From Oscillatoriales cyanobacterium (GTDB taxonomy: Bacteria; Cyanobacteriota; Cyanobacteriia; Cyanobacteriales; Microcoleaceae), in contig RDYN01000082.1 in assembly GCA_004293365.1 (NCBI GenBank), positions 1 through 64,000 of the forward strand: a stretch of DNA of 64,000 nt, written 5' to 3'. Positions 1 through 64,000 of the stretch are shown here, in pieces; position 1 is the stretch's first letter, and every line of letters begins with the position of its first letter. Made by a program: the position numbers and the translations under genes. The notes below the pieces were generated by a model, which was given only the letters and a program-made list of their open reading frames with translations, was not told the origin of the DNA and ran no database searches.

Positions 1-1
1 A

Positions 2-478
2 AAGCCTCAAATGATTGCAGAGCAATTATTTGAGGTTTTGAGAATTCTGAATTCTTTTGAAATTAAATCCGATCGAATATCTGCGGAATGTGGGTTATAT
101 GCTCTTCATCCCGATTTTCCGGGATTAGCTGAGTCTGAGAGTCTACGTCAAGATCCGATACAGCGGGTTGAATTTTTAGAGAAACGCTTTGCAGAAGATA
201 TTGGTGATGCTCGATTCATTCCTTACCTTCAGTTACATGAATATGAGGCATATCTCTTTTCCGATCCAACGTGCTTTAAGTACCTTGATACTGGACGGAC
301 AAAAGAGATTAAAGTTCTCCAATCTATCGCAAATGAATATCAGACACCTGAGTTCATCAATGATGGGCTGCAAACAGCACCTAGCAAACGTATCATAACT
401 CAGTTCCCTGATTGCGGAAAAGCGAAGTCTGTTTTTGGATCGCAGTTAGCTGAACAAATCAGAAGGCGGCTCAGATGA
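2..478 (+). CDS. DUF4276-like protein, C-terminal part (cut by window edge)
   Basis: The reading frame is open from the first bases of the window, so the 5' end probably lies outside; the first in-frame ATG is at 11. The segments LYALHPDFPGL, RFIPYLQLHEYEAYLFSDP and the later TAPSKRI resemble the conserved core of DUF4276 proteins, which are usually about 200 residues long; only about 155 residues are visible. The biochemical role of the family is unproven; members commonly follow an AAA-type ATPase gene, but that region is not in view. The stop overlaps the start of the next gene by four bases (ATGA), which suggests translational coupling. Family assignment is by recognition of motifs only. 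Confidence 0.6.
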   Translation, partial: KPQMIAEQLFEVLRILNSFEIKSDRISAECGLYALHPDFPGLAESESLRQDPIQRVEFLEKRFAEDIGDARFIPYLQLHEYEAYLFSDPTCFKYLDTGRTKEIKVLQSIANEYQTPEFINDGLQTAPSKRIITQFPDCGKAKSVFGSQLAEQIRRRLR

Positions 479-1137
479 TGGGGAAAGCTTATCGTCTGTA
501 TCCCGATGATTGTCAAATTTATCGGGGGTTGTGTGAGATTTTACCCGTTGCGAACTCTCCCCTAGCCCCTCTGCTGGGAGGCGAGGGGAATGTAGTTGAG
601 GAGATGCTGAGGCGCTTTCCTGAACGTTGGAGTGTTTGGGCGATCGCGGGGCGGGTGTTGGTGGAATGCTTTAAAGAGATTGAACGAGGGTGTAGTGTTT
701 CTGAGCAGGGGACGAAACTACAGCCTCAGTTAGCTGATGCTTGGTTTCGTCATGGGCGGGTGTTGGCTTTGGCTGGGAAGCATCGGGAAGCGGTGGAGGT
801 GTTGGAGAAGGGATGGGACTTGTTACCAGATGGGGGTTATATCCAATCAGTCCCGGCGGCGGTGTGGTTGGGGGAGAGTTATCGGGTACTGCGGGATGTT
901 GGGGCTAGTAAGTGGTGGGAAGCGGTTGTTGAGGGATGTCGGGAATTGAGGGAGTTTAATCCGGCTATGGCTGATTACTGGTTAGGGAGAGCTTTGGTGG
1001 GGTTGGGCGATCGGTTAGGGGCGAGACAAGCTTATGAGAGTGCTTTGAGTCAGCAGTTGTTGTATCCGGCTCGTGGGGAGGTTGAGAAGATTTTGAAGAG
1101 GTTGAAAGGTAAGGGGAGGAAGGGTTTTGGAGGTTGA
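475..1137 (+). CDS. Tetratricopeptide-repeat protein
   Basis: This 220-residue protein starts with ATG inside the stop of the preceding gene (ATGA overlap). TPR-like helices are visible at residues about 88-120 (DAWFRHGRVLALAGKHREA) and about 165-205 (ADYWLGRALVGLGDRLGARQ), so it is probably a protein-binding scaffold. Residues about 28-38 (SPLAPLLGGEG) are encoded by a dispersed cyanobacterial repeat that has entered the gene in frame. No catalytic motif is seen. The abrupt start, with mid-protein-like sequence from residue 4, would also fit a 3' fragment of a larger TPR protein. A function cannot be given. Confidence 0.55.
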   Translation: MMGKAYRLYPDDCQIYRGLCEILPVANSPLAPLLGGEGNVVEEMLRRFPERWSVWAIAGRVLVECFKEIERGCSVSEQGTKLQPQLADAWFRHGRVLALAGKHREAVEVLEKGWDLLPDGGYIQSVPAAVWLGESYRVLRDVGASKWWEAVVEGCRELREFNPAMADYWLGRALVGLGDRLGARQAYESALSQQLLYPARGEVEKILKRLKGKGRKGFGG

Positions 1138-1247
1138 GGATGGGTTTTGGGGGGAGAACATTTGCCTGTAACTCGAAAAATTCCCAAATTGGGGTTGGGA
1201 AACGTCTAATATATGTAAATCAAAAAACGAAGGAAAGAAAATCAGCC

Positions 1248-2051
1248 ATGTCAACTCAAAAATCAGACATACTAATTGAAGAATTACCCATGCCAATGCA
1301 AGAGTCAGCCCAGATAGTTCAAGACCTTTTCTCTTTTAATGACCTCCCTTACGTGAATTCAAGCCCAGATAGCGTTAGGGGAAAATTTAAACAGATGTTT
1401 AATAATGTGCAGCCAGATGGGATTGCAGTAAATAGTGAGACTTATTTCAATGCAGTCAAACCAGCGATCACCGAGCAATATGGTCATCGTTGCTACAAAG
1501 TGCTTGGTGGGTTTAGTCGCGTAGAAAGGGACGGCAAACCTCCTGAACAAGCAATTGTAGGGACAAATTATGCATATAATTACAGTAACGAGGAGGCTAC
1601 AATATCACTGGAAGTGAAAGGAGAATGGTCAGAGCAAACAAGCTGGTCATCTTCTACAACAACAGGACTGACAATATCATCGGAGTTTACTCTTGAGGGT
1701 GTGTTCAAGATGGGAACTTCGTTTTCTATAACAACAACAGTAGGAAGATCCGACTCGAAGAGCGTGACTAGAACAGTTACAGCTGGTGTGTCAGTGAAAG
1801 TTCCCCCAATGAGCAAGAAAAAATTAACAATGGTAGCGACGATGAAACAAGGGATAATGGACTTAGAGGCTCCCATAAGTGTACAAGGATCTTTCGGAGC
1901 AAATTTCCCAAAGCGAGTTAACGGTCATTATTTCTGGTTTGCGGATGCTCGCTCAGTCCTTAATTCTACAAGTGGTACGCTCAAGGCAACAGTCAAGCAA
2001 GTTGCGTATTTTGATACTCACACAGAAGTTGGTAAGGCGGAGCCAATATAA
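1248..2051 (+). CDS. Putative aerolysin/ETX-MTX2-like beta-pore-forming protein
   Basis: I chose ATG 1248 (MSTQKSD) because an AAGGAAAG ribosome-binding site precedes it; the 38 residues that an earlier in-frame start would add look non-coding. The 267-residue product has a helical/mixed N-terminal part (1-105), then a long run of alternating polar/apolar strands rich in Ser and Thr (about 112-184, e.g. SWSSSTTTGLTISS and SFSITTTVGRSDSKS), a VPPMSKKKLTM turn (185-195) and a strand hairpin (MDLEAPISVQG). This layout of twisted strands around an amphipathic insertion loop, followed by a V-P-P-x-S/K turn, is typical of aerolysin-fold pore formers. No signal peptide is visible. A secreted phosphoesterase follows. 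Target and toxicity are unknown; the call rests on fold-level pattern only. Confidence 0.5.
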   Translation: MSTQKSDILIEELPMPMQESAQIVQDLFSFNDLPYVNSSPDSVRGKFKQMFNNVQPDGIAVNSETYFNAVKPAITEQYGHRCYKVLGGFSRVERDGKPPEQAIVGTNYAYNYSNEEATISLEVKGEWSEQTSWSSSTTTGLTISSEFTLEGVFKMGTSFSITTTVGRSDSKSVTRTVTAGVSVKVPPMSKKKLTMVATMKQGIMDLEAPISVQGSFGANFPKRVNGHYFWFADARSVLNSTSGTLKATVKQVAYFDTHTEVGKAEPI

Positions 2052-2314
2052 CCCTATAGCTTTAGATATAAACCCAAAGAGTTGGGTGTGATCAATTTCT
2101 TTCTAGACCAACTCTATAACCATCCTATCTGATCTTGTAAGCAGAATTAGCCTTAATGTTTAATGTTGTTTGTGATTCATTTAGGATGGCTATATTTTAG
2201 GAACGGTTAATCTCAACACCAGAATTGTTCTGGAATCCTGCCGTTCTAGCATCCATTTTTTAATGTGTAACTATACCAGCGCGAAGCGCTATATATGTAA
2301 GAGCGAGTAGAACT

Positions 2315-3637
2315 ATGAAAGTATTCAGAAATATTGCATTAATGGTGCTAATTGCCATTGGATGTTTGGCATTTACCTCATCACCTGCCCGAGCGTTTAA
2401 CATCTATAACTACAGCTCGGTATCCGTTAAAGCCAAGGTACCAGATGGCGATTTTGTCCAAAATATTCCGTCTAACGACAACAGAGCATGTAACTGGTCA
2501 AATAAAGGCTGCAATCCGTCAGGTCAACGGGAGGCGATGTTACAGGTCTGGATTGAAACCGACAGGGATTTCCTCTGTATTCTTCCCTTGCAGGCTGGTG
2601 GGTATGCAACTATCGAAGAAGTGAAGAATTCGGGTGCAAACAGAAACGATTTGAAGTGTAAAACCCACTACTTCGGTCACAGTCGATACCCTGACCACAC
2701 GCTCACGGCAAACACCCCTTATGGTGCTGGCGGGTTGTATCCTCGAAACATCCACTTTTTGGCTACTGCCGATCCGCAATACGATAATGGAAATAAATCC
2801 AAGAAGGAGGTAGCAGACAAGGTTTTACAGGAGATGAAAAGTCGCCTGAAAAGTACCAATGATATTCGCGGCATCATAGTTGCTGGTGACTTAACGCAAA
2901 ATGCCAGAACGATCGATGAGTTTAAGTGGTACCAACAAAGCATTGAGGGACAAGCACGCTTTGTGTTCGATGGACTGGGCAACCACGATCTAGAAAGTAC
3001 AGGTATCACTTCAAATCCGTCAGGAGTCATCAATGACATCAAAGCAAGAAAGCGCGGGACACGTCTTTCTGGTTGGTTGAATGAGCATTATTCATGGGAC
3101 TGGGATGACGTACATTTTGTCCAACTTAATCTCTTTCCTAGCAATCAACCAGCGCCCCAATTTCCGAAGCTGAATCCTAATAATAGCCTGTCGTTTCTCG
3201 CTGAAGATCTACGAACCAAAGTTGGTTCATCCGGACGACCAGTAGTGCTTATTTCGCATTATGGATTTGATGGCTTTTCAACAGCGACATCTGGTGAAGT
3301 GTGGTGGACAGAACAACAAAGAAAAGACTTTTGGGACACAATTGCCCCTTACAAGGTCGTAGCAATTTTCTCAGGACACCTCCATCCTGCACCCCAAAGT
3401 AGTTGGGATTACCCATTTTATCGTCCTAGTGGCACATCGAATGGATCCTCTTATATTCCCGCATTCGTCGCTGGCGCAACTCGTGAGGGAGCATTTATCG
3501 ATGTTCAAATTATTACAGATAAGCTTATTATCCAACGGATGGGTATTCAACCTGGTGAGACAACAGCTAAACTGTATGACAGGAAAGAAATTACTCTCCC
3601 CATAACAGATAACCAACAAAATCAAACGGCTGAATAA
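2315..3637 (+). CDS. Secreted calcineurin-like metallophosphoesterase
   Basis: The N terminus is a clear Sec signal peptide (hydrophobic core about residues 7-22, likely cleavage after PARA at 27), so the enzyme acts outside the cytoplasm. A roughly 115-residue Cys-containing N-terminal region precedes the catalytic domain. The binuclear-metal motifs appear in order: ADPQYD (about 152-157), GDLTQN (191-196), GNHD (222-225), ISHYGFD and SGHLHP. Known members hydrolyse phosphomonoesters or diesters (nucleotides, nucleic acids, phospholipids); the substrate here is unknown. It lies 263 bp downstream of the aerolysin-like gene on the same strand. A strong inverted repeat follows the stop. Confidence 0.85.
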   Translation: MKVFRNIALMVLIAIGCLAFTSSPARAFNIYNYSSVSVKAKVPDGDFVQNIPSNDNRACNWSNKGCNPSGQREAMLQVWIETDRDFLCILPLQAGGYATIEEVKNSGANRNDLKCKTHYFGHSRYPDHTLTANTPYGAGGLYPRNIHFLATADPQYDNGNKSKKEVADKVLQEMKSRLKSTNDIRGIIVAGDLTQNARTIDEFKWYQQSIEGQARFVFDGLGNHDLESTGITSNPSGVINDIKARKRGTRLSGWLNEHYSWDWDDVHFVQLNLFPSNQPAPQFPKLNPNNSLSFLAEDLRTKVGSSGRPVVLISHYGFDGFSTATSGEVWWTEQQRKDFWDTIAPYKVVAIFSGHLHPAPQSSWDYPFYRPSGTSNGSSYIPAFVAGATREGAFIDVQIITDKLIIQRMGIQPGETTAKLYDRKEITLPITDNQQNQTAE

Positions 3638-3660
3638 AGTGCGATCGCCCGATCTTGTAG

Positions 3661-3686
3661 GGTGCGTTACACTTCGTTAACGCACC
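3661..3686. terminator. Inverted repeat downstream of the phosphoesterase gene
   Basis: GGTGCGTTA (3661-3669) pairs with TAACGCACC (3678-3686) around an eight-base loop. It belongs to a dispersed cyanobacterial repeat type and sits 24 bp after the stop, where it could end transcription. No U-tract follows, so terminator activity is uncertain. Confidence 0.4.
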
Positions 3687-3800
3687 ATCGGTATTATTAT
3701 CATTAAATTGGGTGGATTATGCTGTCGCTAACCCACCCTAATTTTTATTGCTATTACGGCTCTTGTCATGCGATCGCTGTTTGTTTGATTTATTTACGGG

Positions 3801-3833
3801 AGAGCGTAGGCGAAGCCCGTCGTAGACATCGCT
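3801..3833. repeat. Dispersed short cyanobacterial repeat
   Basis: The sequence around GCGTAGGCGAAGCCCGTCG is a widespread short intergenic repeat in cyanobacteria. It is embedded between several HIP1-like GCGATCGC sites. Nothing coding is seen in 3687-3885. Confidence 0.5.
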
Positions 3834-3885
3834 TTTTTGTAAGGAGAAGTGCGATCGCGAAGCGCTGCTGCAAGCAGATCGCAAT

Positions 3886-4237
3886 TTAAGTTTCTGGTTC
3901 ATCACCTAAGAGTTGATCTATACTTTGAAGTGTTTGTTGAGAACAACGACGCACACGATGAATACGCACAATTCCTTGCTCTTGCTCAACTGTTTCACTA
4001 ACAGTAAATAAAATATTGAATTGCTTTTTATAAAGAAGTTGGTGTACCTCTATTCCCATATACTCACTTTCGATAACATGAGCACAACGCCTGGGAAAGT
4101 TTTCCAGCGTCAACATAATTTCATAACATCCTCTTACCCAGCGATAAGCATTTTCCGGTGAATCTTCCTTGAGCAAAAGAAAAATACTTTCACTTATCAG
4201 CTACCGCAGTAGGAGATATTTCAATCTGGTAAGCCAT
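3886..4237 (-). pseudogene. RelE/ParE-family toxin, broken by a frameshift
   Basis: The frame 3886-4176 encodes a RelE/ParE-type body (KEDSPENAYRWVRGCYEIM, FPRRC, LLYKKQFNILFTV, RIHRVRR) but has no good start. The expected N terminus, ATG GCT TAC (MAYQIEISPTAVAD), lies at 4237 in another frame and runs into a TGA after residue 15. Removing one base near 4190 would join the halves into one protein of about 116 residues, the usual family length. Such toxins cleave ribosome-bound mRNA or poison gyrase and are neutralised by the upstream antitoxin. I infer a single-base insertion and loss of function; a sequencing error is the alternative. Confidence 0.65.
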
Positions 4238-4504
4238 ATTTTTCCCGAAGTTCTGCGCTTGCTTTAGAGCTATCCCTTTCCCTTGCTCAAATTCTTCAAT
4301 ACTTCTGCGGATACCCACAATAGATTCCAGTAACTCAAGCCGATCGAGAAGTTGCTGGTAGCCTTCAGCATCTTGAACAACGGCAGTAGCTCTACCATTA
4401 ACAGTTAGAACTATTGGTGCTTTAGTTTCTTTAAGTCTTGCCAGGAAAGCTTTTGCACCCCGCTGGAACTCTGAGAGAGGATAGATGTCACTCAGACTGA
4501 GCAT
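4190..4504 (-). CDS. Phd/YefM-type antitoxin with frameshifted C terminus
   Basis: The first 75 or so residues (LSDIYPLSEFQRGAK, KETKAPIVLTVNGRATAVV, YQQLLDRLELLESI) are a normal Phd/YefM domain, which binds DNA for autoregulation and wraps the toxin. The usual C-terminal ending is present in the DNA but in another frame: ELREKYGLPD followed by TGA at 4223-4221. A one-base deletion near 4257 shifts the present frame into the first 15 codons of the toxin gene, so the protein ends MAYQIEISPTAVADK. The toxin-binding tail is therefore altered. Upstream of ATG 4504 no clear promoter was picked out. Confidence 0.7.
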   Translation of the reverse strand: MLSLSDIYPLSEFQRGAKAFLARLKETKAPIVLTVNGRATAVVQDAEGYQQLLDRLELLESIVGIRRSIEEFEQGKGIALKQAQNFGKNMAYQIEISPTAVADK

Positions 4505-4712
4505 AAGATTTTCATGAAATTATCAACTAATTTCATGCTAACAGTTGGCAATTGTTTTGTCTATTGGGCGATCGTCGGTGCGATGTCTGCGATGCCCTCT
4601 CGCTCTCTGAGCGATCGCCTTGATGATGGGAGATTGAGTGCGATCGCCCTTTGAGTCTTTAACCTTAATTGTTTTTGTTTCTATTTTTGCTAGAATAGAA
4701 TAGAATAGAATA

Positions 4713-4816
4713 CAATACGGTTCACTTAAGACCGCCATGAGGGTAAAACACTATGAAAAATAGATACTCTTGTTTGCTTTGTTCCTCGCAATGAAAATCT
4801 TAAGTGAACCGTATTG
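4713..4816. mobile_element. 104-bp MITE-like element with 19-bp perfect terminal inverted repeats
   Basis: The left end CAATACGGTTCACTTAAGA (4713-4731) is the exact reverse complement of the right end at 4798-4816. The 66-bp interior has no gene. Both flanks consist of GAATA repeats (TAGAATAGAATAGAATA on the left, GAATAGAATAG on the right), so a short target duplication may be hidden there. The size and perfect ends suggest a non-autonomous derivative of a DDE-type insertion sequence. The rest of the gene-free stretch 4505-4836 holds HIP1 sites and short repeats only. Confidence 0.6.
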
Positions 4817-4836
4817 GAATAGAATAGTAATTAATC

Positions 4837-5730
4837 TCAAACCCACGGATCGAGCTTAAACTCTTCCGCTAAAAAATCAATAAAACTACTTATTTTTGCC
4901 GGATAAAACCGACTGCGACGATAGACTGCATGAATTGGCAAAGGAGTCGGCTGATAATCCTGCAACACAACCTTGAGTTCGCCCCGGTAAATCTCATCAC
5001 CAAACATCCACACCGGAGCGACAGCAACGCCCAAACCCGATAACACTGCCGATCGAATAGCAACAGAACTATTAGTTTGAAAACGACCCCCAACCCGCAC
5101 CTTAATAGTGCCATCTGTTCCTAGAAAATGCCACTCGTTGCCCGTTGCCAAAGGGGTATAGAGAATACAATCATGATCCACTAAATCATCCGGTGTTTGA
5201 GGTTCTCCCGCTTGCTCAAAATAGCCTGTGGTGGCCACTGTGACGCGGCGGGTGGTGCCGATCCGATGGCTAATTAAGGAACTATCCAAATGATTGCCAA
5301 TGCGGATTAAAAGGTCTAAACCATTCTCTACAATGTCCACAAAATAATCCGCCATCATCAGATCGATTTTGACATCGGGATAGCGTTTCATAAAAGCTTT
5401 TAAACGGGGGACAATCTGCATTTCCCCAAACAGCACGGGACAGCCCAATCGCAAAATACCTGTTGCTCGTTCTTTTCCTGTTAAACTTGCCTCCGCTTCG
5501 GCGACGGTTTCCAAAATTTGCTGACAGTATTGATAGTATCTTTTCCCCTCCTCAGTCAAACTCAAATTGGTAGTTGAACGAGTGATTAGTTGTACCCCCA
5601 GATATTTTTCCAGAGCGGCGATTTGCTTGCTAATTGTCGGTTGCGTCGTCTGTTGTTCCCGCGCTACGGCCGAAAAACTCTTCATTTCGATCGCCCGAAC
5701 GAAAGTCTGCATACAGGCAATTCGATCCAT
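4837..5730 (-). CDS. LysR-family transcriptional regulator
   Basis: I start at ATG 5730 (MDRIACMQTFVRAIE), the normal beginning of the LysR helix-turn-helix; the longer in-frame extension lacks similarity to the family. The 297 residues comprise an N-terminal winged HTH (FSAVAREQQTTQPTISKQIAALE, residues about 18-40; in this text split across the recognition helix) and a substrate-binding domain. It is divergent from the secreted-protein gene at 5840, with 109 bp between the starts, the usual arrangement for a LysR regulator and its target. The effector molecule is unknown. Confidence 0.9.
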   Translation of the reverse strand: MDRIACMQTFVRAIEMKSFSAVAREQQTTQPTISKQIAALEKYLGVQLITRSTTNLSLTEEGKRYYQYCQQILETVAEAEASLTGKERATGILRLGCPVLFGEMQIVPRLKAFMKRYPDVKIDLMMADYFVDIVENGLDLLIRIGNHLDSSLISHRIGTTRRVTVATTGYFEQAGEPQTPDDLVDHDCILYTPLATGNEWHFLGTDGTIKVRVGGRFQTNSSVAIRSAVLSGLGVAVAPVWMFGDEIYRGELKVVLQDYQPTPLPIHAVYRRSRFYPAKISSFIDFLAEEFKLDPWV

Positions 5731-5839
5731 ACAGTACCTATTCCAAAATGGCATATAACATATTCTATTATGCCTCCTTCTCAAAAAAATTGAAATAGAT
5801 GATGATGTTCGCATCAACCATTCTCACCAAAAAACGAAG

Positions 5840-6217
5840 ATGTTAAAACTCAAATCCCTCAGTCCTCTGTTCGCCACCCTCGCTATTGCTAGCGCTATCA
5901 GTGCGGGAGATGTAGCTGTACATAGCTTTTTGCCAAAATTCCAAAATACGGCGATCGCCGCCCCGGAAATGACGGTTCAGCAAAAAATCGATATTATTAG
6001 TAAAAGTAAAGGACAAGTTGGTAGTGGCGACCAATTGCGACGATTTTTCTATGGTGATTTATTACCATTAGGAGTACAACCCGGTGGAGCAGGTATGGTG
6101 GTCAATCTCTACAACAAGGCCAACAATGTTACCTTCTCTTACTGTGCCACCTACGATGTTGTTGTCGCTGTGAAACAAGGCAGAGTTGCGAGTTTTCCCG
6201 CCGCTGAAGTCAAGTAA
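5840..6217 (+). CDS. Small secreted protein of unknown function
   Basis: The 125-residue product has a signal peptide-like N terminus (hydrophobic residues about 8-24) with a plausible second boundary near AIAAPE (40-43). The mature part contains KIDIISKSKGQVGSGDQL and a single Cys (FSYCATYDVV). No known domain is recognised. It is transcribed away from the LysR gene and is followed by DUF4079, cupin and EamA genes on the same strand, so it may be the first gene of a LysR-controlled group. Function is not assignable. Confidence 0.7.
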   Translation: MLKLKSLSPLFATLAIASAISAGDVAVHSFLPKFQNTAIAAPEMTVQQKIDIISKSKGQVGSGDQLRRFFYGDLLPLGVQPGGAGMVVNLYNKANNVTFSYCATYDVVVAVKQGRVASFPAAEVK

Positions 6218-6290
6218 TTTGCCTGTTCCCTTGCTGATGCTAAGTAAGGGAAAATTCCAGATATATATAGTTGAATGGATAATATTTAAC

Positions 6291-6995
6291 ATGGAACTTC
6301 AAGACATCTTGGCATTGTTACATCCGGCGATCGCCATTATTGTGGTTTTTCCCTTAATCGGCATTGTAGTGAATCGCGCCCTACTCACCCGTCAACGCCG
6401 TCTGCAAGTTGCTGGTGGCGAAAAAAGTAAAATTCCGCCAGTGGTAGGTTCCGAGCACGTAGCGATCGGTAGTTGGCTGAGCGGCTCCGTGGTAGGGGTT
6501 GCCCTACTGGGAATGGCCTATCCCATCTTCTCAAAAATGCTCAGTAACGACACCCTTACTAAAGAACCATTTCGAGTCTTTTTTGCGATCGCCATTTTCC
6601 TGTTAAGCATTGCTTCTTTCACGCTACTATTTAAGGCAAAAGTTAAACTGTGGCGAGGCATTTTTGCCACTTTAACTGGCATGGGATTGATTATTTTAGG
6701 GTGTCAGCCAGAAAATTATCGTCAAGATAATGAATGGTTTGTTTCCCATTTTTACTACGGTATTACAGCCGCTTTATTGATGATTTTTTCAGTGGCGATC
6801 GTCCAAGATATTTATCAGGATAGACAAAATCGCTGGCGCACCGTTCATATCATTCTCAATTGTTTTGCTCTGCTGCTATTTATCGGTGAGGGAATGACTG
6901 GTGCCAAGGCTTTATTAGAGATTCCCCTCCATTGGCAATCACAATATATTTATCAATGTGATTTTACTAACAAAACCTGTCCTCAACCCAAATAA
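6291..6995 (+). CDS. DUF4079 family integral membrane protein
   Basis: ATG 6291 (MELQDILALLHPAIAI) is the sensible start because the membrane protein begins there; an earlier in-frame codon would overlap the upstream gene. The 234-residue protein has about five to six hydrophobic segments, starting with LLHPAIAIIVVFPLIGIVV, and the conserved H-P near residue 12 and HFYYGITAALLMIF, features of the DUF4079 family found in cyanobacteria and plastids. The family's role is unknown; it is likely in the thylakoid or plasma membrane. A possible b-type-cytochrome-like arrangement of His residues cannot be judged by eye. Confidence 0.8.
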   Translation: MELQDILALLHPAIAIIVVFPLIGIVVNRALLTRQRRLQVAGGEKSKIPPVVGSEHVAIGSWLSGSVVGVALLGMAYPIFSKMLSNDTLTKEPFRVFFAIAIFLLSIASFTLLFKAKVKLWRGIFATLTGMGLIILGCQPENYRQDNEWFVSHFYYGITAALLMIFSVAIVQDIYQDRQNRWRTVHIILNCFALLLFIGEGMTGAKALLEIPLHWQSQYIYQCDFTNKTCPQPK

Positions 6996-7010
6996 AACGG
7001 TAAATTTCAA

Positions 7011-7364
7011 ATGATTAATTCTAGACTTTTTGCCCTAGAAGCTCATGTTCATTTCTCTGAGCAAGTCGCTACGGTGACAGAAATTATTGAGACGGAAAAT
7101 TCTAGCATCGCTATTTGGGGAGTCAGGCCTGGTCAAATTGTGCAAGCTCATTTGCACCCGGATGGACAAGATACTTGGGTGATGCTCCGGGGCACTTTGA
7201 CATATTATTTAGGCAACGGTCAAAGCCAAATCTTGAATGCTGGTGAAGTTGCTATTGCAGAAAAAAATCAGATTCATGGGGCAGTGAATGACCATAGTGA
7301 AGATGCTCTGTTTGTCTCCATTTATTCTGCTCCCCAAATTGGTTACGAACAGGCATCACCTTAA
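7011..7364 (+). CDS. Cupin-domain protein
   Basis: The 117-residue protein is a single small beta-barrel cupin. Motif 1 is visible as GQIVQAHLHPDGQDTWVMLRG in two parts (H-x-H near residues 46-48, G near 58) and motif 2 as GEVAIAEKNQIHG. The two His, plus His in motif 2, would bind a metal; the usual motif 1 Glu is replaced in the DGQDT stretch, so a catalytic role is uncertain. It follows the DUF4079 gene after 15 bp and is probably cotranscribed with it. Substrate is unknown. Confidence 0.8.
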   Translation: MINSRLFALEAHVHFSEQVATVTEIIETENSSIAIWGVRPGQIVQAHLHPDGQDTWVMLRGTLTYYLGNGQSQILNAGEVAIAEKNQIHGAVNDHSEDALFVSIYSAPQIGYEQASP

Positions 7365-7469
7365 GCTAACTTGTCTGTTAACAAAATCTCATAAAATCCC
7401 AGTCTTCTTATGATGAATTAACATTTTTGCTAATTACATCAAGTCCGCTCGATTACCAGTAATAAAAAA

Positions 7470-7530
7470 GGTTTGTAGTGCGGACTAAAGTCCGCTCTAT
7501 GTTGCGGACTAAAGTCCGCACTACGAACCG
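7470..7530. repeat. Palindromic dispersed repeat (GGACTAAAGTCC family)
   Basis: Two head-to-head copies of GTAGTGCGGACTAAAGTCC flank a short centre, so the whole block can fold into a hairpin. Related copies lie at 11311-11406, 34749-34930 and 36367-36487. This family is an intergenic repeat of the host genome. Confidence 0.7.
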
Positions 7531-7575
7531 ATATTATTGGCTTAATTAAATTACGGAAGATAACCATATAAAATT

Positions 7576-8622
7576 ATGAATATTGTTAATGGAGTTTCTA
7601 AGATTTTAATGCGACTTCCCAGCAACATATATCTTGGAATTGCTGTTTTGATTTTTGCAAGTTCTAATTCCTTAACTCGTAAAATCGTTGAGATTGGACA
7701 AGCTCATGCTATGAATGGTAGAAATCCTATCTCACTCTGCAATGTCTTATTTGTGGGCAATATCTGTGCTTTGGGGTTAATGACTCTAATTTTTCATCAA
7801 GATTGGCAACCGCAGACTCTGAAAGCTTTGACTGGTAAAGATTGGATTAGTTTAACCATTACAGGTATTTTATCGGGGGCGATCGCACCAGCGTTAGTTT
7901 TTAGTGCCCTGGGACAGACAAATGTTACCAATATCGTTTTAATTGGGCGCCTCGAACCAATTTTAACCCTGATATTGGGTGTTTGGCTGTTGGATGTGCG
8001 GGTAAATTTTTGGGCAGGTGCTGGCAATGTGATTTCCTTAGCCGGGGTGATAGTGACTGCTGTTTTAGGGAGTTCAGGCCAAAGGATGACGATGGCTGGA
8101 TTTCAAATTGGAACAGGAGAACTTTCTGTAGCGATCGCCGCTATCATTGGTGCGATTTCGGCTGTTGTTGGTAAACTGCAATTACAATCAATTCCCTTGG
8201 GAATTTTTAGTATTTATCGCAATATTCTAGGGACGGTATTTTTTTTCATATTAGCTAATTTCCTGTACGGGCCAAACCATTTTGCTGAAGTTTTATCTCC
8301 TTTTCTTTGGCAATGGATGATCGTCTATGCGGCGATTATTGTCGTCACGGGTAAATTATGTTGGTTGACTGGTTTGAAAAATGCGACTTCAACGGAACTA
8401 AATTTAGCCAATTTAGTGAACCCGATTGCAGCTATAGTGATGGCTTATTTAATTTTAGGGGAAGCTCCTACTTTAGCTCAATATTTAGGGGGAAGTTTAT
8501 TTTTGATCGGAATTATCTTCGGTTTGATTGGCTACCGATATGAGGCTAAAGTAAATCGAGAATTAGTTAAACCCAGTCCTCGCGATGCAATGGAAATGCC
8601 GATCGGTTTCCGGGGAGTTTAA
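7576..8622 (+). CDS. EamA/DMT-family transporter
   Basis: The 348-residue protein has about ten hydrophobic segments arranged as two EamA halves (about 15-145 and 185-325), with the typical LIGRLEPILTLILGVWLL and ANLVNPIAAIVMAYLILGE signatures at the end of each half. DMT transporters export or import small metabolites across the inner membrane; the substrate cannot be inferred. It is separated from the cupin gene by 211 bp containing a palindromic repeat, so it may have its own promoter. Start ATG 7576 was kept; ATG 7609 (MRLPSNIYL) is an alternative. Confidence 0.85.
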   Translation: MNIVNGVSKILMRLPSNIYLGIAVLIFASSNSLTRKIVEIGQAHAMNGRNPISLCNVLFVGNICALGLMTLIFHQDWQPQTLKALTGKDWISLTITGILSGAIAPALVFSALGQTNVTNIVLIGRLEPILTLILGVWLLDVRVNFWAGAGNVISLAGVIVTAVLGSSGQRMTMAGFQIGTGELSVAIAAIIGAISAVVGKLQLQSIPLGIFSIYRNILGTVFFFILANFLYGPNHFAEVLSPFLWQWMIVYAAIIVVTGKLCWLTGLKNATSTELNLANLVNPIAAIVMAYLILGEAPTLAQYLGGSLFLIGIIFGLIGYRYEAKVNRELVKPSPRDAMEMPIGFRGV

Positions 8623-8690
8623 TATTTTTATCGGCATTTTTAAGTAGCCCAAAGGCTAATAAACTCACTCCTAGACGCATTTCTGGCCAA

Positions 8691-8757
8691 AGAAACCGGG
8701 TTTTTTACCTAATCTGATGGCTCCAGCCAAAGATTTTAGCAAAAAAACCCGGTTTCT
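8691..8757. repeat. Inverted repeat AGAAACCGGGTTTTTT / AAAAAACCCGGTTTCT
   Basis: The 16-bp arms (8691-8706 and 8742-8757) are exact reverse complements. This is a dispersed Oscillatoriales-type repeat. The T-run makes it a plausible terminator for the upstream transporter gene. The remaining gene-free sequence to 9060 has HIP1 sites but no supported gene. Confidence 0.55.
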
Positions 8758-9060
8758 GACCTCTTTCGATTTTTGATTAAAGAATTGGAGATGACTGGCT
8801 GGATCGGGATTTGGATCTGAGGTACATTGGCATTTTTTATTAAATGGGTATCAATACTCAATAGTTCAAAATATCAGTGGCTCGCCCTTCAATTCGGTAG
8901 GAGCTCTTCTTGTCTGTAGCCCGATCGCTCTTGAGAGAGAGTGCGATGCTTTTTGGTTGGGCGATCGCCCGCGTTGTACTATACTGTCCTCTGTCCGAGA
9001 CGACTAAAACCCAGAAAGGGTATATCATAACCTTAACCGGATCATTTCTTCCCCAAGGAT

Positions 9061-11088
9061 ATGTTCTACTGCTCGAATCCAAGGTGCTCTAATCCTTTCA
9101 ATCCCGACAAATCTAAATTTTGTCAAACTTGCGGCCAGCCCGACCTCACGCCTCTATTCAGGAACCGCTACCGCGTGATTCGAATGTTGGGCGAGGGGGG
9201 ATTTGGCAGAACTTATGAAGCGGTAGATATCGATCGCATGGACGATCCGTGCGTCATCAAGCAGTTTATGCCCCAAGTTCAGGGAACATCAGCACTTCAA
9301 AAGGCTACAGAACTGTTTAAGCAAGAAGCTAAACGACTTTACGAACTCGGCGAACATCCCCAAATTCCTAGATTAATTGCTTATTTTGAACAAGACAAGC
9401 GACTTTATTTAGTACAAGAATTGATTGAGGGGCAAAATTTACTGGCTGAATTAACTCAGCAGGGAGTTTTTAGCGAAGAAAAAATTTGGCAGTTGCTGGC
9501 AGATATTTTGCCGATTCTGAAATTTGTGCACGATCGCAATGTCATTCACCGAGACATCAAACTTGAGAATATCATCCGCCGCCGCACCTCCCCCAATCCA
9601 TCTTTAAATGCAGCAAATTTTAGCAATTCCGCTTTTCGCAGGGGAGCGCGCCGAGAGTTAGTTTTAATTGATTTCGGCGTTTCCAAACAAGTGACGGGTT
9701 CGCTGATGAGCAAAGTAGGTACGACGGTAGGAACGCCCGGATATTCGCCAGTCGAACAAATGCGAGGTCAAGTTTTCCCCGGAAGCGATTTGTACAGTTT
9801 GGGGATAACTTGCCTGAGGCTGCTAACTCAATGTTTGCCAAAAGTTGACGGTTCCGATGACCTTTACGATCCGATAAATGGCGGATGGATTTGGAGAGAA
9901 AGGTTGCCCGCCGGTACAAAAATCAGCAGCGAGCTGGCAACAATTTTAGATAAATTAATTCAAGATTATCTCAAAAATAGATATCAATCTGCTGATGAAG
10001 TCATCAAAGCTTTAAATCTCTATTCTTTACCTCCCCAACCCCATTTTGTCAAGGCGGGACAACTTACTTTAAATTCTGCTCAGACCAAGGCTGCCCTACC
10101 TCCCCTCAATGCTTATCTAACCGAGGGAGGAAAACTTGCTATCAATACCCCGCTCAATCACAGCGCGCAAATCAATAGCAATATCTCTGTGAATTCAAGG
10201 GTAAAATCTAACACAAATCCGCCTCCTAACCAGGTAACGCCAAAGATTGCTGCTGTCAAAAGCAGTTTTGAATTTCAGGTGGTGACAGTAGACAATCGCG
10301 GGCAGCAAACTCATGTTAAAAGTGGCAAAGCGCATTTTTTTGAAGAACATCTCGGCCGCAGTACAGTCATGGAAATGGTATCTGTTCCTGGCGGTACTTT
10401 CCTGATGGGTACTCCAAAAGATCGGGGTGACAGCGACGAAAAACCGCAGCACTCAGTAACTTTAGCACCTTTTTATATTGGCAAATTTCCCGTCACTCAG
10501 GGACAGTGGACAGCGGTTGCAGCGATGCCGGAAATTAAAATATATCTCAATCCCGATGCTGCCCGTTTTAAAGGTGTAAATCGACCGATAGAAAATATAT
10601 CTTGGTATGAAGCGATGGAGTTTTGTGCTAGACTTTCTCGCAAAACTGGTAAGCTTTATCGCTTGCCTAGCGAGGCCCAATGGGAATATGCTTGTCGGGG
10701 GGAAACTTCGGGGCCGTTTCACTTTGGGGAAACGATTACTAGCGAGTTAGCAAATTACAACGGAAATTCTAATTACGCTGATGCACCGAAGGGAGTTTAT
10801 CGCTTTCAAACTACAGATGTTGGTAGTTTTAAACCGAATGCTTTCGGATTGTACGATTTCCACGGAAATGTGTGGGAATGGTGCGCGGATGCTTGGCACA
10901 GTAATTACAACGGTGCGCCTGTTGATGGCAGTGTTTGGGAGTCTGGCGGCGACTTTTCGCTGAGGTTGTTGCGGGGGGGTTCTTGGAACGATCATCCTCC
11001 GAATTGTCGCAGCGCGTGCCGCCTTAGATATCAGCCGGATTGCAAGGCTAGTATTGTGGGTTTTCGTGTGGTTGTTTCTGTTGTTTGA
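9061..11088 (+). CDS. Ser/Thr protein kinase fused to a formylglycine-generating-enzyme-like domain
   Basis: The 675-residue protein begins with a zinc-ribbon (Cys 4, 9, 21, 24), then a Hanks-type kinase domain (about 35-305) with GEGGFG (44-49), Lys67, HRDIKLEN (Asp165) and DFG (Asp204), all catalytic residues present. A low-complexity linker rich in Asn, Ser and Pro follows, then an FGE-sulfatase (SUMF1) domain (about 440-674) with PGGTFLMG, LPSEAQWEYA, GNVWEWCAD and a terminal LRGGSW/GFRVV. Such fusions are common in filamentous cyanobacteria, where the FGE-type fold probably binds ligand or protein rather than making formylglycine. No membrane segment is seen. Substrates are unknown. Confidence 0.9.
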   Translation: MFYCSNPRCSNPFNPDKSKFCQTCGQPDLTPLFRNRYRVIRMLGEGGFGRTYEAVDIDRMDDPCVIKQFMPQVQGTSALQKATELFKQEAKRLYELGEHPQIPRLIAYFEQDKRLYLVQELIEGQNLLAELTQQGVFSEEKIWQLLADILPILKFVHDRNVIHRDIKLENIIRRRTSPNPSLNAANFSNSAFRRGARRELVLIDFGVSKQVTGSLMSKVGTTVGTPGYSPVEQMRGQVFPGSDLYSLGITCLRLLTQCLPKVDGSDDLYDPINGGWIWRERLPAGTKISSELATILDKLIQDYLKNRYQSADEVIKALNLYSLPPQPHFVKAGQLTLNSAQTKAALPPLNAYLTEGGKLAINTPLNHSAQINSNISVNSRVKSNTNPPPNQVTPKIAAVKSSFEFQVVTVDNRGQQTHVKSGKAHFFEEHLGRSTVMEMVSVPGGTFLMGTPKDRGDSDEKPQHSVTLAPFYIGKFPVTQGQWTAVAAMPEIKIYLNPDAARFKGVNRPIENISWYEAMEFCARLSRKTGKLYRLPSEAQWEYACRGETSGPFHFGETITSELANYNGNSNYADAPKGVYRFQTTDVGSFKPNAFGLYDFHGNVWEWCADAWHSNYNGAPVDGSVWESGGDFSLRLLRGGSWNDHPPNCRSACRLRYQPDCKASIVGFRVVVSVV

Positions 11089-11103
11089 TAAGAAGAAGGA
11101 AGA

Positions 11104-11216
11104 AGTTCGGCAACGGATGCAAGTAACGGATGTAACGGATGTAATGGATAGAAGCAAGAGGGAAGAGAGAAGTTCGGCAACGGATGCAAGTAACGGATGT
11201 AACGGATGTAACGGAT
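11104..11216. repeat. ACGGATGTA tandem repeat element
   Basis: Two near-identical stretches start GTTCGGCAACGGATGCAAGTAACG... and contain the 9-bp unit ACGGATGTA repeated. The same element, with matching flank GGATAGAA, occurs at 17745-17783 and inside the Pit transporter gene near 14640-14680. Confidence 0.7.
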
Positions 11217-11310
11217 TTCATGAAGAAGTAAGAAGGAAGAAGGAAGAAGACATACGCAGGAAGCTTTTTACAGAGGCATATTTTACGCTTAATTAGTCAT
11301 CAAAATGGGA

Positions 11311-11406
11311 GGACTAAAGTCCGAACGATCAAACCAATTATAAAACAGGTTCGTAGTGAGGACTTTAGTCCGCATAAATCCCAGGACTAAAGTCCGAACG
11401 ATCAAA
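11311..11406. repeat. Palindromic dispersed repeat (GGACTAAAGTCC family)
   Basis: Copies of GGACTAAAGTCCGAACGATC flank an inverted GTTCGTAGTGAGGACTTTAG copy. It lies between the 3' ends of two converging genes and could act as a bidirectional terminator. Confidence 0.6.
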
Positions 11407-11420
11407 CAGCAGTTTTTACC

Positions 11421-13193
11421 TTAAGTAGCCTTCTTCTGAGGAGCCTTCATGCGTTCTACACTCATCGCAGCCACGCTCAATGTCACGACAGCCATGCCGA
11501 GAATTGCTACAGGCTGCAACTTCTCATTGATAATTATAAACCCGAAGAGTGCGGTCATCGCCGGCCCCAAGGTGCCAATTACTGACGCTAAGGCCGCCCC
11601 CGCGAACCGGATGGCAAAATTGTTCAAAAGATAGCTAAAGAGTGTCAGTACCCCTAAAACAACGCCTCCTACAATCAAACCAGGCCAAACATTTGGGTCG
11701 ATTTTAGGAGCCAGGTTCTCTGACAGTGGCACCCACAAACTGAGGGCGGAAAATACAAAAATCGCGCCGAAATTAACTAAGCTAAAAGGAATCGGGTGCA
11801 GTTTGCCGGCAGCCATTTGCGTCAGCAATACGTAACCTGCAAAGGTAATCCCAGAAGCCAGTGCAGCGGCGACTCCTACCTCGACATTGCCACCGCCGGG
11901 AGCTGGCGCTGCAAAACTCGGCGATCCAACTAAAATCAGACCTGCGGTAATGCCGAACATCGCCAAAAAGCCGATCGTACTCGGACGAGCGCCAAACAAG
12001 AACCAAGAACCCAGTACGGTGACGATCGGGTAAATAAAGAAAATTGTAATAGCAATCCCCGCCGGAATATTGCCGATCGCCAAATAAATCAAAACCTGAG
12101 ACAAAAACAGAAAAAATGCGCTTCCTAAAACCTTGCCCCACAAAGATAGATCGCGCGAGTAGAAAAACCGTTTAAGATCTTTCCAGACATTCGGATACAG
12201 AAATGTTGCCAATATTGGCATCAAAGCCATCACCACGATCAGCCGCATCAACAAAATCAATAGAGAATTTCCAAAACCCCGAGTCACCACCCCATCAAGC
12301 TCAAACACGCCAAAAATCATCCGAGGATTTCTGCTTTTAATTAGAATTCTCAAACAAACATTAAACAGCGACAATACCACCGCCGAAGACAAAGCCAGAA
12401 TCAAACCTGCTTGCACTTGAGAAGTGGCTGTTGCGACTGCCGTAGGTGCTGCTGAAGGCTGTGGAACGGCTTGCCGCGGCCCATCCGCAGGTGTTGGCGG
12501 CAAAACTTGCGGGCGGATAGAATTAACCGAATTAGTTGCTTCCTCGGCATAGGAATCTTGAGCATCGAAAGGATTGTCAAGATATTCTTCTTCTGCGAGT
12601 TCTTTCCGAATGCGGTTGACGAGATTTTGTAGCAGTTCTTCCCCTTGGAGTTCGAGGGTTTTCATGTTGTTGAGCCGCATGGATAGCTCGCTTTCATAGC
12701 TGCTCAAATCTTGTTCTAGCATCTGGAAACTGCGATCGATCCGGTCATCCAGGGCCGCCAATAACTCCGAGGCCCGCTCGTCATAGTTGCTCGGGGGCAT
12801 GGGTATGGGGAATTCGCCGCTGGGAATTGGGCTGCTGAGAGAATGGCCCGAGTTAGCGCTGAGTTCGTTGAACCGCTGCACCAACAAATCCTGCAAATTG
12901 TGAGCCAAAACTTGAGCCAACTGCTTCAGCCACAATTGCTGCTGCTGAATGTATCGCCCAGATAGAGATTCCATTTGCTGGGACTGCAATTTGCGATATT
13001 GCTCCCGGAGGCCTTCAATATCTTCAATCAGGTGATTTTTTTCAGTTTGCAGCCGAGTAATGTCCTGGTTTAACTGACCTTTGACATTTTCATGCAAAGC
13101 GTCCAGTTCCTGCATCACTGAGTTTAGGACTTCTTCTGCTGATTGTGCATCCCCTGCGTCGCCTTTTTGCGAGTATCTGTTCCGGTTCGCCAT
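11421..13193 (-). CDS. EamA/DMT-family transporter with long N-terminal coiled-coil domain
   Basis: The 590-residue protein has a soluble N-terminal part: coiled coil at about 20-80 (VMQELDALHENVKGQ, ITRLQTEKNHLIEDIEGLRE), more helices to about 205, then an Ala/Pro-rich linker. From about 255 to 585 there are ten hydrophobic segments in two EamA halves (e.g. AIGNIPAGIAITIFFIYPIV and GTLGPAMTALFGFIIINE). Transporter substrate is unknown; the coiled coil may oligomerise it or tether it to another protein. ATG 13193 is a clear start. It is divergent from the small gene at 13330. Confidence 0.85.
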   Translation of the reverse strand: MANRNRYSQKGDAGDAQSAEEVLNSVMQELDALHENVKGQLNQDITRLQTEKNHLIEDIEGLREQYRKLQSQQMESLSGRYIQQQQLWLKQLAQVLAHNLQDLLVQRFNELSANSGHSLSSPIPSGEFPIPMPPSNYDERASELLAALDDRIDRSFQMLEQDLSSYESELSMRLNNMKTLELQGEELLQNLVNRIRKELAEEEYLDNPFDAQDSYAEEATNSVNSIRPQVLPPTPADGPRQAVPQPSAAPTAVATATSQVQAGLILALSSAVVLSLFNVCLRILIKSRNPRMIFGVFELDGVVTRGFGNSLLILLMRLIVVMALMPILATFLYPNVWKDLKRFFYSRDLSLWGKVLGSAFFLFLSQVLIYLAIGNIPAGIAITIFFIYPIVTVLGSWFLFGARPSTIGFLAMFGITAGLILVGSPSFAAPAPGGGNVEVGVAAALASGITFAGYVLLTQMAAGKLHPIPFSLVNFGAIFVFSALSLWVPLSENLAPKIDPNVWPGLIVGGVVLGVLTLFSYLLNNFAIRFAGAALASVIGTLGPAMTALFGFIIINEKLQPVAILGMAVVTLSVAAMSVERMKAPQKKAT

Positions 13194-13329
13194 TAGCCTA
13201 TAACCTCTAATTTAAACTGCACGTTCACTGTTCTTAAGTAATTGGGCTGCATCATGTCGCAAGTTCTAGTAAGTTGCTCTCAAAGATTGGGGGTACTGTT
13301 GAATCTATAGTAGTCGCTAAGGTAGAAAT

Positions 13330-13599
13330 GTGAGAAAATTGCGATCGCCCGAAGAACACTTTGTGCAACTAGAAATCATACTACAGCGTCACGCTGAAGC
13401 ACTCGAAGCCGAAGTCCGAGCTTTGCAAGCAGCCGACGAAACCGCCCAGTGGCCCCCTGACTGGAAGCGTTGCTATAATTGGCGTTTCGCTCAAATTTTC
13501 GCGTCTGTGAAGATTTTTCGCAACTGGGGTGCGGATGCTGCGGCTTGGAAGCTTTTGCCGCTGCGAGAATATCCCAGTCGATGCAATCAGAAGGATTAG
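13330..13599 (+). CDS. Small hypothetical protein
   Basis: A GTG start gives 89 residues with an acidic amphipathic helix (EEHFVQLEIILQRHAEALEA) and a Trp-rich centre (WPPDWKRCYNWRFAQIF), a composition more protein-like than random. No domain is recognised. It is divergent from the coiled-coil EamA gene, 136 bp away. The annotation is tentative. Confidence 0.4.
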   Translation: MRKLRSPEEHFVQLEIILQRHAEALEAEVRALQAADETAQWPPDWKRCYNWRFAQIFASVKIFRNWGADAAAWKLLPLREYPSRCNQKD

Positions 13600-13604
13600 T
13601 CATC

Positions 13605-13931
13605 CCGATTTTTTGACATACCTCCTCGTCCTTTCATGAGCGAGGATTCCTTGACACTTCGCTGAGATGTGCTGGCGAACCAGTCTTACCCTCTCTCCAT
13701 GTCCGTTTAGAGTCTCCCAATGCCCTAGGTTGACTTTTCTATTTTGTTGTTTTACAAGCTAAAAACTTGCTTTTGCTTCCAGGTTGGATTTTCCATTGCC
13801 TTGGAGCTTCCCCTATTTCTGATCGCAACTCTGACAGGACTTTCAACCTTGTTGTTTATTTCGGAGTATCTTAAATCCGGGCGGGTCAGTGACCATTTAT
13901 ATTTTAGCGCAAAGCCGTGCTAGAAGCACGG
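13605..13931 (-). mobile_element. Degenerate miniature transposon remnant (possibly IS200/IS605-type)
   Basis: Reading the minus strand, a hairpin CCGTGCT-AGA-AGCACGG followed by a G/T-rich stretch (13915-13931) resembles the subterminal hairpin at the ends of cyanobacterial IS200/IS605 elements. Short stopped frames follow (e.g. one ending LSEVSRNPRS at the TGA near 13636), then a CCTCGCTCATGAAAGGACGAGGAGG hairpin region near the far end in shortened form. No transposase gene remains. I infer an internally deleted derivative; the assignment is by recollection of such ends and is not secure. Confidence 0.4.
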
Positions 13932-13968
13932 GGTTTTAGACCCATTTCTTTGATAAAAAGCGTTTTTC

Positions 13969-14027
13969 TAGGAGTGCGATCGTCCCGCTCGCTTGCGTAT
14001 CTAGCGAGCAAGATGCTCGCACTCCTA
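13969..14027. repeat. Inverted repeat TAGGAGTGCGA / TCGCACTCCTA
   Basis: Eleven-base arms (13969-13979 and 14017-14027) enclose a second smaller hairpin (GCTCGCTTGCG...AGCGAGC). It lies 43 bp beyond the stop of the phosphate transporter gene and may end its transcript. Confidence 0.5.
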
Positions 14028-14069
14028 TGAAAGCTCTGATTGGGATGTTCCCGTGTCATCTGCGTTTAA

Positions 14070-15452
14070 CTACAATCTCAAATCTAAAATCCATTGGGCG
14101 ATGCTGAAAATGCTAGCACCCAAACCGGCGGCGATCGGGATTGTCACCACCCAAGCCGAAGCAATTGACTGCAAAGTTTGCCAGCGTACCGATTTCCAAC
14201 CTTTAATCAGCCCGACTCCCACAACTGCACCGACTAAAGCGTGGGATGTGGAAACCGGCAAACCCAAACGGGATGCTAATAATACTGTGGTAGCGGTGGC
14301 TAATTCCGCGCAAAATCCGCCGCTGGGTTGCAGTTGGATGATGTTTTCGCCGACTGTGGCGATGACATTTTTGCCCCAGATAGCTAAACCGATGACGATT
14401 CCTGTACCTCCGAGGACTAAAATCCACAGGGGAACGCTGAAATCCTCTAGGGGAAGGGAACCTGTGCGCTGGATGTAGGCGATCGCAGCTAAAGGCGCAA
14501 CTGCATTCCCTACATCGTTGGAACCGTGTGCAAAGGCCACAAAACAAGCACTGAGCACTTGAAATCTCGCCATTTGTTGCTCGATCCGAGAGTGGGAGAG
14601 TTTGGGAGATGGGGAAATATTCACCCTTGACTTGTTCTTGTTTCTATCCTTTACATCCGTTACATCCGTTACAAAAGAAGCGGACGTACCTTCCTTCTCT
14701 AATTTTTTCCAACTATTGAGGGAAAGCCCGATCGCCCCAATACTGCCGATAGCAATGACAATATCGTGAATTGGCAGATTCCAGCCAAATCGATCGCGCG
14801 CGAAGTCGATCGCCCCTGTCTGCACGAAAGCCACATCCACAACAGACGGCAATACAATTATCCCAAATACGCTCAGCAGCGCTGCACTCAGCCAAGGTAT
14901 CCACTCGCGCAGTTGAAATAGAGGATCGGGGCGATCGAGAATCCAATACTTCACCGCACTATAAAATAGTGCGGCTAAAGCACCGCTAGCAAAAGGTGTC
15001 GCCACCCAAGTTAACGAAATCCTGCCGATAATCGGCCAATCAACCGCATGAATTCCGGCTGCTACCCAGCTAAAACCTGCGATCGCACCCACCACCGCAT
15101 GAGATGAAGAAACCGGCAAACCTCGACTGGTAGCGATTTGCAGCCACAAGCCGCAAGCAGCTAGCACTGACACCATCCCGATTAAAAATACTTGCGGTTT
15201 GTGGGCGAACACTTCTGCATTCACAACTCCTGTAGCCAGAGTTTCGGAAACTCCTTGTCCGAACAGCACGGCGCCGGCAAACTCCAGTATGCCTGCAACA
15301 ATGATTGCTTGCCGCAGCGTGAGCGCCTTCGAGCCTACCGATGTTCCCATGGAGTTCGCGACATCGTTGGCCCCCAAGTTGGCGGCGACGTACAAAGCTA
15401 GTGCTGCGATCGCCCCGAGTTGCAGAAATACGACCAAGGAGGTATTTAACAT
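14070..15452 (-). CDS. Inorganic phosphate transporter, Pit family
   Basis: I start at ATG 15452 (MLNTSLVVFLQLGAIAA), which begins the first membrane helix; the longer frame would overlap rplS upstream sequence. The 460-residue protein has about ten membrane segments and the two inverted Pit signatures: GANDVANSMG near the N terminus and GSNDVGNAVAPLAA in the C-terminal half, each followed later by a G-L-P-V-S-x-S-H-A motif. It carries phosphate (as metal phosphate) with protons or sodium. The cytoplasmic central loop contains SFVTDVTDVKDRNKNKS, encoded by the genome's ACGGATGTA repeat inserted in frame. It is divergent from rplS with 67 bp between starts. Confidence 0.92.
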   Translation of the reverse strand: MLNTSLVVFLQLGAIAALALYVAANLGANDVANSMGTSVGSKALTLRQAIIVAGILEFAGAVLFGQGVSETLATGVVNAEVFAHKPQVFLIGMVSVLAACGLWLQIATSRGLPVSSSHAVVGAIAGFSWVAAGIHAVDWPIIGRISLTWVATPFASGALAALFYSAVKYWILDRPDPLFQLREWIPWLSAALLSVFGIIVLPSVVDVAFVQTGAIDFARDRFGWNLPIHDIVIAIGSIGAIGLSLNSWKKLEKEGTSASFVTDVTDVKDRNKNKSRVNISPSPKLSHSRIEQQMARFQVLSACFVAFAHGSNDVGNAVAPLAAIAYIQRTGSLPLEDFSVPLWILVLGGTGIVIGLAIWGKNVIATVGENIIQLQPSGGFCAELATATTVLLASRLGLPVSTSHALVGAVVGVGLIKGWKSVRWQTLQSIASAWVVTIPIAAGLGASIFSIAQWILDLRL

Positions 15453-15519
15453 AGAAGTTTTTTGACATAAATCTGGCAGTTGGATATATGATAAGGGATT
15501 GTGAGTTTTGGAAAATCCC

Positions 15520-15903
15520 ATGAAAGGCGCAGAAATAATCCGCTCGATCGAGACGGAAGAAATAAATAGAGTCAAGGTAGAACTAAATAAACAGCTCCCC
15601 GAAATTTACGTAGGCGACACCGTGCGCGTCGGCGTGAAAATTAAAGAGGGTTCCAAAGAACGGGTTCAGCCCTACGAAGGCACTGTGATTGCGATGCGTA
15701 ACGGCGGCATTAATGAAACAATCACCGTGCGCCGCGTGTTTCAGGGCGTCGGCGTGGAACGGGTGTTTTTGATTCACTCTCCCCGCATCGCTACCGTCCA
15801 AGTCATGCGCCGCGGTAAAGTCCGCAGAGCCAAACTTTACTACCTGCGCGATCGCGTGGGCAAAGCTACTCGCGTCAAACAGCGGTTCGATCGCTCCCTG
15901 TAG
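15520..15903 (+). CDS. rplS: 50S ribosomal protein L19
   Basis: ATG 15520 ([11 protein letters not shown]) is preferred over an upstream TTG because it matches the usual cyanobacterial L19 N terminus; length 127 residues is normal. The signatures [39 protein letters not shown] (split here) and the basic end [10 protein letters not shown] are present. L19 sits at the 30S-50S interface. It is followed by tRNA-Trp and the secE-nusG-rplKAJL block, the standard cyanobacterial order. Confidence 0.97.
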
Positions 15904-15937
15904 GAATGCACCCAGCTTCCTCTTGGAGAGACAGAAA

Positions 15938-15973
15938 ATGGGAAATTGAAAAAATTAAAAAAAAGTTTCCCAT
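15938..15973 (+). terminator. Possible hairpin after rplS
   Basis: ATGGGAAA (15938-15945) pairs with TTTCCCAT (15966-15973) across an A-rich loop. There is no downstream U-tract, so a terminator role is uncertain. Confidence 0.3.
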
Positions 15974-16037
15974 TTCCGAGCGCACTGTGTTAAAATAGAA
16001 ATCTAGAGGTTAAGCAAATTTCAGCAACCTCACCTGT

Positions 16038-16110
16038 GCGCTCTTAGTTCAGTTGGTAGAACGCAGGTCTCCAAAACCTGATGTCGGGGGTTCAAGTCCT
16101 CCAGGGCGCG
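16038..16110 (+). tRNA. trnW: tRNA-Trp (anticodon CCA)
   Basis: A 73-base cloverleaf: acceptor GCGCTCT pairs with AGGGCGC (one G-U), anticodon stem CAGGT/ACCTG encloses CTCCAAA with anticodon CCA at 16071-16073, and the T arm carries GGTTCAAGTCC. Discriminator is G; CCA is not encoded. Its place between rplS and secE is typical for cyanobacteria. Confidence 0.96.
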
Positions 16111-16126
16111 CTGAATCACCAAAATT

Positions 16127-16198
16127 TTAATTCTGCCCGAAAGCGCCCGGATAATTGGCTGGAAACAGCCGAAACCGCAGACTTTCGGGTAGAATTAA
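16127..16198. repeat. 17-bp inverted repeat between tRNA-Trp and secE
   Basis: TTAATTCTGCCCGAAAG (16127-16143) and CTTTCGGGTAGAATTAA (16182-16198) are reverse complements with one mismatch; the 38-bp interior contains GGCTGGAAACAGCC, itself a small hairpin. It resembles a miniature repeat element. The rest of 16111-16442 has no gene. Confidence 0.5.
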
Positions 16199-16391
16199 TT
16201 TTTGTGGGCGGTTCGCAACAAAGGCCATCAACAAATGCTCGGTGTTGTTTCTCGATCGCCTTTGAGGGCGATCGGCACATACACCGTTAGATGGGTTGAG
16301 CTTGTAAAAAAGTGCTGGCTTTCGATTTGAGATTTTGGACTTGGGCGTAAGTGGTTAGTGTCAAAAAATCAAAGAGCCGCGAGCCACTCAC

Positions 16392-16425
16392 AAAATCTAA
16401 AATCTAAAATCTAAAATCTGAAATC
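16392..16425. repeat. Heptanucleotide tandem repeat (AAAATCT)n
   Basis: Four to five near-perfect AAAATCT units lie just upstream of the secE start. The same heptamer type occurs before rplA, rplL, hisZ and the 2[4Fe-4S] ferredoxin gene. Confidence 0.8.
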
Positions 16426-16442
16426 GCAAGGGGGATTAGATC

Positions 16443-16676
16443 GTGGCGAAAAAAGACGAAGCTCAAGAAACTCAAGAAATGACTGCGCCTGGGTTCGATC
16501 CTGCGGGTTTTTTTAAGGAAACTAGAGAAGAACTCGACAAAGTGGTCTGGCCGAGCCGCCAGCAGCTAATTAGCGAGTCTTTGGCCGTGCTTTTGATGGT
16601 AATCCTCTCAGCCAGCCTGATCTATTTGGTGGATAACTTCTTTAACTGGGGCGCAGGAAAGGTGTTTGGGCCATGA
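16443..16676 (+). CDS. secE: Preprotein translocase subunit SecE
   Basis: The GTG-started 77-residue protein has an acidic N-terminal extension, the conserved amphipathic FFKETREELDKVVWPSRQQL segment and one membrane span (SLAVLLMVILSASLIYLVDNF), as expected of the short SecE that clamps SecY. GTG 16443 is chosen because it follows a GGGGGA purine run and gives normal length. The TGA overlaps the nusG ATG. Confidence 0.95.
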   Translation: MAKKDEAQETQEMTAPGFDPAGFFKETREELDKVVWPSRQQLISESLAVLLMVILSASLIYLVDNFFNWGAGKVFGP

Positions 16677-17311
16677 CTTTTGCATCAGAAGAATCTGATT
16701 ATTCCACAGAAGCGACGGGACAGGCAGCATCGCCAGATGTGCCGGAGATTCAGGCTCGCTGGTATGCTGTTCAAGTTGCCTCTGGCTGCGAGAAGCGGGT
16801 GAAGGCAAACTTGGATCAGCGGATTCAAACTTTGGATGTTGCCGATCGTATCGTTCAAGTAGAAATTCCGCAAACACCGGCGATCAAAGTCGGCAAAGAC
16901 GGTTCCCGGCGGCAGTCAGATGAGAAAATCTTCCCCGGTTACGTACTCATCCGCATGTTTATGGACGAGGATACGTGGCAGGTGATCAAAAATACCCCGA
17001 ATGTAATTAATTTTGTCGGGGCAGAGCAAAAACGCCGCTACGGGCGCGGCAGGGGTCACGTCAAACCGCTACCTCTGAGTCATTCGGAAGTAGAACGGAT
17101 CTTCAGAAACGCTCAGGAATCAGAACCGGTTGTCAAAGTATCGATGGCGACAGGAGACCACGTTGTGGTACTTTCCGGGCCGTTTAAGGATTTTGAAGGT
17201 GATGTGATTGAAGTTAGCCCGGAACGGAACAAGCTCAAAGTTTTACTCTCGATTTTTGGGCGCGATACGCCTGTAGAATTAGAGTTCAATCAGGTTCAGA
17301 AACAGAACTAA
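16673..17311 (+). CDS. nusG: Transcription termination/antitermination protein NusG
   Basis: The 212-residue protein starts inside the secE stop (ATGA overlap). The NGN domain (RWYAVQVASGCEKRVK ... EKIFPGYVLIRMFMD ... TPNVINFVG) is followed by the KOW domain (GDHVVVLSGPFKDFEGDVIEV, here in two halves). It binds RNA polymerase clamp helices and modulates elongation and Rho-linked events. An N-terminal Ser/Glu-rich tail of about 25 residues is usual in cyanobacteria. Confidence 0.97.
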   Translation: MTFASEESDYSTEATGQAASPDVPEIQARWYAVQVASGCEKRVKANLDQRIQTLDVADRIVQVEIPQTPAIKVGKDGSRRQSDEKIFPGYVLIRMFMDEDTWQVIKNTPNVINFVGAEQKRRYGRGRGHVKPLPLSHSEVERIFRNAQESEPVVKVSMATGDHVVVLSGPFKDFEGDVIEVSPERNKLKVLLSIFGRDTPVELEFNQVQKQN

Positions 17312-17314
17312 CTA

Positions 17315-17740
17315 ATGGCAAAGAAAGTTGTTGCAGTAATTAAGTTGGCGATTACAGCGGGAAAAGCCAACCCAGCTCCTCCGATCGGCCCGGCGTTGGG
17401 TCAGCACGGCGTCAATATCATGATGTTTTGCAAGGAGTACAATGCTAGAACCGCAGACCAAGCAGGTCTCGTGGTTCCGGTAGAAATTTCGGTTTTTGAA
17501 GACCGCAGTTTTACGTTTATTCTCAAAACCCCCCCGGCTTCGGTTTTGATTCAAAAAGCTGCTGGCATTGCTAAGGGTTCGGGTGAACCTAATCGCAAGC
17601 AAGTAGGGAAAATTACACAGGCTCAGTTGCGAGAAATCGCTGAAACTAAGATGCCTGACCTTAATGCTAATGATGTTGAAGCTGCTATGAAAATTGTAGC
17701 GGGAACAGCTAAAAACATGGGCGTGGCGATCGCGGATTGA
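17315..17740 (+). CDS. rplK: 50S ribosomal protein L11
   Basis: This 141-residue protein has the L11 N-terminal domain ([20 protein letters not shown]) and the RNA-binding C-terminal domain ([20 protein letters not shown]). It starts 3 bp after the nusG stop and is cotranscribed with it. L11 binds the GTPase-associated 23S region. Confidence 0.97.
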
Positions 17741-18063
17741 AGGAAGTTCGGCAACGGATTTTGTAACGGATTTAACGGATAGAAAGCCCTTCGGCGAAGC
17801 TGAGCCGGTAAAAAAAAGGAAGAAGGAAAAGGGAAAAGTTTTTTCTCATTCGCAATTCTTACTTGTCAATCTGAAATCCTAAATTGCTAATCCAAAATTC
17901 CTGAATTTAATCGAAAATCCAAAATCGAAAATCGAAAATCGGTTCAGGGGGAGAAGCAAAGCTTCGCTAGTAACCGAAAAGTTGTAGATTTTAAGATTGT
18001 CCGATCGGTTCAATCTAAAATCTAAAGTCTAAAATCTAAAATCGACTGACCCCAGAGATAACA
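17741..18063. other. Repeat-filled gap between rplK and rplA
   Basis: The 323 bp hold an ACGGAT-type repeat (17745-17783), a CGGCGAAGC short repeat, and two runs of heptamer repeats (about 17918-17941 and 18011-18044). No gene is supported. The ribosomal operon is normally continuous here, so these repeats have expanded the spacer. Confidence 0.7.
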
Positions 18064-18777
18064 ATGGCAAAGAAAGTATCGCGAAGACTGCAAGAACTTC
18101 AAAAAAAAGTTGAAGAGAGACCTTACCTACCGCTGGAAGCTCTGCAACTTTTGAAAGAAACAGCAACGGCCAAGTTTGGCGAATCTGCTGAAGCTCACAT
18201 CCGTTTGGGAATTGACCCGAAATATACTGACCAACAGTTGCGGACAACTGTATCGCTGCCAAAAGGCACTGGTCAAGTAGTCAGAATTGCGGTGATTGCT
18301 AAGGGCGAAAAAGTTAAAGAAGCTCTGAATGCCGGCGCGGATATTGCTGGTTCTGAAGAGTTGATCGAAGAAATTCAAAAGGGCATGATGGACTTTGATT
18401 GTCTGATTGCTACTCCAGATGTGATGCCTTTGGTGGCAAAATTGGGTCGGTTGTTGGGCCCGCGCGGCTTGATGCCTTCTCCAAAAGGCGGTACGGTGAC
18501 GGCTGACGTTGCTCAGGCGATTAACGAATTCAAAGGTGGTAAACTAGAATTCCGTGCCGATCGCACAGGCATCGTTCATGTTATGTTTGGCAAGGCAGCT
18601 TTCTCAGCGGAAGATTTGTTGGTCAACCTTCATGCTTTGCAAGAAACTGTTGACCGCAACCGTCCTTCGGGCGCTAAAGGTCGCTACTGGCGCAGTTTGT
18701 ACGTATCCGCAACCATGGGCCCGTCGATCGAAGTCGATATCAGTGCTCTGCGCGATACCAAACTTGATGCTGCTTAG
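18064..18777 (+). CDS. rplA: 50S ribosomal protein L1
   Basis: The 237-residue protein has the L1 features: N-terminal basic helix, [38 protein letters not shown] and the closing [20 protein letters not shown] (20 residues). L1 forms the mobile stalk at the E site and in many bacteria represses its own operon. ATG 18064 follows a CCAGAGATAACA spacer. Confidence 0.97.
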
Positions 18778-18788
18778 AAAGTATTGAG

Positions 18789-18877
18789 CATTCGGCAGAA
18801 GGTAAAAGACAGCTTCGGCTGTCTGTGTAAATCTCTTAGGAGATTTGCTTCCTACCCTTGCTATTGTCTGCCGGATG
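18789..18877 (+). ncRNA. Candidate structured RNA element in the rplA-rplJ spacer
   Basis: An outer stem CATTCGGCAGA (18789-18799) / TCTGCCGGATG (18867-18877, one G-U) encloses two perfect hairpins: GACAGC-TTCG-GCTGTC (18808-18823, a stable UUCG tetraloop) and AAATCTC-TTAG-GAGATTT (18829-18846). The nested complementarity is directly visible. Whether it regulates or is a processing site is unknown. Confidence 0.5.
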
Positions 18878-18904
18878 GTGATAGCCTAATCAAAAATCAA
18901 TAAG

Positions 18905-19048
18905 CTGAAGACCGCAGGTGCCGAGTGCTTAATTTCCTGCCGAGGCTGAAGAAATAAAAACTCAAGAAAATAAATTAAAAAGTTCTATCTTTTAATTCCT
19001 AATTCTTAATTTTTAATTCTCTGCCCCGGCTATAAGGTTGGGGTTTTT
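18905..19048 (+). promoter_or_regulatory. Ribosomal L10 leader
   Basis: The core GAAGACCGCAGGTGCCGAG...TTAATTTCCTGCCGAGGC (about 18905-18948) matches the L10-leader motif that precedes rplJL in many bacteria. The L10(L12)4 complex binds this RNA to repress rplJL. An attenuator-like hairpin ends the leader. Confidence 0.75.
19024..19048 (+). terminator. Attenuator hairpin in the L10 leader
   Basis: CCCCGGC (19024-19030) pairs with GTTGGGG (19037-19043, two G-U pairs) over a six-base loop and is followed by TTTTT. It lies 40 bp before the rplJ start, with a strong AAAGGAGGTG ribosome-binding site in between. Confidence 0.65.
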
Positions 19049-19087
19049 GATTGGCAGTTTGAGATCCTAAAAGGAGGTGAAATTAGT

Positions 19088-19657
19088 ATGGGCAAAAGTT
19101 TAGCAGTAAAGAATGAGATTATTGCAGACCTCAAGCAAACCTTGAGCGAATCTCAATTGGTAATCGCGATCGACTACAGAGGCTTAACTGTTGCTGAAAT
19201 CACAGATTTGCGGCGGCGTTTGCGTCCGAAAGGCAGCAGTTGCCAAGTGGCAAAAAATACGCTAATGCGGATTGCTGTTGAAGGCAATGAAACATGGGAG
19301 CCGATACAGGAATTGCTGACAGGTACGTCGGCGTTTATGTTCGTGCAAGAAGATATTGGCGGCGCGATTAAAGCTTACCAAGAATTCCAAAAAGTCTCTA
19401 AGAAGACTGAACTTCGCGGCGGCGTGATGGAAGGACGGGTGCTGAAAGAAGCTGATGTTAAAGCATTAGCGGATCTGCCGTCGAAGGAACAGCTCATGGC
19501 TCAAATTGCTGGCGCTATCAACGGTGTCGCAACTTCGTTGGCTGTGGGTATCAATCAAGTTCCAACTTCGATCGCGCGCGGTCTCAAAGCTTATGCTGAA
19601 AAAGAGGGCGATTCGGCAGAAGCACCAGCAGAAGCACTAGCAGAAGCAGAAGCATAA
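19088..19657 (+). CDS. rplJ: 50S ribosomal protein L10
   Basis: The 189-residue protein has LSESQLVIAIDYRGLTVAEI, GSSCQVAKNTLMRIAV and the C-terminal helix that binds L7/L12, ending in a repetitive Glu/Ala tail (AEAPAEALAEAEA). ATG 19088 is preceded by AAGGAGGTGAAATTAGT, a near-perfect Shine-Dalgarno. L10 is the base of the L12 stalk. Confidence 0.97.
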   Translation: MGKSLAVKNEIIADLKQTLSESQLVIAIDYRGLTVAEITDLRRRLRPKGSSCQVAKNTLMRIAVEGNETWEPIQELLTGTSAFMFVQEDIGGAIKAYQEFQKVSKKTELRGGVMEGRVLKEADVKALADLPSKEQLMAQIAGAINGVATSLAVGINQVPTSIARGLKAYAEKEGDSAEAPAEALAEAEA

Positions 19658-19663
19658 ACTGCT

Positions 19664-19708
19664 TAGTCATTAGTCATTAGTCTTTAGTCATTAGTCTTTA
19701 GTCATTGG
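19664..19708. repeat. Heptanucleotide tandem repeat (GTCATTA)n
   Basis: Six or so GTCATTA/GTCTTTA units lie between rplJ and rplL. Similar runs occur at 32403-32460, 55564-55636 and 63211-63245. A (CAAAATC)n-type run follows at 19761-19795, directly before rplL. Confidence 0.8.
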
Positions 19709-19812
19709 TGTTGATTGACACGCTGACGAATGGAGACAAGAGACTAATAATTAACGATCGCAAATCCAAAATCCACAATCCAAAATCTAAAATCGAACTA
19801 GGAGTTCAAAAA

Positions 19813-20199
19813 ATGTCTACTGCAACTGACGAAATCTTGGAAAAACTGAAGACTTTGACTTTGCTCGAAGCTTCTGAATTGGTCAAGCAAATTGAAGATG
19901 CTTTCGGCGTCAGCGCTGCTGCTGTAGGCGGCGGCATGATGATGATGGGCGCTCCGGCTGCTGCTGCTGAAGAAGTAGAAGTACAAACTGAGTTCAGCGT
20001 GATTCTTGAAGAAGTTCCTGCTGACAAGAAAATCGCAATTCTGAAGGAAGTCCGCGCGATTACCGGTTTGGGTCTGAAGGAAGCGAAAGACTTGGTAGAA
20101 GCCGCACCTAAGCCCGTTAAGGAAGCTATTGCTAAGGAAGCTGCTGAAGAATTGAAGAAGCAGCTTGAAGCTGTGGGCGCCAAGATTGCTATCAAGTAG
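19813..20199 (+). CDS. rplL: 50S ribosomal protein L7/L12
   Basis: ATG 19813 ([20 protein letters not shown]) gives the normal 128 residues and follows AGGAG; the longer frame reads through tandem repeats and is rejected. The N-terminal dimerisation domain, flexible Ala/Met-rich hinge ([16 protein letters not shown]) and C-terminal factor-binding domain ([20 protein letters not shown]) are all present. Confidence 0.97.
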
Positions 20200-20212
20200 T
20201 CATAGACTGTAG

Positions 20213-20460
20213 AAGACTCGGCGGTTGAAACCGCGTCGATACATACAAAACCCGCATTGCCAAGGGTTAAAGATGAAGACTCGGCGGTTGAAACCGCGTC
20301 GATACAGACATGCACGCGCCTCCGCGGGTTCAAGACTCGGCGGTTGAAACCGCGTCGATACAGACAAAACCTGCCTCCGCAGGTTCAAGATTCGGCGGTT
20401 TGAACCGCCGTCTTTTTCTTGAGTCTGCGGAGGCGGACATTGTTTGTGTCGAAGCGGTTT
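20213..20460. repeat. CGGCGGTTGAAACCGCGTCGATACA repeat cluster (unit given in part)
   Basis: Three to four copies of a unit containing ACTCGGCGGTTGAAACCGCG, TCGATACAGACAAAACC and CCTCCGCAGGTT follow rplL, then inverted copies. Units are contiguous and self-complementary. A related array lies at 39357-39706 and a fragment at 58539-58595. Confidence 0.75.
20393..20420 (+). terminator. Rho-independent terminator after rplL
   Basis: CGGCGGT (20393-20399) pairs with ACCGCCG (20404-20410) over a TTGA loop, followed by TCTTTTTCTT. It is built from the dispersed repeat and lies about 195 bp after the rplL stop. Confidence 0.65.
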
Positions 20461-22073
20461 CAACCGCCGTATTCGTTGTGCGATCGCAACTCCGCCTCCA
20501 TCTGTCGCACGACTGTTAAAGCCGAATAGGAAACACCGGCTGTTCCTTCTCCGGGATGGGTGGAGTCGCCGACTAACCAGAGGTTTTTAATTGGCGTGCG
20601 GTTGGCAAATCCGAAGGGGCCGAAGGTTGGTATTCGCTGGCCGATGCCGCCTACAACGCCTCGATCGCGCGCCGTGTAGCGGGCAAAGGTGCGAGGTGTG
20701 GCTGATTCTTGGTGTACAATTTTTTCGGGCGTTAAATCGAAGTATTCGCTCAAACGGGCGATCGCCCCGACCGCATATTTTTGCTTCAATCCTTCATAAT
20801 CCGCCGAATTCCACCACATTCGAGTATCAGTAAAAGACGAAGCAATAATTGTCGCCATTCCCTGCGGTGCTCGACCGTCGCCCCCATGGCTGACAGAAAC
20901 AAATAATGAATTATTCTCCCCAATCTCCCCGTCGTAGTCGTATAGAAACTGAAGGTGCGGCGGACAATTTGCCGGAATTGCGCTTTCATGCACTCCCAAA
21001 TATATCACAAATGCGCCGGATGCGGGCGGCAATTTATCAACTCGATGTTTGTAGCCTGCCATTTGATTTGGCAGTTGGTTTGTTGTCTCGGAATTATCTG
21101 TTAAAGTTTCTAAAACAGGCTCGCTTGACATCAATTTTACTAGATTTTGCGCGGTCACGTTGGCAACAATGCGATCGCCAGTTTCTGTCCAAACTTCGCC
21201 TGTTTTTTGATTGCGAATCACTGTACCCGTAGCTTTGCCGTTAGTTGTGACAATACTTTCGACTGTATGCCGCAACAGCACTTTGCCGCCGTAAAGCTCG
21301 ATCGCACTTACCAGGCGATCGCTCAACACCTGCATACTTCCTTGTAAATGATACAATCCCTGCGGCTCTTGGCTTACTCCTAAAGCCGTCGCCGCGTAAA
21401 GCAGCGCTGTTTCTTCGGTATTAACTTGGGAATACAATTTTAACTGCAAATCCAGAAAAGTTTTCAAGCGCAAATTGTCGCCCAAACCGCACAAGCGCAA
21501 AGCATCTCCCACCGTCATAAAAGTGAAAGGCAAAGTAATTAAAGTATCGGGCCGAACTGCTTGAATTAATTGCCAGAAATCCCAGAAATTTCTGGGCGGC
21601 AAAACTGGATCGCGCCCTTGAAATTTCCAGCTAGCTTGGAACAATGCAGACAATAATTGCCAAAAAGGTTCGCTTCCGGGGAATTGTTTTTGTCTTTCTT
21701 GTTTCCACTTTTCCGGATCTCGCCACACGCTAATCGGTGTCGTTTCTCCCGGCAAAAATACCGCACAAGCGGGATCGCAGGGTGTGGCGGGGGGAAGTTC
21801 TATTTCTAATTCTGAGAAAATTCGGTGGTGAATGCCTCCGGGTTCCAATCCTGCAACCTGCGTGGCGCCGACATCGAAGGTAAAGCCTTTGCGTTTGAAG
21901 GTGGAAGCGCATCCTCCGGGGACGATCGCCTGATCTAAGACTAGCACTTTGTATCCTCTGCGGGCGAGCAGGGCTGCTGCTGTCAGCCCGCCGATGCCGG
22001 CTCCAATTACCGTGACGCGGCCCTTGGTGTCTGCTGCACTGGATTTGCTCTGGGGGGTGCGATCGCTCATCAT
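20460..22073 (-). CDS. crtD: C-3',4' desaturase (CrtD-type carotenoid desaturase)
   Basis: The 537-residue flavoprotein begins with an FAD Rossmann motif (VIGAGIGGLTAAALLARRG) and the phytoene-desaturase-like VPGGCASTFKRKGFTFDVGA stretch (20 residues), continuing with VAGLEPGGIHHRIF, which is typical of cyanobacterial CrtD. It ends with the second FAD-binding signature (NLWLVGDSTHPGEGTAGVSYS, cut here to its core GDSTHPGEG). CrtD makes the 3',4' double bond of myxol glycosides such as myxoxanthophyll. It is the only gene in its unit; the repeats on both sides isolate it. Two adjacent ATG codons could start it. CrtO- or CruF-type relatives are less likely. Confidence 0.8.
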   Translation of the reverse strand: MMSDRTPQSKSSAADTKGRVTVIGAGIGGLTAAALLARRGYKVLVLDQAIVPGGCASTFKRKGFTFDVGATQVAGLEPGGIHHRIFSELEIELPPATPCDPACAVFLPGETTPISVWRDPEKWKQERQKQFPGSEPFWQLLSALFQASWKFQGRDPVLPPRNFWDFWQLIQAVRPDTLITLPFTFMTVGDALRLCGLGDNLRLKTFLDLQLKLYSQVNTEETALLYAATALGVSQEPQGLYHLQGSMQVLSDRLVSAIELYGGKVLLRHTVESIVTTNGKATGTVIRNQKTGEVWTETGDRIVANVTAQNLVKLMSSEPVLETLTDNSETTNQLPNQMAGYKHRVDKLPPASGAFVIYLGVHESAIPANCPPHLQFLYDYDGEIGENNSLFVSVSHGGDGRAPQGMATIIASSFTDTRMWWNSADYEGLKQKYAVGAIARLSEYFDLTPEKIVHQESATPRTFARYTARDRGVVGGIGQRIPTFGPFGFANRTPIKNLWLVGDSTHPGEGTAGVSYSALTVVRQMEAELRSHNEYGG

Positions 22074-22149
22074 AATTTATTTATTGTAATATTTCTTAAT
22101 ATTATGCTCATATTTTGGAATAAAAAGCTTCTCCAGTTACACCCACAGT

Positions 22150-22318
22150 CCGGCAGGGACTTAAGTCCCAGCCTCAAAGTGAAAGTCCTCTGAAGAGGAC
22201 TGAAGAACCGATTAGTTGTATGGAAGACGACTCTTGCATACAACCAAAGAACTCCTGAGTCCTCTTCAGAGGACTTCTGCTATTAGCCAGGGACTTAAGT
22301 CCCTGGCGGTCTTTCGGG
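22150..22318. repeat. Structured palindromic repeat element, copy 1
   Basis: Nested palindromes: GGGACTTAAGTCCC, AGTCCTCTGAAGAGGACT, then AGTCCTCTTCAGAGGACT and CAGGGACTTAAGTCCCTG, flanked by CCGGC and GGCGG. A second copy at 45364-45491 has the same layout but a different outer palindrome. Confidence 0.7.
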
Positions 22319-22392
22319 CCCGAATTGACATTAATGGACACGGCGCACCGTGTCCCTAGCGACAGCTAAACTTTTAAGAAATGGTTTTAGAA

Positions 22393-23730
22393 TCAGGGAC
22401 GGCGCCACTTGTTGAGATAAGCTTCGCCAATCCCAGCCACAGCTTGCATTTGAGCTAGCTGTTCCCGTAAAGCTTTGATGGTTCTTAGCTGTTCTTGAGA
22501 CTGTTGCTGCAAAGCCTCGTAATTTCGCTGTTTCGCAGCACTCTGGCTCAATTGATCTTTTAGAGAGTGGAACTCGGTCAGTTGAAGTTGCAAGTTGCCG
22601 ATCGCACTTGACTTTTCTGCTAACTCGTGCTGCAAAGCTTCGTAACTTGACTTCGATACAGTTTCCTGCAATTGGCTTTCGAGATTTTGCTTGTCGGCTA
22701 ATTGCTGCTGTAAAGATGCGATCGCACTTTCTTTTTCGCCGAATTGATGCTGCAAAGACTCCAACTCGCTCGATTTGGAGGCTAATTGCTGCTGCAATTC
22801 ATTGGCCCAATGTTCTTTTTCGCCGAATTCTTTTTCGCCGAATTGATGCTGCAAAGACTCCAACTCGCTCGATTTGGAGCTTAATTGCTGCTGCAATTCG
22901 TTGGCCCAATGTTCTTTTTCGCCGAATTGATGCTGCAAAGATTCCAACTCGCTCGATTTGGAGCTTAATTGCTGCTGCAATTCGTTGGCCCAATGTTCTT
23001 TTTCGCCGAATTGATGCTGCAAAGATTCGTAACTTGACTTCGATACAGTTTCCTGCAATTGGCTTTCGAGATTTTGCTTGTCAGCTAATTGCTGCTGTAA
23101 TTGGGCGATCGCACTTTCGCCTTCGCTCAACTGCTGCTGCAAAGATTCGTAACTTGACTTCGATACAGTTTCCTGCAACTGGCTTTCGAGATTTTGCTTG
23201 TCGGCTAATTGCTGCTGTAATTGGGCGATCGAACTTTCGCGTTCGCTCAACTGCTGCTGTAACGATTCGTAACTTGACTTCGATACAGTTTCCTGCAATT
23301 GAGCTTCGAGATTTTGCTTGTCAGCTAATTGCTGCTGCAAAGAAGCGATCGCACTTTCGCGTTCGCTCAACTGCTGCTGTAAAGATTCGTAACTTGCTTC
23401 CAGGGGATTTGACTGTACGCTTACCGAGTCCAATAGGGTTTCTGCCGTTATAGCGTCATTAATGTCGCTTTCTTCGGCTGTTTCCCCTTCCAACTCAGCG
23501 GTATCGACCGCAGTTTCTTCACCTTTTTTCCAAGTGACACTAACTTGACTCTTGTCTTTAGAAATATCCAGAGCGCCTTTTGCCAAGCGTTCTAGGAGTT
23601 CCGACCTTGATATTCCCAGCTTTCGAGCGATCGCGTTCAATCGATCGGCACTAGAAGGAGTCAGCGAAAGTCCGACTTTGACTTTGCTTTCTGGATTTGA
23701 ACTAACTACATTGCGATTTTTTTTGACCAT
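22393..23730 (-). CDS. Ribbon-helix-helix-like protein with expanded repetitive coiled coil
   Basis: ATG 23730 (MVKKNRNVV) follows GAGGAAA at good spacing; ATG 23745 is an alternative. An N-terminal region VKVGLSLTPSSADRLNAIA-RKLGISRSELLERL resembles a CopG/RHH DNA-binding domain; an acidic linker follows. About 300 residues of coiled coil come next, made of a 40-residue unit (ESLQQQLSERES.., QLQETVSKSS) repeated about four times and a 28-residue unit (LESLQHQFGEKEHWANELQ) repeated three to four times. At DNA level the 40-residue unit recurs exactly every 120 bp (e.g. 23041, 23161, 23281), showing recent duplication. The role may be DNA-bound scaffolding; this is inference. Confidence 0.75.
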   Translation of the reverse strand: MVKKNRNVVSSNPESKVKVGLSLTPSSADRLNAIARKLGISRSELLERLAKGALDISKDKSQVSVTWKKGEETAVDTAELEGETAEESDINDAITAETLLDSVSVQSNPLEASYESLQQQLSERESAIASLQQQLADKQNLEAQLQETVSKSSYESLQQQLSERESSIAQLQQQLADKQNLESQLQETVSKSSYESLQQQLSEGESAIAQLQQQLADKQNLESQLQETVSKSSYESLQHQFGEKEHWANELQQQLSSKSSELESLQHQFGEKEHWANELQQQLSSKSSELESLQHQFGEKEFGEKEHWANELQQQLASKSSELESLQHQFGEKESAIASLQQQLADKQNLESQLQETVSKSSYEALQHELAEKSSAIGNLQLQLTEFHSLKDQLSQSAAKQRNYEALQQQSQEQLRTIKALREQLAQMQAVAGIGEAYLNKWRRP

Positions 23731-23860
23731 TGGCATTTTCCTCATGCCAACCTACACTTATTAGTATAGTGGCTGAAGCTTCTATTAAAATCAATTTTGT
23801 TACTTACCAATTGTGCCAGCTTCTGTTCCCAATCTAACAAAAAGCTGTGAATATACTCGC

Positions 23861-24193
23861 TTAGTCGATTCCTCGCCGCAGAACCGCTTCAACATTCCCC
23901 GACCCGGTTTTTTTTTCGGCACAATACGGCAGATAGCGCAGTTGAGCTTGTAAAATACTATCTAACTTTGCCCTATCTGTCACGGCTTCGGCCCGATCGA
24001 CCTTCTCCACATCAGCAGCCAGATAGTCCACAGCAACGCCGGCTTGGAAAAAATGCGGCGCTTCCTCGGTCAAATCGCCAGCCCAAGGGAGGTGCGGTTG
24101 ATGAACTTGCAAAAATTGTGCGATCGACCGAGTATACTTAGCCCGGTAGTCAGCCCCGCCGCCCAACAGAGGCTGCACATCCAGAACAATCAA
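23861..24193 (-). CDS. Hypothetical protein, possibly 5'-truncated
   Basis: The only available start is TTG 24193, although coding-like sequence (IPGGHLIVLDVQPLLGGG) extends upstream to the stop codon of the histidine kinase gene, in the same frame. The product is about 110 residues with no recognised domain; QAQLRYLPYCAEKK and GVAVDYLAAD are the best-ordered parts. It lies 33 bp after the kinase and could be its cotranscribed partner, or the tail of a decayed gene. Confidence 0.45.
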   Translation of the reverse strand: MIVLDVQPLLGGGADYRAKYTRSIAQFLQVHQPHLPWAGDLTEEAPHFFQAGVAVDYLAADVEKVDRAEAVTDRAKLDSILQAQLRYLPYCAEKKTGSGNVEAVLRRGID

Positions 24194-24226
24194 ATGGCCG
24201 CCGGGGATCGTTCTAAAATTATCGCA

Positions 24227-25516
24227 TTAATCGATCGGCAGTGCGATCGTAAATTGGGCCCCCTCACCCAGCACAGAAGAGCAAGTCAAACTACCGCCGT
24301 GTATTTCTTCCACTATCTGGCGACTGATCGACAAACCCAAACCCGTCCCTTCACCGACTAATTTCGTAGTGAACAAATGGTCAAAAATGTGCGCTTTTAC
24401 TTCTTCAGAAATCCCCTTACCGTTATCTTGGATTTTGACCGCAACGCTTTGTCTGTCTTTAGTTAATTCTGTAGTAATAATAATCCTATTAGGAGCAGCT
24501 TCAATTTCCGCAAAACTGCGTCCGCAATTGCACTCATTCACAGCATCTATCGCATTGGAAAGCACATTCATAAACACCTGATTTAGTTGTCCCAAATAGC
24601 ATTTTACCGGGGGAATCTCTCCATATGTTTTGATAACTTGAATTTCGGGACGAGTATCTTGAGCTTTCAGGCGGTGCTGCAAAATCATCAGCGTGCTGTC
24701 AATCCCGTCGCAGATGTTAGCCGAGACTTTCACCGCCGTATCGGCGCGGGAGAAGGTGCGGAGAGAAGTGCTGATGTTTCGCAGGCGATCGCATCCCATC
24801 TCCATAGATGATAACATCTTTGCTGTATCTTGCAACACGTATTCTAAATCAATGTCTGCGGCGTGAAATTCAATATTTTTCCCAGGATTTGGACATTCTT
24901 GCTGATAAAGCCGCAAGTGGTCAACAATGTCTTTCAGTGCCAAATTCAACTCCTTGATATTGCCATAAATAAAACCGACTGGATTGTTAATTTCGTGAGC
25001 GACACCAGCGACTAAATTGCCCAAAGCAGACATTTTTTCGCTCTGGATCAACTGAAGTTGCGATTGCTTGACTTGTGTCAAAGCAGCAGTTAGTTCCGCC
25101 GTGCGATCGGCTACCCGCTGTTCTAGTTCTTTATTCTGATTTCGCAGTTTAATGTGAGTGTTGACGCGCGCCAAAACCTCCGTTTCTTCAAAAGGTTTAG
25201 TGATATAATCAACCGCACCTAGCTGAAATCCTTTAATCTTATCTGCTGTATCCGACAAAGCCGTCATAAAAATTACAGGAATGTCCTTGGTAGCGGCGGA
25301 AGCTTTGAGGCGGCGGCAGGTTTCAAACCCGCTAATTCCCGGCATCATGACATCGAGTAAAATTAAACTCGGCAGCGTATACTGAACTTGCTTGAGAGCT
25401 CGATCGCCGTCAATGGCGATCGCAACTTCATAACCAGCATCCGTCAACGCCTCGGAGATCACATCCAGATTGGCGGGCGTATCGTCTACCACTAAAATCA
25501 ACTCAGCTTCTGACAT
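24227..25516 (-). CDS. Response regulator-histidine kinase hybrid (REC-HisKA-HATPase)
   Basis: The 429-residue cytoplasmic protein has an N-terminal receiver domain (acidic pair Asp11-12, phospho-acceptor Asp55 in LILLDVMMP, Lys107 in KPF), a coiled-coil linker (about 125-160), and a kinase core with His174 in GVAHEINNPVGF, plus N and G boxes (NVLSNAIDAVNE, DNGKGI, GTGLGLSIS). The H-E-I-N-N-P form is typical of cyanobacterial REC-first kinases that pass signals from an upstream kinase. There is no membrane segment or sensory domain. The neighbouring MASE1 kinase at 25744 on the same strand may be its partner. Confidence 0.93.
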   Translation of the reverse strand: MSEAELILVVDDTPANLDVISEALTDAGYEVAIAIDGDRALKQVQYTLPSLILLDVMMPGISGFETCRRLKASAATKDIPVIFMTALSDTADKIKGFQLGAVDYITKPFEETEVLARVNTHIKLRNQNKELEQRVADRTAELTAALTQVKQSQLQLIQSEKMSALGNLVAGVAHEINNPVGFIYGNIKELNLALKDIVDHLRLYQQECPNPGKNIEFHAADIDLEYVLQDTAKMLSSMEMGCDRLRNISTSLRTFSRADTAVKVSANICDGIDSTLMILQHRLKAQDTRPEIQVIKTYGEIPPVKCYLGQLNQVFMNVLSNAIDAVNECNCGRSFAEIEAAPNRIIITTELTKDRQSVAVKIQDNGKGISEEVKAHIFDHLFTTKLVGEGTGLGLSISRQIVEEIHGGSLTCSSVLGEGAQFTIALPID

Positions 25517-25594
25517 AAATATTTTCCCCTGTTAGTTTATATACTTCAACTTCAGACTGAAAGCACCTGTATCTCTCGCTTGTAGCCGAGTAAA

Positions 25595-25755
25595 GAACCC
25601 TCCAACCCCCCTTAATAAGGGGAGTAGGGGTTGGCTTTGAATGCTCTTGTCCCCCCCCTTAATAAGGGGGGCTTTGAATGCTCTTGTCCCCCCCTTATTA
25701 AGGGGGGCTTTGAATGCTCTTGTCCCCCCCTTATTAAGGGGGGCTAGGGGGGATC
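25595..25755. repeat. Tandem CCCCCCTTAATAAGGGGGG repeat
   Basis: Four copies of a unit with a CCCCCCTTAATAAGGGGGG palindrome plus CTTTGAATGCTCTTGT are arranged in tandem with a period of about 38 bp. The last copy provides the stop codon and final residues (RRDPP) of the kinase gene that ends at 25744. Confidence 0.75.
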
Positions 25756-28239
25756 TCTACGCAAGTCCTGATACTGTTCGAGCAAGTCTTCGATTTTATC
25801 AGATTGAAAGCTCTTTGCCAATTGCAGAATAGGCTGCATAAATTGAGTATAACTCTTGTCGAGTTGTTCGATGCGCTTAGCTTCCTCAGTAAGTTTTTTC
25901 AAGCGCCCCTGCTGCGCTAACTTCAGCAACAAAGCTAAATCTTCCGGTGCAGGAATTGTCATTTCTGAAGTTACCAGAGGTAAATTAGATATAGGTTTCG
26001 GTGCTAATTGTTCCCCAGCAGATTCAGTTGAGGCTGCATCCAGATATTGCCATTTGATTTCTAAATGCTTTTCCAATATTGAAAATAATTCCTCAAGCTG
26101 CACCGGCTTAGGCAGAAAATCATCGCCGCCAGCATCCAAACTTTTTTGCCTGTCCATCTCATAAACAGATGCTGATGAGACAATAGTACGCAGGTTTTTC
26201 AAGGATTCAGAACTCCGCAACAGTCGCATCATTTCAAAACCGTCCATCAGAGGCATCGACAAATCAGCGATGATTAAATCCGGTGTTATTTTAGCTGCTT
26301 TAGCTAAGCCATCCTCGCCATTTTCAGCTTCGACTACTGCAAAACCAATTTGTTCCAAGAGGCTAACAATCACTGAACGGTTCTGCCAGTTGTCATCGAC
26401 GACGAGAATTGTTTTCTGAGTTCCATGATAGCCCACAATCTGCTTCCCTGTAGCGGCGGCGGCTGCATTTACCCAGTCAGCAGCTAAGGGCAAATCGACG
26501 GTAAAAGCGAAGGTGCTGCCGCTGCCAAAATGACTTTCAACTTCTATTTTACTGTTCATTAGATTAACAATTTTGGTGCTAATTGCCAGCCCTAGTCCGG
26601 TGCCTTCTGTTTTGCGGTTGGTATCTCCTACTTGTTCAAAAGGTGTAAAGATTTTTGACAGCGAATCCGGAGTCATGCCGACGCCTGTATCTTCTATTTG
26701 GAAGCGAATCAATCGATTTTGGATTTTGGATTTTGGATTTTGGATTGCAGATTCCGCTGGTGGGGAAAACTCGGATTTTATTACCTCTACTTTGAAAGTG
26801 ACGCTGCCTTTGTCGGTAAATTTTACGGCATTTCCCAGTAAATTAATTAACACCTGACGCAAGCGCTTTTCATCCGCTTCTATGCCTTCGGGAAGTTCAG
26901 CATCTGGGAGATAAATCAAATCAATTTGTTTTTGTTCGGTGCGGATGCTAACAATCTCAACAATGCTTTGCAAAAAAGAGGGGAAATGAAAAGCTTTCGG
27001 ATGTAAATCTAATTTACCAGCTTCGATTTTTGAAAGGTCTAGAATGTCATTAATCAGCGTCAAAAGATGGGAGCCGCACTGGTGAATAATGCTGACGCCA
27101 TTGCGCTCTTTTTCTCCCCAAGATTGGGAACGGTTCATGATTTGAGCGTAGCCCAAAATGCCGTTGAGGGGAGTGCGGAGTTCGTGGCTCATATTGGCGA
27201 GAAAGTCGCTTTTGGATTGGTTGGCATTGTCAGCAGCTTCTTTAGCTTCTTGCAGTTGGGCGGTGCGTTCTTCTACTCGCTCTTCTAACTCGTTATTCAG
27301 TTTTTTAAGCTGGGCTGCTGCTTGTTTATTTTCGTTAATTACGGCAGATAAAACAAAGGTGGTAACGGCGACAACCCCGATAAAAGATTGCAGCAACAAA
27401 AGCGATTCATTGACAGAAGACCTGACAAAAGATCCCAAACCGCGGGATGTTCCAAAAACTGCGATCGCCGAAACAATCACCACCAGCAAAGTCGATTGCC
27501 GCGATGTGAATCGAAAGGCAGACCAAATCAGCAGCGGAATCATCATGTACTCGACGGGATACAGTTGCCAAAAAGCGATTTTGCTGATGATAACCAGCAA
27601 CACCAGCAAAAGTCCAAATTCTGCAATTTGTGGCGATCGAAGTCTTTCCGACTGCTTGGGTTCCCGAGCCCAGGCGAGAATTGCTGGTGTCACAATCAGC
27701 GTACCAGCAATAATTGAAGTAAACCAACTCCGCCAAACTTCTGCGTAACTTGTCCAAGGACTAATGCCCTCTAGAGACAGTGCGGTAACGGCGAGAGTGC
27801 TGCTGATAATAGGAGTGGGTATTTGCAGTACAATAAATCTGAAAACATCCTGGGATCGTTCTAGTAAATTGCCGTGTTTAATAAAGCGTTTGATCAGTAA
27901 ACTTGCTACCCAATGATCGGCATTGTTGCAAACAGAAATGAAACAGCTTGTCAGAAAGTTATCCGGGTAAAAAAGTATTAATTCAGTGAGGAAATCGCCG
28001 AGCAAAAGAGCCGGTAAAATTCTAGTACCTAGCAGTAAAAAAGCAGCCAAAAACAGACCTGCTGAGGGCCAAATTGCTGCTGAGCCATTTTGTAAGGATA
28101 GCAATAGGGAGATCTTGGCAATAATAAAGTGAAGAGTAGGAATTATTAATGATGCTATCAGGATCTTTTTGTTCGGCATAAATAAAAAGTGCTTATTAGC
28201 TGTGTTTATTTGTTTTAGCTGTCCTAGTAATTTTTGCAT
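25744..28239 (-). CDS. MASE1-domain hybrid sensor histidine kinase
   Basis: The 831-residue protein opens with a MASE1-type integral membrane sensor (about eight hydrophobic segments, residues 25-300; [20 protein letters not shown] is characteristic). A coiled coil leads to HisKA with His352 ([12 protein letters not shown]), HATPase with NLLGNAVKF (Asn470) and [10 protein letters not shown], then a receiver (phospho-acceptor Asp659 in LIIADLSMP) and a helical C-terminal tail. Between N and G1 boxes, residues about 496-508 ([13 protein letters not shown]) are encoded by four heptamer repeats inserted in frame. The ligand is unknown. It is on the same strand as the REC-kinase gene 227 bp downstream. 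Confidence 0.93.
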
Positions 28240-28369
28240 TAAAGTTAAAATTTAAACAATATTCAATTAAGCTACTCCAGATTTAGGTTGGTTTGCAGTG
28301 ATGCCGATCGCACTTCTGGTAAAATTCAAATATGCAATCTCCCACTAATTAGCGACTAGCCATTTGTCT

Positions 28370-28939
28370 ATGACTCTCCAATTAAGCGAAAAAGCCAAAG
28401 AATTAATCCCGAAAGCCCGAATTGTCAGTTTGGCCACCTGGGAAAATTCGCATTCTCCCGCAGAAATCCAACTCATTCAGGCTGCTGACGACGCAGGCAG
28501 CTATCTCGCCGATGAAGATTTGCAACAACTTCATTCATCGGAACCAACATCGGTTAATACTGCCAAGTTCCTGCGCGACAGTGCGGCGGATATCGTATCC
28601 GAAGCCCGGGAACAAGTTTTAGCCACATATCCGAATATTTCCGAGCCCGGAGGCGAGCTTTATCCCCCAGCCAGGGCGGAGGCTTGTTGGCGAGATTTCT
28701 GGCATTTTCTCCGCTGCATTACCTATGGAATTGCTGGAAATACGGCAGAATTTACCAGCGAGGAAGGGCTGCACAATATGAATTTGCTCTATCAAGAATT
28801 GGGGGTTCCTTTGCCGGCAATGGTGCTGGGCTTGGAAGGGATTAAGGCTGCTAGTTTGAAACGGTGCGATTCGGCCGATGCAGCAAAATTAGCTCCTTAT
28901 TTCGACCATTTGATTGAGAAACTGAGTCAATTTAGTTAG
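28370..28939 (+). CDS. Orphan phycobilisome-type (phycobiliprotein-like) protein
   Basis: ATG 28370 (MTLQLSEKAKEL) is chosen over TTG 28364. The 189 residues fit the globin-like phycobiliprotein fold; ACWRDFWHFLRC (Cys106, Arg108, Asp109, Leu114, Arg115) matches the C-x-R-D-x4-L-R bilin-attachment motif around Cys84 of allophycocyanin and phycocyanin. The remainder diverges from the standard antenna subunits and no cpc or apc gene is nearby, so it is more likely a minor or regulatory phycobiliprotein than a rod or core subunit. Bilin binding is inferred from the conserved Cys and Asp. Confidence 0.75.
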   Translation: MTLQLSEKAKELIPKARIVSLATWENSHSPAEIQLIQAADDAGSYLADEDLQQLHSSEPTSVNTAKFLRDSAADIVSEAREQVLATYPNISEPGGELYPPARAEACWRDFWHFLRCITYGIAGNTAEFTSEEGLHNMNLLYQELGVPLPAMVLGLEGIKAASLKRCDSADAAKLAPYFDHLIEKLSQFS

Positions 28940-28940
28940 T

Positions 28941-28980
28941 AGGGTGCGCAATGCGCACGGCCGTGCGCAATGCGCACCCT
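28941..28980. terminator. Near-perfect palindrome between convergent genes
   Basis: The two halves AGGGTGCGCAATGCGCACGG and CCGTGCGCAATGCGCACCCT are reverse complements except at the central A/T of each AAT. It starts 2 bp after the phycobiliprotein-like stop and faces the convergent gene at 29015, fitting a bidirectional terminator. Confidence 0.6.
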
Positions 28981-29014
28981 ACAATTTATCGGAGATAAAC
29001 CGCAATTGGCAACC

Positions 29015-29923
29015 CTAATTTTCCCGCGCGTAAAACCCTAAATGATTGGAAATTGGACGCTGCTGCATAGGAACTTTATTCTGAATCGGAGCATTCAACA
29101 GTTTTGCTCCTGACGGCGATGCGACGGCCAAAGTTACCGATCCGCCGCCGTCTAAATTCAGCACTGTATCGGCTCCTAACTGCATCGAAATCTCTGTTAT
29201 TTCGCTTAACTTCAGCCCTTCACTGTACATCCTTTGCTTGCCGTCTGCTACAATCAACCACAATTTTTCGCCTGTTTTATCGATCGCCACAACTGTTCGC
29301 GGATAAGGTTTATCATCCTTGCTTTTTTCCTGACTTTGTGCTAGGGCTTTGCCATTTTTCACCAGCACGGTATCTCCCGCAACTGCATGGGCTGTTCCCG
29401 GAGGACAAACACCGTTTTCGATTATTTGAGCGCGGTTGTTGGTGTCAAAACACAGGGCGGGAAAGTGTGATTGTGGTTGAGAGTAAGCTTGGCCTTTAGA
29501 AATGGCGTGTCCGACGTTATTTACTCGATCGCCGCTGCGGGGATAATAATCCCAAGGTGCTTCTTCGATGCAGGGATAAAAGAAGTTGGCGTTGACTGCT
29601 AATTGCAATTTAAATTCTTTGAGGAATTCAGTAGCGGTGCGGGCGTGGGTTTCTGTTAAATCGGGTGTGGCGGTTCCGGGTGTGACAAAAATTCCAATTC
29701 CTGGCGCTTTGAGGTCGATGCTAACAGTGTGAATGACGGCGGGACGAGGATTTGAGCGAAATTCCCTGCGGTAGGCGATTCCTTGAAATAGCGATCGCAC
29801 TTCCTTTGTTTGTGGTGGACGCGAAAAGTATGGAATGTTGTAGATTAGTATTGGTGCGAGCAAGATTCCGCAACCGAGAATGTGGGGAATTTGTTTGATT
29901 TTGAGCGGATTGGTTAGTTTCAT
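29015..29923 (-). CDS. Phosphodiester glycosidase (NAGPA-domain) protein
   Basis: The 302-residue protein has an N-terminal hydrophobic anchor or signal (IPHILGCGILLAPILIYNI, residues about 12-30) and then the NAGPA-like domain: AVNANFFYPC, RTVVAIDKTGEKLWLIVADG in part, and LGADTVLNLDGGGSVTLAV. The Asn-Gly-Asp/DGGGS cluster is the catalytic hallmark of this family, whose mammalian member removes GlcNAc from a phosphodiester. Bacterial members may trim cell-wall glycopolymers; the substrate here is unknown. It acts outside the plasma membrane. Convergent with the phycobiliprotein-like gene. Confidence 0.85.
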   Translation of the reverse strand: MKLTNPLKIKQIPHILGCGILLAPILIYNIPYFSRPPQTKEVRSLFQGIAYRREFRSNPRPAVIHTVSIDLKAPGIGIFVTPGTATPDLTETHARTATEFLKEFKLQLAVNANFFYPCIEEAPWDYYPRSGDRVNNVGHAISKGQAYSQPQSHFPALCFDTNNRAQIIENGVCPPGTAHAVAGDTVLVKNGKALAQSQEKSKDDKPYPRTVVAIDKTGEKLWLIVADGKQRMYSEGLKLSEITEISMQLGADTVLNLDGGGSVTLAVASPSGAKLLNAPIQNKVPMQQRPISNHLGFYAREN

Positions 29924-29991
29924 TTTGTGATGGAGATTTGTTTTGAACGAACCGCGAAGACGCTAAGGACGCGAAGGAAGAGAAGAGAAGT

Positions 29992-30795
29992 ATGAATTAT
30001 TCTGATGCTAATAATTTTAGCAATCAAGTTTTGTGTAATCGATCGTTCCGGGGACAAGTTCTGAATGGTGCGGATTTCGGCGGTGCGGATGTTCGCGGCT
30101 GCAATTTTAGTAATGCTCAGTTGGAAGGGGCGAATTTTATTGGTGCTAAAATGGGGCTTTCGGGGCGACAGATTGGTGTTTTGAGTGGCGTGGCGATCGC
30201 GATTTGTTTAATTGTGGGTGATGTTGTAACTCGGCTTATTTTGGGAACCCAAGGACAAATACCGGAGTCTCGCAGTTGGCCTTTTGTGCTGTTGCTGTAC
30301 GGGGTTTTGAGTGTTGCTGGTATGGCTGGGGCGATCGCCCGCACACACCCACCAAGGTCAAAATTGGGTAGATTTGCGGGAACAATTTCTGCTATTCTAT
30401 CGGGGGCTTTGTTGGGATTTTTCTATGCTGGGACTGCAACTAATAATAATTCTCAGGCTGCTCTTGTTGGAATGGCGATCGGCGGTGTGTTAATGTTTTT
30501 TGTGAATTCTCGGATTCGCCGTCAATTTGCTAAAGTTGCGATCGCAGCCGCTGGAAGTGTGGCGACTTACGGAGGAGCTTTTTTGTTTTCTGCAACTGCT
30601 AGCGCTTTTGCGAGCACTCAGAAACTGTTTTTGGGTACGTGTTTCGGCTTGCTGTCGCTGCTGTATCTTTGGTTTGCGTTTGTCTCTTTTTCTGCTATTG
30701 TTCGAGAGATTGCGAATGCTGAGGGTACTTCGTTTAGAGGGGCAAATCTCACCGGTGCTAAGTTCGATCGCACTGACATCTTGCACGATTTTTAG
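29992..30795 (+). CDS. Pentapeptide-repeat membrane protein
   Basis: The 267-residue protein has A(D/N)LXX-type pentapeptides at the N terminus (VLNGADFGGADVRGCNFSNA, 20 residues) and again at the very C terminus (FRGANLTGAKFDRTDIL), with about six hydrophobic segments between (residues 57-240). The pentapeptide coil is therefore split by a membrane domain. Such proteins occur in cyanobacteria, but their function is unknown. A GAACCGCGAAGACGC-type dispersed repeat sits just upstream (29946-29985). Confidence 0.85.
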   Translation: MNYSDANNFSNQVLCNRSFRGQVLNGADFGGADVRGCNFSNAQLEGANFIGAKMGLSGRQIGVLSGVAIAICLIVGDVVTRLILGTQGQIPESRSWPFVLLLYGVLSVAGMAGAIARTHPPRSKLGRFAGTISAILSGALLGFFYAGTATNNNSQAALVGMAIGGVLMFFVNSRIRRQFAKVAIAAAGSVATYGGAFLFSATASAFASTQKLFLGTCFGLLSLLYLWFAFVSFSAIVREIANAEGTSFRGANLTGAKFDRTDILHDF

Positions 30796-31017
30796 CAACG
30801 CTGCTCAAAGCCAGTTCCACAAGTTCCTGACTTTCTGGTGAAGTGGGCTTCTAGCCTGCACCTAACATACTCAAATAGCCCGTAATTTACACTCAAAAAC
30901 ATAAAAGCATCGCCCCTGACTTTTCTCAAAAAAACTCAGGGGCGATCGAATTAAAGTATTTATCTCATACAAGATATTGTTTGCAAGCTGTTGTTTTTGC
31001 CTAAACAGCTTGTGTAA

Positions 31018-31102
31018 CGGAGAGGGAGGGATTCGAACCCTCGTTAAGTTGCCCTAAACACACTTTCCAGGCGTGCGCCTTCAACCGCTCGGCCACCTCT
31101 CC
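31018..31102 (-). tRNA. trnS: tRNA-Ser (anticodon GGA)
   Basis: On the minus strand the acceptor GGAGAGG pairs with CCTCTCC (31019-31025), the anticodon loop holds GGA (31068-31066), a long variable arm (GTGTTTAGGGCAACTTAAC region) is present, and the T loop is GGTTCGAATCC. The 85-base length and variable arm are typical of tRNA-Ser; CCA is not encoded. Confidence 0.95.
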
Positions 31103-31281
31103 AGGGCTAAATTAATTCATTCAGCCACAGCTAAACTATCTTAGCAGAACAAATCTGATTTGGGAAGGGGGTAACGGCATAAATTTGTTGTTTAATATGG
31201 GTAGGGTGTCAAACGAGCGGGCAGAACTCTGCGCCCTGTGTCGCAAACCCATTCATATCAAGGATTTTGCCCCCAAGCCCA

Positions 31282-31316
31282 ATTCTTCAATTCTTCAATT
31301 CTTCAATTCTTCAATC
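31282..31316. repeat. CAATTCTT octamer tandem repeat
   Basis: Four to five CAATTCTT units lie just upstream of the ferredoxin start. They read as an open frame, which explains the unlikely longer N terminus that could be predicted. Confidence 0.8.
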
Positions 31317-31326
31317 TAAAATCCCT

Positions 31327-31695
31327 ATGACTCGCTCTTACACAATTAAAATTCATAACAGACAAACGGGCGATCGGCACACAGTGCGAGTACCCGAAGA
31401 CCGTTACATCCTGCAAAGCGCCGAAAATCAAGGCGTAGAATTGCCCTTTTCCTGCCGCAACGGGGCTTGTACAGCCTGTGCGGTGCGCGTCAAGTCGGGA
31501 CAACTGCACCAGCCTGAAGCAATGGGACTTTCTGTGGAACTGCAAAAAGAGGGTTATGCTTTGCTGTGCGTCTGCTATCCCCGTTCTAACGTCGAGGTAG
31601 AGACGCAAGACGAAGATGAAGTTTACGAATTGCAATTCGGCCGCTATTTCGGTAAGGGTAAAGTGAAAGTCGGTTTGCCGTTGGATGAAGAATGA
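31327..31695 (+). CDS. Plant-type [2Fe-2S] ferredoxin with C-terminal extension (FdC2-like)
   Basis: ATG 31327 (MTRSYTIKI) is the start. The 122 residues contain the cluster ligands CRNGACTAC (three Cys) and a fourth Cys in LLCVCYP. Compared with photosynthetic PetF the protein has an extended C-terminal tail (EVYELQFGRYFGKGKVKVGL) and a basic stretch, matching the FdC2 type found in cyanobacteria and plastids. It probably transfers electrons in a specialised pathway rather than being the main photosystem I acceptor. No partner gene is adjacent. Confidence 0.85.
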   Translation: MTRSYTIKIHNRQTGDRHTVRVPEDRYILQSAENQGVELPFSCRNGACTACAVRVKSGQLHQPEAMGLSVELQKEGYALLCVCYPRSNVEVETQDEDEVYELQFGRYFGKGKVKVGLPLDEE

Positions 31696-31886
31696 TGTCA
31701 AATCCGGTAAGCTGTTGCGCCTTTGAATTGCTGGTGGGTGGCGATGCTCAAAGCCCACCCCACAAAAGAGTTTAATTGATTTTTGATACACAATTTAAAT
31801 GCAAAATAGCTTCCCAATTCCCAATTCCCAATTCCCCATTCCCAAGTCCCCATTCCCCATTCCCCATTCCCCATTCCCCATTCCCA

Positions 31887-32405
31887 ATGCTGCTTTATCG
31901 GTTATTTGCGATCGCCCTTTGCGTGTTGTTAGCTAGCTGCCAAAAACCCGAAATGCCCCAAGGTACGATAGCCAAAGTAGAAAGGGCTATCAGCGGTCAA
32001 ACAATCGAAGTTATCAGTACAGCCGACAAAATCGCCTTATTAGAACAAATCAGGCTGATTGGGATTGATGCACCCGATTTAAAACAGCAGCCTTGGGGAG
32101 AAGCAGCGAAACAAAGATTAGAACAGCTAATTGGGGGGAAAGAGGTATTGTTAGAATCAGACATCGAACCCAAAGACCAGTTCGATCGCAAACTAGCGTA
32201 TTTGTGGCAAGATAAAATTTTGCTCAACGAACTGCTAGTCAAAGAAGGTTATGTTTTGGCCTCCGTGCGATCGCGCAATACCAAATATCGACAGCGGCTC
32301 GCTAACGCTCAAGAATGGGCGAGACTGATGGGTAAAGGCCTGTGGAATCCAGAACGAGCTTTGCGCCAAACTCCCGCAGAATTCCGACAGCAAAATCAGA
32401 AATAG
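31887..32405 (+). CDS. Thermonuclease-family (SNase-like) lipoprotein
   Basis: ATG 31887 (MLLYRLFAIALCVLLASC) is chosen since upstream codons are ATTCCCC repeats. LLASC is a lipobox, so the mature protein is lipid-anchored at Cys18. The SNase fold is visible: IRLIGIDAPDLKQQPWGEAA, FDRKLAYLW, LLVKEGYVLA and KYRQRLANAQEWARLMGKGLW (split). The catalytic Arg/Asp/Glu cluster is partly recognisable (IGIDAPD, DRKLAY). It likely degrades extracellular or periplasmic nucleic acid, perhaps for phosphate or in competition. Confidence 0.85.
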   Translation: MLLYRLFAIALCVLLASCQKPEMPQGTIAKVERAISGQTIEVISTADKIALLEQIRLIGIDAPDLKQQPWGEAAKQRLEQLIGGKEVLLESDIEPKDQFDRKLAYLWQDKILLNELLVKEGYVLASVRSRNTKYRQRLANAQEWARLMGKGLWNPERALRQTPAEFRQQNQK

Positions 32406-32460
32406 TCATTAGTCATTAGTCAGTAGTCATTAGTCATTAGTCATTAGTCATTAGTCATTG
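32403..32460. repeat. Heptanucleotide tandem repeat (GTCATTA)n
   Basis: Eight or so GTCATTA-type units start in the stop codon of the nuclease gene. They are followed by an inverted GAACCGCGAAGACGC-type repeat (about 32504-32531) and CTTCTTA-type tandem runs up to the next start. Confidence 0.85.
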
Positions 32461-32588
32461 GGGATTATTGTTCCCAATGCTATCTTCCTTCTTATCTCTT
32501 TCTTCGTGTCCTTCGCGTCTTCGCGGTTCGTTATTACTTCTTACTTCTTACTTCTTCCTTCTTCCTTCTTACTTCTTACTTCTTCCCA

Positions 32589-33404
32589 ATGACAGACAAT
32601 CAACTGCAAAACTACTTAGAAATAGCCACCGAAGCAGCCCTCGCCGCTGGTTCTGTCCTGCAATCTTTCTGCGGTAAATTAGAAAATATTCAAGAAAAAG
32701 GTCGCTCGGGCGATTTAGTCACAGAAGCTGACAAAGCCTCTGAAGCTGTCATCTTAGAAATTCTCGGCCGCCACGTACCGGAACACGCTATCCTCGCTGA
32801 AGAATCGGGCAAATTAGGGGATGCAACTAGCAAATACCTGTGGGCGATCGACCCTTTGGACGGTACAACTAATTACGCTCACCAATATCCTTTTTACGCT
32901 GTGTCGATCGGACTTTTAATCGACGGCATACCACAAATTGGCGTAATTTACGATCCTTTTCATAACGAATTGTTTCGGGCGGGTAAAGGATTGGGCGCAA
33001 CCTGCAACCGGAGGGCGATCGCAGTTTCCCAAAGTTTAGAATTGAGAACCAGCTTGCTAGTCACGGGCTTTGCATACGATCGGCGCGAAACAGCAGACAA
33101 TAACTATGCGGAATTCTGTCACCTCACCCACCTCACCCAAGGCGTGCGGCGCAGCGGTTCCGCTGCCCTAGACCTCGCACATACAGCCTGCGGGCGATTG
33201 GACGGATACTGGGAACGGGGACTCTCTCCTTGGGACGTAGCAGCCGGTGTACTCATCGTGTCCGAAGCCGGAGGTCAAGTTACAGCCTATGACGGCGGTG
33301 CCTTTGAGATGAGCTCGGGTCGGGTTTTGGCGACAAACGGCAAAATACACGCCGAACTCAGCGGCGCGCTGCTAGCAGTTGGGCCCTTATCTTCCTGGAG
33401 GTAG
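32589..33404 (+). CDS. Inositol monophosphatase family protein
   Basis: The 271-residue protein has the metal and catalytic motifs of the family: DLVTEADKASE, AEES (Glu in ILAEESG), WAIDPLDGTTNYAH and WDVAAGVLIVSEAGG. Members hydrolyse inositol-1-phosphate, and some act on 3'-phosphoadenosine-5'-phosphate, fructose-1,6-bisphosphate or histidinol phosphate. The full motif set suggests an active Mg-dependent phosphatase. The specific substrate is not decided by sequence alone. hisZ lies 1.7 kb downstream, but a histidinol-phosphatase role is not supported by anything else. Confidence 0.92.
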   Translation: MTDNQLQNYLEIATEAALAAGSVLQSFCGKLENIQEKGRSGDLVTEADKASEAVILEILGRHVPEHAILAEESGKLGDATSKYLWAIDPLDGTTNYAHQYPFYAVSIGLLIDGIPQIGVIYDPFHNELFRAGKGLGATCNRRAIAVSQSLELRTSLLVTGFAYDRRETADNNYAEFCHLTHLTQGVRRSGSAALDLAHTACGRLDGYWERGLSPWDVAAGVLIVSEAGGQVTAYDGGAFEMSSGRVLATNGKIHAELSGALLAVGPLSSWR

Positions 33405-33506
33405 CGCTTCGACAGCAAGGGCTCAGGGATAGTACGGGGGTCACAACCCCTTAAGTCAGGCTACATTAAAGAATAGTCAAAAGTCAGGAAAGCGAGAGTA
33501 AAAGTT

Positions 33507-34493
33507 ATGTCTTTTGAAATGACAAAAGGGCTGTTCAAGTACGACTTTACGGATCAGCACGCAATTTTGGGAATTCCCTTAGACGCAGAGTTTAACGACA
33601 TCCGCAAGCGCTACATGAAAATCGCCCGCCGCTTGCATTCGGATACTTGCTCTTTTGAAGACTCAGCCGATAAAGAGTGGGCAAACCAATTTTTGTCAAA
33701 AGTGGTCAATCCGGCTTACAACAAATTCTCTAAGGAAAGCGATCGCAAAGAATACAACCTGCTATTAACAGCCATCGCTAAGCGCGTCGCTAAAGAACAA
33801 GCAAAAATGCAAGTCGAAAGCGCAGCAGCCAAAGAGTTAGCTACCGCTAAAGATTTGGAAGAAGCTTATAAAACAGCAGTTGGCAAACTGGCTCTCAAGC
33901 AGTACGAATCGGTTCAGGAAACGCAAGATGCGATCGATCAAATTAGCGAACTTAACATGGTTTACCTGCTGCGAAAAGAGCGGCTTGGCGGTGTGGTTGG
34001 CACCGGTGTGCGCCCAAAAGAACCCATCGGCTGTGAGGTTGGAACTACGCCCGCAACAGCCGCAAACCAAACTACCACAGTAACAAAAGCCGCACCAACC
34101 ACAGCAACAAAACCATCAACCCCAGCCACCGCAACTCCACCGCCACCGCCCAAAGACAAACCAAAAGACGACTCGCTGGCCGATCGATCTTGCGTCCGAG
34201 CTCAAGGATTCATGGACAGCAAAAATTACGCCAAAGCAACTTTGGAGTTAAAAGAAGCCCTGAAGCGCGATCCGAAACACAGCAAAGCCCACGCTTTGTT
34301 AGCAATGTGTTACCTTCAACAAAATCAAGCCACAATGGCAAAACTTGAGGTGCAAAAAGCTTTGGCATCAAATCCTCAAGAAGCGACGGCTTTGGAGGTT
34401 AAGAAAAAGCTGGAACAAGCTTCCGCAAAGGATAAAAAAAGTGACGAGAAACCGGGATTTTTTGCAAGTTTGTTTGGCGGGAAGAAGAAATGA
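33507..34493 (+). CDS. J-domain and TPR protein with altered HPD motif
   Basis: Residues about 12-90 form a J-domain-like fold (DQHAILGIPLDAEFNDIRKRY, KIARRLHSDTC), but the HPD tripeptide that activates DnaK reads HSD. A Lys/Ala helix, a Thr/Ala/Pro-rich linker (about 175-225) and C-terminal TPR-like repeats follow (ALKRDPKHSKAHALLAMCYL), ending in a basic KPGFFASLFGGKKK tail. It may act as a co-chaperone or scaffold with a weakened J function. ATG 33507 has an upstream AGCGAGAG purine run. Confidence 0.85.
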   Translation: MSFEMTKGLFKYDFTDQHAILGIPLDAEFNDIRKRYMKIARRLHSDTCSFEDSADKEWANQFLSKVVNPAYNKFSKESDRKEYNLLLTAIAKRVAKEQAKMQVESAAAKELATAKDLEEAYKTAVGKLALKQYESVQETQDAIDQISELNMVYLLRKERLGGVVGTGVRPKEPIGCEVGTTPATAANQTTTVTKAAPTTATKPSTPATATPPPPPKDKPKDDSLADRSCVRAQGFMDSKNYAKATLELKEALKRDPKHSKAHALLAMCYLQQNQATMAKLEVQKALASNPQEATALEVKKKLEQASAKDKKSDEKPGFFASLFGGKKK

Positions 34494-34616
34494 GAAGTTG
34501 TCTGTTTTAAGTCTTGAAGAGTTTAAAAGTGGTGAATTGCACAGATGTGGAGTGAGAACCAGCAAAACAATCAAGACTTGGCGATATTAAATTCGGTAAC
34601 ATCGGAATTATACCGC

Positions 34617-34660
34617 GCCGTGCGATCGTGCCGAAGAGCTCTTCGGCACGATCGCACGGC
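34617..34660. other. 44-bp perfect palindrome
   Basis: GCCGTGCGATCGTGCCGAAG (34617-34636) plus AG is mirrored exactly by its reverse complement up to 34660. Each arm contains a GCGATCG HIP1 core. It lies in a 582-bp gap without genes (34494-35075) and could form a long hairpin or cruciform. Confidence 0.85.
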
Positions 34661-34748
34661 AGGGGGAAAATTATTATTCCGATGCCAAGGTCAACGATAT
34701 GATATGATGTCCGGTAAATTAACCGCAATCAAGGTGTTCGATCGTTCG

Positions 34749-34930
34749 GAATGCAAGTCCTCTGATTTGGAAGCGGACTGAAGTCCTCACTACAAACCTG
34801 CAAGTCCTCTGATTTGGAAGCGGACTGAAGTCCTCACTACAAACCTGATTTGGAAGCGGACTGAAGTCCTCACTACAAACCTGATTTGGAAGCGGACTGA
34901 AGTCCTCTGAAGTCCTCACTACAAACCTGA
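34749..34930. repeat. Tandem GGAAGCGGACTGAAGTCCTC repeats
   Basis: Four to five imperfect copies of a unit of about 37-58 bp (GATTTGGAAGCGGACTGAAG, TCCTCACTACAAACCT) occur in a row. It is an amplified form of the palindromic family at 7470 and 36367. After it comes a heptamer run (35041-35070) abutting hisZ. Confidence 0.75.
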
Positions 34931-35075
34931 TAATGGTTTTTTTACCTGACAGAATATGACGGCTTAATTTGTAAAAGTCGAATATTAAGGTTGCCTCGTT
35001 TGGCTTTAACAACGTCCGCTAAAGCTAAGCTTCTAAGGTCAATCTAAAATCTAAAGTCTAAACTCTAAAATTGAT

Positions 35076-36311
35076 ATGGTTCACCAACCCCCATCGGGTG
35101 CAAGAGATTTATTGCCCCTTGACGTTGCTCAAAAAATTGCGATCGAACGGCGCTTGCAGCAGGTTTTTCACCGCTGGGGCTATCACCGGATTATTACTTC
35201 TACTCTAGAGAGGCTGGAGACTTTGATGGCTGGGGGCGCGATCGACCGATCGACCTTAATTCAACTCCAAGATGCCGAGGATGGAGAACTCGGCTTGCGG
35301 CCGGAATTGACAGCATCCATCGCCCGGGCGGCTGCGATGCGGATGTCCGGGACAAGCTGGCAGCCCCAACGCCTCTACTACAACGCGAACGTCTTCCGCA
35401 AAGGCTCGGATACGGGTTCAGGCGGGCAACAGGAGTTCTATCAAGCGGGGGTAGAACTGCTGGGCGCGGGGGGAAGCGTTGCGGATGCAGAAGTGCTGCT
35501 GCTGCTGTCTGAGTGCTTGCAAAACTTAGAAATTGATGACTGGCATTTGGTGCTGGGAGAAGCGGGCTTGACTGCAACTTTGCTGGAACCGTTTGGGCCA
35601 AACGTGCGGCAAAAAGTGCGATCGGCGATCGCAAATCTCGATCGCATAGCCTTGGAAACTTTGCCGCTGTCGGACGAATTGCGAGAAAGAGCTCTGCTGT
35701 TGTTTGACTTGCGCGGCCGCCCAGAAGATGTATTGGAGATTGTGGCGAAGCTGGATTTAGATGTGACGCAGCAAGCCGCATTAAATGAACTCAAAAGTGC
35801 GATCGAACTGCTGGAAAAATGCCAAGCAAAAATCCCCAATTTGAAATCTCACATCCACCTCGATTTGAGTTTAATTCAAACCTTTGACTATTACACAGGA
35901 ATAGTGTTTGAAGTTGTCAGCAGCAGCAAGAGCGGACAGCGAGTTTTAGGACAAGGCGGACGGTACGACCAACTGTTGGGACTGTTCGACCCGCAAGGGC
36001 AAAATTCCCCCGGCATCGGCTTTTGTCTGAACATTGAAGATTTGCACCAAGTTTTGCTAACAGAGGGTCAATTGCCCGCAGAGACAGCAGCCAGCGAATG
36101 GTTGGTAGTGCCTCAAACACCGGAAGCGGCAGCAGCGGCCTTTGATTATGCCCGCAAAATCCGAGAGTCTACTCACCTAGTGCGGGTGGAGATAGATTTA
36201 GAGATTAGGGAGACAGAGGAGGCTGCTAGAGACTACGCGCGCGATCGTAGAATTGGTCAAATTGCTTGGGTAAATGCCGAAGGCGTCCCAACAATTGAAA
36301 CAGTAAACTAA
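35076..36311 (+). CDS. hisZ: ATP phosphoribosyltransferase regulatory subunit HisZ
   Basis: The 411-residue protein is a class II histidyl-tRNA-synthetase paralogue without a full anticodon-binding domain. Motifs include HQPPSGARDLLPLDV, LRPELTASIARAAAMRM, RLYYNANVFRKG (motif 2-like), QEFYQAGVELLG and DYYTGIVFEV with GQGGRYDQLLG. HisZ activates the short HisG in the first step of histidine synthesis. hisG is not in the window. The catalytic-site divergence and presence of PPSGARDLLP rather than the HisS form favour hisZ. Confidence 0.9.
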   Translation: MVHQPPSGARDLLPLDVAQKIAIERRLQQVFHRWGYHRIITSTLERLETLMAGGAIDRSTLIQLQDAEDGELGLRPELTASIARAAAMRMSGTSWQPQRLYYNANVFRKGSDTGSGGQQEFYQAGVELLGAGGSVADAEVLLLLSECLQNLEIDDWHLVLGEAGLTATLLEPFGPNVRQKVRSAIANLDRIALETLPLSDELRERALLLFDLRGRPEDVLEIVAKLDLDVTQQAALNELKSAIELLEKCQAKIPNLKSHIHLDLSLIQTFDYYTGIVFEVVSSSKSGQRVLGQGGRYDQLLGLFDPQGQNSPGIGFCLNIEDLHQVLLTEGQLPAETAASEWLVVPQTPEAAAAAFDYARKIRESTHLVRVEIDLEIRETEEAARDYARDRRIGQIAWVNAEGVPTIETVN

Positions 36312-36366
36312 GATTTGTTTGAAACCTAATTCATAAGCTCGTGTCCAACAAATTACCAGCAATAAA

Positions 36367-36487
36367 AACGGTTCGTAGTCAGGACTTCAGTCCGCAAAAA
36401 ACCAAAAGAATAAAATTCTAACAAGGTTCGTAGTGAGGACTTCAGTCCGCATAAAATCCGAGGACTAAAGTCCTCACTACGAACCAA
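36367..36487. repeat. Palindromic dispersed repeats (GGACTTCAGTCC/GGACTAAAGTCC family)
   Basis: Three copies of GGTTCGTAGTGAGGACTTCAG, in direct and inverted orientation (unit shown up to 20 bases: GTTCGTAGTGAGGACTTCAG), fill the hisZ-ferredoxin gap. A heptamer run (AAATCTA)n at 36531-36557 lies directly before the ferredoxin start. Confidence 0.75.
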
Positions 36488-36562
36488 TTGTATTGTTATA
36501 GTTAGAAAGACATGATATAATGTCCAATCCAAAATCTAAAATCTAAAATCTAAAATAGAAAC

Positions 36563-36790
36563 ATGGCGCACACTATCGTTACAAATATCTGCGAAGGAGT
36601 TGCTGATTGCGTCGGCGCTTGTCCAGTTGCTTGCATTCACCCCGGCCCCGGGAAAAACGTCAAAGGTACCGATTGGTATTGGATTGATTTTGATACCTGC
36701 ATAGACTGCGGTATTTGTTTGCAGGTGTGTCCAGTCGAAAATGCGATCGTCGCAGATGAACGGCCAGAATTGCAGCAAACTCCTGCTTGA
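36563..36790 (+). CDS. 2[4Fe-4S] ferredoxin
   Basis: The 75-residue protein has two cluster motifs: CVGACPVACIHPG, with an earlier Cys (TNICEGVADC), and CIDCGICLQVCPV. The first motif has the 7Fe/8Fe-type spacing seen in cyanobacterial bacterial-type ferredoxins. It carries low-potential electrons in the cytoplasm; its partner is unknown. The start follows a heptamer repeat. Confidence 0.9.
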   Translation: MAHTIVTNICEGVADCVGACPVACIHPGPGKNVKGTDWYWIDFDTCIDCGICLQVCPVENAIVADERPELQQTPA

Positions 36791-36815
36791 TTGCATTAAT
36801 TAAATTCATCTGTAA

Positions 36816-36832
36816 GGTGCGCAATGCGCACC
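36816..36832. terminator. GGTGCGCA-A-TGCGCACC inverted repeat
   Basis: A perfect hairpin-forming repeat 26 bp after the ferredoxin stop, of the same GTGCGCAATGCGCAC type as at 28941-28980. A GAACCGCAGAGGACGC tandem repeat follows at 36843-36880. Confidence 0.5.
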
Positions 36833-36934
36833 CTACATTTTTTGAACCGCAGAGGACGCAGAGGACGCAGAGAAGAAGGGTGAGAAATAGCGGAGAAATC
36901 TAACGTTTACAAATCTAAGTGCAGGTAATTAAAT

Positions 36935-37549
36935 ATGCTACTTTTAGATCCAAAAACCCTCGAACCAGCCACCGAACAGCGCATTATTTTATATGATGTG
37001 ACTTGGGGACAATACGTGCAACTTTCCGATATGTTTGCCGACGAATTTCCCAGGATGACTTACTTAGAAGGAACGTTAGAAATTATAATGACGACTTCGC
37101 CCGAACACGAAAGACTCAAAAAGATTATTGCCCGATTAGTCGAAACCTATGCAGTTGAAAGGCTAATTAATCTCAACGGTTACGGAAGTGCTACATTTCG
37201 CCGCGAAGTTGTAAGACGGGGTGCGGAACCAGACGAGTGTTACTGTATGGGTTTACTGGCAGAAGTGCCGGATATTGTGATAGAAATTGCTCTAACTAGC
37301 GGCGGTGTTGACAAACTGGAGGTTTATCGCGGTTTGCAGGTTCCTGAAGTCTGGTTTTGGGCGAATGACCAATTTTCTCTTTACCACTTGCGAGAGTCGG
37401 GTTACAAGTTAATTTCCAGTAGTGAATTTTTGCCGGAGTTAGACTTTTCTGTGTTGAGTCAATATGTCGGATATGATAACCAGACTCAAGCTGTGATTGC
37501 TTATAGAACTGTTTTACAAACAGCTAGAGAAATCCCCAATCAATTATAA
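36935..37549 (+). CDS. Uma2-family endonuclease-like protein
   Basis: The 204-residue protein has the Uma2 (DUF820) layout: MTYLEGTLEIIMTTSPEHE, a Glu/Asp pair around RGAEPDECYC, PDIVIEIALTSGGVDKLEVY and GLQVPEVWFW. These correspond to the E...D...E-x-A/K restriction-endonuclease-like core. The family is hugely expanded in filamentous cyanobacteria and is spread by transposition-like gain; function is unproven. No partner gene is evident. Confidence 0.9.
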   Translation: MLLLDPKTLEPATEQRIILYDVTWGQYVQLSDMFADEFPRMTYLEGTLEIIMTTSPEHERLKKIIARLVETYAVERLINLNGYGSATFRREVVRRGAEPDECYCMGLLAEVPDIVIEIALTSGGVDKLEVYRGLQVPEVWFWANDQFSLYHLRESGYKLISSSEFLPELDFSVLSQYVGYDNQTQAVIAYRTVLQTAREIPNQL

Positions 37550-37627
37550 AATATTCCCTTCCCTTCTCCTCTCTTCCTTCGCGTTCTTAGCGCCTTCGCG
37601 GTTCGTTTAAAAAAAGCCTATAAAAAA

Positions 37628-38107
37628 ATGCAAAATATTGCACTTACCCCCGAACAAATATTATCCATCCGCAGCCACGGCGAAAGCGCTTATCCCGAAG
37701 AATGCTGCGGCTTGTTATTAGGTACAATCACTGACGATATTAAAACTTTAGTAGAAGTTTTGCCGGCTGATAATGCTTGGAGTGCCGAAGCCCAGGAGAA
37801 TTGGCCCGAACAAACAGGCTTGACAGAAAGACGCAGATATGCTATTAAGCCAGAAGATATGTTGCGGGCGATGAAACACGGGCGCGATCGCAATTTAGAG
37901 ATCGTCGGCATCTACCATTCTCACCCGGATTGTGCCGCAGTGCCCTCGGAGTGCGATCGCAAAATGGCTTGGGCCCAATACTCTTACATCATAGTATCCG
38001 TGCGGCAAGGCACTTCAGAAGACCTCCGCAGTTGGAGTCTTGACGCAGAGGGCAACTTTCAAGCAGAGGAAATTCTCGCGATCGAACCGACTCAGATTAA
38101 GAAATAA
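37628..38107 (+). CDS. JAMM/Mov34-family metallopeptidase
   Basis: The 159-residue protein has the JAMM zinc site: Glu in SAYPEECCGLLLG and H-S-H-P with downstream S/D in IYHSHPDCAAVPSECD, all in the canonical order. Such small bacterial JAB proteins cleave the C terminus of ubiquitin-like sulfur carriers (e.g. Mec with CysO). It lies 79 bp upstream of moeB-rhodanese on the same strand, which fits a sulfur-carrier processing pathway. A ThiS/MoaD-like partner is not in the window. Confidence 0.9.
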   Translation: MQNIALTPEQILSIRSHGESAYPEECCGLLLGTITDDIKTLVEVLPADNAWSAEAQENWPEQTGLTERRRYAIKPEDMLRAMKHGRDRNLEIVGIYHSHPDCAAVPSECDRKMAWAQYSYIIVSVRQGTSEDLRSWSLDAEGNFQAEEILAIEPTQIKK

Positions 38108-38186
38108 TTAGTAAAAATAACAAACAGGTAAAAATGCGAAAGATTCAGATAGGATATAATTCAAAATCGGGACTATAGAGAATATC

Positions 38187-39356
38187 ATGCTAAATCCTAA
38201 TCTGGACGAGATCCAGCTCAACAAACAAGAATACGAACGCTACTCTCGCCACCTGATCCTGCCAGAAGTTGGATTGGAAGGGCAGAAGCGTCTCAAAGCA
38301 GCCAGCGTGCTCTGCGTCGGTACGGGAGGACTCGGTTCGCCGCTGCTGCTGTATTTAGCCGCCGCTGGTGTTGGCCGCATTGGGATTGTAGACTTTGATG
38401 TTGTAGACCATTCTAATTTGCAGCGCCAAGTAATTCACGGCACTTCTTGGGTTGGAAAGCCGAAGATTGAGTCGGCTAAAAATCGGATTTTAGAAATCAA
38501 TCCTTTTTGTCAAGTTGATTTGTACGAGACTAACGTTTGTTCCGAAAATGCGATCGACATTGCGACTCCCTACGATATCATCATCGACGGTACCGACAAC
38601 TTTCCGACTCGCTATTTAATGAACGACGTTTCAGTGCTTTTAAACAAGCCCAACGTCTACGGTTCCATCTTCCGATTTGAAGGACAAGCAACAGTTTTCA
38701 ACTACGAAGGCGGCCCGAATTACCGCGATTTGTACCCCGAACCCCCGCCTCCAGGGATGGTTCCTTCCTGTGCTGAAGGCGGCGTTTTAGGCGTTTTGCC
38801 TGGAGTAATTGGCTGCATTCAAGCAACGGAAGCTATCAAAATTATCTTAGGTCAAGGCACAACTTTGAGCGGCAGATTGTTGCTGTACAACGCCCTAGAC
38901 ATGACATTCCGCCAGTTGAAATTGCGGCCGAATCCAGTACGACCGGTAATTGAAAAGTTAATCGATTACGAACAATTCTGCGGCATTCCTCAAGCTAAAG
39001 CCGAGGAAGCCCAACAACAGAAACTTCCTGAGATGACTGTCACGGAACTTAAAAAGTTAATTGACAGCGGCGCCAAGGATTTTGTATTGTTAGATGTTCG
39101 CAATCCTAACGAATATCAAATTGCTCAAATTCCTGGGTCAGTTTTGGTTCCTTTACCGGATATCGAACAAGGCGCAGGTGTTGCGAAGGTCAAGGAATTG
39201 TTGAACGGGCACCGCTTGATTGCACATTGCAAAATGGGCGGCCGTTCTGCGAAGGCTTTGGGGATTTTGAAGGAAGCGGGAATTGAGGGAATTAATGTTA
39301 AGGGCGGGATTACTGCTTGGAGTCAAGAAGTAGATTCGTCCGTTCCTCAATATTAA
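38187..39356 (+). CDS. moeB: MoeB/ThiF-type adenylyltransferase with C-terminal rhodanese domain
   Basis: Residues 1-260 are an E1-like domain with VGTGGLGSPLLLYLAAAG, the acidic DFDVVDHSNLQRQV loop and VPSCAEGGVLGVLPG; residues about 280-387 are rhodanese with active Cys in AHCKMGGRSAKA. It adenylates the C terminus of MoaD/ThiS-type carriers and the rhodanese can supply persulfide, as in eukaryotic MOCS3. The usual zinc CxxC pair is absent: the first position reads NYRDLY and the second is missing, so the structural zinc is probably lost. Confidence 0.9.
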   Translation: MLNPNLDEIQLNKQEYERYSRHLILPEVGLEGQKRLKAASVLCVGTGGLGSPLLLYLAAAGVGRIGIVDFDVVDHSNLQRQVIHGTSWVGKPKIESAKNRILEINPFCQVDLYETNVCSENAIDIATPYDIIIDGTDNFPTRYLMNDVSVLLNKPNVYGSIFRFEGQATVFNYEGGPNYRDLYPEPPPPGMVPSCAEGGVLGVLPGVIGCIQATEAIKIILGQGTTLSGRLLLYNALDMTFRQLKLRPNPVRPVIEKLIDYEQFCGIPQAKAEEAQQQKLPEMTVTELKKLIDSGAKDFVLLDVRNPNEYQIAQIPGSVLVPLPDIEQGAGVAKVKELLNGHRLIAHCKMGGRSAKALGILKEAGIEGINVKGGITAWSQEVDSSVPQY

Positions 39357-39706
39357 GATATCCCGGCGATTGAAATCGCGGCGATACGGCCCCGGCGATT
39401 GAAATCGCGGCGATACAGACAAAACCCACCTCCGCGGGTTGAAGATATCCCGGCGATTGAAATCGCGGCGATACGGACAAAACCCACCTCCGCGGGTTGA
39501 AGATATCCCGGCGATTGAAATCGCGGCGATACAGACAAAACCCACCTCCGCGGGTTGAAGATATCCCGGCGATTGAAATCGCAGCGACACGGACAAAACC
39601 CACCTCCGTGGGTTGAAGAAAACCGGACATCTCACTCAAATTATGTCATTTTCTTCAGTCCGCGGAGGCGGACATCGTTTGTGTCGCCGCGGTTTCAACC
39701 GCCGTC
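39357..39706. repeat. 58-bp tandem palindromic repeat array
   Basis: Four direct copies of a unit built from ATATCCCGGCGATTGAAATC, GCGGCGATACAGACAAAACC and CACCTCCGCGGGTTGAAG follow the moeB stop directly, plus one inverted copy at the far end. Units are contiguous and each is internally palindromic (GCGATTGAAATCGC). It separates convergent genes. Confidence 0.8.
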
Positions 39707-41227
39707 TCATCTTCGCTTAATTTTACCCAGTAGATTCTTAGAATTGGCCCCCAACATAACCAAAGACCAAACCACAACCCCCGCGCCGATACTAATCAAC
39801 AATACCAACGCAAAAGAATTAATTCCCACCTTCAGGAAAGGCAAAGCAACCACCTGATTCGGCGGGTCTTGTTTAATCAAATAAGGAGAACTGCCAGCAA
39901 CTACCCCGGCGACTCCCAAACCAAAGCCCACAGCTTGAATCGTGACTTCTAATTTCGCATCCCGATAAGCTTCCTCAATGGCGACAACTCCTCGAATTGC
40001 TTCCATTGCTTTGTCTAGCAAGCCGGTGCCGTGGGTGAAGTAGCCTAAGTCGGCTTTGATTTGTGCTTGAAACTGCGGCGAGGTTTCTTTGCTGAATAAT
40101 TCGAGAAAGCTTAAATCATAGTCAGTTTCATTGTATTTCTTCCGGGATTTTAAGTCAAGACTTATCTGATATAATTTATCTTGGTAGTTTTTGGCGTTAA
40201 TTGCGATCGTATTTTGGCGAAATTCCAAATCCATCAGCAACCGGGCATACTTCACAGCGCGCGGCGGCATATCGATTGTCTGACGTTCCAGACGTTCTAA
40301 TTCCTCTTCCTTTAAACCCGCACCTTTCAATTGTCGCTGCTGGGCTTCGTCTTGCCGCAAATACTTAAAAGTATTGTCAATATCGAGTTCAATTTGTTTG
40401 TATTCCTCGCGAGTCACAAAGTAAAGTTTGCGGCTATCGCGATAAGCGCGAATAATCTTATTTCGGTACAAAAACAAATCCATAAAATCACTGTACCGCG
40501 TCTCATCCCAGATTTCATCAGTTGCAGAACTGTTGAAAAACCAGACTATAATGTTGTACTCAGTATCTTGGCGACTGGGATTGCCGTATTCTAAAATTGG
40601 GCTGCCGAACAACTCGCCTTGACGGTAAAAAGTCGGCTGATTTTCACCGGAAATAAACTTTTCTAGACACTGTTGGGCTAATTTTTTCAGAAACTGCGAA
40701 TCTTCCCGCGCCGCCTGATTTTGTTCTATACTCAGCCAAGCTGTAAGCAGCAGAGTTTGCCCGAAATAGCTTTGCACAAAATCCGGCAGCAAGCAGTTAT
40801 CGGGATTAAATTCTTTGAAGATGCTAACATCGACAGCGGGCGTTTTAATGTTGTTAACTTTTTCGGGCACGCGAATTTGTAAACCCAAAGCGTAGCTGTC
40901 ATCAATCCGCAGCGGTTGGGCGAAACCTTTGAGATTAATTTGTTGGTTTTCGTTGGAAATGTTCTTATCAAAGGGTAGAGAATTGCGGTTGCCAACAACT
41001 TGTTTATTAATCAGGTCAACTCGCCATCCGAGAGGTTCGTCTTTCTTGGATAAATAGCTGCCGCTGAATGCCTTACCGACTGCTAATTTAGCTTGCAAAA
41101 TCTCATCGCACTTCTGCCACAAACGGGCTAATTCCACAGGGGAATTTGACTCTGATTCTAGGGCGTTGCAGAGGTGAAAGGCAAACAAATAGACGTTGGG
41201 GGCATAAATTTTGCTACTTGGAGTCAT
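39707..41227 (-). CDS. Conserved-type protein with two C-terminal membrane segments, CHAT-associated
   Basis: The 506-residue protein has no signal peptide. Residues 1-170 are globular (APNVYLFAFHLCNALESESN, LWQKCDEILQAKL), residues about 240-350 are helical with charged coiled coil (EEELERLERQTI), and about 425-495 hold two hydrophobic segments (AVGFGLGVAGVVAGSSPYLI and NSFALVLLISIGAGVVVWSL), with a basic end KIKRR. It overlaps the 120-residue gene by 14 bp, downstream of the CHAT gene. The layout resembles caspase/TPR-associated (CATRA-type) conflict proteins, but I cannot confirm membership. A membrane effector or protease substrate is inferred. Confidence 0.6.
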   Translation of the reverse strand: MTPSSKIYAPNVYLFAFHLCNALESESNSPVELARLWQKCDEILQAKLAVGKAFSGSYLSKKDEPLGWRVDLINKQVVGNRNSLPFDKNISNENQQINLKGFAQPLRIDDSYALGLQIRVPEKVNNIKTPAVDVSIFKEFNPDNCLLPDFVQSYFGQTLLLTAWLSIEQNQAAREDSQFLKKLAQQCLEKFISGENQPTFYRQGELFGSPILEYGNPSRQDTEYNIIVWFFNSSATDEIWDETRYSDFMDLFLYRNKIIRAYRDSRKLYFVTREEYKQIELDIDNTFKYLRQDEAQQRQLKGAGLKEEELERLERQTIDMPPRAVKYARLLMDLEFRQNTIAINAKNYQDKLYQISLDLKSRKKYNETDYDLSFLELFSKETSPQFQAQIKADLGYFTHGTGLLDKAMEAIRGVVAIEEAYRDAKLEVTIQAVGFGLGVAGVVAGSSPYLIKQDPPNQVVALPFLKVGINSFALVLLISIGAGVVVWSLVMLGANSKNLLGKIKRR

Positions 41228-41576
41228 TGCTGGTATCTGATTGATTATTTACTGCGATTTGTTGAAGCTTTTGGTAGCTATCTTCAATGCTGGTACGCAG
41301 AGTTTGAGTGATATTGGTTAGTGGCGGTGTTGTACTTGGGGTGGGTTCGCCCGCGTCGTCGATTTCTTTCCGCAGACAATCTCTTAATGCGTCTCCCAAT
41401 CCATTCTTGCCACACCACTTGCTGATAGTGAAAGCAATGGGAAACAATTCCTCATCTGCGGATTCTGCTATTTCTTCCTCTAATTGGGGTAATTTTTTCC
41501 AGGCTGTCGGCATGAAGATACTCGGATTTTCGTGCAGCCATTTGAGAAAGATAGCGATCACTTTTTCAGGTTCCAT
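41214..41576 (-). CDS. Small CHAT-associated protein of unknown function
   Basis: ATG 41576 (MEPEKVIAIFLKWLHENPS) is preferred; an upstream in-frame start would read through a dispersed repeat. The 120 residues form an all-helical N-terminal domain (about 1-72, with ISKWCGKNGLGDALRDCL), a Pro/Thr-rich linker (GEPTPSTTPPL) and a short C-terminal helix. The size and acidic helical make-up recall death-like or effector-associated adaptor domains, which link sensors to effectors. It overlaps the 506-residue gene by 14 bp. Confidence 0.6.
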   Translation of the reverse strand: MEPEKVIAIFLKWLHENPSIFMPTAWKKLPQLEEEIAESADEELFPIAFTISKWCGKNGLGDALRDCLRKEIDDAGEPTPSTTPPLTNITQTLRTSIEDSYQKLQQIAVNNQSDTSNDSK

Positions 41577-41828
41577 TGTAATTACTCCCGCGATTAAAAA
41601 ATATAAATTTGTAGGGGCGGGTTTCACCGACAATAATTGCCTGAAATCGACAATCTCTCAAACCCGCCCCCACCCAACGAAAAATCATCACCTACATTTT
41701 AACATTCGATGCAAATTTCAGGTTGATGTGGGTTATTGGTGGGGTGGGGCGGGTTTATCTAGATTGTTGGTCATCGTTATATATTGTTGGTAAAACCCGC
41801 CCTACAAAATCCTGATGGCACGCCTAAC

Positions 41829-44800
41829 TTAATATCCCGTCGCACAGAATGCCGCCCAATATTTCGGCTCGCGGAACGGCTGTTCCTCACTCGAAGACGC
41901 TAACCACAATTCCACACTTTGCCCAGATTTTTTATCTAAATTTAACAATCTTACCCAAACTCGAAAATCCTCCTCACTCACCCCGCGCATCCAGTTTTGC
42001 GCGGCATTCAAAGCGAGTGCTACTGAATCTGCATCCGGCAATTCCTGATAAAATTTAATCATCAAAATTGCTGTGGCAAAATCATCGACAGCCCACAGAC
42101 TGCTGACAACATTCATGCTACCCGCATACAAGAAGCCACTGGGTAAACCAATGTATTCATCGGTCATTGCGGTTGAGTCGGTTAACCCGGTTTCGCAGGC
42201 GGAAAGTGTGACGAGATTGCACTGCGGTAACTGCAATTCGGCAAAGATTTCTCGCAGGGTGAGGCATTTTTCTGGGATGGCTTTTCTGCCGCTGCGTAGG
42301 GTGACATAGCGCTTGGTTTCTAGCCGGTCTCCCTCTAGCCCCCCTTCAGCAAAGGTATTTTCTTCTAGCCCCCCCTTACTAAGGGGGGGTTGGGGGGGGT
42401 TAATTTCTAATGTTGGTTCCAGGGAATCGGCTAAGACTAGGGATGACAGCAGCGGATTGTCAAAGTTGAATACGCCGTGACAGGAAAAGTGCAGGTAGCT
42501 GGTGTTTGAGAGGTTTTCTCGGTTGTCGTTGAGGGCGGTTTTTGTGGCTTGTTTTTTGAGTAAAATTTGATGGGGATTGAATCGGGTTTTGATGGTTTCT
42601 ACTTCCATATCCGCGTTGAATAAGTCTTCGGTGGGATTCTGGAGGGCGAATAGTTGTTGCTGATTTGGTGGGGGGGAGTTTCTGGTGGTGATGCGATTTT
42701 TTACGAGTTGCAGAAGTTGCAAGCTGGGGGCGTATTTCACGCCGGCGGGGAAGCCGTCGAGGAGGTATCCGCGAAAGTTGGTTTTTTGTTTAAATCGGGT
42801 TTCTGAGGTGAATGGTAGGGCGTGGAGGGGGAATAAGTGCAGGTAGCGGTGGGGTACTAGGATTAGTTGTTTGCAGTTGGGGGATATGTGGGCGATTATC
42901 TCGTTTAGTCGCAGGATTTCTGAGAGTTTTTCGAGTTTTTGGGATAGGGTGTTTTGCCAGGTTTGGTTGGTGTTTTTGTCGCGGTATTCGTCGAGATAGT
43001 TGTTTTTCCAGGTTTCTAATTCGGCTATTTCGGTTGTGGTATATGTGAGTGGTTTTATGCTGTCGCGGGTGATGATAAATGCAAATCCACCCGTAGGGGC
43101 GGTGCCCCCGTGCCCGCCCCCGCCGATGTACCATTCTACGATCGCTGTTTCGGTGTTTAAGGTTTGTTGGAATTGGGTGATGTCTATGGGTTCGACTTTC
43201 TGAGTTAGGGAGAATTCTGGTTCTCGCTGTTTTATCTGTTCTAGCAGTTGTGCTAGTTGCTGTAATGTTGTTTCTAATTTGGCTTTTTGTTGTTGGAAAG
43301 ATTCGGGGCTGAGACTGCGGGTTTGGGTTGTGCGTTGTGAGGGAGAGTCATCTGGAACCCCCCCCGGCCCCCCCTTGGTAAGGGGGGGAGAAAGAGGAAG
43401 AGGAGATGGGGTTTCTGTTTCTAGGAGTTGTTGGGAGGTGGCGATTTGGCGGCGCAGGTTTTGGAGTTGCTGTTTTTCGGTGTCGGTGGCTGTTTTGGGG
43501 TAGATTTCGCTGTTGGTGAAGAGTTCGACTAGGTAGCGGGATTTGCTGCGTTCTACAGTTTGGACTGCTTTGTGATATTGTTGGTGATTGATGCAGGATT
43601 GCATCATTTTTTCGTAGATGTTGAGGTTTTCTTCTATTATTTGTCGTTTGCGGGTTTGGGATGTTACCCACTCGCGGGTTTGTTCGACTGCTTCGATGGC
43701 TTTTTCGTAGCCGAAGATGGCTGTTTCCCACAAACTTTCTCTCCATCCTAAATTGCCTAAGTTACGGCCTGTTTGCAGACAGTAAAGGGGTAAAGTTGTA
43801 GGAGTGCGGAATTCTAAAGCTACTTCATAACATTTAATCGCCCTTTCTATATTCTCTCCCCTGTCTCCCTTGATTCTGTCAAAGTAAGCATTTGCCAAAT
43901 TATTTTGAGTATCTGCCCATTTTTCGGGAAAAGCTTCGTGGGTACGAACTTGTAAAGCTGCTTCATAAAATGCGATCGCCCTTTCTAAGTTATCGCCTTT
44001 GTCTCCCTTGATTCTGTTTCTGTAAGCAGCCGCCAAATTATTTTGAGTGTCTGCCCATTTTTCGGGAAAAGCTTCGCGGGTGCGGACTTGTAAAGCAGCT
44101 TCATAAAATGCGATCGCCCTTTCTAAATTATCACCTTTGTCTCCCTTGATTCTGGAATAGTAAGCAATTGCCAAATTATTTTGAGTGTCTGCCCAATCTT
44201 GGGGAAAAGCTGCGCGGGTGCGAACTTGTAAAGCTGCTTCATAAAAAGCGATCGCCCTTTCTAAATTATCGCCTTTGTCTCCCTTGATTCTGTTTCTGTA
44301 AGCTTCTCCTAAATTATTTTGAGTGTCTGCCCAATTTTCGGGAAAAGCTTCGCGGGTGCGAACTTGTAAAGCTGCTTCATAAAATGCGAGCGCCCTTTCT
44401 ATATTCTCATCTTTGTCTCCCTTGATTCTCTGGCTGTAAGCAGTCGCCAAATTATTTTGAGTGTCTGCCCAATTTTCGGGAAAAGCTGCGCGGGTGCGGA
44501 CTTGTAAAGCTGCTTCATAAAATTTAATCGCCCTTTCTAAATTATCACCCCTATCTCCCTTGATTCTCTTCGTGTAAGTAGCAGCCAAATTCTTTTGAAT
44601 CATTGCCCAATTTTCGGGAAAAGGTTGGCGGGTGTAAACTTGTAAAGCTGCTTCATAAAATTTAATCGCCCTTTCTAAATTCTCACCTTTGTCTCCCTTG
44701 ATTCTGGAATAGTAAGCAATTGCCAAATTATTTTGAGTCATTGCCCAATCTTCGGGAAAAGCTTGGCGGGTGCGAACTTGTAAAGCTGCTTCATAAAATT

Positions 44801-45206
44801 TAATTGCCGTTTCTAAATTATCACCTTTGTCTCCCTTCATTCTCCGGCTGTAAGCAGCACCTAGACTATTTTGATTTATAGCCCACTTTTCTGAGTAAGC
44901 TGCGCGGGTAAAAATAGTTAATCCTATATCCAGACAAGCAATCGCAATCTCTATGTTGCTTCTCCGACTGCCTTGCTGAAGACTTGAAAATGCGTTATTT
45001 AAATTGTATAATATTTGCGCACGATTTTTTGCTTTGTCTGCATCGAAGTTGGGCAGTGTTTCTGTTGCCCACTCTCGCAAATATTCGGCAAAATCATCGT
45101 CTAATAATTCTAGATTGGCTTGCAGGATGGCGGTTTGTTCGTCGCTGTCCCAGGTGAGGAGAGATTCAATCAGGGTGAGATAGGCTTGGCGGCGTGGTTG
45201 GTTCAT
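41829..45206 (-). CDS. TPR-CHAT caspase-like protease
   Basis: The 1125-residue protein has nine TPR-type repeats of 46 residues (about 75-490), most nearly identical (NLERAIAFYEAALQVRT), then a helical linker and a CHAT domain (about 680-1125). The catalytic dyad is visible: His in HFSCHGVFN and Cys in LSACETGLTD, with GFLYAGSMNVVSSLWAVDD downstream. CHAT peptidases belong to the caspase/separase clan and cut specific partners when their TPR sensor is triggered. Two stretches (SPPLTKGGPGG and PPQPPLSKGGLEEN) are dispersed C/G-rich repeats inserted in frame. It leads a three-gene set with the 120- and 506-residue proteins. Confidence 0.92.
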   Translation of the reverse strand: MNQPRRQAYLTLIESLLTWDSDEQTAILQANLELLDDDFAEYLREWATETLPNFDADKAKNRAQILYNLNNAFSSLQQGSRRSNIEIAIACLDIGLTIFTRAAYSEKWAINQNSLGAAYSRRMKGDKGDNLETAIKFYEAALQVRTRQAFPEDWAMTQNNLAIAYYSRIKGDKGENLERAIKFYEAALQVYTRQPFPENWAMIQKNLAATYTKRIKGDRGDNLERAIKFYEAALQVRTRAAFPENWADTQNNLATAYSQRIKGDKDENIERALAFYEAALQVRTREAFPENWADTQNNLGEAYRNRIKGDKGDNLERAIAFYEAALQVRTRAAFPQDWADTQNNLAIAYYSRIKGDKGDNLERAIAFYEAALQVRTREAFPEKWADTQNNLAAAYRNRIKGDKGDNLERAIAFYEAALQVRTHEAFPEKWADTQNNLANAYFDRIKGDRGENIERAIKCYEVALEFRTPTTLPLYCLQTGRNLGNLGWRESLWETAIFGYEKAIEAVEQTREWVTSQTRKRQIIEENLNIYEKMMQSCINHQQYHKAVQTVERSKSRYLVELFTNSEIYPKTATDTEKQQLQNLRRQIATSQQLLETETPSPLPLSPPLTKGGPGGVPDDSPSQRTTQTRSLSPESFQQQKAKLETTLQQLAQLLEQIKQREPEFSLTQKVEPIDITQFQQTLNTETAIVEWYIGGGGHGGTAPTGGFAFIITRDSIKPLTYTTTEIAELETWKNNYLDEYRDKNTNQTWQNTLSQKLEKLSEILRLNEIIAHISPNCKQLILVPHRYLHLFPLHALPFTSETRFKQKTNFRGYLLDGFPAGVKYAPSLQLLQLVKNRITTRNSPPPNQQQLFALQNPTEDLFNADMEVETIKTRFNPHQILLKKQATKTALNDNRENLSNTSYLHFSCHGVFNFDNPLLSSLVLADSLEPTLEINPPQPPLSKGGLEENTFAEGGLEGDRLETKRYVTLRSGRKAIPEKCLTLREIFAELQLPQCNLVTLSACETGLTDSTAMTDEYIGLPSGFLYAGSMNVVSSLWAVDDFATAILMIKFYQELPDADSVALALNAAQNWMRGVSEEDFRVWVRLLNLDKKSGQSVELWLASSSEEQPFREPKYWAAFCATGY

Positions 45207-45363
45207 TTTTTGCTACCCATGTTTGTATAATTTTACATTTGTTATGTGGAAAAAACAAGGGATTTTTGAGATAATTTGAGGTTTTCATTTTGAACCGCAG
45301 ATCGAGGCGGATGGACGCGGATGAACGCAGATGTAAGCGCCCAGAAATAACGCGCTTTCCCGA

Positions 45364-45491
45364 AGTCCGGCGGGGGTTAAAACCCCCGCCTCAAAGCGAA
45401 AGTCCTCTAAAGAGGACTGAAGAACTCATTAGTCCTCTTCAGAGGACTTTCGCTATTAGCCAGGGGTTTTAACCCCTGGCGGACTTTCGGG
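45364..45491. repeat. Structured palindromic repeat element, copy 2
   Basis: Same layout as 22150-22318: AGTCCGGCGGGGGTTAAAAC opens, the AGTCCTCTAAAGAGGACT and AGTCCTCTTCAGAGGACT hairpins sit inside, and CAGGGGTTTTAACCCCTGGC closes. The outer palindrome differs from copy 1 but stays self-complementary. Before it, 45290-45332 is a GAACGCAGATG-type repeat. Confidence 0.7.
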
Positions 45492-45502
45492 AAAAACCCA
45501 GA

Positions 45503-48154
45503 CTAACCCAACCCTTCAACCAACAGATTGCGAGCACTTTCCAACGCTTCCTGCAACTTACTAGCATCGCGTCCTCCAGCCTGCGCCAAATTCGGCCGCC
45601 CGCCGCCTTTTCCGCCGCAAATTTGAGCAATTCCCCCGATAAACTTGCCAGCTTGCAATCCTTTCTTATTGACTTCTGGACTAAAAGCAGCCACCAAACT
45701 TACCTTATCCGGTTCAGGAATTGATGCCAAAACAACCGCAGCATTTCCTAATTTTTGCTGCAATCTTTCGGCCGCAGTTTTCAGCGCTTCTGCATCCACA
45801 TCTCCTAATTGAGCTACAATGATTTTGAATTCGCCGAGATCCTCAGCCGCATTTAACAACTGGTCAGATTTTGCGATCGCCAATTCGGACTTCACAGCCG
45901 CCAACTGCTTCTGAGTATCCTTCAACTCATTCTGCAAATTAGTAATCCGGTTGGGTAACTCTTCCGGCTTCGCCTTAAATCGATCGCCCAAATCGCGCAC
46001 AACCCTGTCTCGCACGTTCAAATAATCCAAAACAGCCTGGCCCGAAACCGCCTCAATCCGGCGAGTACCAGCCGCAACCCCCGCTTCGGAAACAATCTTA
46101 AACAGCCCGATTTCAGCCGTATTGCTGACGTGAGTCCCCCCGCACAATTCCATCGAAACCCCGGGAAAATCGATTACCCGCACGATGTCGCCGTACTTCT
46201 CGCCAAACATGGCTGTGGCGCCTTTTTCTCTGGCTTGGGCGATCGGCATTTCTGCAACTTCCGCAGCGTGAGCCTCAGCAATCCAACTATTAACTAAATC
46301 CTCAATTTTCTCCAACTCTTCTGCTGTCACAGCGCGCGGAGAATTGAAATCAAACCGCAATCTGTCCGACGATACCAGGGAACCCGCTTGCGAAATTGAA
46401 CCATCCACAATTTCCCGCAAAGCTGACTGTAATAAGTGAGTTGCTGTGTGGTTGGCTTGAATTCGGCGGCGGCCGCTATTGTCAATTTTTGCAGTCAGAC
46501 TATCCCCAACTTTCAGCGTTCCCCGTTCTACAAAGCCGAAATGCACGAAGAAATCCGACTCTTTCTTCACATCATCAACTCTCACCAACAAACCATCACC
46601 ATTTTCTCCTGTTTTCAAATAACCTTTATCCCCAAGTTGTCCGCCGGATTCTGCATAAAACGGAGTTTGGTTCAACACAACTTGTACCTCAGTTCCCGCT
46701 GCGGCTGATTCTACAGATTTGCCGTCTACCAATAGCACCTCAACCTGAGCTAAAATCGACTGTTCGTCATAGCCGACAAACTCTGTTCCGTCAATTGTTT
46801 CAGCCAACTTATCCAAAGAACCCTGCACGGTTAAATCGATTGTTTGGCGAGCATCTTTAGCGCGAGTTTGCTGTTCCTTCATCGCCGCTTCAAAGCCGTC
46901 CAAATCGACAGTAATTCCCTGTTCTTCAGCAATTTCTTGTGTCAGTTCTAAGGGGAAACCGTAGGTATCGTAAAGGGTGAAAGCATCTTGACCGCTGATT
47001 TGTGGGTTTGCTTGCTGTTTTGTGCGATCGACAATTTCCTCAAGCAGCTTCTCTCCCCGTTCCAAAGTCTTGAGAAACTGCGCCTCTTCCCTTGCCAATT
47101 CTGCCTTAATTTGAGCTTCCCGCGATCGCACGTTCGGATAAGCAGCTTCCGAAAGGGCGATCGCACTTTCAGCCACCCGCACCGTAAACTCGCCCTGAAT
47201 TCCAATCAGCCGCCCGTGGCGCACCACCCGGCGGATCAACCGGCGCAAAATGTAACCGCGCCCCACATTTGACGCGCGAATTTCGTCTGCAATCATGTGT
47301 ACCACAGCCCGAATGTGGTCGCCAATTACTTTCAGCGAAACCTTGACATTTTCATCGCTATTGTGGTAATCAATTCCGGCAATTTCCGCCGCCGATTGAA
47401 CGATCGGAAAAATCAAATCTGTTTCGTAATTGTTAGGGACTTTCTGGAGGATTTGCGCCATCCGTTCCAATCCCATCCCAGTATCAATATTTTGATTTTG
47501 CAGCGGTGTTAAATTGCCCTCTGCATCTTTATTGTACTGCATGAAAACCAGGTTGTAGAATTCAATAAACCTGCTATCATCTTCGAGGTCAATATTGTCG
47601 CCTCTTTCTGGGTGGAAATCGTAATAAATCTCGGAACAAGGGCCGCAGGGGCCTGTGGGGCCTGATTGCCAGAAATTGTCTGCTTCTCCCATGCGCTGAA
47701 TTCGATCGCCCGGAATGCCAATTTCATCGCGCCAAATCGCAAAAGCTTCGTCATCTTCGCGGAAAACGCTAACAACTAAATTGGACGCTGGTAAACCGAA
47801 AACCTCCGTAGAAAGTTCCCAAGCCCAAGCAATTGCCTGTTTCTTGAAATAATCCCCGAAACTGAAGTTCCCCAACATCTCAAAAAACGTGTGGTGGCGG
47901 GCGGTGCGGCCGACGTTTTCGATGTCGTTGGTGCGGATGCACTTTTGCGAAGTCGTGGCGCGCGGTGATTCGGCGGTGCGCTGTCCGAGAAATATCGGCT
48001 TAAATTGTAGCATTCCGGCGATCGTCAGCAACACTGTCGGATCTTCCGGCACCAAAGAAGCACTCGGCAGGATTTTGTGTCCCCGCTGGGCGTAAAAGTC
48101 GAGGAATGTTTGGCGGATTTGACTGCCGCCCAGAGACTTAGGAGTAATAGACAT
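45503..48154 (-). CDS. alaS: Alanyl-tRNA synthetase
   Basis: The 883-residue protein is full length. It has the class II catalytic core (IRQTFLDFYAQRGHKILPSA, GNFSFGDYFKKQAIAWAWE), the editing domain with zinc ligands in NHTATHLL and CGGTHVSNTAEIG, and the C-terminal oligomerisation/DHHA1 domain (AQICGGKGGGRPNLAQAGG). It charges tRNA-Ala and edits Ser and Gly mischarging. ATG 48154 is the natural start. It is a single-gene unit; both flanks carry dispersed repeats. Confidence 0.98.
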   Translation of the reverse strand: MSITPKSLGGSQIRQTFLDFYAQRGHKILPSASLVPEDPTVLLTIAGMLQFKPIFLGQRTAESPRATTSQKCIRTNDIENVGRTARHHTFFEMLGNFSFGDYFKKQAIAWAWELSTEVFGLPASNLVVSVFREDDEAFAIWRDEIGIPGDRIQRMGEADNFWQSGPTGPCGPCSEIYYDFHPERGDNIDLEDDSRFIEFYNLVFMQYNKDAEGNLTPLQNQNIDTGMGLERMAQILQKVPNNYETDLIFPIVQSAAEIAGIDYHNSDENVKVSLKVIGDHIRAVVHMIADEIRASNVGRGYILRRLIRRVVRHGRLIGIQGEFTVRVAESAIALSEAAYPNVRSREAQIKAELAREEAQFLKTLERGEKLLEEIVDRTKQQANPQISGQDAFTLYDTYGFPLELTQEIAEEQGITVDLDGFEAAMKEQQTRAKDARQTIDLTVQGSLDKLAETIDGTEFVGYDEQSILAQVEVLLVDGKSVESAAAGTEVQVVLNQTPFYAESGGQLGDKGYLKTGENGDGLLVRVDDVKKESDFFVHFGFVERGTLKVGDSLTAKIDNSGRRRIQANHTATHLLQSALREIVDGSISQAGSLVSSDRLRFDFNSPRAVTAEELEKIEDLVNSWIAEAHAAEVAEMPIAQAREKGATAMFGEKYGDIVRVIDFPGVSMELCGGTHVSNTAEIGLFKIVSEAGVAAGTRRIEAVSGQAVLDYLNVRDRVVRDLGDRFKAKPEELPNRITNLQNELKDTQKQLAAVKSELAIAKSDQLLNAAEDLGEFKIIVAQLGDVDAEALKTAAERLQQKLGNAAVVLASIPEPDKVSLVAAFSPEVNKKGLQAGKFIGGIAQICGGKGGGRPNLAQAGGRDASKLQEALESARNLLVEGLG

Positions 48155-48235
48155 GACAAAAACTGTTAAGTATGTAAAGATGTAGCAGCAATAGAACTCA
48201 ATACGCTTCAGTTAATAGTGTTTATTGCCCGGAGA

Positions 48236-48350
48236 TCCCCCTCGCATCCCCCTTAAAAAGGGGAGTAGGGGTTGACTTTGAGAAAACTCTTGTCCCCCCC
48301 TTTTTAAGGGGGAGTAGGGGGCAAGCTAAGGGGGGATCGGGCTTAGCCCA
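48236..48350. repeat. CCCCCTTAAAAAGGGG-type dispersed repeats
   Basis: Two inverted-repeat copies (CCCCCTTAAAAAGGGGAGTA and CCCCCCTTTTTAAGGGGGAG) lie upstream of alaS. They belong to the same family as the tandem repeats at 25595-25755. Confidence 0.7.
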
Positions 48351-48731
48351 AGCGTATTGCAATAGAACTTACATCTATGTGGATATTTATATCATTATAC
48401 TTAGTAATGTAAAGACCTATCAAGTTTTACAAATTGTGCTTTACTCCTCCCAAAGGTCGTGCTAACTTAACAATAGACACCGGGACAGAAAGAAACAGGA
48501 GGTCGCTATATTTAGCCCGTTCAGCGGGAACCCCCTCTCGATAATTTTTAATTTGGGGTGGGATGAAAGCCAGGTTTGTGAAAAATGGAAGGTTGACCGA
48601 TTCCGTAGGACAGGGAAATCTTCACAGCTTGAACAAACAATCCTTGATATATTGGAAAGACAGTGGGGCTGGACGTGTTCCTCACTATAAAACGCCGTAG
48701 AGAGAAACATTTTGGAGTATCTCGAAGGAAG

Positions 48732-48842
48732 ATCTAGATATCCTTAACAGGACTCAGATGCCTACAACATATTGCTTGCAATTGATGTAGGAGCGTCACA
48801 AGCAAAGTTCAAGGATATAGACATGGTGTCTCCGGTCTAGAT
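48732..48842 (+). ncRNA. Candidate structured RNA in a 1.5-kb gene-free gap
   Basis: Nested complementary arms: ATCTAGA (48732-48738) with TCTAGAT (48836-48842); TATCCTT (48739-48745) with AAGGATA (48811-48817); CCTACA (48761-48766) with TGTAGG (48786-48791); and ATTG-CTTG-CAAT (48771-48782) as apical hairpin. Four coaxial helices in 111 bases are unusual for AT-rich spacer DNA. Orientation is not known; no promoter or terminator was identified. No known family was recognised. Confidence 0.4.
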
Positions 48843-49726
48843 TCCCAGGCGCGGCAGAAATTAACCAAACACAACTTGGAATAGTGGCAAAACTGCCGAT
48901 CGCGCAGTCAAGCCAAACCGCAGTCGAGTCAGACTTATTGTGTTTGCGGATTAAAAGTAAAGCTGCACAAGTTGTAAACCCTAGTAAGCATATTGTTCTC
49001 TACCGGAAACACATCTCGTTTGTTAGAAAATCAAAGATTCTTATATTATTGGGTCTGGTCGCTGTCGATCGGGCCCTACGCTTTTTTATAGGGGAAGAGG
49101 GGGACAGAGGGAAGAATCCCGATGCAAGCATCTGTGCGCCAGCTCTTATAGTGCTGTCTCGCTCGCTTGCAAAACTCACTTCGAGCGTCTGGCTCTATTC
49201 GTGCTATCCGGCTCGGAGTCCTGTGAAACAGCGATCGATCGAGCTTTTGAGTTATATCTTATACATAGCGAGCGATCGTCCCCGCCCGCTTTTTGCCGCG
49301 GCCCCGGCGCTGTGGCACTAGGCAAGGTCAAAGATGCGATATCATTGAAAAGTCTGTGCAAGATATTAAAACCTACCTCGCTATCTGGGTGATAGCCTAC
49401 AATTGAGGAGCTTGCTGCAAGGCAAGGATAGCAAACCGCTATTTTCCGGAGCCTGGTTGTAGCTCCGATGATTGCCTCCAACAACCTGAATTTCAGGAAA
49501 TTTAGAGTTAAACTTCTCAATCATCTCATCCCTGCCGCAGGGGTGGGAGTATCTAAAAGTCGAGCTGTCCCCAGTCAAAAAGCCCCTGTCTCTGACAACT
49601 GTCACCAATAACAGTAAAAGTCAGCAGCACGTCTTTTGACCCTGCTCAAACCGTTCGACTAGCAGTTTAACAAAAAATATAGTACAGTTCTTAAACTCAC
49701 AATTTTAGGAGATTCGAGGTAAAATC
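48843..49726. other. Gene-free stretch before the signalling cluster
   Basis: Open frames here (e.g. 48884-49321 and 49176-49520) have poor amino-acid composition and overlap each other on opposite strands, so I do not call genes. Possible decayed sequence. The promoter of the downstream cluster should lie near 49600-49700, but no clear elements are claimed. Confidence 0.5.
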
Positions 49727-50335
49727 ATGGCCGAAATAACCAAAGAAGAAATGCGCGAACGGCTGGGAAATATTGACCAGATTCGCGATATAATTTTCGG
49801 GGCACAGCTTAGAGAATACGACAATCGTTTCGACAAAATAGATTCCGACTTGTCGATGATGCAGCAAGATATGCAGGCTCGCATCGAACAGGTGAAAACA
49901 GTTCTGTCCGCAGAAATGAGGGCGGCAGTTGATTCGTTAGAAAAGAAAGTTAAATCGCTCACCTTAAATACGCAAGAAGAAACCGCCGATCTCCGACAGC
50001 AAATCGATCGCGTTAACCGCAAATGCTCCAGCACCATCGAAGCCCTCGACGAGGCGATAGACAATCAAACCAGTTCCATTCGCGACGAACTCTCCCAAAC
50101 CAGAGAGCGACTCTCCGAAGAAACCCGGACTTTGAAAACACAGGTTTTTGAAGAACTCGACCGGCGCTTTTCCATGCTCAGGGATGTTAAAGTTTCCAGA
50201 GATGACATGGCAGAAATTCTGTTTGAACTAGGCATGAGGCTCAAAGGAACAGAATTTGTGCCCGAACTTAAAGGCGTTGCTGATAATAAGTCAAATAACG
50301 AATTTTTGTTGCCGGAGCGCCACCATCACGGATAA
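49727..50335 (+). CDS. Coiled-coil protein, first gene of the GTPase/OmpA cluster
   Basis: The 202-residue protein is mostly coiled coil (about 40-150: FDKIDSDLSMMQQDMQARIE, SLEKKVKSLTLNTQEETADL, LSQTRERLSEETRTLK), with a short helical head and tail and no membrane segment or signal. Residues about 20-32 contain IRDIIFGAQLREYD, and a similar L-I-F-G-x-Q block (LQNLIFGSQMSDIE) occurs in the next protein, so the two may share a binding partner. It is separated from the OmpA-type gene by 6 bp. AGGAG precedes the ATG. Confidence 0.75.
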   Translation: MAEITKEEMRERLGNIDQIRDIIFGAQLREYDNRFDKIDSDLSMMQQDMQARIEQVKTVLSAEMRAAVDSLEKKVKSLTLNTQEETADLRQQIDRVNRKCSSTIEALDEAIDNQTSSIRDELSQTRERLSEETRTLKTQVFEELDRRFSMLRDVKVSRDDMAEILFELGMRLKGTEFVPELKGVADNKSNNEFLLPERHHHG

Positions 50336-50341
50336 TAACGC

Positions 50342-53194
50342 ATGGCTTTACCGAAAGAAAATCCGGAAGTTGAAAATCAGCTAGAGGGTTTTGTTTCTAA
50401 ACCTGACGAGCCTGCTGCCTCGGCAGCAACCCAGCTAGACCCCTTGCTGAATCTGTTATTCGATCTCAAAATTATTGCTGGTTCAAAGCAGCAAAATCCC
50501 GAGCCCGAAGCTGACAGCAGTGGCAAAAACGGTCAAGCTGGGACCCTCGGCGGGTCGATCGATTTGTTAGGTATTTCCTCCCCACAGCCAGAGGAAATTT
50601 CACCGCAGCAAAATCCCGAGCCCGAAGCTGACAGCAGCGACACCGAGCCCGAAGCTGACAGCAGCGACAAAAACGGTCAAGCTGGGGCCCTCGGCGGGTT
50701 GATGGATTTGTTAGGTATTTCCTCCGCACAGCCAGAGTCCATTGCAGCCGCGTCAGAAACTGGCTCTCGCAAACCGGATTCTACTGCTTCCCCGGCTGTT
50801 GCAGGCGAGTCCAAAAGTTGGCTGTTTGCTACTCACAAACTCAACACTTCTGAACTGGAAAGAAACTATTCCTCAGCTAAAACTATAGATGTTTCCGCAG
50901 ATGTTTCCGATTTGGAGAGAGAATCGCCGCCGCTACAAGAATTGCCCTTGACAATTTCTGATTCTCCCCAGCACGTACAGGGCGAAAAATCCCAGGATTC
51001 TGACACCGCTTTAGAGAATTCGCCCATTCCCCAAACTCTGGCACCACCCGCAGCCACCGCTCCGAATTCCTCAGTGTCCGGACTTTCGCAGCCATCCCAA
51101 AAAATATATGCAGATGCAAGTGTGGCATCAATTGAACCGAAGCGAGAGTCGCAAGAACAGCCGATACCACTATCGCAGCGATCGGAAATCATAGGCGATA
51201 TTAAACAAGAATTCAATGAAGCCGACAGCGCCATGGGAAGGCTGCAAAATCTGATTTTTGGCTCGCAAATGTCAGATATCGAGCAACTCAAAAATCTCCT
51301 AGCAGAAACTGATTTGCCGGGGGTGTGCAATCTGCTAGCAAGCATCGACTCTAAATTAGAAAAACTGGAACACCAAATCTACGATCCACAAGAGCTGATC
51401 GCCCTAATGCTGCCTTGGATAGCAGAAATTCTCAGCCGCAAAATTGCCGATTCCAGAGAAGAAGTTGTTAATGCGATAGTCCCAATTATTGACGAAGTGA
51501 TTAGGGCTAAAACTGTGGAAAACAGGCAAGCAATGAGTTCGGCGATAGGTGAGTTGCTGCCCGACGCACTTGCTCAACAAATAGAAAATTCGCCAGCGGA
51601 TATTGCTCGGGCGATCGCCCCAGAAATGGGTTTGGCTATTAAAGAGCAAATTCGCCTCGATCAAGAGTCGATCGCCCAAGCCCTCGCCCCGGAAATGGGC
51701 AAAGCCATTACAGCCCAAATCGCCCTCGAACGCGACTCTATGGTGGATGCTCTCTATCCCGTCATTGGCAGTACGATCTCTAAATACATGGCAGAAGCTA
51801 TTAAAACTATCAATGAAAAAGTCTCAAATAGCTTAAGCATGGAAGGAGTAGGGCGCAAAATTCGCTCCCAAGTACAAGGAGTCTCCGAAGCTGAATTAAT
51901 CCTCAGAGAATCAATACATTTTACCGTCCAAGCAGCATTCTTAATTCACAAAGCATCAGGCTTGGTAATTTCCGAAGTTCAAAACTCAGAAACCTACCAG
52001 TTAGAATCAGAAATGGTAGCAGGAATGCTCACAGCTATTCGCAGCTTTGTGAACGAGTGCATCGTTCAGCCCGGAGAAATTTCGGAACTAAATCAAATTG
52101 AATACGGCGACTCCAAAATCATGCTAGAAGTAGCCGGATACTGCTACATGGCAGTCGTGATTAAAGGAGAACCGCCACAGTCGTTCATCAACAAACTGCG
52201 GCAAACAGTTAGTAATCTGATCCTTAATTACGCTAAATTAATTCACGAGTTTAACGGCGATCCCGGTACTATACCCGACTCGCTGCACCCGTTCATCCAA
52301 AATTTATTCGAGCCGCTGCAAAGGGAAAAATCAACCAAACCCCCGATCGCCATAGTCGGTATCGGTTTAGCCGCCCTCAGCTTAATCTTAGTACCTTGGG
52401 GAATTTATCAGTACCGCAGCAGCATCGACCGCCGCCTCGAAGCAAATGCCTTCGCAGCCTTAGCCTCGACTCCCGAATTAGCAGTTTACCGCTTAGATGT
52501 TGATGTCGATGGCAAAACATTAAAGCTAACCGGAAAGTTGCCCAATCAAGAATTGCGGACAAAAGCTGAAAAAATAGCCGCATCAACTGCACCTTCATTG
52601 CAATTAGATAATAAAATTGTAGCTGTAGATGTCCCCCCAGATCCAGTTTTGACGGCGGCCGAGGTGCAGCGGATCACCGCTGTTTTGAACCGCTTGTCGG
52701 GCGTTTCTATTTCTAGTCGGTATGGCGATCGCAAAGTTACAGTAGAGGGGACAGTCACCGACGGTGCAGACGCCGAGAAAATTGCTCAGTCCCTGAAGCA
52801 AATTCCCGGCGTTGAGTCAGTCGTCAGCACTGTTAAACTAGATCCGCTCAAAATTGCCACCCGCATCTACTTCGACCAAGGAACGACAACATTAGACTCA
52901 ACATCAGAAGCAATCATCGCCAGTGTCAAAAGTTTCATGGATCAATATCCTCAAAAACATATTAAGATAATTGGACACAGCGATCGCACAGGGGAACTTG
53001 TCACAAATCAACGGTTGTCGCTCCAGCGTGCCGCAGCAGTGCGAGATGCTTTGGTGCGGCAAGGTGCCGATCCGAAGCGCCTCCTTGCGGTTGGCAGTCA
53101 AAATCCTCCCCCCGGCGTGGAACCCAATCAACCGCTACTTTTAAGCAGATGCGTGCTATTTGAACCAATAACTAAGACCATAAACAGCAAATAA
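50342..53194 (+). CDS. Inner-membrane OmpA/BON-domain protein with large cytoplasmic region
   Basis: The 950-residue protein has a disordered acidic N-terminal part (1-300) with a duplicated segment (NPEPEADSS, GGLMDLLGISS), a helical region, an alpha/beta domain at about 520-640 (HFTVQAAFLIHKASGLVISE, MVAGMLTAIRSFV), one membrane span at about 668-690, two BON-like domains (about 700-835) and a C-terminal OmpA peptidoglycan-binding domain (about 840-925: RIYFDQGTTTLD, IIGHSDRTG, NQRLSLQRAAAVRDAL). The long N-terminal part would thus face the cytoplasm and OmpA the periplasm. The 520-640 domain looks like a roadblock/longin-type platform; that is tentative. The GTPase gene follows after 2 bp. 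Confidence 0.85.
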   Translation: MALPKENPEVENQLEGFVSKPDEPAASAATQLDPLLNLLFDLKIIAGSKQQNPEPEADSSGKNGQAGTLGGSIDLLGISSPQPEEISPQQNPEPEADSSDTEPEADSSDKNGQAGALGGLMDLLGISSAQPESIAAASETGSRKPDSTASPAVAGESKSWLFATHKLNTSELERNYSSAKTIDVSADVSDLERESPPLQELPLTISDSPQHVQGEKSQDSDTALENSPIPQTLAPPAATAPNSSVSGLSQPSQKIYADASVASIEPKRESQEQPIPLSQRSEIIGDIKQEFNEADSAMGRLQNLIFGSQMSDIEQLKNLLAETDLPGVCNLLASIDSKLEKLEHQIYDPQELIALMLPWIAEILSRKIADSREEVVNAIVPIIDEVIRAKTVENRQAMSSAIGELLPDALAQQIENSPADIARAIAPEMGLAIKEQIRLDQESIAQALAPEMGKAITAQIALERDSMVDALYPVIGSTISKYMAEAIKTINEKVSNSLSMEGVGRKIRSQVQGVSEAELILRESIHFTVQAAFLIHKASGLVISEVQNSETYQLESEMVAGMLTAIRSFVNECIVQPGEISELNQIEYGDSKIMLEVAGYCYMAVVIKGEPPQSFINKLRQTVSNLILNYAKLIHEFNGDPGTIPDSLHPFIQNLFEPLQREKSTKPPIAIVGIGLAALSLILVPWGIYQYRSSIDRRLEANAFAALASTPELAVYRLDVDVDGKTLKLTGKLPNQELRTKAEKIAASTAPSLQLDNKIVAVDVPPDPVLTAAEVQRITAVLNRLSGVSISSRYGDRKVTVEGTVTDGADAEKIAQSLKQIPGVESVVSTVKLDPLKIATRIYFDQGTTTLDSTSEAIIASVKSFMDQYPQKHIKIIGHSDRTGELVTNQRLSLQRAAAVRDALVRQGADPKRLLAVGSQNPPPGVEPNQPLLLSRCVLFEPITKTINSK

Positions 53195-53196
53195 TT

Positions 53197-53733
53197 ATGT
53201 CAGTTACTATATCTAAAAAAATGTGCATGATCGGCGACTTTGGCGTCGGTAAAACCAGTTTGATCCGCCGTTTTGTCGATCGGCAATTCAGCGACGAGTA
53301 CCTCTCCACCGTCGGAGTCAAAATTTCCCGTAAAAGTATCCCATTAGAAAACACCAAACACCAGGAAGGTGTCACAGCACAGTTGCTGATTTGGGACTTA
53401 GAAGGACATACAAAATTCAAAGGAATCGCACCGACTTACTTGCAAGGAGCTAGCGGCGTTTTAATCGTTGCCGATGTCAGCCGCTCCGAAACAGTCGAGC
53501 GAATCTCCGAACACGTTAAGCTGTTTTCTTCAGTCAATCCCAAAGGGTCAATTATTGTCGCCCTGAACAAAGTAGACTTAATTGACGAAGAAAAATTGGC
53601 ACTGCTAGTGGAAATCTCCCATGCGATCGGTCAAGACAAAGTAATAGCAGTTTACACTACATCGGCTAAAACAGGCAAAGACGTTGACGAAATTTTCCAC
53701 AAACTAGCTTACACAATGGTAGAAGCAGTATGA
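53197..53733 (+). CDS. Rab-like small GTPase
   Basis: The 178-residue protein has all five G motifs: P-loop GDFGVGKTS (13-21), switch I Thr38 (STVG), G3 DLEGH (67-71), NKVD (124-127) and TSAKTG (155-160). G3 differs from the usual DTAGQ: the catalytic Gln is His71, which in Ras-type proteins lowers intrinsic hydrolysis, so an activating protein may be needed. There is no C-terminal Cys for lipidation. It sits between the OmpA protein (2 bp upstream) and a PAS histidine kinase (4-bp ATGA overlap), so it is likely a switch linking them. Confidence 0.92.
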   Translation: MSVTISKKMCMIGDFGVGKTSLIRRFVDRQFSDEYLSTVGVKISRKSIPLENTKHQEGVTAQLLIWDLEGHTKFKGIAPTYLQGASGVLIVADVSRSETVERISEHVKLFSSVNPKGSIIVALNKVDLIDEEKLALLVEISHAIGQDKVIAVYTTSAKTGKDVDEIFHKLAYTMVEAV

Positions 53734-55280
53734 ACCCCCTTTTTAGAAAGCTCCTGGGCCCGCGACAAACAGAGTATCTGGTAGTAAATCACAATTTCAT
53801 CATTCAAGAAACCTCCGCCGAAGTGCAGAATTATGCCGATACTCCAGGCGACGCGCTCCTCGGTACAGATGCTCGCATCAGTTTTCCCGAACTGATTGGC
53901 ATTGAAAATATCCTCATGTCGATCGTGATGGGAAGGCGGCCGAGTTTTGAACTCAAAGGTATCGCTCGATTTACCGACAACAACCGCCCTTTATACTTCG
54001 ATCTGTTGGCTATAGAACATGAAAACGAACAAGATATGGCAAGTAATTTGCTAATTTTGATTGAAGATACCACCGAAAAAATGGTGATGAAGCAATCCTT
54101 GATTCAGAGGGCGAATGAAGCTAATCTTTTACTGAGCGCCTTAGCCGCTTCAAAAGATTATATAGATAAAGTTATTCGCTCCATGGGCGATGCTTTGTTG
54201 GTGACAACAACATTAGGAATTATCAAAACAGTCAATCAATCGGCACAATGGTTGTTTGGGTACAGCGAAGCAGAATTGATCGACCAGCCCCTCTCACTCA
54301 TAGTAGTCGAAGAAACATTGCTTTACCAAGGTCGCCACCGCTATATTTTGTCTCAAAAAGAGCTGCTAAGAGAATTGGAAGTAGCCTGCACTACTAAGTC
54401 GGGAGAAGAAATTTGGGTAGAATTTTCCTGTTCGGCAATTCAGACAGAATTAGACGGACTTTATGATTTCATCTATATCGGCAGGGACATCACAGAACGC
54501 AAGCAAAAAGACATGGAAATTCGCCGATGTTTGGTAAAAGAGCAAGAACTCAGACAACTAAAATCTCGTTTTTTCTCAATGCTTGCTCACGAATTCGGCA
54601 ATCCTTTAAATACAGTATTATTTGCTACTCAAATCCTCAAAGAATACGGCGACGAAATCACCCAAGCGGAAAAACAAGAATACCTCGAACACGTTAAATC
54701 AGCATCTAAACACATGGCTCAGCTATTAGATGACGTGCGGTTGCTCAGCAGCGCCGAAGCTGGAAAACTCCAATTCAATCCCGCACCACTTGACTTGCGA
54801 AAATTTTGCAGCGAGTTAGTAGAATCAATTAAAATTAGTTACGGAAAAAATCATAGAATTAACTTTAATTGCCGAAAAGCTATTCCGCAGGCGAAAAAAA
54901 CCGCTCGGGAGTCGGAGGAAACAGAACACTGGCCCGCACTGGATGCCAAATTGCTGCGGCACATCTTGACAAATTTGCTGTCAAATGCTGTCAAATATTC
55001 GCCGATCGACAGCTATATTGATTTTCAATTAAATTGTCGTCATGAAGAAGCTATATTTAAAATAAAAGATGCGGGCATTGGCATTCCTATAGAAGACCAA
55101 GAACAACTGTTTGAATCTTATTACCGGGCCCAAAATGTCGGAAAAGTACCCGGTACAGGACTGGGTTTATCCATAGTCAAGCAGTGTGTAGACTTGCACG
55201 GAGGTCAAATCGAATTTTCCAGCGATACAGGGTTAGGCACTACCTTTGTAGTCACAATTCCATTTGAAAAACAGAGGTAA
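53730..55280 (+). CDS. PAS-domain histidine kinase
   Basis: The 516-residue soluble protein has an N-terminal module (about 1-115: EYLVVNHNFIIQETSAEVQN, RISFPELIGIE, LYFDLLAIEH), a coiled-coil linker, a PAS domain (about 145-265) and a kinase core with His287 in MLAHEFGNPLNTV, plus NLLSNAVKYSP, DAGIGIP and GTGLGLSIV. The H box has G-N in place of R-T. Its N-terminal module is clearly paralogous to the first 115 residues of the adenylate cyclase at 55677. The start codon overlaps the GTPase stop, suggesting coupled translation. No receiver is attached. Confidence 0.92.
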   Translation: MNPLFRKLLGPRQTEYLVVNHNFIIQETSAEVQNYADTPGDALLGTDARISFPELIGIENILMSIVMGRRPSFELKGIARFTDNNRPLYFDLLAIEHENEQDMASNLLILIEDTTEKMVMKQSLIQRANEANLLLSALAASKDYIDKVIRSMGDALLVTTTLGIIKTVNQSAQWLFGYSEAELIDQPLSLIVVEETLLYQGRHRYILSQKELLRELEVACTTKSGEEIWVEFSCSAIQTELDGLYDFIYIGRDITERKQKDMEIRRCLVKEQELRQLKSRFFSMLAHEFGNPLNTVLFATQILKEYGDEITQAEKQEYLEHVKSASKHMAQLLDDVRLLSSAEAGKLQFNPAPLDLRKFCSELVESIKISYGKNHRINFNCRKAIPQAKKTARESEETEHWPALDAKLLRHILTNLLSNAVKYSPIDSYIDFQLNCRHEEAIFKIKDAGIGIPIEDQEQLFESYYRAQNVGKVPGTGLGLSIVKQCVDLHGGQIEFSSDTGLGTTFVVTIPFEKQR

Positions 55281-55676
55281 TACCATTTGGGAATGGGGAA
55301 TGGGGAATTGGGCATAGGGCATAGGCCTCCGTGGGCATAGGCCTCCGTGGGCACGCAAGCATACCTCACTATGCTTGAGAACCGCTATAATACGATTTTC
55401 CATTTTTCGATTTTCCATTTTTCGATTTGGGAATGACCCCGCCCAAAAATGGGTACCGTGCCACGTCCGCGAGCTTGGCTGGTCGAGCCAAAAATTTTAG
55501 ACAAAAGTTCGCGCTGCCAGATTCATCTGTGAAGTAAATCTCAAATCGAAAAATCTCAAATCGACCAATGACTAATGACCAATGACTAATGACCAATGAC
55601 TAATGACCAATGACTAATGACCAATGACTAATGACTATCACGAACAGAGGGCGCGTTCACTATTACAAAATCCAAC
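55281..55676. other. Repeat-filled gap between kinase and cyclase genes
   Basis: It contains a duplicated GGCATAGGCCTCCGTG segment (about 55316-55352), an ATTTTTCGATTTTCC run (55395-55425) and a long ATGACTAATGACCA tandem repeat (55567-55636). No gene is supported. The cyclase may therefore have its own promoter, or the repeats have expanded an operon spacer. Confidence 0.6.
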
Positions 55677-58463
55677 ATGACAACCCTGTTAAAAAAACTG
55701 TTGGTTCCCCACCACTTGGAGTACCTAGCACTGGATCGAGACTTTCTTATCGAAGAGACATCTCTCAATGTGCAGCGGTTTGCCGACTGTCCCGAGGAAG
55801 TAGCGGCCGGAAACGATGCGCGCATTCCCTTTCCCGAATTGCTGGGAACTGAAGAAATTTTAATCGATATTTTTGAAGGGCGGTTGCCAAATTTTGAATT
55901 AAAAGCAATGACGCGGGTATTAGAAAATGGCTCGCGGCTTTATTTTGATATGTATATCGTCGAGTTCAGCAATGACGATAACGATAGGAGATTAATTGTA
56001 TTTTTTGAAGACGTAACTGACAGGATGGGTTTGGAACAAACTCTAGTCCAGGCTACCAATGAAATGAATATTTTATTGAGTACCTTAGCGGCTACTAATA
56101 ATTATGTTGAAAAAATTATTACTTCCATGGCCGAAGTTTTGTTGGTAACAACGGCTTCGGGAAAAATTAAAAAAGTCAATCAAGCGGCTCAAGATTTGTT
56201 CGGTTACAGCGAATCAGAATTAGTAGGTCAGCAAATAGACGCCCTGGCTGCTGAGGGCGCATCTTTACAAGCAGTCAGCCAAGAGCCGCCTCAACTATCT
56301 CAAACTAACACCGAAGTAATTTGCACGGCAAAAACCGGAGAAAAGCTCACAGTTTCCTTTTCCTGTACGGCGATTCCAAGTGACATGAAAAGTATTTCTG
56401 CAAATTCTGCGGCCCTCCAAGATTTTGTGTACATCGGCCGCGACATGACATACAGACAGCGAGCCCGCAAGCGAAAAGTAGCTCAGTACGTCACCACTCA
56501 CATCCTCTCTACATCCGAAACAATCAAAAAAGCTCTAGAAGCAATTCTCCCCGCAATTTGCGACAGTTTGGGATGGGATACTGCCGAACTTTGGATGCCG
56601 GAAGCTGAGGAAAAATTGCTGTCAGGAAATAAGAGAATAACTGCGGTTTCCGACCCCAATTCGCTCAGGTGTGTCGCCAGTTGGACAAAAGGCTCAGTTT
56701 CCATCCCCAAATTTGCCGAATTTGCCGAACAAATGACCTGTGGATTCGGGGAAGGATTGCCCGGTCTCGTTTGGGCCAGCGGTTCGTCTCAGTGGATTGC
56801 AGATGTCACAGAAAGCGACAGTTGTCTGCGCCGAGAAATCGCCGCAGAAGAAGGACTGCACGGAGCTTTTGGCTTCCCAATTTTGGGCGACTACGAGCAG
56901 GAAAATTCTGAAAAGTCTGTGTTGGGGGTGATGACTTTTTTTAGTCGCGAAGTGCAGTGTTTTGATGAAGAATTGCTCCAGACAATGGCAACAATCGGCA
57001 GCCAACTCGGTCAATTTCTCAAGCGCAAGCAAGCGGAAATAGCTTTGCGGGAAAGCGAAGAACAATTACGAGACTTATTTGAAAATGCTACTGATTTAAT
57101 TCAAAGTATTGGATCCGACGGTCATTTTTTGTATGTAAATCGGGCTTGGCGGGAAACTCTGGGCTACAGCGAAGCCGAAATTGCTCAACTGACTGTTTTT
57201 GAGATCATTCATCCCAACAGTTCCCCAGAGTCGATGGATATATTATATCAAGCTTTTACGAAAAAAACTGTTAATGAAAATACATTTTATCCTCACTCTA
57301 TTCAAGTAATATTTATTACTAAGAATCACGAACAAATTTTGCTGGAAGGTAGCATAAACTGTAAGTTTTTGGAAGGTTCGTTAGTGGCGATTCGCGCTAT
57401 TTTGCGAGACATTACTGCTCGCAAGATGGCGGAAGATGCTCTAGCAAAATCTGCGTCCTTGCTGCAAGCAACTTTTGATTCTACTGCTGACGGTATTTTA
57501 GCTATTGACAGGAGCGGAAAAATAGTTACTTTCAATCGCGAATTTGTGGAAATGTGGGGCGTACCTAGCGACGTGATGGCGCTGCGAGACGACGCAACAA
57601 CGATCGCCTTTGTGCAGAACCAACTGAAAGACCCGCAAGCATTCCAAGAGAGAATAGAATCGCTTTACGACCACCCAGAAGCCGAAAGTTTCGATTTGTT
57701 GGAATTTCAAGACGGCAGATTTTTTGAACGCCATTCGGAACCGCAGCGGCTGGGAGATAAAATTATCGGTAGAGTCTGGAGTTACCACGACATTACGGAA
57801 CGCAAGCAAGCAGAAGATGCCCTGCGGGAAGAACAAGAAAAATCGGAAAAGCTGCTGTTAAATATCTTGCCGAACCCAATAGCAGAACGGCTCAAACAAA
57901 ACGAAACTACTATTGCTGAATACTTTCCGGAAGTGACTGTTTTGTTTGCAGACATTGTGGGGTTTACTGCTTTGTCTTCTGTCATGAATCCCATCGACCT
58001 CGTGGAGCTCTTGAATAAGATTTTCTCAGGATTCGACTTGTTGTGCGAGCAGCACGGCTTAGAGAAAATCAAGACAATCGGGGACGCATACATGGCGGTA
58101 GGAGGGCTGCCCTACCCTCGGGCAGACCATGCAGAGGCGATCGCCCAAATGGCTCTGGATATGCAAAGAGAGATAGCTCGGTTTAATGGTCAGAATAAGA
58201 AATATTTTAGCATCCGCATCGGCATCCACAGCGGCCCGGTTGTTGCCGGAGTAATTGGCATCAAAAAGTTTATTTACGATTTGTGGGGCGATACGGTAAA
58301 TATCGCTTCCCGCATGGAATCTCATGGTTTGCCTTGGCGGATTCAAGTCAGTGAAACTACTTATAACTTATTGAAACACAAATATGTTCTTGAAGGGCGG
58401 GGAACTATTGAAGTTAAAGGTAAAGGGGGAATGAAAACTTATCTGCTTGTTGGGAAAAAATAA
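55677..58463 (+). CDS. Class III adenylate cyclase with PAS and GAF sensors
   Basis: The 928-residue protein shares its N-terminal module and first PAS (about 1-260) with the kinase upstream. A GAF domain (about 275-455) and two further PAS domains (about 460-590 and 590-715) precede a coiled coil and the cyclase domain (about 755-928). Metal ligands Asp759 (FADIVGF) and Asp803 (IGDAYM), adenine-selecting Lys799 and Asp868 (YDLWGDTVN), and the N-x3-R transition-state residues (NIASRM) are all present, so ATP to cAMP activity is predicted. No membrane segment is seen. Ligands are unknown. Confidence 0.93.
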   Translation: MTTLLKKLLVPHHLEYLALDRDFLIEETSLNVQRFADCPEEVAAGNDARIPFPELLGTEEILIDIFEGRLPNFELKAMTRVLENGSRLYFDMYIVEFSNDDNDRRLIVFFEDVTDRMGLEQTLVQATNEMNILLSTLAATNNYVEKIITSMAEVLLVTTASGKIKKVNQAAQDLFGYSESELVGQQIDALAAEGASLQAVSQEPPQLSQTNTEVICTAKTGEKLTVSFSCTAIPSDMKSISANSAALQDFVYIGRDMTYRQRARKRKVAQYVTTHILSTSETIKKALEAILPAICDSLGWDTAELWMPEAEEKLLSGNKRITAVSDPNSLRCVASWTKGSVSIPKFAEFAEQMTCGFGEGLPGLVWASGSSQWIADVTESDSCLRREIAAEEGLHGAFGFPILGDYEQENSEKSVLGVMTFFSREVQCFDEELLQTMATIGSQLGQFLKRKQAEIALRESEEQLRDLFENATDLIQSIGSDGHFLYVNRAWRETLGYSEAEIAQLTVFEIIHPNSSPESMDILYQAFTKKTVNENTFYPHSIQVIFITKNHEQILLEGSINCKFLEGSLVAIRAILRDITARKMAEDALAKSASLLQATFDSTADGILAIDRSGKIVTFNREFVEMWGVPSDVMALRDDATTIAFVQNQLKDPQAFQERIESLYDHPEAESFDLLEFQDGRFFERHSEPQRLGDKIIGRVWSYHDITERKQAEDALREEQEKSEKLLLNILPNPIAERLKQNETTIAEYFPEVTVLFADIVGFTALSSVMNPIDLVELLNKIFSGFDLLCEQHGLEKIKTIGDAYMAVGGLPYPRADHAEAIAQMALDMQREIARFNGQNKKYFSIRIGIHSGPVVAGVIGIKKFIYDLWGDTVNIASRMESHGLPWRIQVSETTYNLLKHKYVLEGRGTIEVKGKGGMKTYLLVGKK

Positions 58464-58595
58464 GTTGACAGTTGACAGTTGACAGTTGACAGTTGACAGT
58501 GGTCATACCAAGTCCGGGCTTGAAACCCCCTTTATTTCGACCGTCGGTGCAGGCCGACTTTGTTTGTATAGACGCGGTTTCAACCGCCGAATCAT
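58464..58595. repeat. (GTTGACA)n heptamer run and dispersed palindromic repeat
   Basis: About five GTTGACA units (58464-58500) directly follow the cyclase stop. A fragment of the GACGCGGTTTCAACCGCCG family lies at 58539-58595, with further GTCATCA-type heptamers at 58627-58660. No gene is seen up to 58728. Confidence 0.8.
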
Positions 58596-58728
58596 AAAGG
58601 GGCTATGATACCCGGATTTAGTATCAGCAGTCAGTAGTCATTAGTCATCAGTCATCAGTGATATGTTATCTGGCTGGTGGCTAAAAGTGTTGCTAAAGTT
58701 AATTAGAAATACTTTTTGACCAAGATTT

Positions 58729-61700
58729 ATGGAACTTGCGAATTTGTCGGTAAATTTACGATCGCCCCACGAATTTGTCGATCGCCCAACAGTGACAGTT
58801 GCGCCCTCAACTTCGCTCGGAGATGCGATCGCCCTGATGCGTCGGGATCCAAACACTTGCCCGCTTCCCGACTCAAACGAAACGGGAAAAACATCGATTA
58901 GTTGCGTCTTAGTGGTCGAGGAAAATCAGCTAGTCGGACTGCTAAGCCGGGGAGATGTGCTGAACTTAGCCGCCGAATATGGATGGCAAGAAATGCAAGT
59001 TGCCGACGCCATGACGCGGAATTTAATTGTATTAAAAGAATCCGAATTTACAGATATTTTTACCGCATTTGAGCTATTTTGTCAATACTCTATTGATTGT
59101 TTGCCAATTGTAAATGAATCGGGTCAGCCAGTAGGTTTAGTCACCGAAGAAAGGATTCGCCCAGAAATTTACAGCCTAGTCAAAATGTTGCAGCAAGAAG
59201 TTGTCGAACTTCAGCAAAAACAGTGTGAACTCTTAGCAAGCCAGTCAGAAATCGAAAAACAAGCGAGCGTGCGCAAAAATGCCGAAAATGCCCTGCGGCA
59301 GAGCGAGGCGCGCTACCGGGCAATTGTGGAAGACCAGAGCGAACTAATTTGCCGCTACCGGAGGGACAGTAAAATCACATTTGTGAATCAAGCTTATTGT
59401 GACTATTTCGGCGTGGGATCGGAAGACTTGCTCGGTAACAGTTTTATGCCACTGATCCCAGAGGAAGACCGAGAAATTTTTCAAGAACAATATGCTTCTC
59501 TGTCTCCGCAAAAGCCTGTGTTTACTTGCGAACACCGAGTAATTTTGCCGAGCGGGGAAATTCGCACTCAGCAGTGGATAGATCGGGCGATATTCGACAA
59601 AAACGGAGAAATTGTGGAGTATCAAGCTGCGGGTAGGGATGTCACCGATCGCAAACAAGCAGAAATCGCTTTGCAGCAACTCAATGCAGAGTTAGAACGG
59701 AGAGTTCAGCAGCGGACTGAATGCTACGAACAGACCGTATTAGCAGGTAAATTGACCGCAGAAAAACTGCAAAACTCGGAAGCTGAGCTGCTGGCGCACT
59801 TTAATGGCATGACGGATATCGTGCTGGTTTTCGACGCCAGCGGCCGCTGCCTCAAAATCGCCCCCACGGCTCCCCAACTGCTGTACAAACCGGCGGCTGA
59901 AGTGCTCGGCAAAACCCTCGCCGAAATCTTCCCAGAAGCGGAAGCTAATTTTGCCCAGGGCCACATTCGCCAAACCTTGGCATCTGGACAAACCCATAGA
60001 GTTGAATACAGCATGGAAATTGAGGGCAAGTTAATCTGGTTTGATGCCAGTGTTTCGCCCTTTGGAGTCGATCGAGTGATGTGGGTGGCCCGAGACATTA
60101 CCGCTCGCAAACACGCAGAAGCTGCACTGCAAAAGAGCGAGGAAAAGTTTCGCAACTTGTTTGACGATGCTCCAATTGCGATCGGTTTGGCAAGCGTGCG
60201 CGATGATTGCCGGATGCTCAAGGTGAATGAAGCTCACCGCCAGATGTTGGGCTACAGCGATGAGGATTGGGCGGTAATGAGTTTCGCTGATGTCACCCAC
60301 CCAGAAGATTTAGAAGCAGATTTAGATCTACTCAAGCAGTTAGTCGAGGGTAATATTCCTCGCTTCCAAATGGAAAAACGCTTGATTAAGAAAAATGGCG
60401 ATTTGGTGTGGGCAAACTTGACGGTGACGCTGATTCGCGACGGCGAGGGCATTCCTCTCTACAGCATGGCGGCGATCGAAGATATCAGTTACCGCAAGCG
60501 GGCAGAAATGGAATTGCAGCAGTTAAAAGAACGCCTGCAATTTTTACTTGCTTCTAATCCTGCGGTAATTTTTACGGCCGCATCGGCAGGGGATTTTTGT
60601 ACTACTTACATCAGCGATAATGTTAAGGCAATCGTTGGCTACGACCCCCAAGAGGTGTTAGCAGATTCTAAGTTTTGGGCTAACAGGATTCACCCTGAAG
60701 ATCTGCCGCAATTTATAGTAAATTTTTCTGCTTTGTCAGTAGGTAAAAATTGCATTTGCGAATACCGCTTTCTGCATAAAGATGGAATGTACCGCTGGCT
60801 GCGGACGGAACTTAAACTATTGGTTGACAGCAAGGGCATTCGCCTCGAAATTATTGGTTACGCGGCCGATATCAGCAATTCTAAATGCGCCGAAATAGCT
60901 TGGCGGCACCAGTTCGAGCAAGAACGGCTGGTGGAGGCGATCGCCCGCCGCGTCCGCCAGTCTTTGCAATTAGAGGAAATTCTTAACACTACCGTTGCCG
61001 AACTCCAGCAAGTCTTGTTAGCCGCTCGAGTTTTGGTATATCAAATTTTACCCGAAAGCGGCGGCCGAGTCATTGCGGAAGCGGTGGTAGAAGGATGCAG
61101 TCGGCTGATGGATAGATTTTTTGGCCGAGAGGTTTTTCCTGCCGAATGTTATCAGCTTTATTTGCAAGGACGAATTTGTGCAATTTCCGAACGGGATGAC
61201 CTCTCCATTACACCTTGTATGGTGGAGTTTATGAAAGAAATTGAAGTTAGCGCCAAGCTAGCAGTCCCGATTATTCAGCACGGGGAAGTTTGGGGATTGC
61301 TGATCGCGCACCAGTGCGATGGGCCCCGGGAGTGGCAAGAATGGGAAATGAATTTATTTGAGCAGTTGGTGAATCAATTGGCGATCGCCATTCAGCAATC
61401 TCTACTTTACCAGCAACTGCAAGCTGAACTGAGCGATCGCTTCCAAGCGGAAGCCAATTTGAAAAACTCCCTCAAAGAAAAAGAAATTTTGCTCAAAGAG
61501 ATTCACCACCGCGTTAAAAACAACCTCTGCGTAGTTGCCAGCCTATTAGAATTGCAATCTAACACGGTTGCCGACCCCCAAATAGCCAAAATGTTTGAAG
61601 AAAGTCAGAACCGCCTGTACTCTATGGCTCTGATTCACGAGAAACTGTACAGATCGACCAACCGGGCACAAATTAATTTTGGCGAATATCTAGAAGATTT

Positions 61701-62100
61701 GGTAACTAACTTGTTTCACTCTTACAATATAAGTGACAACCGCATTCAGTTGCAGGTATTAGCTGAACCAATTTCCCTAAATCTTGAGACCGCTACTCCC
61801 TGCGGTTTAATTGCTAATGAATTGGTTTCAAATACCCTGAAACACGCTTTTCCTCACGGTGCGAGCGGTACAGTTAGTGTAGAATGCTATCAAACTGGCG
61901 ATCGGGAAATCCACCTTTTCGTTAAGGACAACGGCATTGGTTTTCCTCAAAACTTAGATTTTAGGAAAACTAACTCGATGGGCTTTCAAGTTGTCTGTAC
62001 TTTAACCGAGCAGTTAGAAGGAACCATCGAAATGTCAAGACAAATCGGCACAGCCTTTCACTTAGTATTTAACGAGTTAATCTACTCGCAAAGGTTCTAA
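58729..62100 (+). CDS. CBS-PAS-GAF multisensor histidine kinase (HisKA_2 type)
   Basis: The 1123-residue soluble protein starts with a CBS-domain pair (about 20-145: VVEENQLVGLLSRGDVLNLA, LPIVNESGQPVGLVTEERI split), followed by four PAS domains (about 195-320, 345-460, 465-590, 600-730) and a phytochrome-like GAF domain (about 750-905) that lacks a clear bilin Cys. The kinase core is of the HisKA_2/HWE-related kind, with the phospho-acceptor in EIHHRVKNNL (about 924-933) and IANELVSNTLKHAFP. It likely passes phosphate to separate receivers; the next gene, 4 bp downstream, begins with one. CBS pairs suggest adenylate sensing. Confidence 0.93.
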   Translation: MELANLSVNLRSPHEFVDRPTVTVAPSTSLGDAIALMRRDPNTCPLPDSNETGKTSISCVLVVEENQLVGLLSRGDVLNLAAEYGWQEMQVADAMTRNLIVLKESEFTDIFTAFELFCQYSIDCLPIVNESGQPVGLVTEERIRPEIYSLVKMLQQEVVELQQKQCELLASQSEIEKQASVRKNAENALRQSEARYRAIVEDQSELICRYRRDSKITFVNQAYCDYFGVGSEDLLGNSFMPLIPEEDREIFQEQYASLSPQKPVFTCEHRVILPSGEIRTQQWIDRAIFDKNGEIVEYQAAGRDVTDRKQAEIALQQLNAELERRVQQRTECYEQTVLAGKLTAEKLQNSEAELLAHFNGMTDIVLVFDASGRCLKIAPTAPQLLYKPAAEVLGKTLAEIFPEAEANFAQGHIRQTLASGQTHRVEYSMEIEGKLIWFDASVSPFGVDRVMWVARDITARKHAEAALQKSEEKFRNLFDDAPIAIGLASVRDDCRMLKVNEAHRQMLGYSDEDWAVMSFADVTHPEDLEADLDLLKQLVEGNIPRFQMEKRLIKKNGDLVWANLTVTLIRDGEGIPLYSMAAIEDISYRKRAEMELQQLKERLQFLLASNPAVIFTAASAGDFCTTYISDNVKAIVGYDPQEVLADSKFWANRIHPEDLPQFIVNFSALSVGKNCICEYRFLHKDGMYRWLRTELKLLVDSKGIRLEIIGYAADISNSKCAEIAWRHQFEQERLVEAIARRVRQSLQLEEILNTTVAELQQVLLAARVLVYQILPESGGRVIAEAVVEGCSRLMDRFFGREVFPAECYQLYLQGRICAISERDDLSITPCMVEFMKEIEVSAKLAVPIIQHGEVWGLLIAHQCDGPREWQEWEMNLFEQLVNQLAIAIQQSLLYQQLQAELSDRFQAEANLKNSLKEKEILLKEIHHRVKNNLCVVASLLELQSNTVADPQIAKMFEESQNRLYSMALIHEKLYRSTNRAQINFGEYLEDLVTNLFHSYNISDNRIQLQVLAEPISLNLETATPCGLIANELVSNTLKHAFPHGASGTVSVECYQTGDREIHLFVKDNGIGFPQNLDFRKTNSMGFQVVCTLTEQLEGTIEMSRQIGTAFHLVFNELIYSQRF

Positions 62101-62104
62101 AATC

Positions 62105-63226
62105 ATGAGTTTCCCAGAGAAAACAATTAAAAAGATTTATATTTTAATTGTGGAAGACGAACTATTAATCGCTAAGAATTTATCTCAAAAATTACAAAAA
62201 TTGGGATATCAAATCGCCGATATTGTTTCTTCAGGAGCCGATGCCATCCAGCGCGCAGGCGAACTCAAACCAGATTTAATTTTAATGGATATAGTCATAA
62301 AAGGTGATATGGATGGTATAGCAACAGCAGCAATAATTCATCAAGAATTAGATATACCAATTATTTATACAACTGCCTATGCTGACGACGAAACTTTGCA
62401 GCGAGCCGAAAATACTGGTTCTTACGGCTACCTCCTCAAACCTTTTAAAGAAAGAGAACTGCACGCTACTATCAAGATAGCGCTGAGCAAACATCAAGAA
62501 GCAGTTAATCTGCAAAAAATCATGGCATTAGCAGCAGCAAAAAGCGAAAATAGAGCGCGATTTGTTTCAATGGCTTACCACGATTTAAACACTCCTTTAA
62601 CTACCATACAACTCTCGGCTGAAATGCTGGAAGATAGCAATTTGCAGATGTCGCCAGGAACAAAAAATAAAAATGTCAATCGCATCAAAAAAGCCGTCAG
62701 CAATATGAGTGAATTGCTGGACGATATTTTAATGCTCAGTAAAGCAGAAGCAGGCAAACTTTCCTTGAATTTAAATCAGCTAAATGTGACAGAGTTCTGC
62801 ACATCTATTTTAGAAGAACTGCAACCGATCGTCACCGACAAACACCTTGTAACTTTCCTCGCCAAAACAGAGCCGCTGCACGCCAATCTCGACGGAAAAC
62901 TGCTGCACCACTTGCTGACTAATTTGCTTTCAAACGCTATAAAATATTCTCCCAATGGCGGTAATATTAGTTTAGAATTAAGCTGCGAAAACCAGCAAAT
63001 AATATTTTGCGTTCGAGATGAAGGAATTGGGATGACAGCGGAATATGAAGAAAAACTATTTCAGCAGTTTGAACGGGGCGCTAATGTCGGAAAGATTAAA
63101 GGTTCGGGTTTGGGACTCTGCATTGTCAAACACATAGTTGACCTGCACGGCGGTACAATAAGTGTGGAAAGTGCGATCGGCAAAGGTACTACATTTATTG
63201 TGGCGCTGCCTTTTTTTAGTCAGTAG
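62105..63226 (+). CDS. Receiver-histidine kinase hybrid
   Basis: The 373-residue protein has an N-terminal receiver (Asp18-Asp/Glu pair VEDE, phospho-acceptor Asp62 in LILMDIVIKG, Lys112 in KPF) and a kinase core with His159 in MAYHDLNTPLTTI, followed by NLLSNAIKYSP, DEGIGM and GSGLGLCIV. It begins 4 bp after the CBS-PAS-GAF kinase stop, so the two form a likely kinase-to-receiver relay. There is no sensory domain. A (GTCATTA)n repeat follows the stop. Confidence 0.92.
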   Translation: MSFPEKTIKKIYILIVEDELLIAKNLSQKLQKLGYQIADIVSSGADAIQRAGELKPDLILMDIVIKGDMDGIATAAIIHQELDIPIIYTTAYADDETLQRAENTGSYGYLLKPFKERELHATIKIALSKHQEAVNLQKIMALAAAKSENRARFVSMAYHDLNTPLTTIQLSAEMLEDSNLQMSPGTKNKNVNRIKKAVSNMSELLDDILMLSKAEAGKLSLNLNQLNVTEFCTSILEELQPIVTDKHLVTFLAKTEPLHANLDGKLLHHLLTNLLSNAIKYSPNGGNISLELSCENQQIIFCVRDEGIGMTAEYEEKLFQQFERGANVGKIKGSGLGLCIVKHIVDLHGGTISVESAIGKGTTFIVALPFFSQ

Positions 63227-63658
63227 TCATTAGTCATTGGTCATTGGCAAAACAGGTCATTGGTTATTAATTGGTAATCTCCAAAAATATAGTATCTACC
63301 AATTTTCATATTCTAGATGTATTTTTGTCTGAGCGAATCCGTAGGGGCTCACTTCGCCAACCATCTATAATTAACATCCAAAATATTAATAAACCCGCCC
63401 CCACCCAACCAACCAATTTTGATGAGAGGACAGGTTTTTGGGTATTTGCGATGGGAGGGGGCGGGTTTTTGAATCCGGCGATTTGATGATGGGAATTTGG
63501 GTGAGGGGAGCCCCTACCAATCTTGATATTTTAGATGTATTTTTGTCTGAGCGAATCCCTAGGGGCGGGTTCGCCAACCATCTCTAATTCCAACTAACAA
63601 TATACATAAACAAACCCGCCCTCCTCACTAACAGTTAAAAGCTAACAGTTAAAATTAG
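63227..63658. other. Gap with duplicated dispersed repeat
   Basis: Two copies of a segment containing GATGTATTTTTGTCTGAGCG and GCCAACCATCT (about 63316-63370 and 63534-63584) flank AACCCGCCCCCACCCAACC-type repeats, the same family as 41590-41690. No gene is supported. Confidence 0.6.
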
Positions 63659-64000
63659 TCATTTTTCAGCAAATCTATTCGGAGACAAAAGCTCGATCGC
63701 CCAATCTTTTTCTACCGCAGCCGAATTTGCAAATCGCTCAGCTAAGGCAGGTAAAACAACCAAAGGATTGCTCAAACCAGAAAAAACGTGCAATCCAGGG
63801 CGAGAGCCTATTTCCCCGACTACGGGCAGCCGATCGGCGCTAAATGCCACAATACAATCGTGCCAAGTTGCGGGTAAATTTGCCACAGCAGGCAAAATTT
63901 TGCCGATACCTGCACGAATTGCCGTTTCGCTCCTTTGGCGATCGACTTTAGCATTCAAATCGCTCAAAGTGCGAGACAATTGTCCGATCCGCAAACTCCC
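63659..64000 (-). CDS. FAD-dependent oxidoreductase, C-terminal part (cut by window edge)
   Basis: The frame is open to the window end, so the start lies outside. The visible 113 residues (WHDCIVAFSADRLPVVGEIG, GLHVFSGLSNPLVVLPALAE) match the C-terminal region of DadA/glycine-oxidase-like flavoproteins, where a G-S/L-S-N or G-H-G segment near the end contacts FAD. Here the usual GHG appears as SGLSNP. Substrate cannot be named. Confidence 0.65.
   Translation of the reverse strand, partial: GSLRIGQLSRTLSDLNAKVDRQRSETAIRAGIGKILPAVANLPATWHDCIVAFSADRLPVVGEIGSRPGLHVFSGLSNPLVVLPALAERFANSAAVEKDWAIELLSPNRFAEK

What the first reader, a model, noticed from the sequence alone, without database searches (positions are those of the whole stretch)
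49727..55280. Small GTPase coupled to an inner-membrane OmpA protein and a histidine kinase
Four genes are packed with gaps of 6 and 2 bp and a 4-bp overlap: coiled coil, OmpA/BON protein with a 660-residue cytoplasmic part, Rab-like GTPase, PAS kinase. The first two proteins share an IFG-x-Q block. The arrangement suggests that a peptidoglycan-contacting membrane protein feeds a GTPase switch that controls a kinase. I know of no described system with this composition.
Basis: partly seen in the sequence, partly recalled or inferred. Interest (0 to 1): 0.7.

Follow-up and report, generated by a model that had tools for sequence, protein, structure and literature searches.

The report
Bacterial Rab-like GTPase signalling operon
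This cyanobacterial gene cluster is a member of a known but apparently untested bacterial signalling module built around a Rab-like molecular switch, and its wall-anchored membrane protein is predicted to carry a longin fold, the fold on which eukaryotes control their Rab switches.

The parts
49727..50335 (+). coiled-coil protein (202 aa), no TM segment; conserved N-terminal block IRDIIFGAQ at about 49781-49807
   Evidence: coiled coil and OmpA protein both upstream of the GTPase on its strand in 45 of 53 loci
50342..53194 (+). longin-TM-BON-OmpA protein (950 aa): long cytoplasmic part with a longin-type domain, one TM-like segment (residues 665-690), BON and OmpA domains
51242..51268 (+). LQNLIFGSQ block resembling the coiled-coil block
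   Evidence: 1 of 500 permuted profiles reached the observed sum; form in 20 of 36
51917..52321 (+). predicted longin domain (protein residues about 526-660)
   Evidence: AlphaFold model; Foldseek; VIA-align; conserved block and A1
52868..53104 (+). OmpA (peptidoglycan-binding type) domain
53197..53733 (+). Rab-like Group 1 Rup small GTPase (178 aa); G1, G2, G4 and G5 motifs present; G3 is WDLEGH, His71 where Ras has Gln61
53730..55280 (+). histidine kinase without TM segment: unnamed N-terminal PAS-type domain, PAS_9, HisKA, HATPase_c
53730..54158 (+). shared output N-terminal domain (PAS fold predicted) with Q122, Q126 and E130 on the helix that follows it
   Evidence: model, Foldseek, counts
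55677..58463 (+). second output: same N-terminal domain, then PAS, GAF and class III nucleotide cyclase (928 aa)
   Evidence: 57 bp after the kinase in L025, L029, L033, L073, L074

Best explanation
This is a Group 1 Rup signalling module. The OmpA protein spans the inner membrane once, holds peptidoglycan with its C-terminal OmpA domain, and presents a longin domain to the cytoplasm. That longin domain binds the Rab-like GTPase and sets its nucleotide state or its place (GEF-like or scaffold), so that the state of the cell envelope is written into GTP loading. The GTP form is then read by the unnamed N-terminal PAS-type domain that the outputs share (here a histidine kinase and a nucleotide cyclase), switching phosphorylation and cyclic nucleotide output together. 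The coiled-coil protein, through its IFG-x-Q block and the similar block in the OmpA protein, would be an adaptor between them. Shown: the genes, domains, conserved order, genome-wide co-occurrence, and GTPase motifs present except the catalytic glutamine. Predicted: the longin and PAS folds, the topology. Inferred: every contact, the direction of signalling, and the signal itself.
Against: The longin model rests on 13 mostly close sequences, mean pLDDT 57; blocks within residues 121-256 run from 43 to 87. No sequence-level support: among 38 members the only longin-type Pfam hit was Fuz_longin_1 in one member at E 0.073, and no roadblock hit; no PDB chain by profile below E 0.45; Fuz_longin_1 did not pick the OmpA locus in any of 20 genomes; hhalign against 24 roadblock proteins gave probability 0.25% or less, no better than the controls, of which the coiled coil reached 1.9%. 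Longin folds also serve without GTPases (SNAREs, adaptor sigma chains; established knowledge). No contact was modelled or measured. G128 has GTPase and output domain but no longin domain; G022 and G217 have the output domain without a close GTPase; G059 has the GTPase but no detected output domain. 10 of the 45 loci with coiled coil and OmpA protein upstream show no output domain at E below 1e-8 in the stretch examined.
Confidence: 0.55

Rival explanations
1. The output N-terminal domain is the GAP rather than only the reader: its invariant glutamine supplies in trans the catalytic glutamine that Group 1 Rup GTPases lack (the possibility raised in PMC4316618), so that engagement of kinase or cyclase ends the signal.
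For: His71 stands at the Gln61 position here, and only 7 of 53 GTPases keep Gln there (H 23, S 13, E 7, R 3). Q122 is kept in 63, Q126 in 62 and E130 in 62 of 66 output domains, all three in 59.
Against: The three residues are spaced i, i+4, i+8 on the helix leaving a PAS fold (model), where a signalling-helix role is as likely. 7 of 53 GTPases keep their own Gln.
Confidence: 0.2
2. Conservon-like direction: the kinase and cyclase are upstream or parallel sensors and control the GTPase, with the OmpA protein as the effector that acts on the envelope.
For: In actinobacterial conservons a kinase-like protein, a roadblock protein, a DUF protein and a Ras-like GTPase act together (PMC13343842, beginning of the abstract; passages of PMC4316618). 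The kinase here has a PAS domain of its own besides the N-terminal one.
Against: The outputs vary in enzyme type while the N-terminal domain stays, which looks like interchangeable readers; the kinase has no TM segment, and the only wall-contacting part is the OmpA protein.
Confidence: 0.15
3. The longin domain only dimerises or localises the complex at the wall and does not change the nucleotide state.
For: Longin domains of SNAREs and adaptor complexes, among the best fold matches, are not GEFs (established knowledge).
Against: 33 of 34 genome co-occurrence with the GTPase, and RabGEF longins among the fold matches; neither excludes a scaffold.
Confidence: 0.2
4. The fold call is wrong: the domain is another alpha/beta fold of the PAS/GAF/profilin kind, or roadblock proper.
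For: Shallow alignment, mean pLDDT 57; negative profile tests. Roadblock chains (Ragulator/LAMTOR) are also among the Foldseek matches, at E from about 2e-3.
Against: The 50 VIA rows shown are, by title and my knowledge of the chains, longin or longin/roadblock-type. The C-terminal helix that tells longin from roadblock (PMC10933270 passage) is modelled at block pLDDT 87 and 74, while the helix before strand 1 is at about 52.
Confidence: 0.12

Closest known systems
Group 1 Rup GTPase neighbourhood (Wuichet and Sogaard-Andersen, PMC4316618)
   Same: Same four parts: coiled-coil protein, unknown domain plus TM plus OmpA protein, Rup GTPase, output enzyme with an N-terminal region that holds an invariant glutamine; G3 glutamine missing; not coupled to MglB.
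   Different: Here the unknown domain is proposed to be a longin fold and the output N-terminus a PAS-type domain with a QxxxQxxxE stripe; two outputs follow (kinase and nucleotide cyclase), where the paper names typically a diguanylate cyclase/phosphodiesterase or a kinase.
Actinobacterial conservon (Cvn: kinase, roadblock protein, DUF protein, MglA-type GTPase)
   Same: Operon of a small GTPase with a kinase and a partner of the longin/roadblock group (here by predicted fold).
   Different: GTPase is Rab-like with the G3 Asp; no MglB-type roadblock gene; the partner domain is part of a wall-anchored OmpA protein; the kinase has no TM segment.
Eukaryotic longin-domain RabGEFs (Mon1-Ccz1, Fuzzy-Inturned, TRAPP)
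   Same: Predicted longin fold beside a Rab-like GTPase.
   Different: Bacterial, in one chain with TM-BON-OmpA; the GTPase ends at the G domain (178 aa, no C-terminal cysteines); no detectable sequence similarity of the domain.
MglA/MglB of Myxococcus
   Same: Bacterial Ras-like GTPase with an alpha/beta partner of the roadblock/longin group.
   Different: No Robl_LC7 match in the window genome; over 291 genomes Robl_LC7 and the GTPase coincide in 4 of 34, p 0.8.

Membership tests
Group 1 Rup GTPase system (PMC4316618) | Single-domain GTPase of 240 aa or less with Ras-type G motifs and the conserved G3 aspartate | tested here: met
   178 aa, Ras family 4.4e-28; G3 Asp in 53 of 53 GTPases
Group 1 Rup GTPase system (PMC4316618) | Catalytic glutamine of G3 missing | tested here: met
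   His71 here; Gln kept in 7 of 53 GTPases
Group 1 Rup GTPase system (PMC4316618) | Neighbours: coiled-coil protein and unknown domain-TM-OmpA protein | tested here: met
Group 1 Rup GTPase system (PMC4316618) | Output enzyme with N-terminal region that holds an invariant glutamine | tested here: met
   Q122 in 63 and Q126 in 62 of 66; which one is the paper's glutamine was not seen (figures are not held)
Group 1 Rup GTPase system (PMC4316618) | Not coupled to MglB | tested here: met
   no Robl_LC7 match in 19 genomes, the window's own included; in 291 genomes no association with the GTPase
Group 1 Rup GTPase system (PMC4316618) | Falls in the Group 1 clade of the published tree | not tested
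   no tree with the published sequences was built
Longin domain superfamily | Strand-strand-helix-three strands-two helices fold | tested here: met
Longin domain superfamily | Match to a longin sequence profile | tested here: not met
   hence described as longin-like in fold, not filed as a family member
Longin domain superfamily | Binding of a Rab GTPase, GEF activity | not testable with these tools
   needs biochemistry
MglB / roadblock | Robl_LC7 profile match | tested here: not met
   not among the families matched by 38 members; hhalign against 24 roadblock proteins 0.25% or less
Actinobacterial conservon | MglA-type GTPase with MglB-type roadblock gene | tested here: not met
   G3 Asp present, best solved relatives Rabs; no Robl_LC7

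The most novel reading that the evidence does not exclude
Bacteria have their own Rab-longin pair: a longin domain anchored to the cell wall that regulates a Rab-like GTPase, with a dedicated effector domain (the PAS-type QxxxQxxxE domain) that connects the GTP state to kinases and cyclases. If so, the pairing of Rab-type GTPases with longin platforms is not confined to eukaryotes and Asgard archaea, and the missing regulator of Group 1 Rup GTPases is the OmpA protein of the same operon.
Probability: 0.45. Interest if true: 0.85.

Novelty: new member of a known kind. Interest (0 to 1): 0.58.

Why it matters
PMC4316618 and PMC4915359 (passages) place Rup GTPases closest to eukaryotic Rab/Ran/Ras/Rho, though the second says the phylogeny is unresolved; no regulator, effector or function was known when the first was written. 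Of the papers seen in passages, PMC3521125 derives longins from prokaryotic roadblock domains in the eukaryotic line, PMC4917890 calls Lokiarchaeum the first prokaryote found with longin domains while its table marks 'Longin/Roadblock' as present in bacteria, and PMC10933270 says the roadblock/longin families are thought to be of archaeal origin. A wall-anchored bacterial longin next to a Rab-like GTPase, with a defined reader domain, would name a regulator and an effector and make both questions testable with four or five genes of a cultured cyanobacterium.

Tried and rejected
LLGPRQ at the kinase N-terminus as a third copy of the IFG-x-Q block: rejected, because in the 66 output domains the majority form is LL-x-P-x-x-x-EYL, without that glutamine.

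The domain as MglB/roadblock: no Robl_LC7 match in 19 genomes, the window's own included, and no profile match. One control (longin against the last 260 residues of the OmpA proteins, probability 96%) looks like an artefact: truncated ORFs such as the 663-aa one in L072 put the longin domain inside that control. I did not rerun it cleaned.

Profile evidence for longin: Fuz_longin_1 reached E 0.073 in 1 of 38 members, but searched over 20 genomes its 8 weak places never include the OmpA locus. DUF6831 reached 3.1e-4 at best among 3 members; a genome search for it rang nowhere, controls included, so it says nothing.

The Erwinia locus L037 was dropped before all counts: its ORFs show no such protein. 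PHROGs gave only a weak unknown family (0.0086) for the domain and none for the output N-terminus. Plasmids: of the 15 of 105 records listed, four cover the longin region (Nostoc UHCC 0926, Mesorhizobium WSM1497, Rhizobium 007, Rhizobium CC1099), the other 11 only the OmpA end; of the 40 of 96 listed, only the two rhizobial ones cover it. Promoter and terminator counts were close to the shuffled expectation.

Not found in print: eight searches of the held open-access library listed no experimental work on a Group 1 Rup system and no longin assignment for its OmpA protein. I saw listings, and passages of five papers; subscription papers are mostly not held.

Full report
What is there. Pfam names BON and OmpA domains in the second protein, Ras in the third, and PAS, HisKA and HATPase_c in the fourth. 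The second protein has one hydrophobic segment, residues 665-690; the other four proteins have none above the same threshold, the cyclase peaking just under it. The long N-terminal part should therefore be cytoplasmic and the BON-OmpA part periplasmic (inference). The OmpA domain has the segment GHSDRTGELVTNQRLSLQRAAAVRDAL, which fits the peptidoglycan-binding pattern as I recall it. Downstream, 55677-58463 encodes a PAS/GAF/class III cyclase whose N-terminus is 46% identical to that of the kinase; in L025, L029, L033, L073 and L074 it follows the kinase by 57 bp. The closest named relatives are Microcoleus and its neighbours.

It is already described as a kind. The passages of PMC4316618 that I saw describe Group 1 Rup GTPases with these neighbours, propose a complex signalling role analogous to the actinobacterial conservon, and state that no Rup had been experimentally characterised. 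The window meets each listed feature that I tested: size, G3 aspartate (53 of 53), missing G3 glutamine (His71 here; Gln in 7 of 53), coiled-coil and OmpA neighbours, an output N-terminus with a conserved glutamine, and no MglB coupling. Membership of the published Group 1 clade was not tested by a tree. The closest solved structures of the GTPase are Rabs (best 6.5e-22, RABF2b; 60 of 202 matches shown).

Conservation. I examined 53 loci (some genomes give two): the window, 12 after dropping the spurious L037, and 40 chosen from the GTPase hits and fetched. OmpA protein upstream on the same strand: 50 of 53. Coiled coil too: 45 of 53; of these, 35 also have an output with the shared N-terminal domain at E below 1e-8 in the stretch. 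The three loci without the OmpA protein are L053, L057 and L065. The other five of the eight exceptions lack only a coiled-coil hit upstream: in L047, L061 and L062 the contig ends close by; L056 was scored as an exception because its best coiled-coil match lies downstream, though one search also shows one upstream; L077 shows none. In L040 and L063 an output gene stands between OmpA protein and GTPase.

Co-occurrence. In the draw of 291 cyanobacterial genomes, 34 have the GTPase at E up to 1e-25, 34 the longin-type domain at 1e-8 and 35 the output domain at 1e-15. GTPase and longin share 33; GTPase and output domain share 33. The exceptions were rechecked: G022 and G217 have only distant GTPase matches (3.4e-9 and 8.7e-7), G128 and G217 no longin domain, G059 no output domain at E 0.01. 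Of 59 output-domain places, 20 are not within 8 kb of a GTPase gene. In eight genomes that have the GTPase (G031, G090, G094, G115, G195, G226, G300, G316) every output domain found is away from it, in some perhaps because the assembly is in pieces. So the link does not rest on adjacency alone. The p-values (3e-41, 6e-40) ignore relatedness between genomes. The module is patchy: 34 of 291 genomes.

Two sub-families. Loci L050, L061, L066, L067, L068 and L070 carry a shorter OmpA protein (589-604 aa), 23-28% identical to the window over the domain; five of the six genomes belong to one unnamed family, f18, in which G189 has a contig of exactly the length of the Nostoc UHCC 0926 plasmid. Mesorhizobium and Rhizobium plasmids carry the same gene order with a cyclase output.

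The output domain. It models better (mean pLDDT 79.5, 21 sequences) as a PAS fold (Foldseek best 1.9e-6), yet Pfam's matches in the kinase begin at residue 146 or later. In 66 copies FPE-x-x-G is invariant; Q122, Q126 and E130 are kept in 63, 62 and 62, all three in 59. Two of four inspected kinase-like outputs of the second sub-family show QxxxQxxxE exactly, and the two rhizobial cyclases do by my reading. It is attached to kinases, hybrid kinases and cyclases. An enzyme-independent domain that tracks a GTPase is what one expects of an effector domain (inference).

The IFG-x-Q block. It is a strong signature of the coiled coil (45 of 46) and a weaker one of the OmpA protein (20 of 36 non-redundant), above chance. 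A shared docking motif is a reasonable guess, no more.

Mechanism and verdict. Wall-anchored longin platform, Rab-like switch, shared reader domain, two outputs. My odds: membership in the known kind 0.95; a longin or longin/roadblock fold 0.85; the full mechanism 0.55. The finding is not a new composition, but it offers a candidate regulator and a candidate effector for an uncharacterised GTPase family close to eukaryotic Rabs.

Noticed in passing
window 55677-58463: Cyclase with the same N-terminal domain as the kinase: a second output of the module outside the given coordinates.
   Followed up: yes
L083 7212-10820 (same genome, contig C204): An orphan 1202-aa longin-OmpA paralogue with no coiled coil, GTPase or output hit in the 19.5 kb around it; similar orphans in G004, G018 and G022.
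   Followed up: partly
G000:C43:7674-8099 (same genome): A third copy of the output N-terminal domain, on another contig than the module.
   Followed up: no
window 58729-62100 and 62105-63226: A CBS-PAS-GAF-HisKA_2 kinase and a receiver-HisKA-HATPase hybrid lie just downstream, possibly an extended signalling cluster.
   Followed up: no
L057 and L087 (G102): Module split in two: GTPase plus output on one contig, coiled coil plus OmpA protein on another.
   Followed up: partly
L078 5083-10400, L079 4992-10341: The same four-gene order on rhizobial plasmids, with a cyclase as output and long repeats in the part of the OmpA protein after its hydrophobic segment.
   Followed up: partly
L072 5146-8036 and 8569-10127: OmpA protein and kinase each appear as two overlapping ORFs in this draft genome, frameshift or assembly error.
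   Followed up: no
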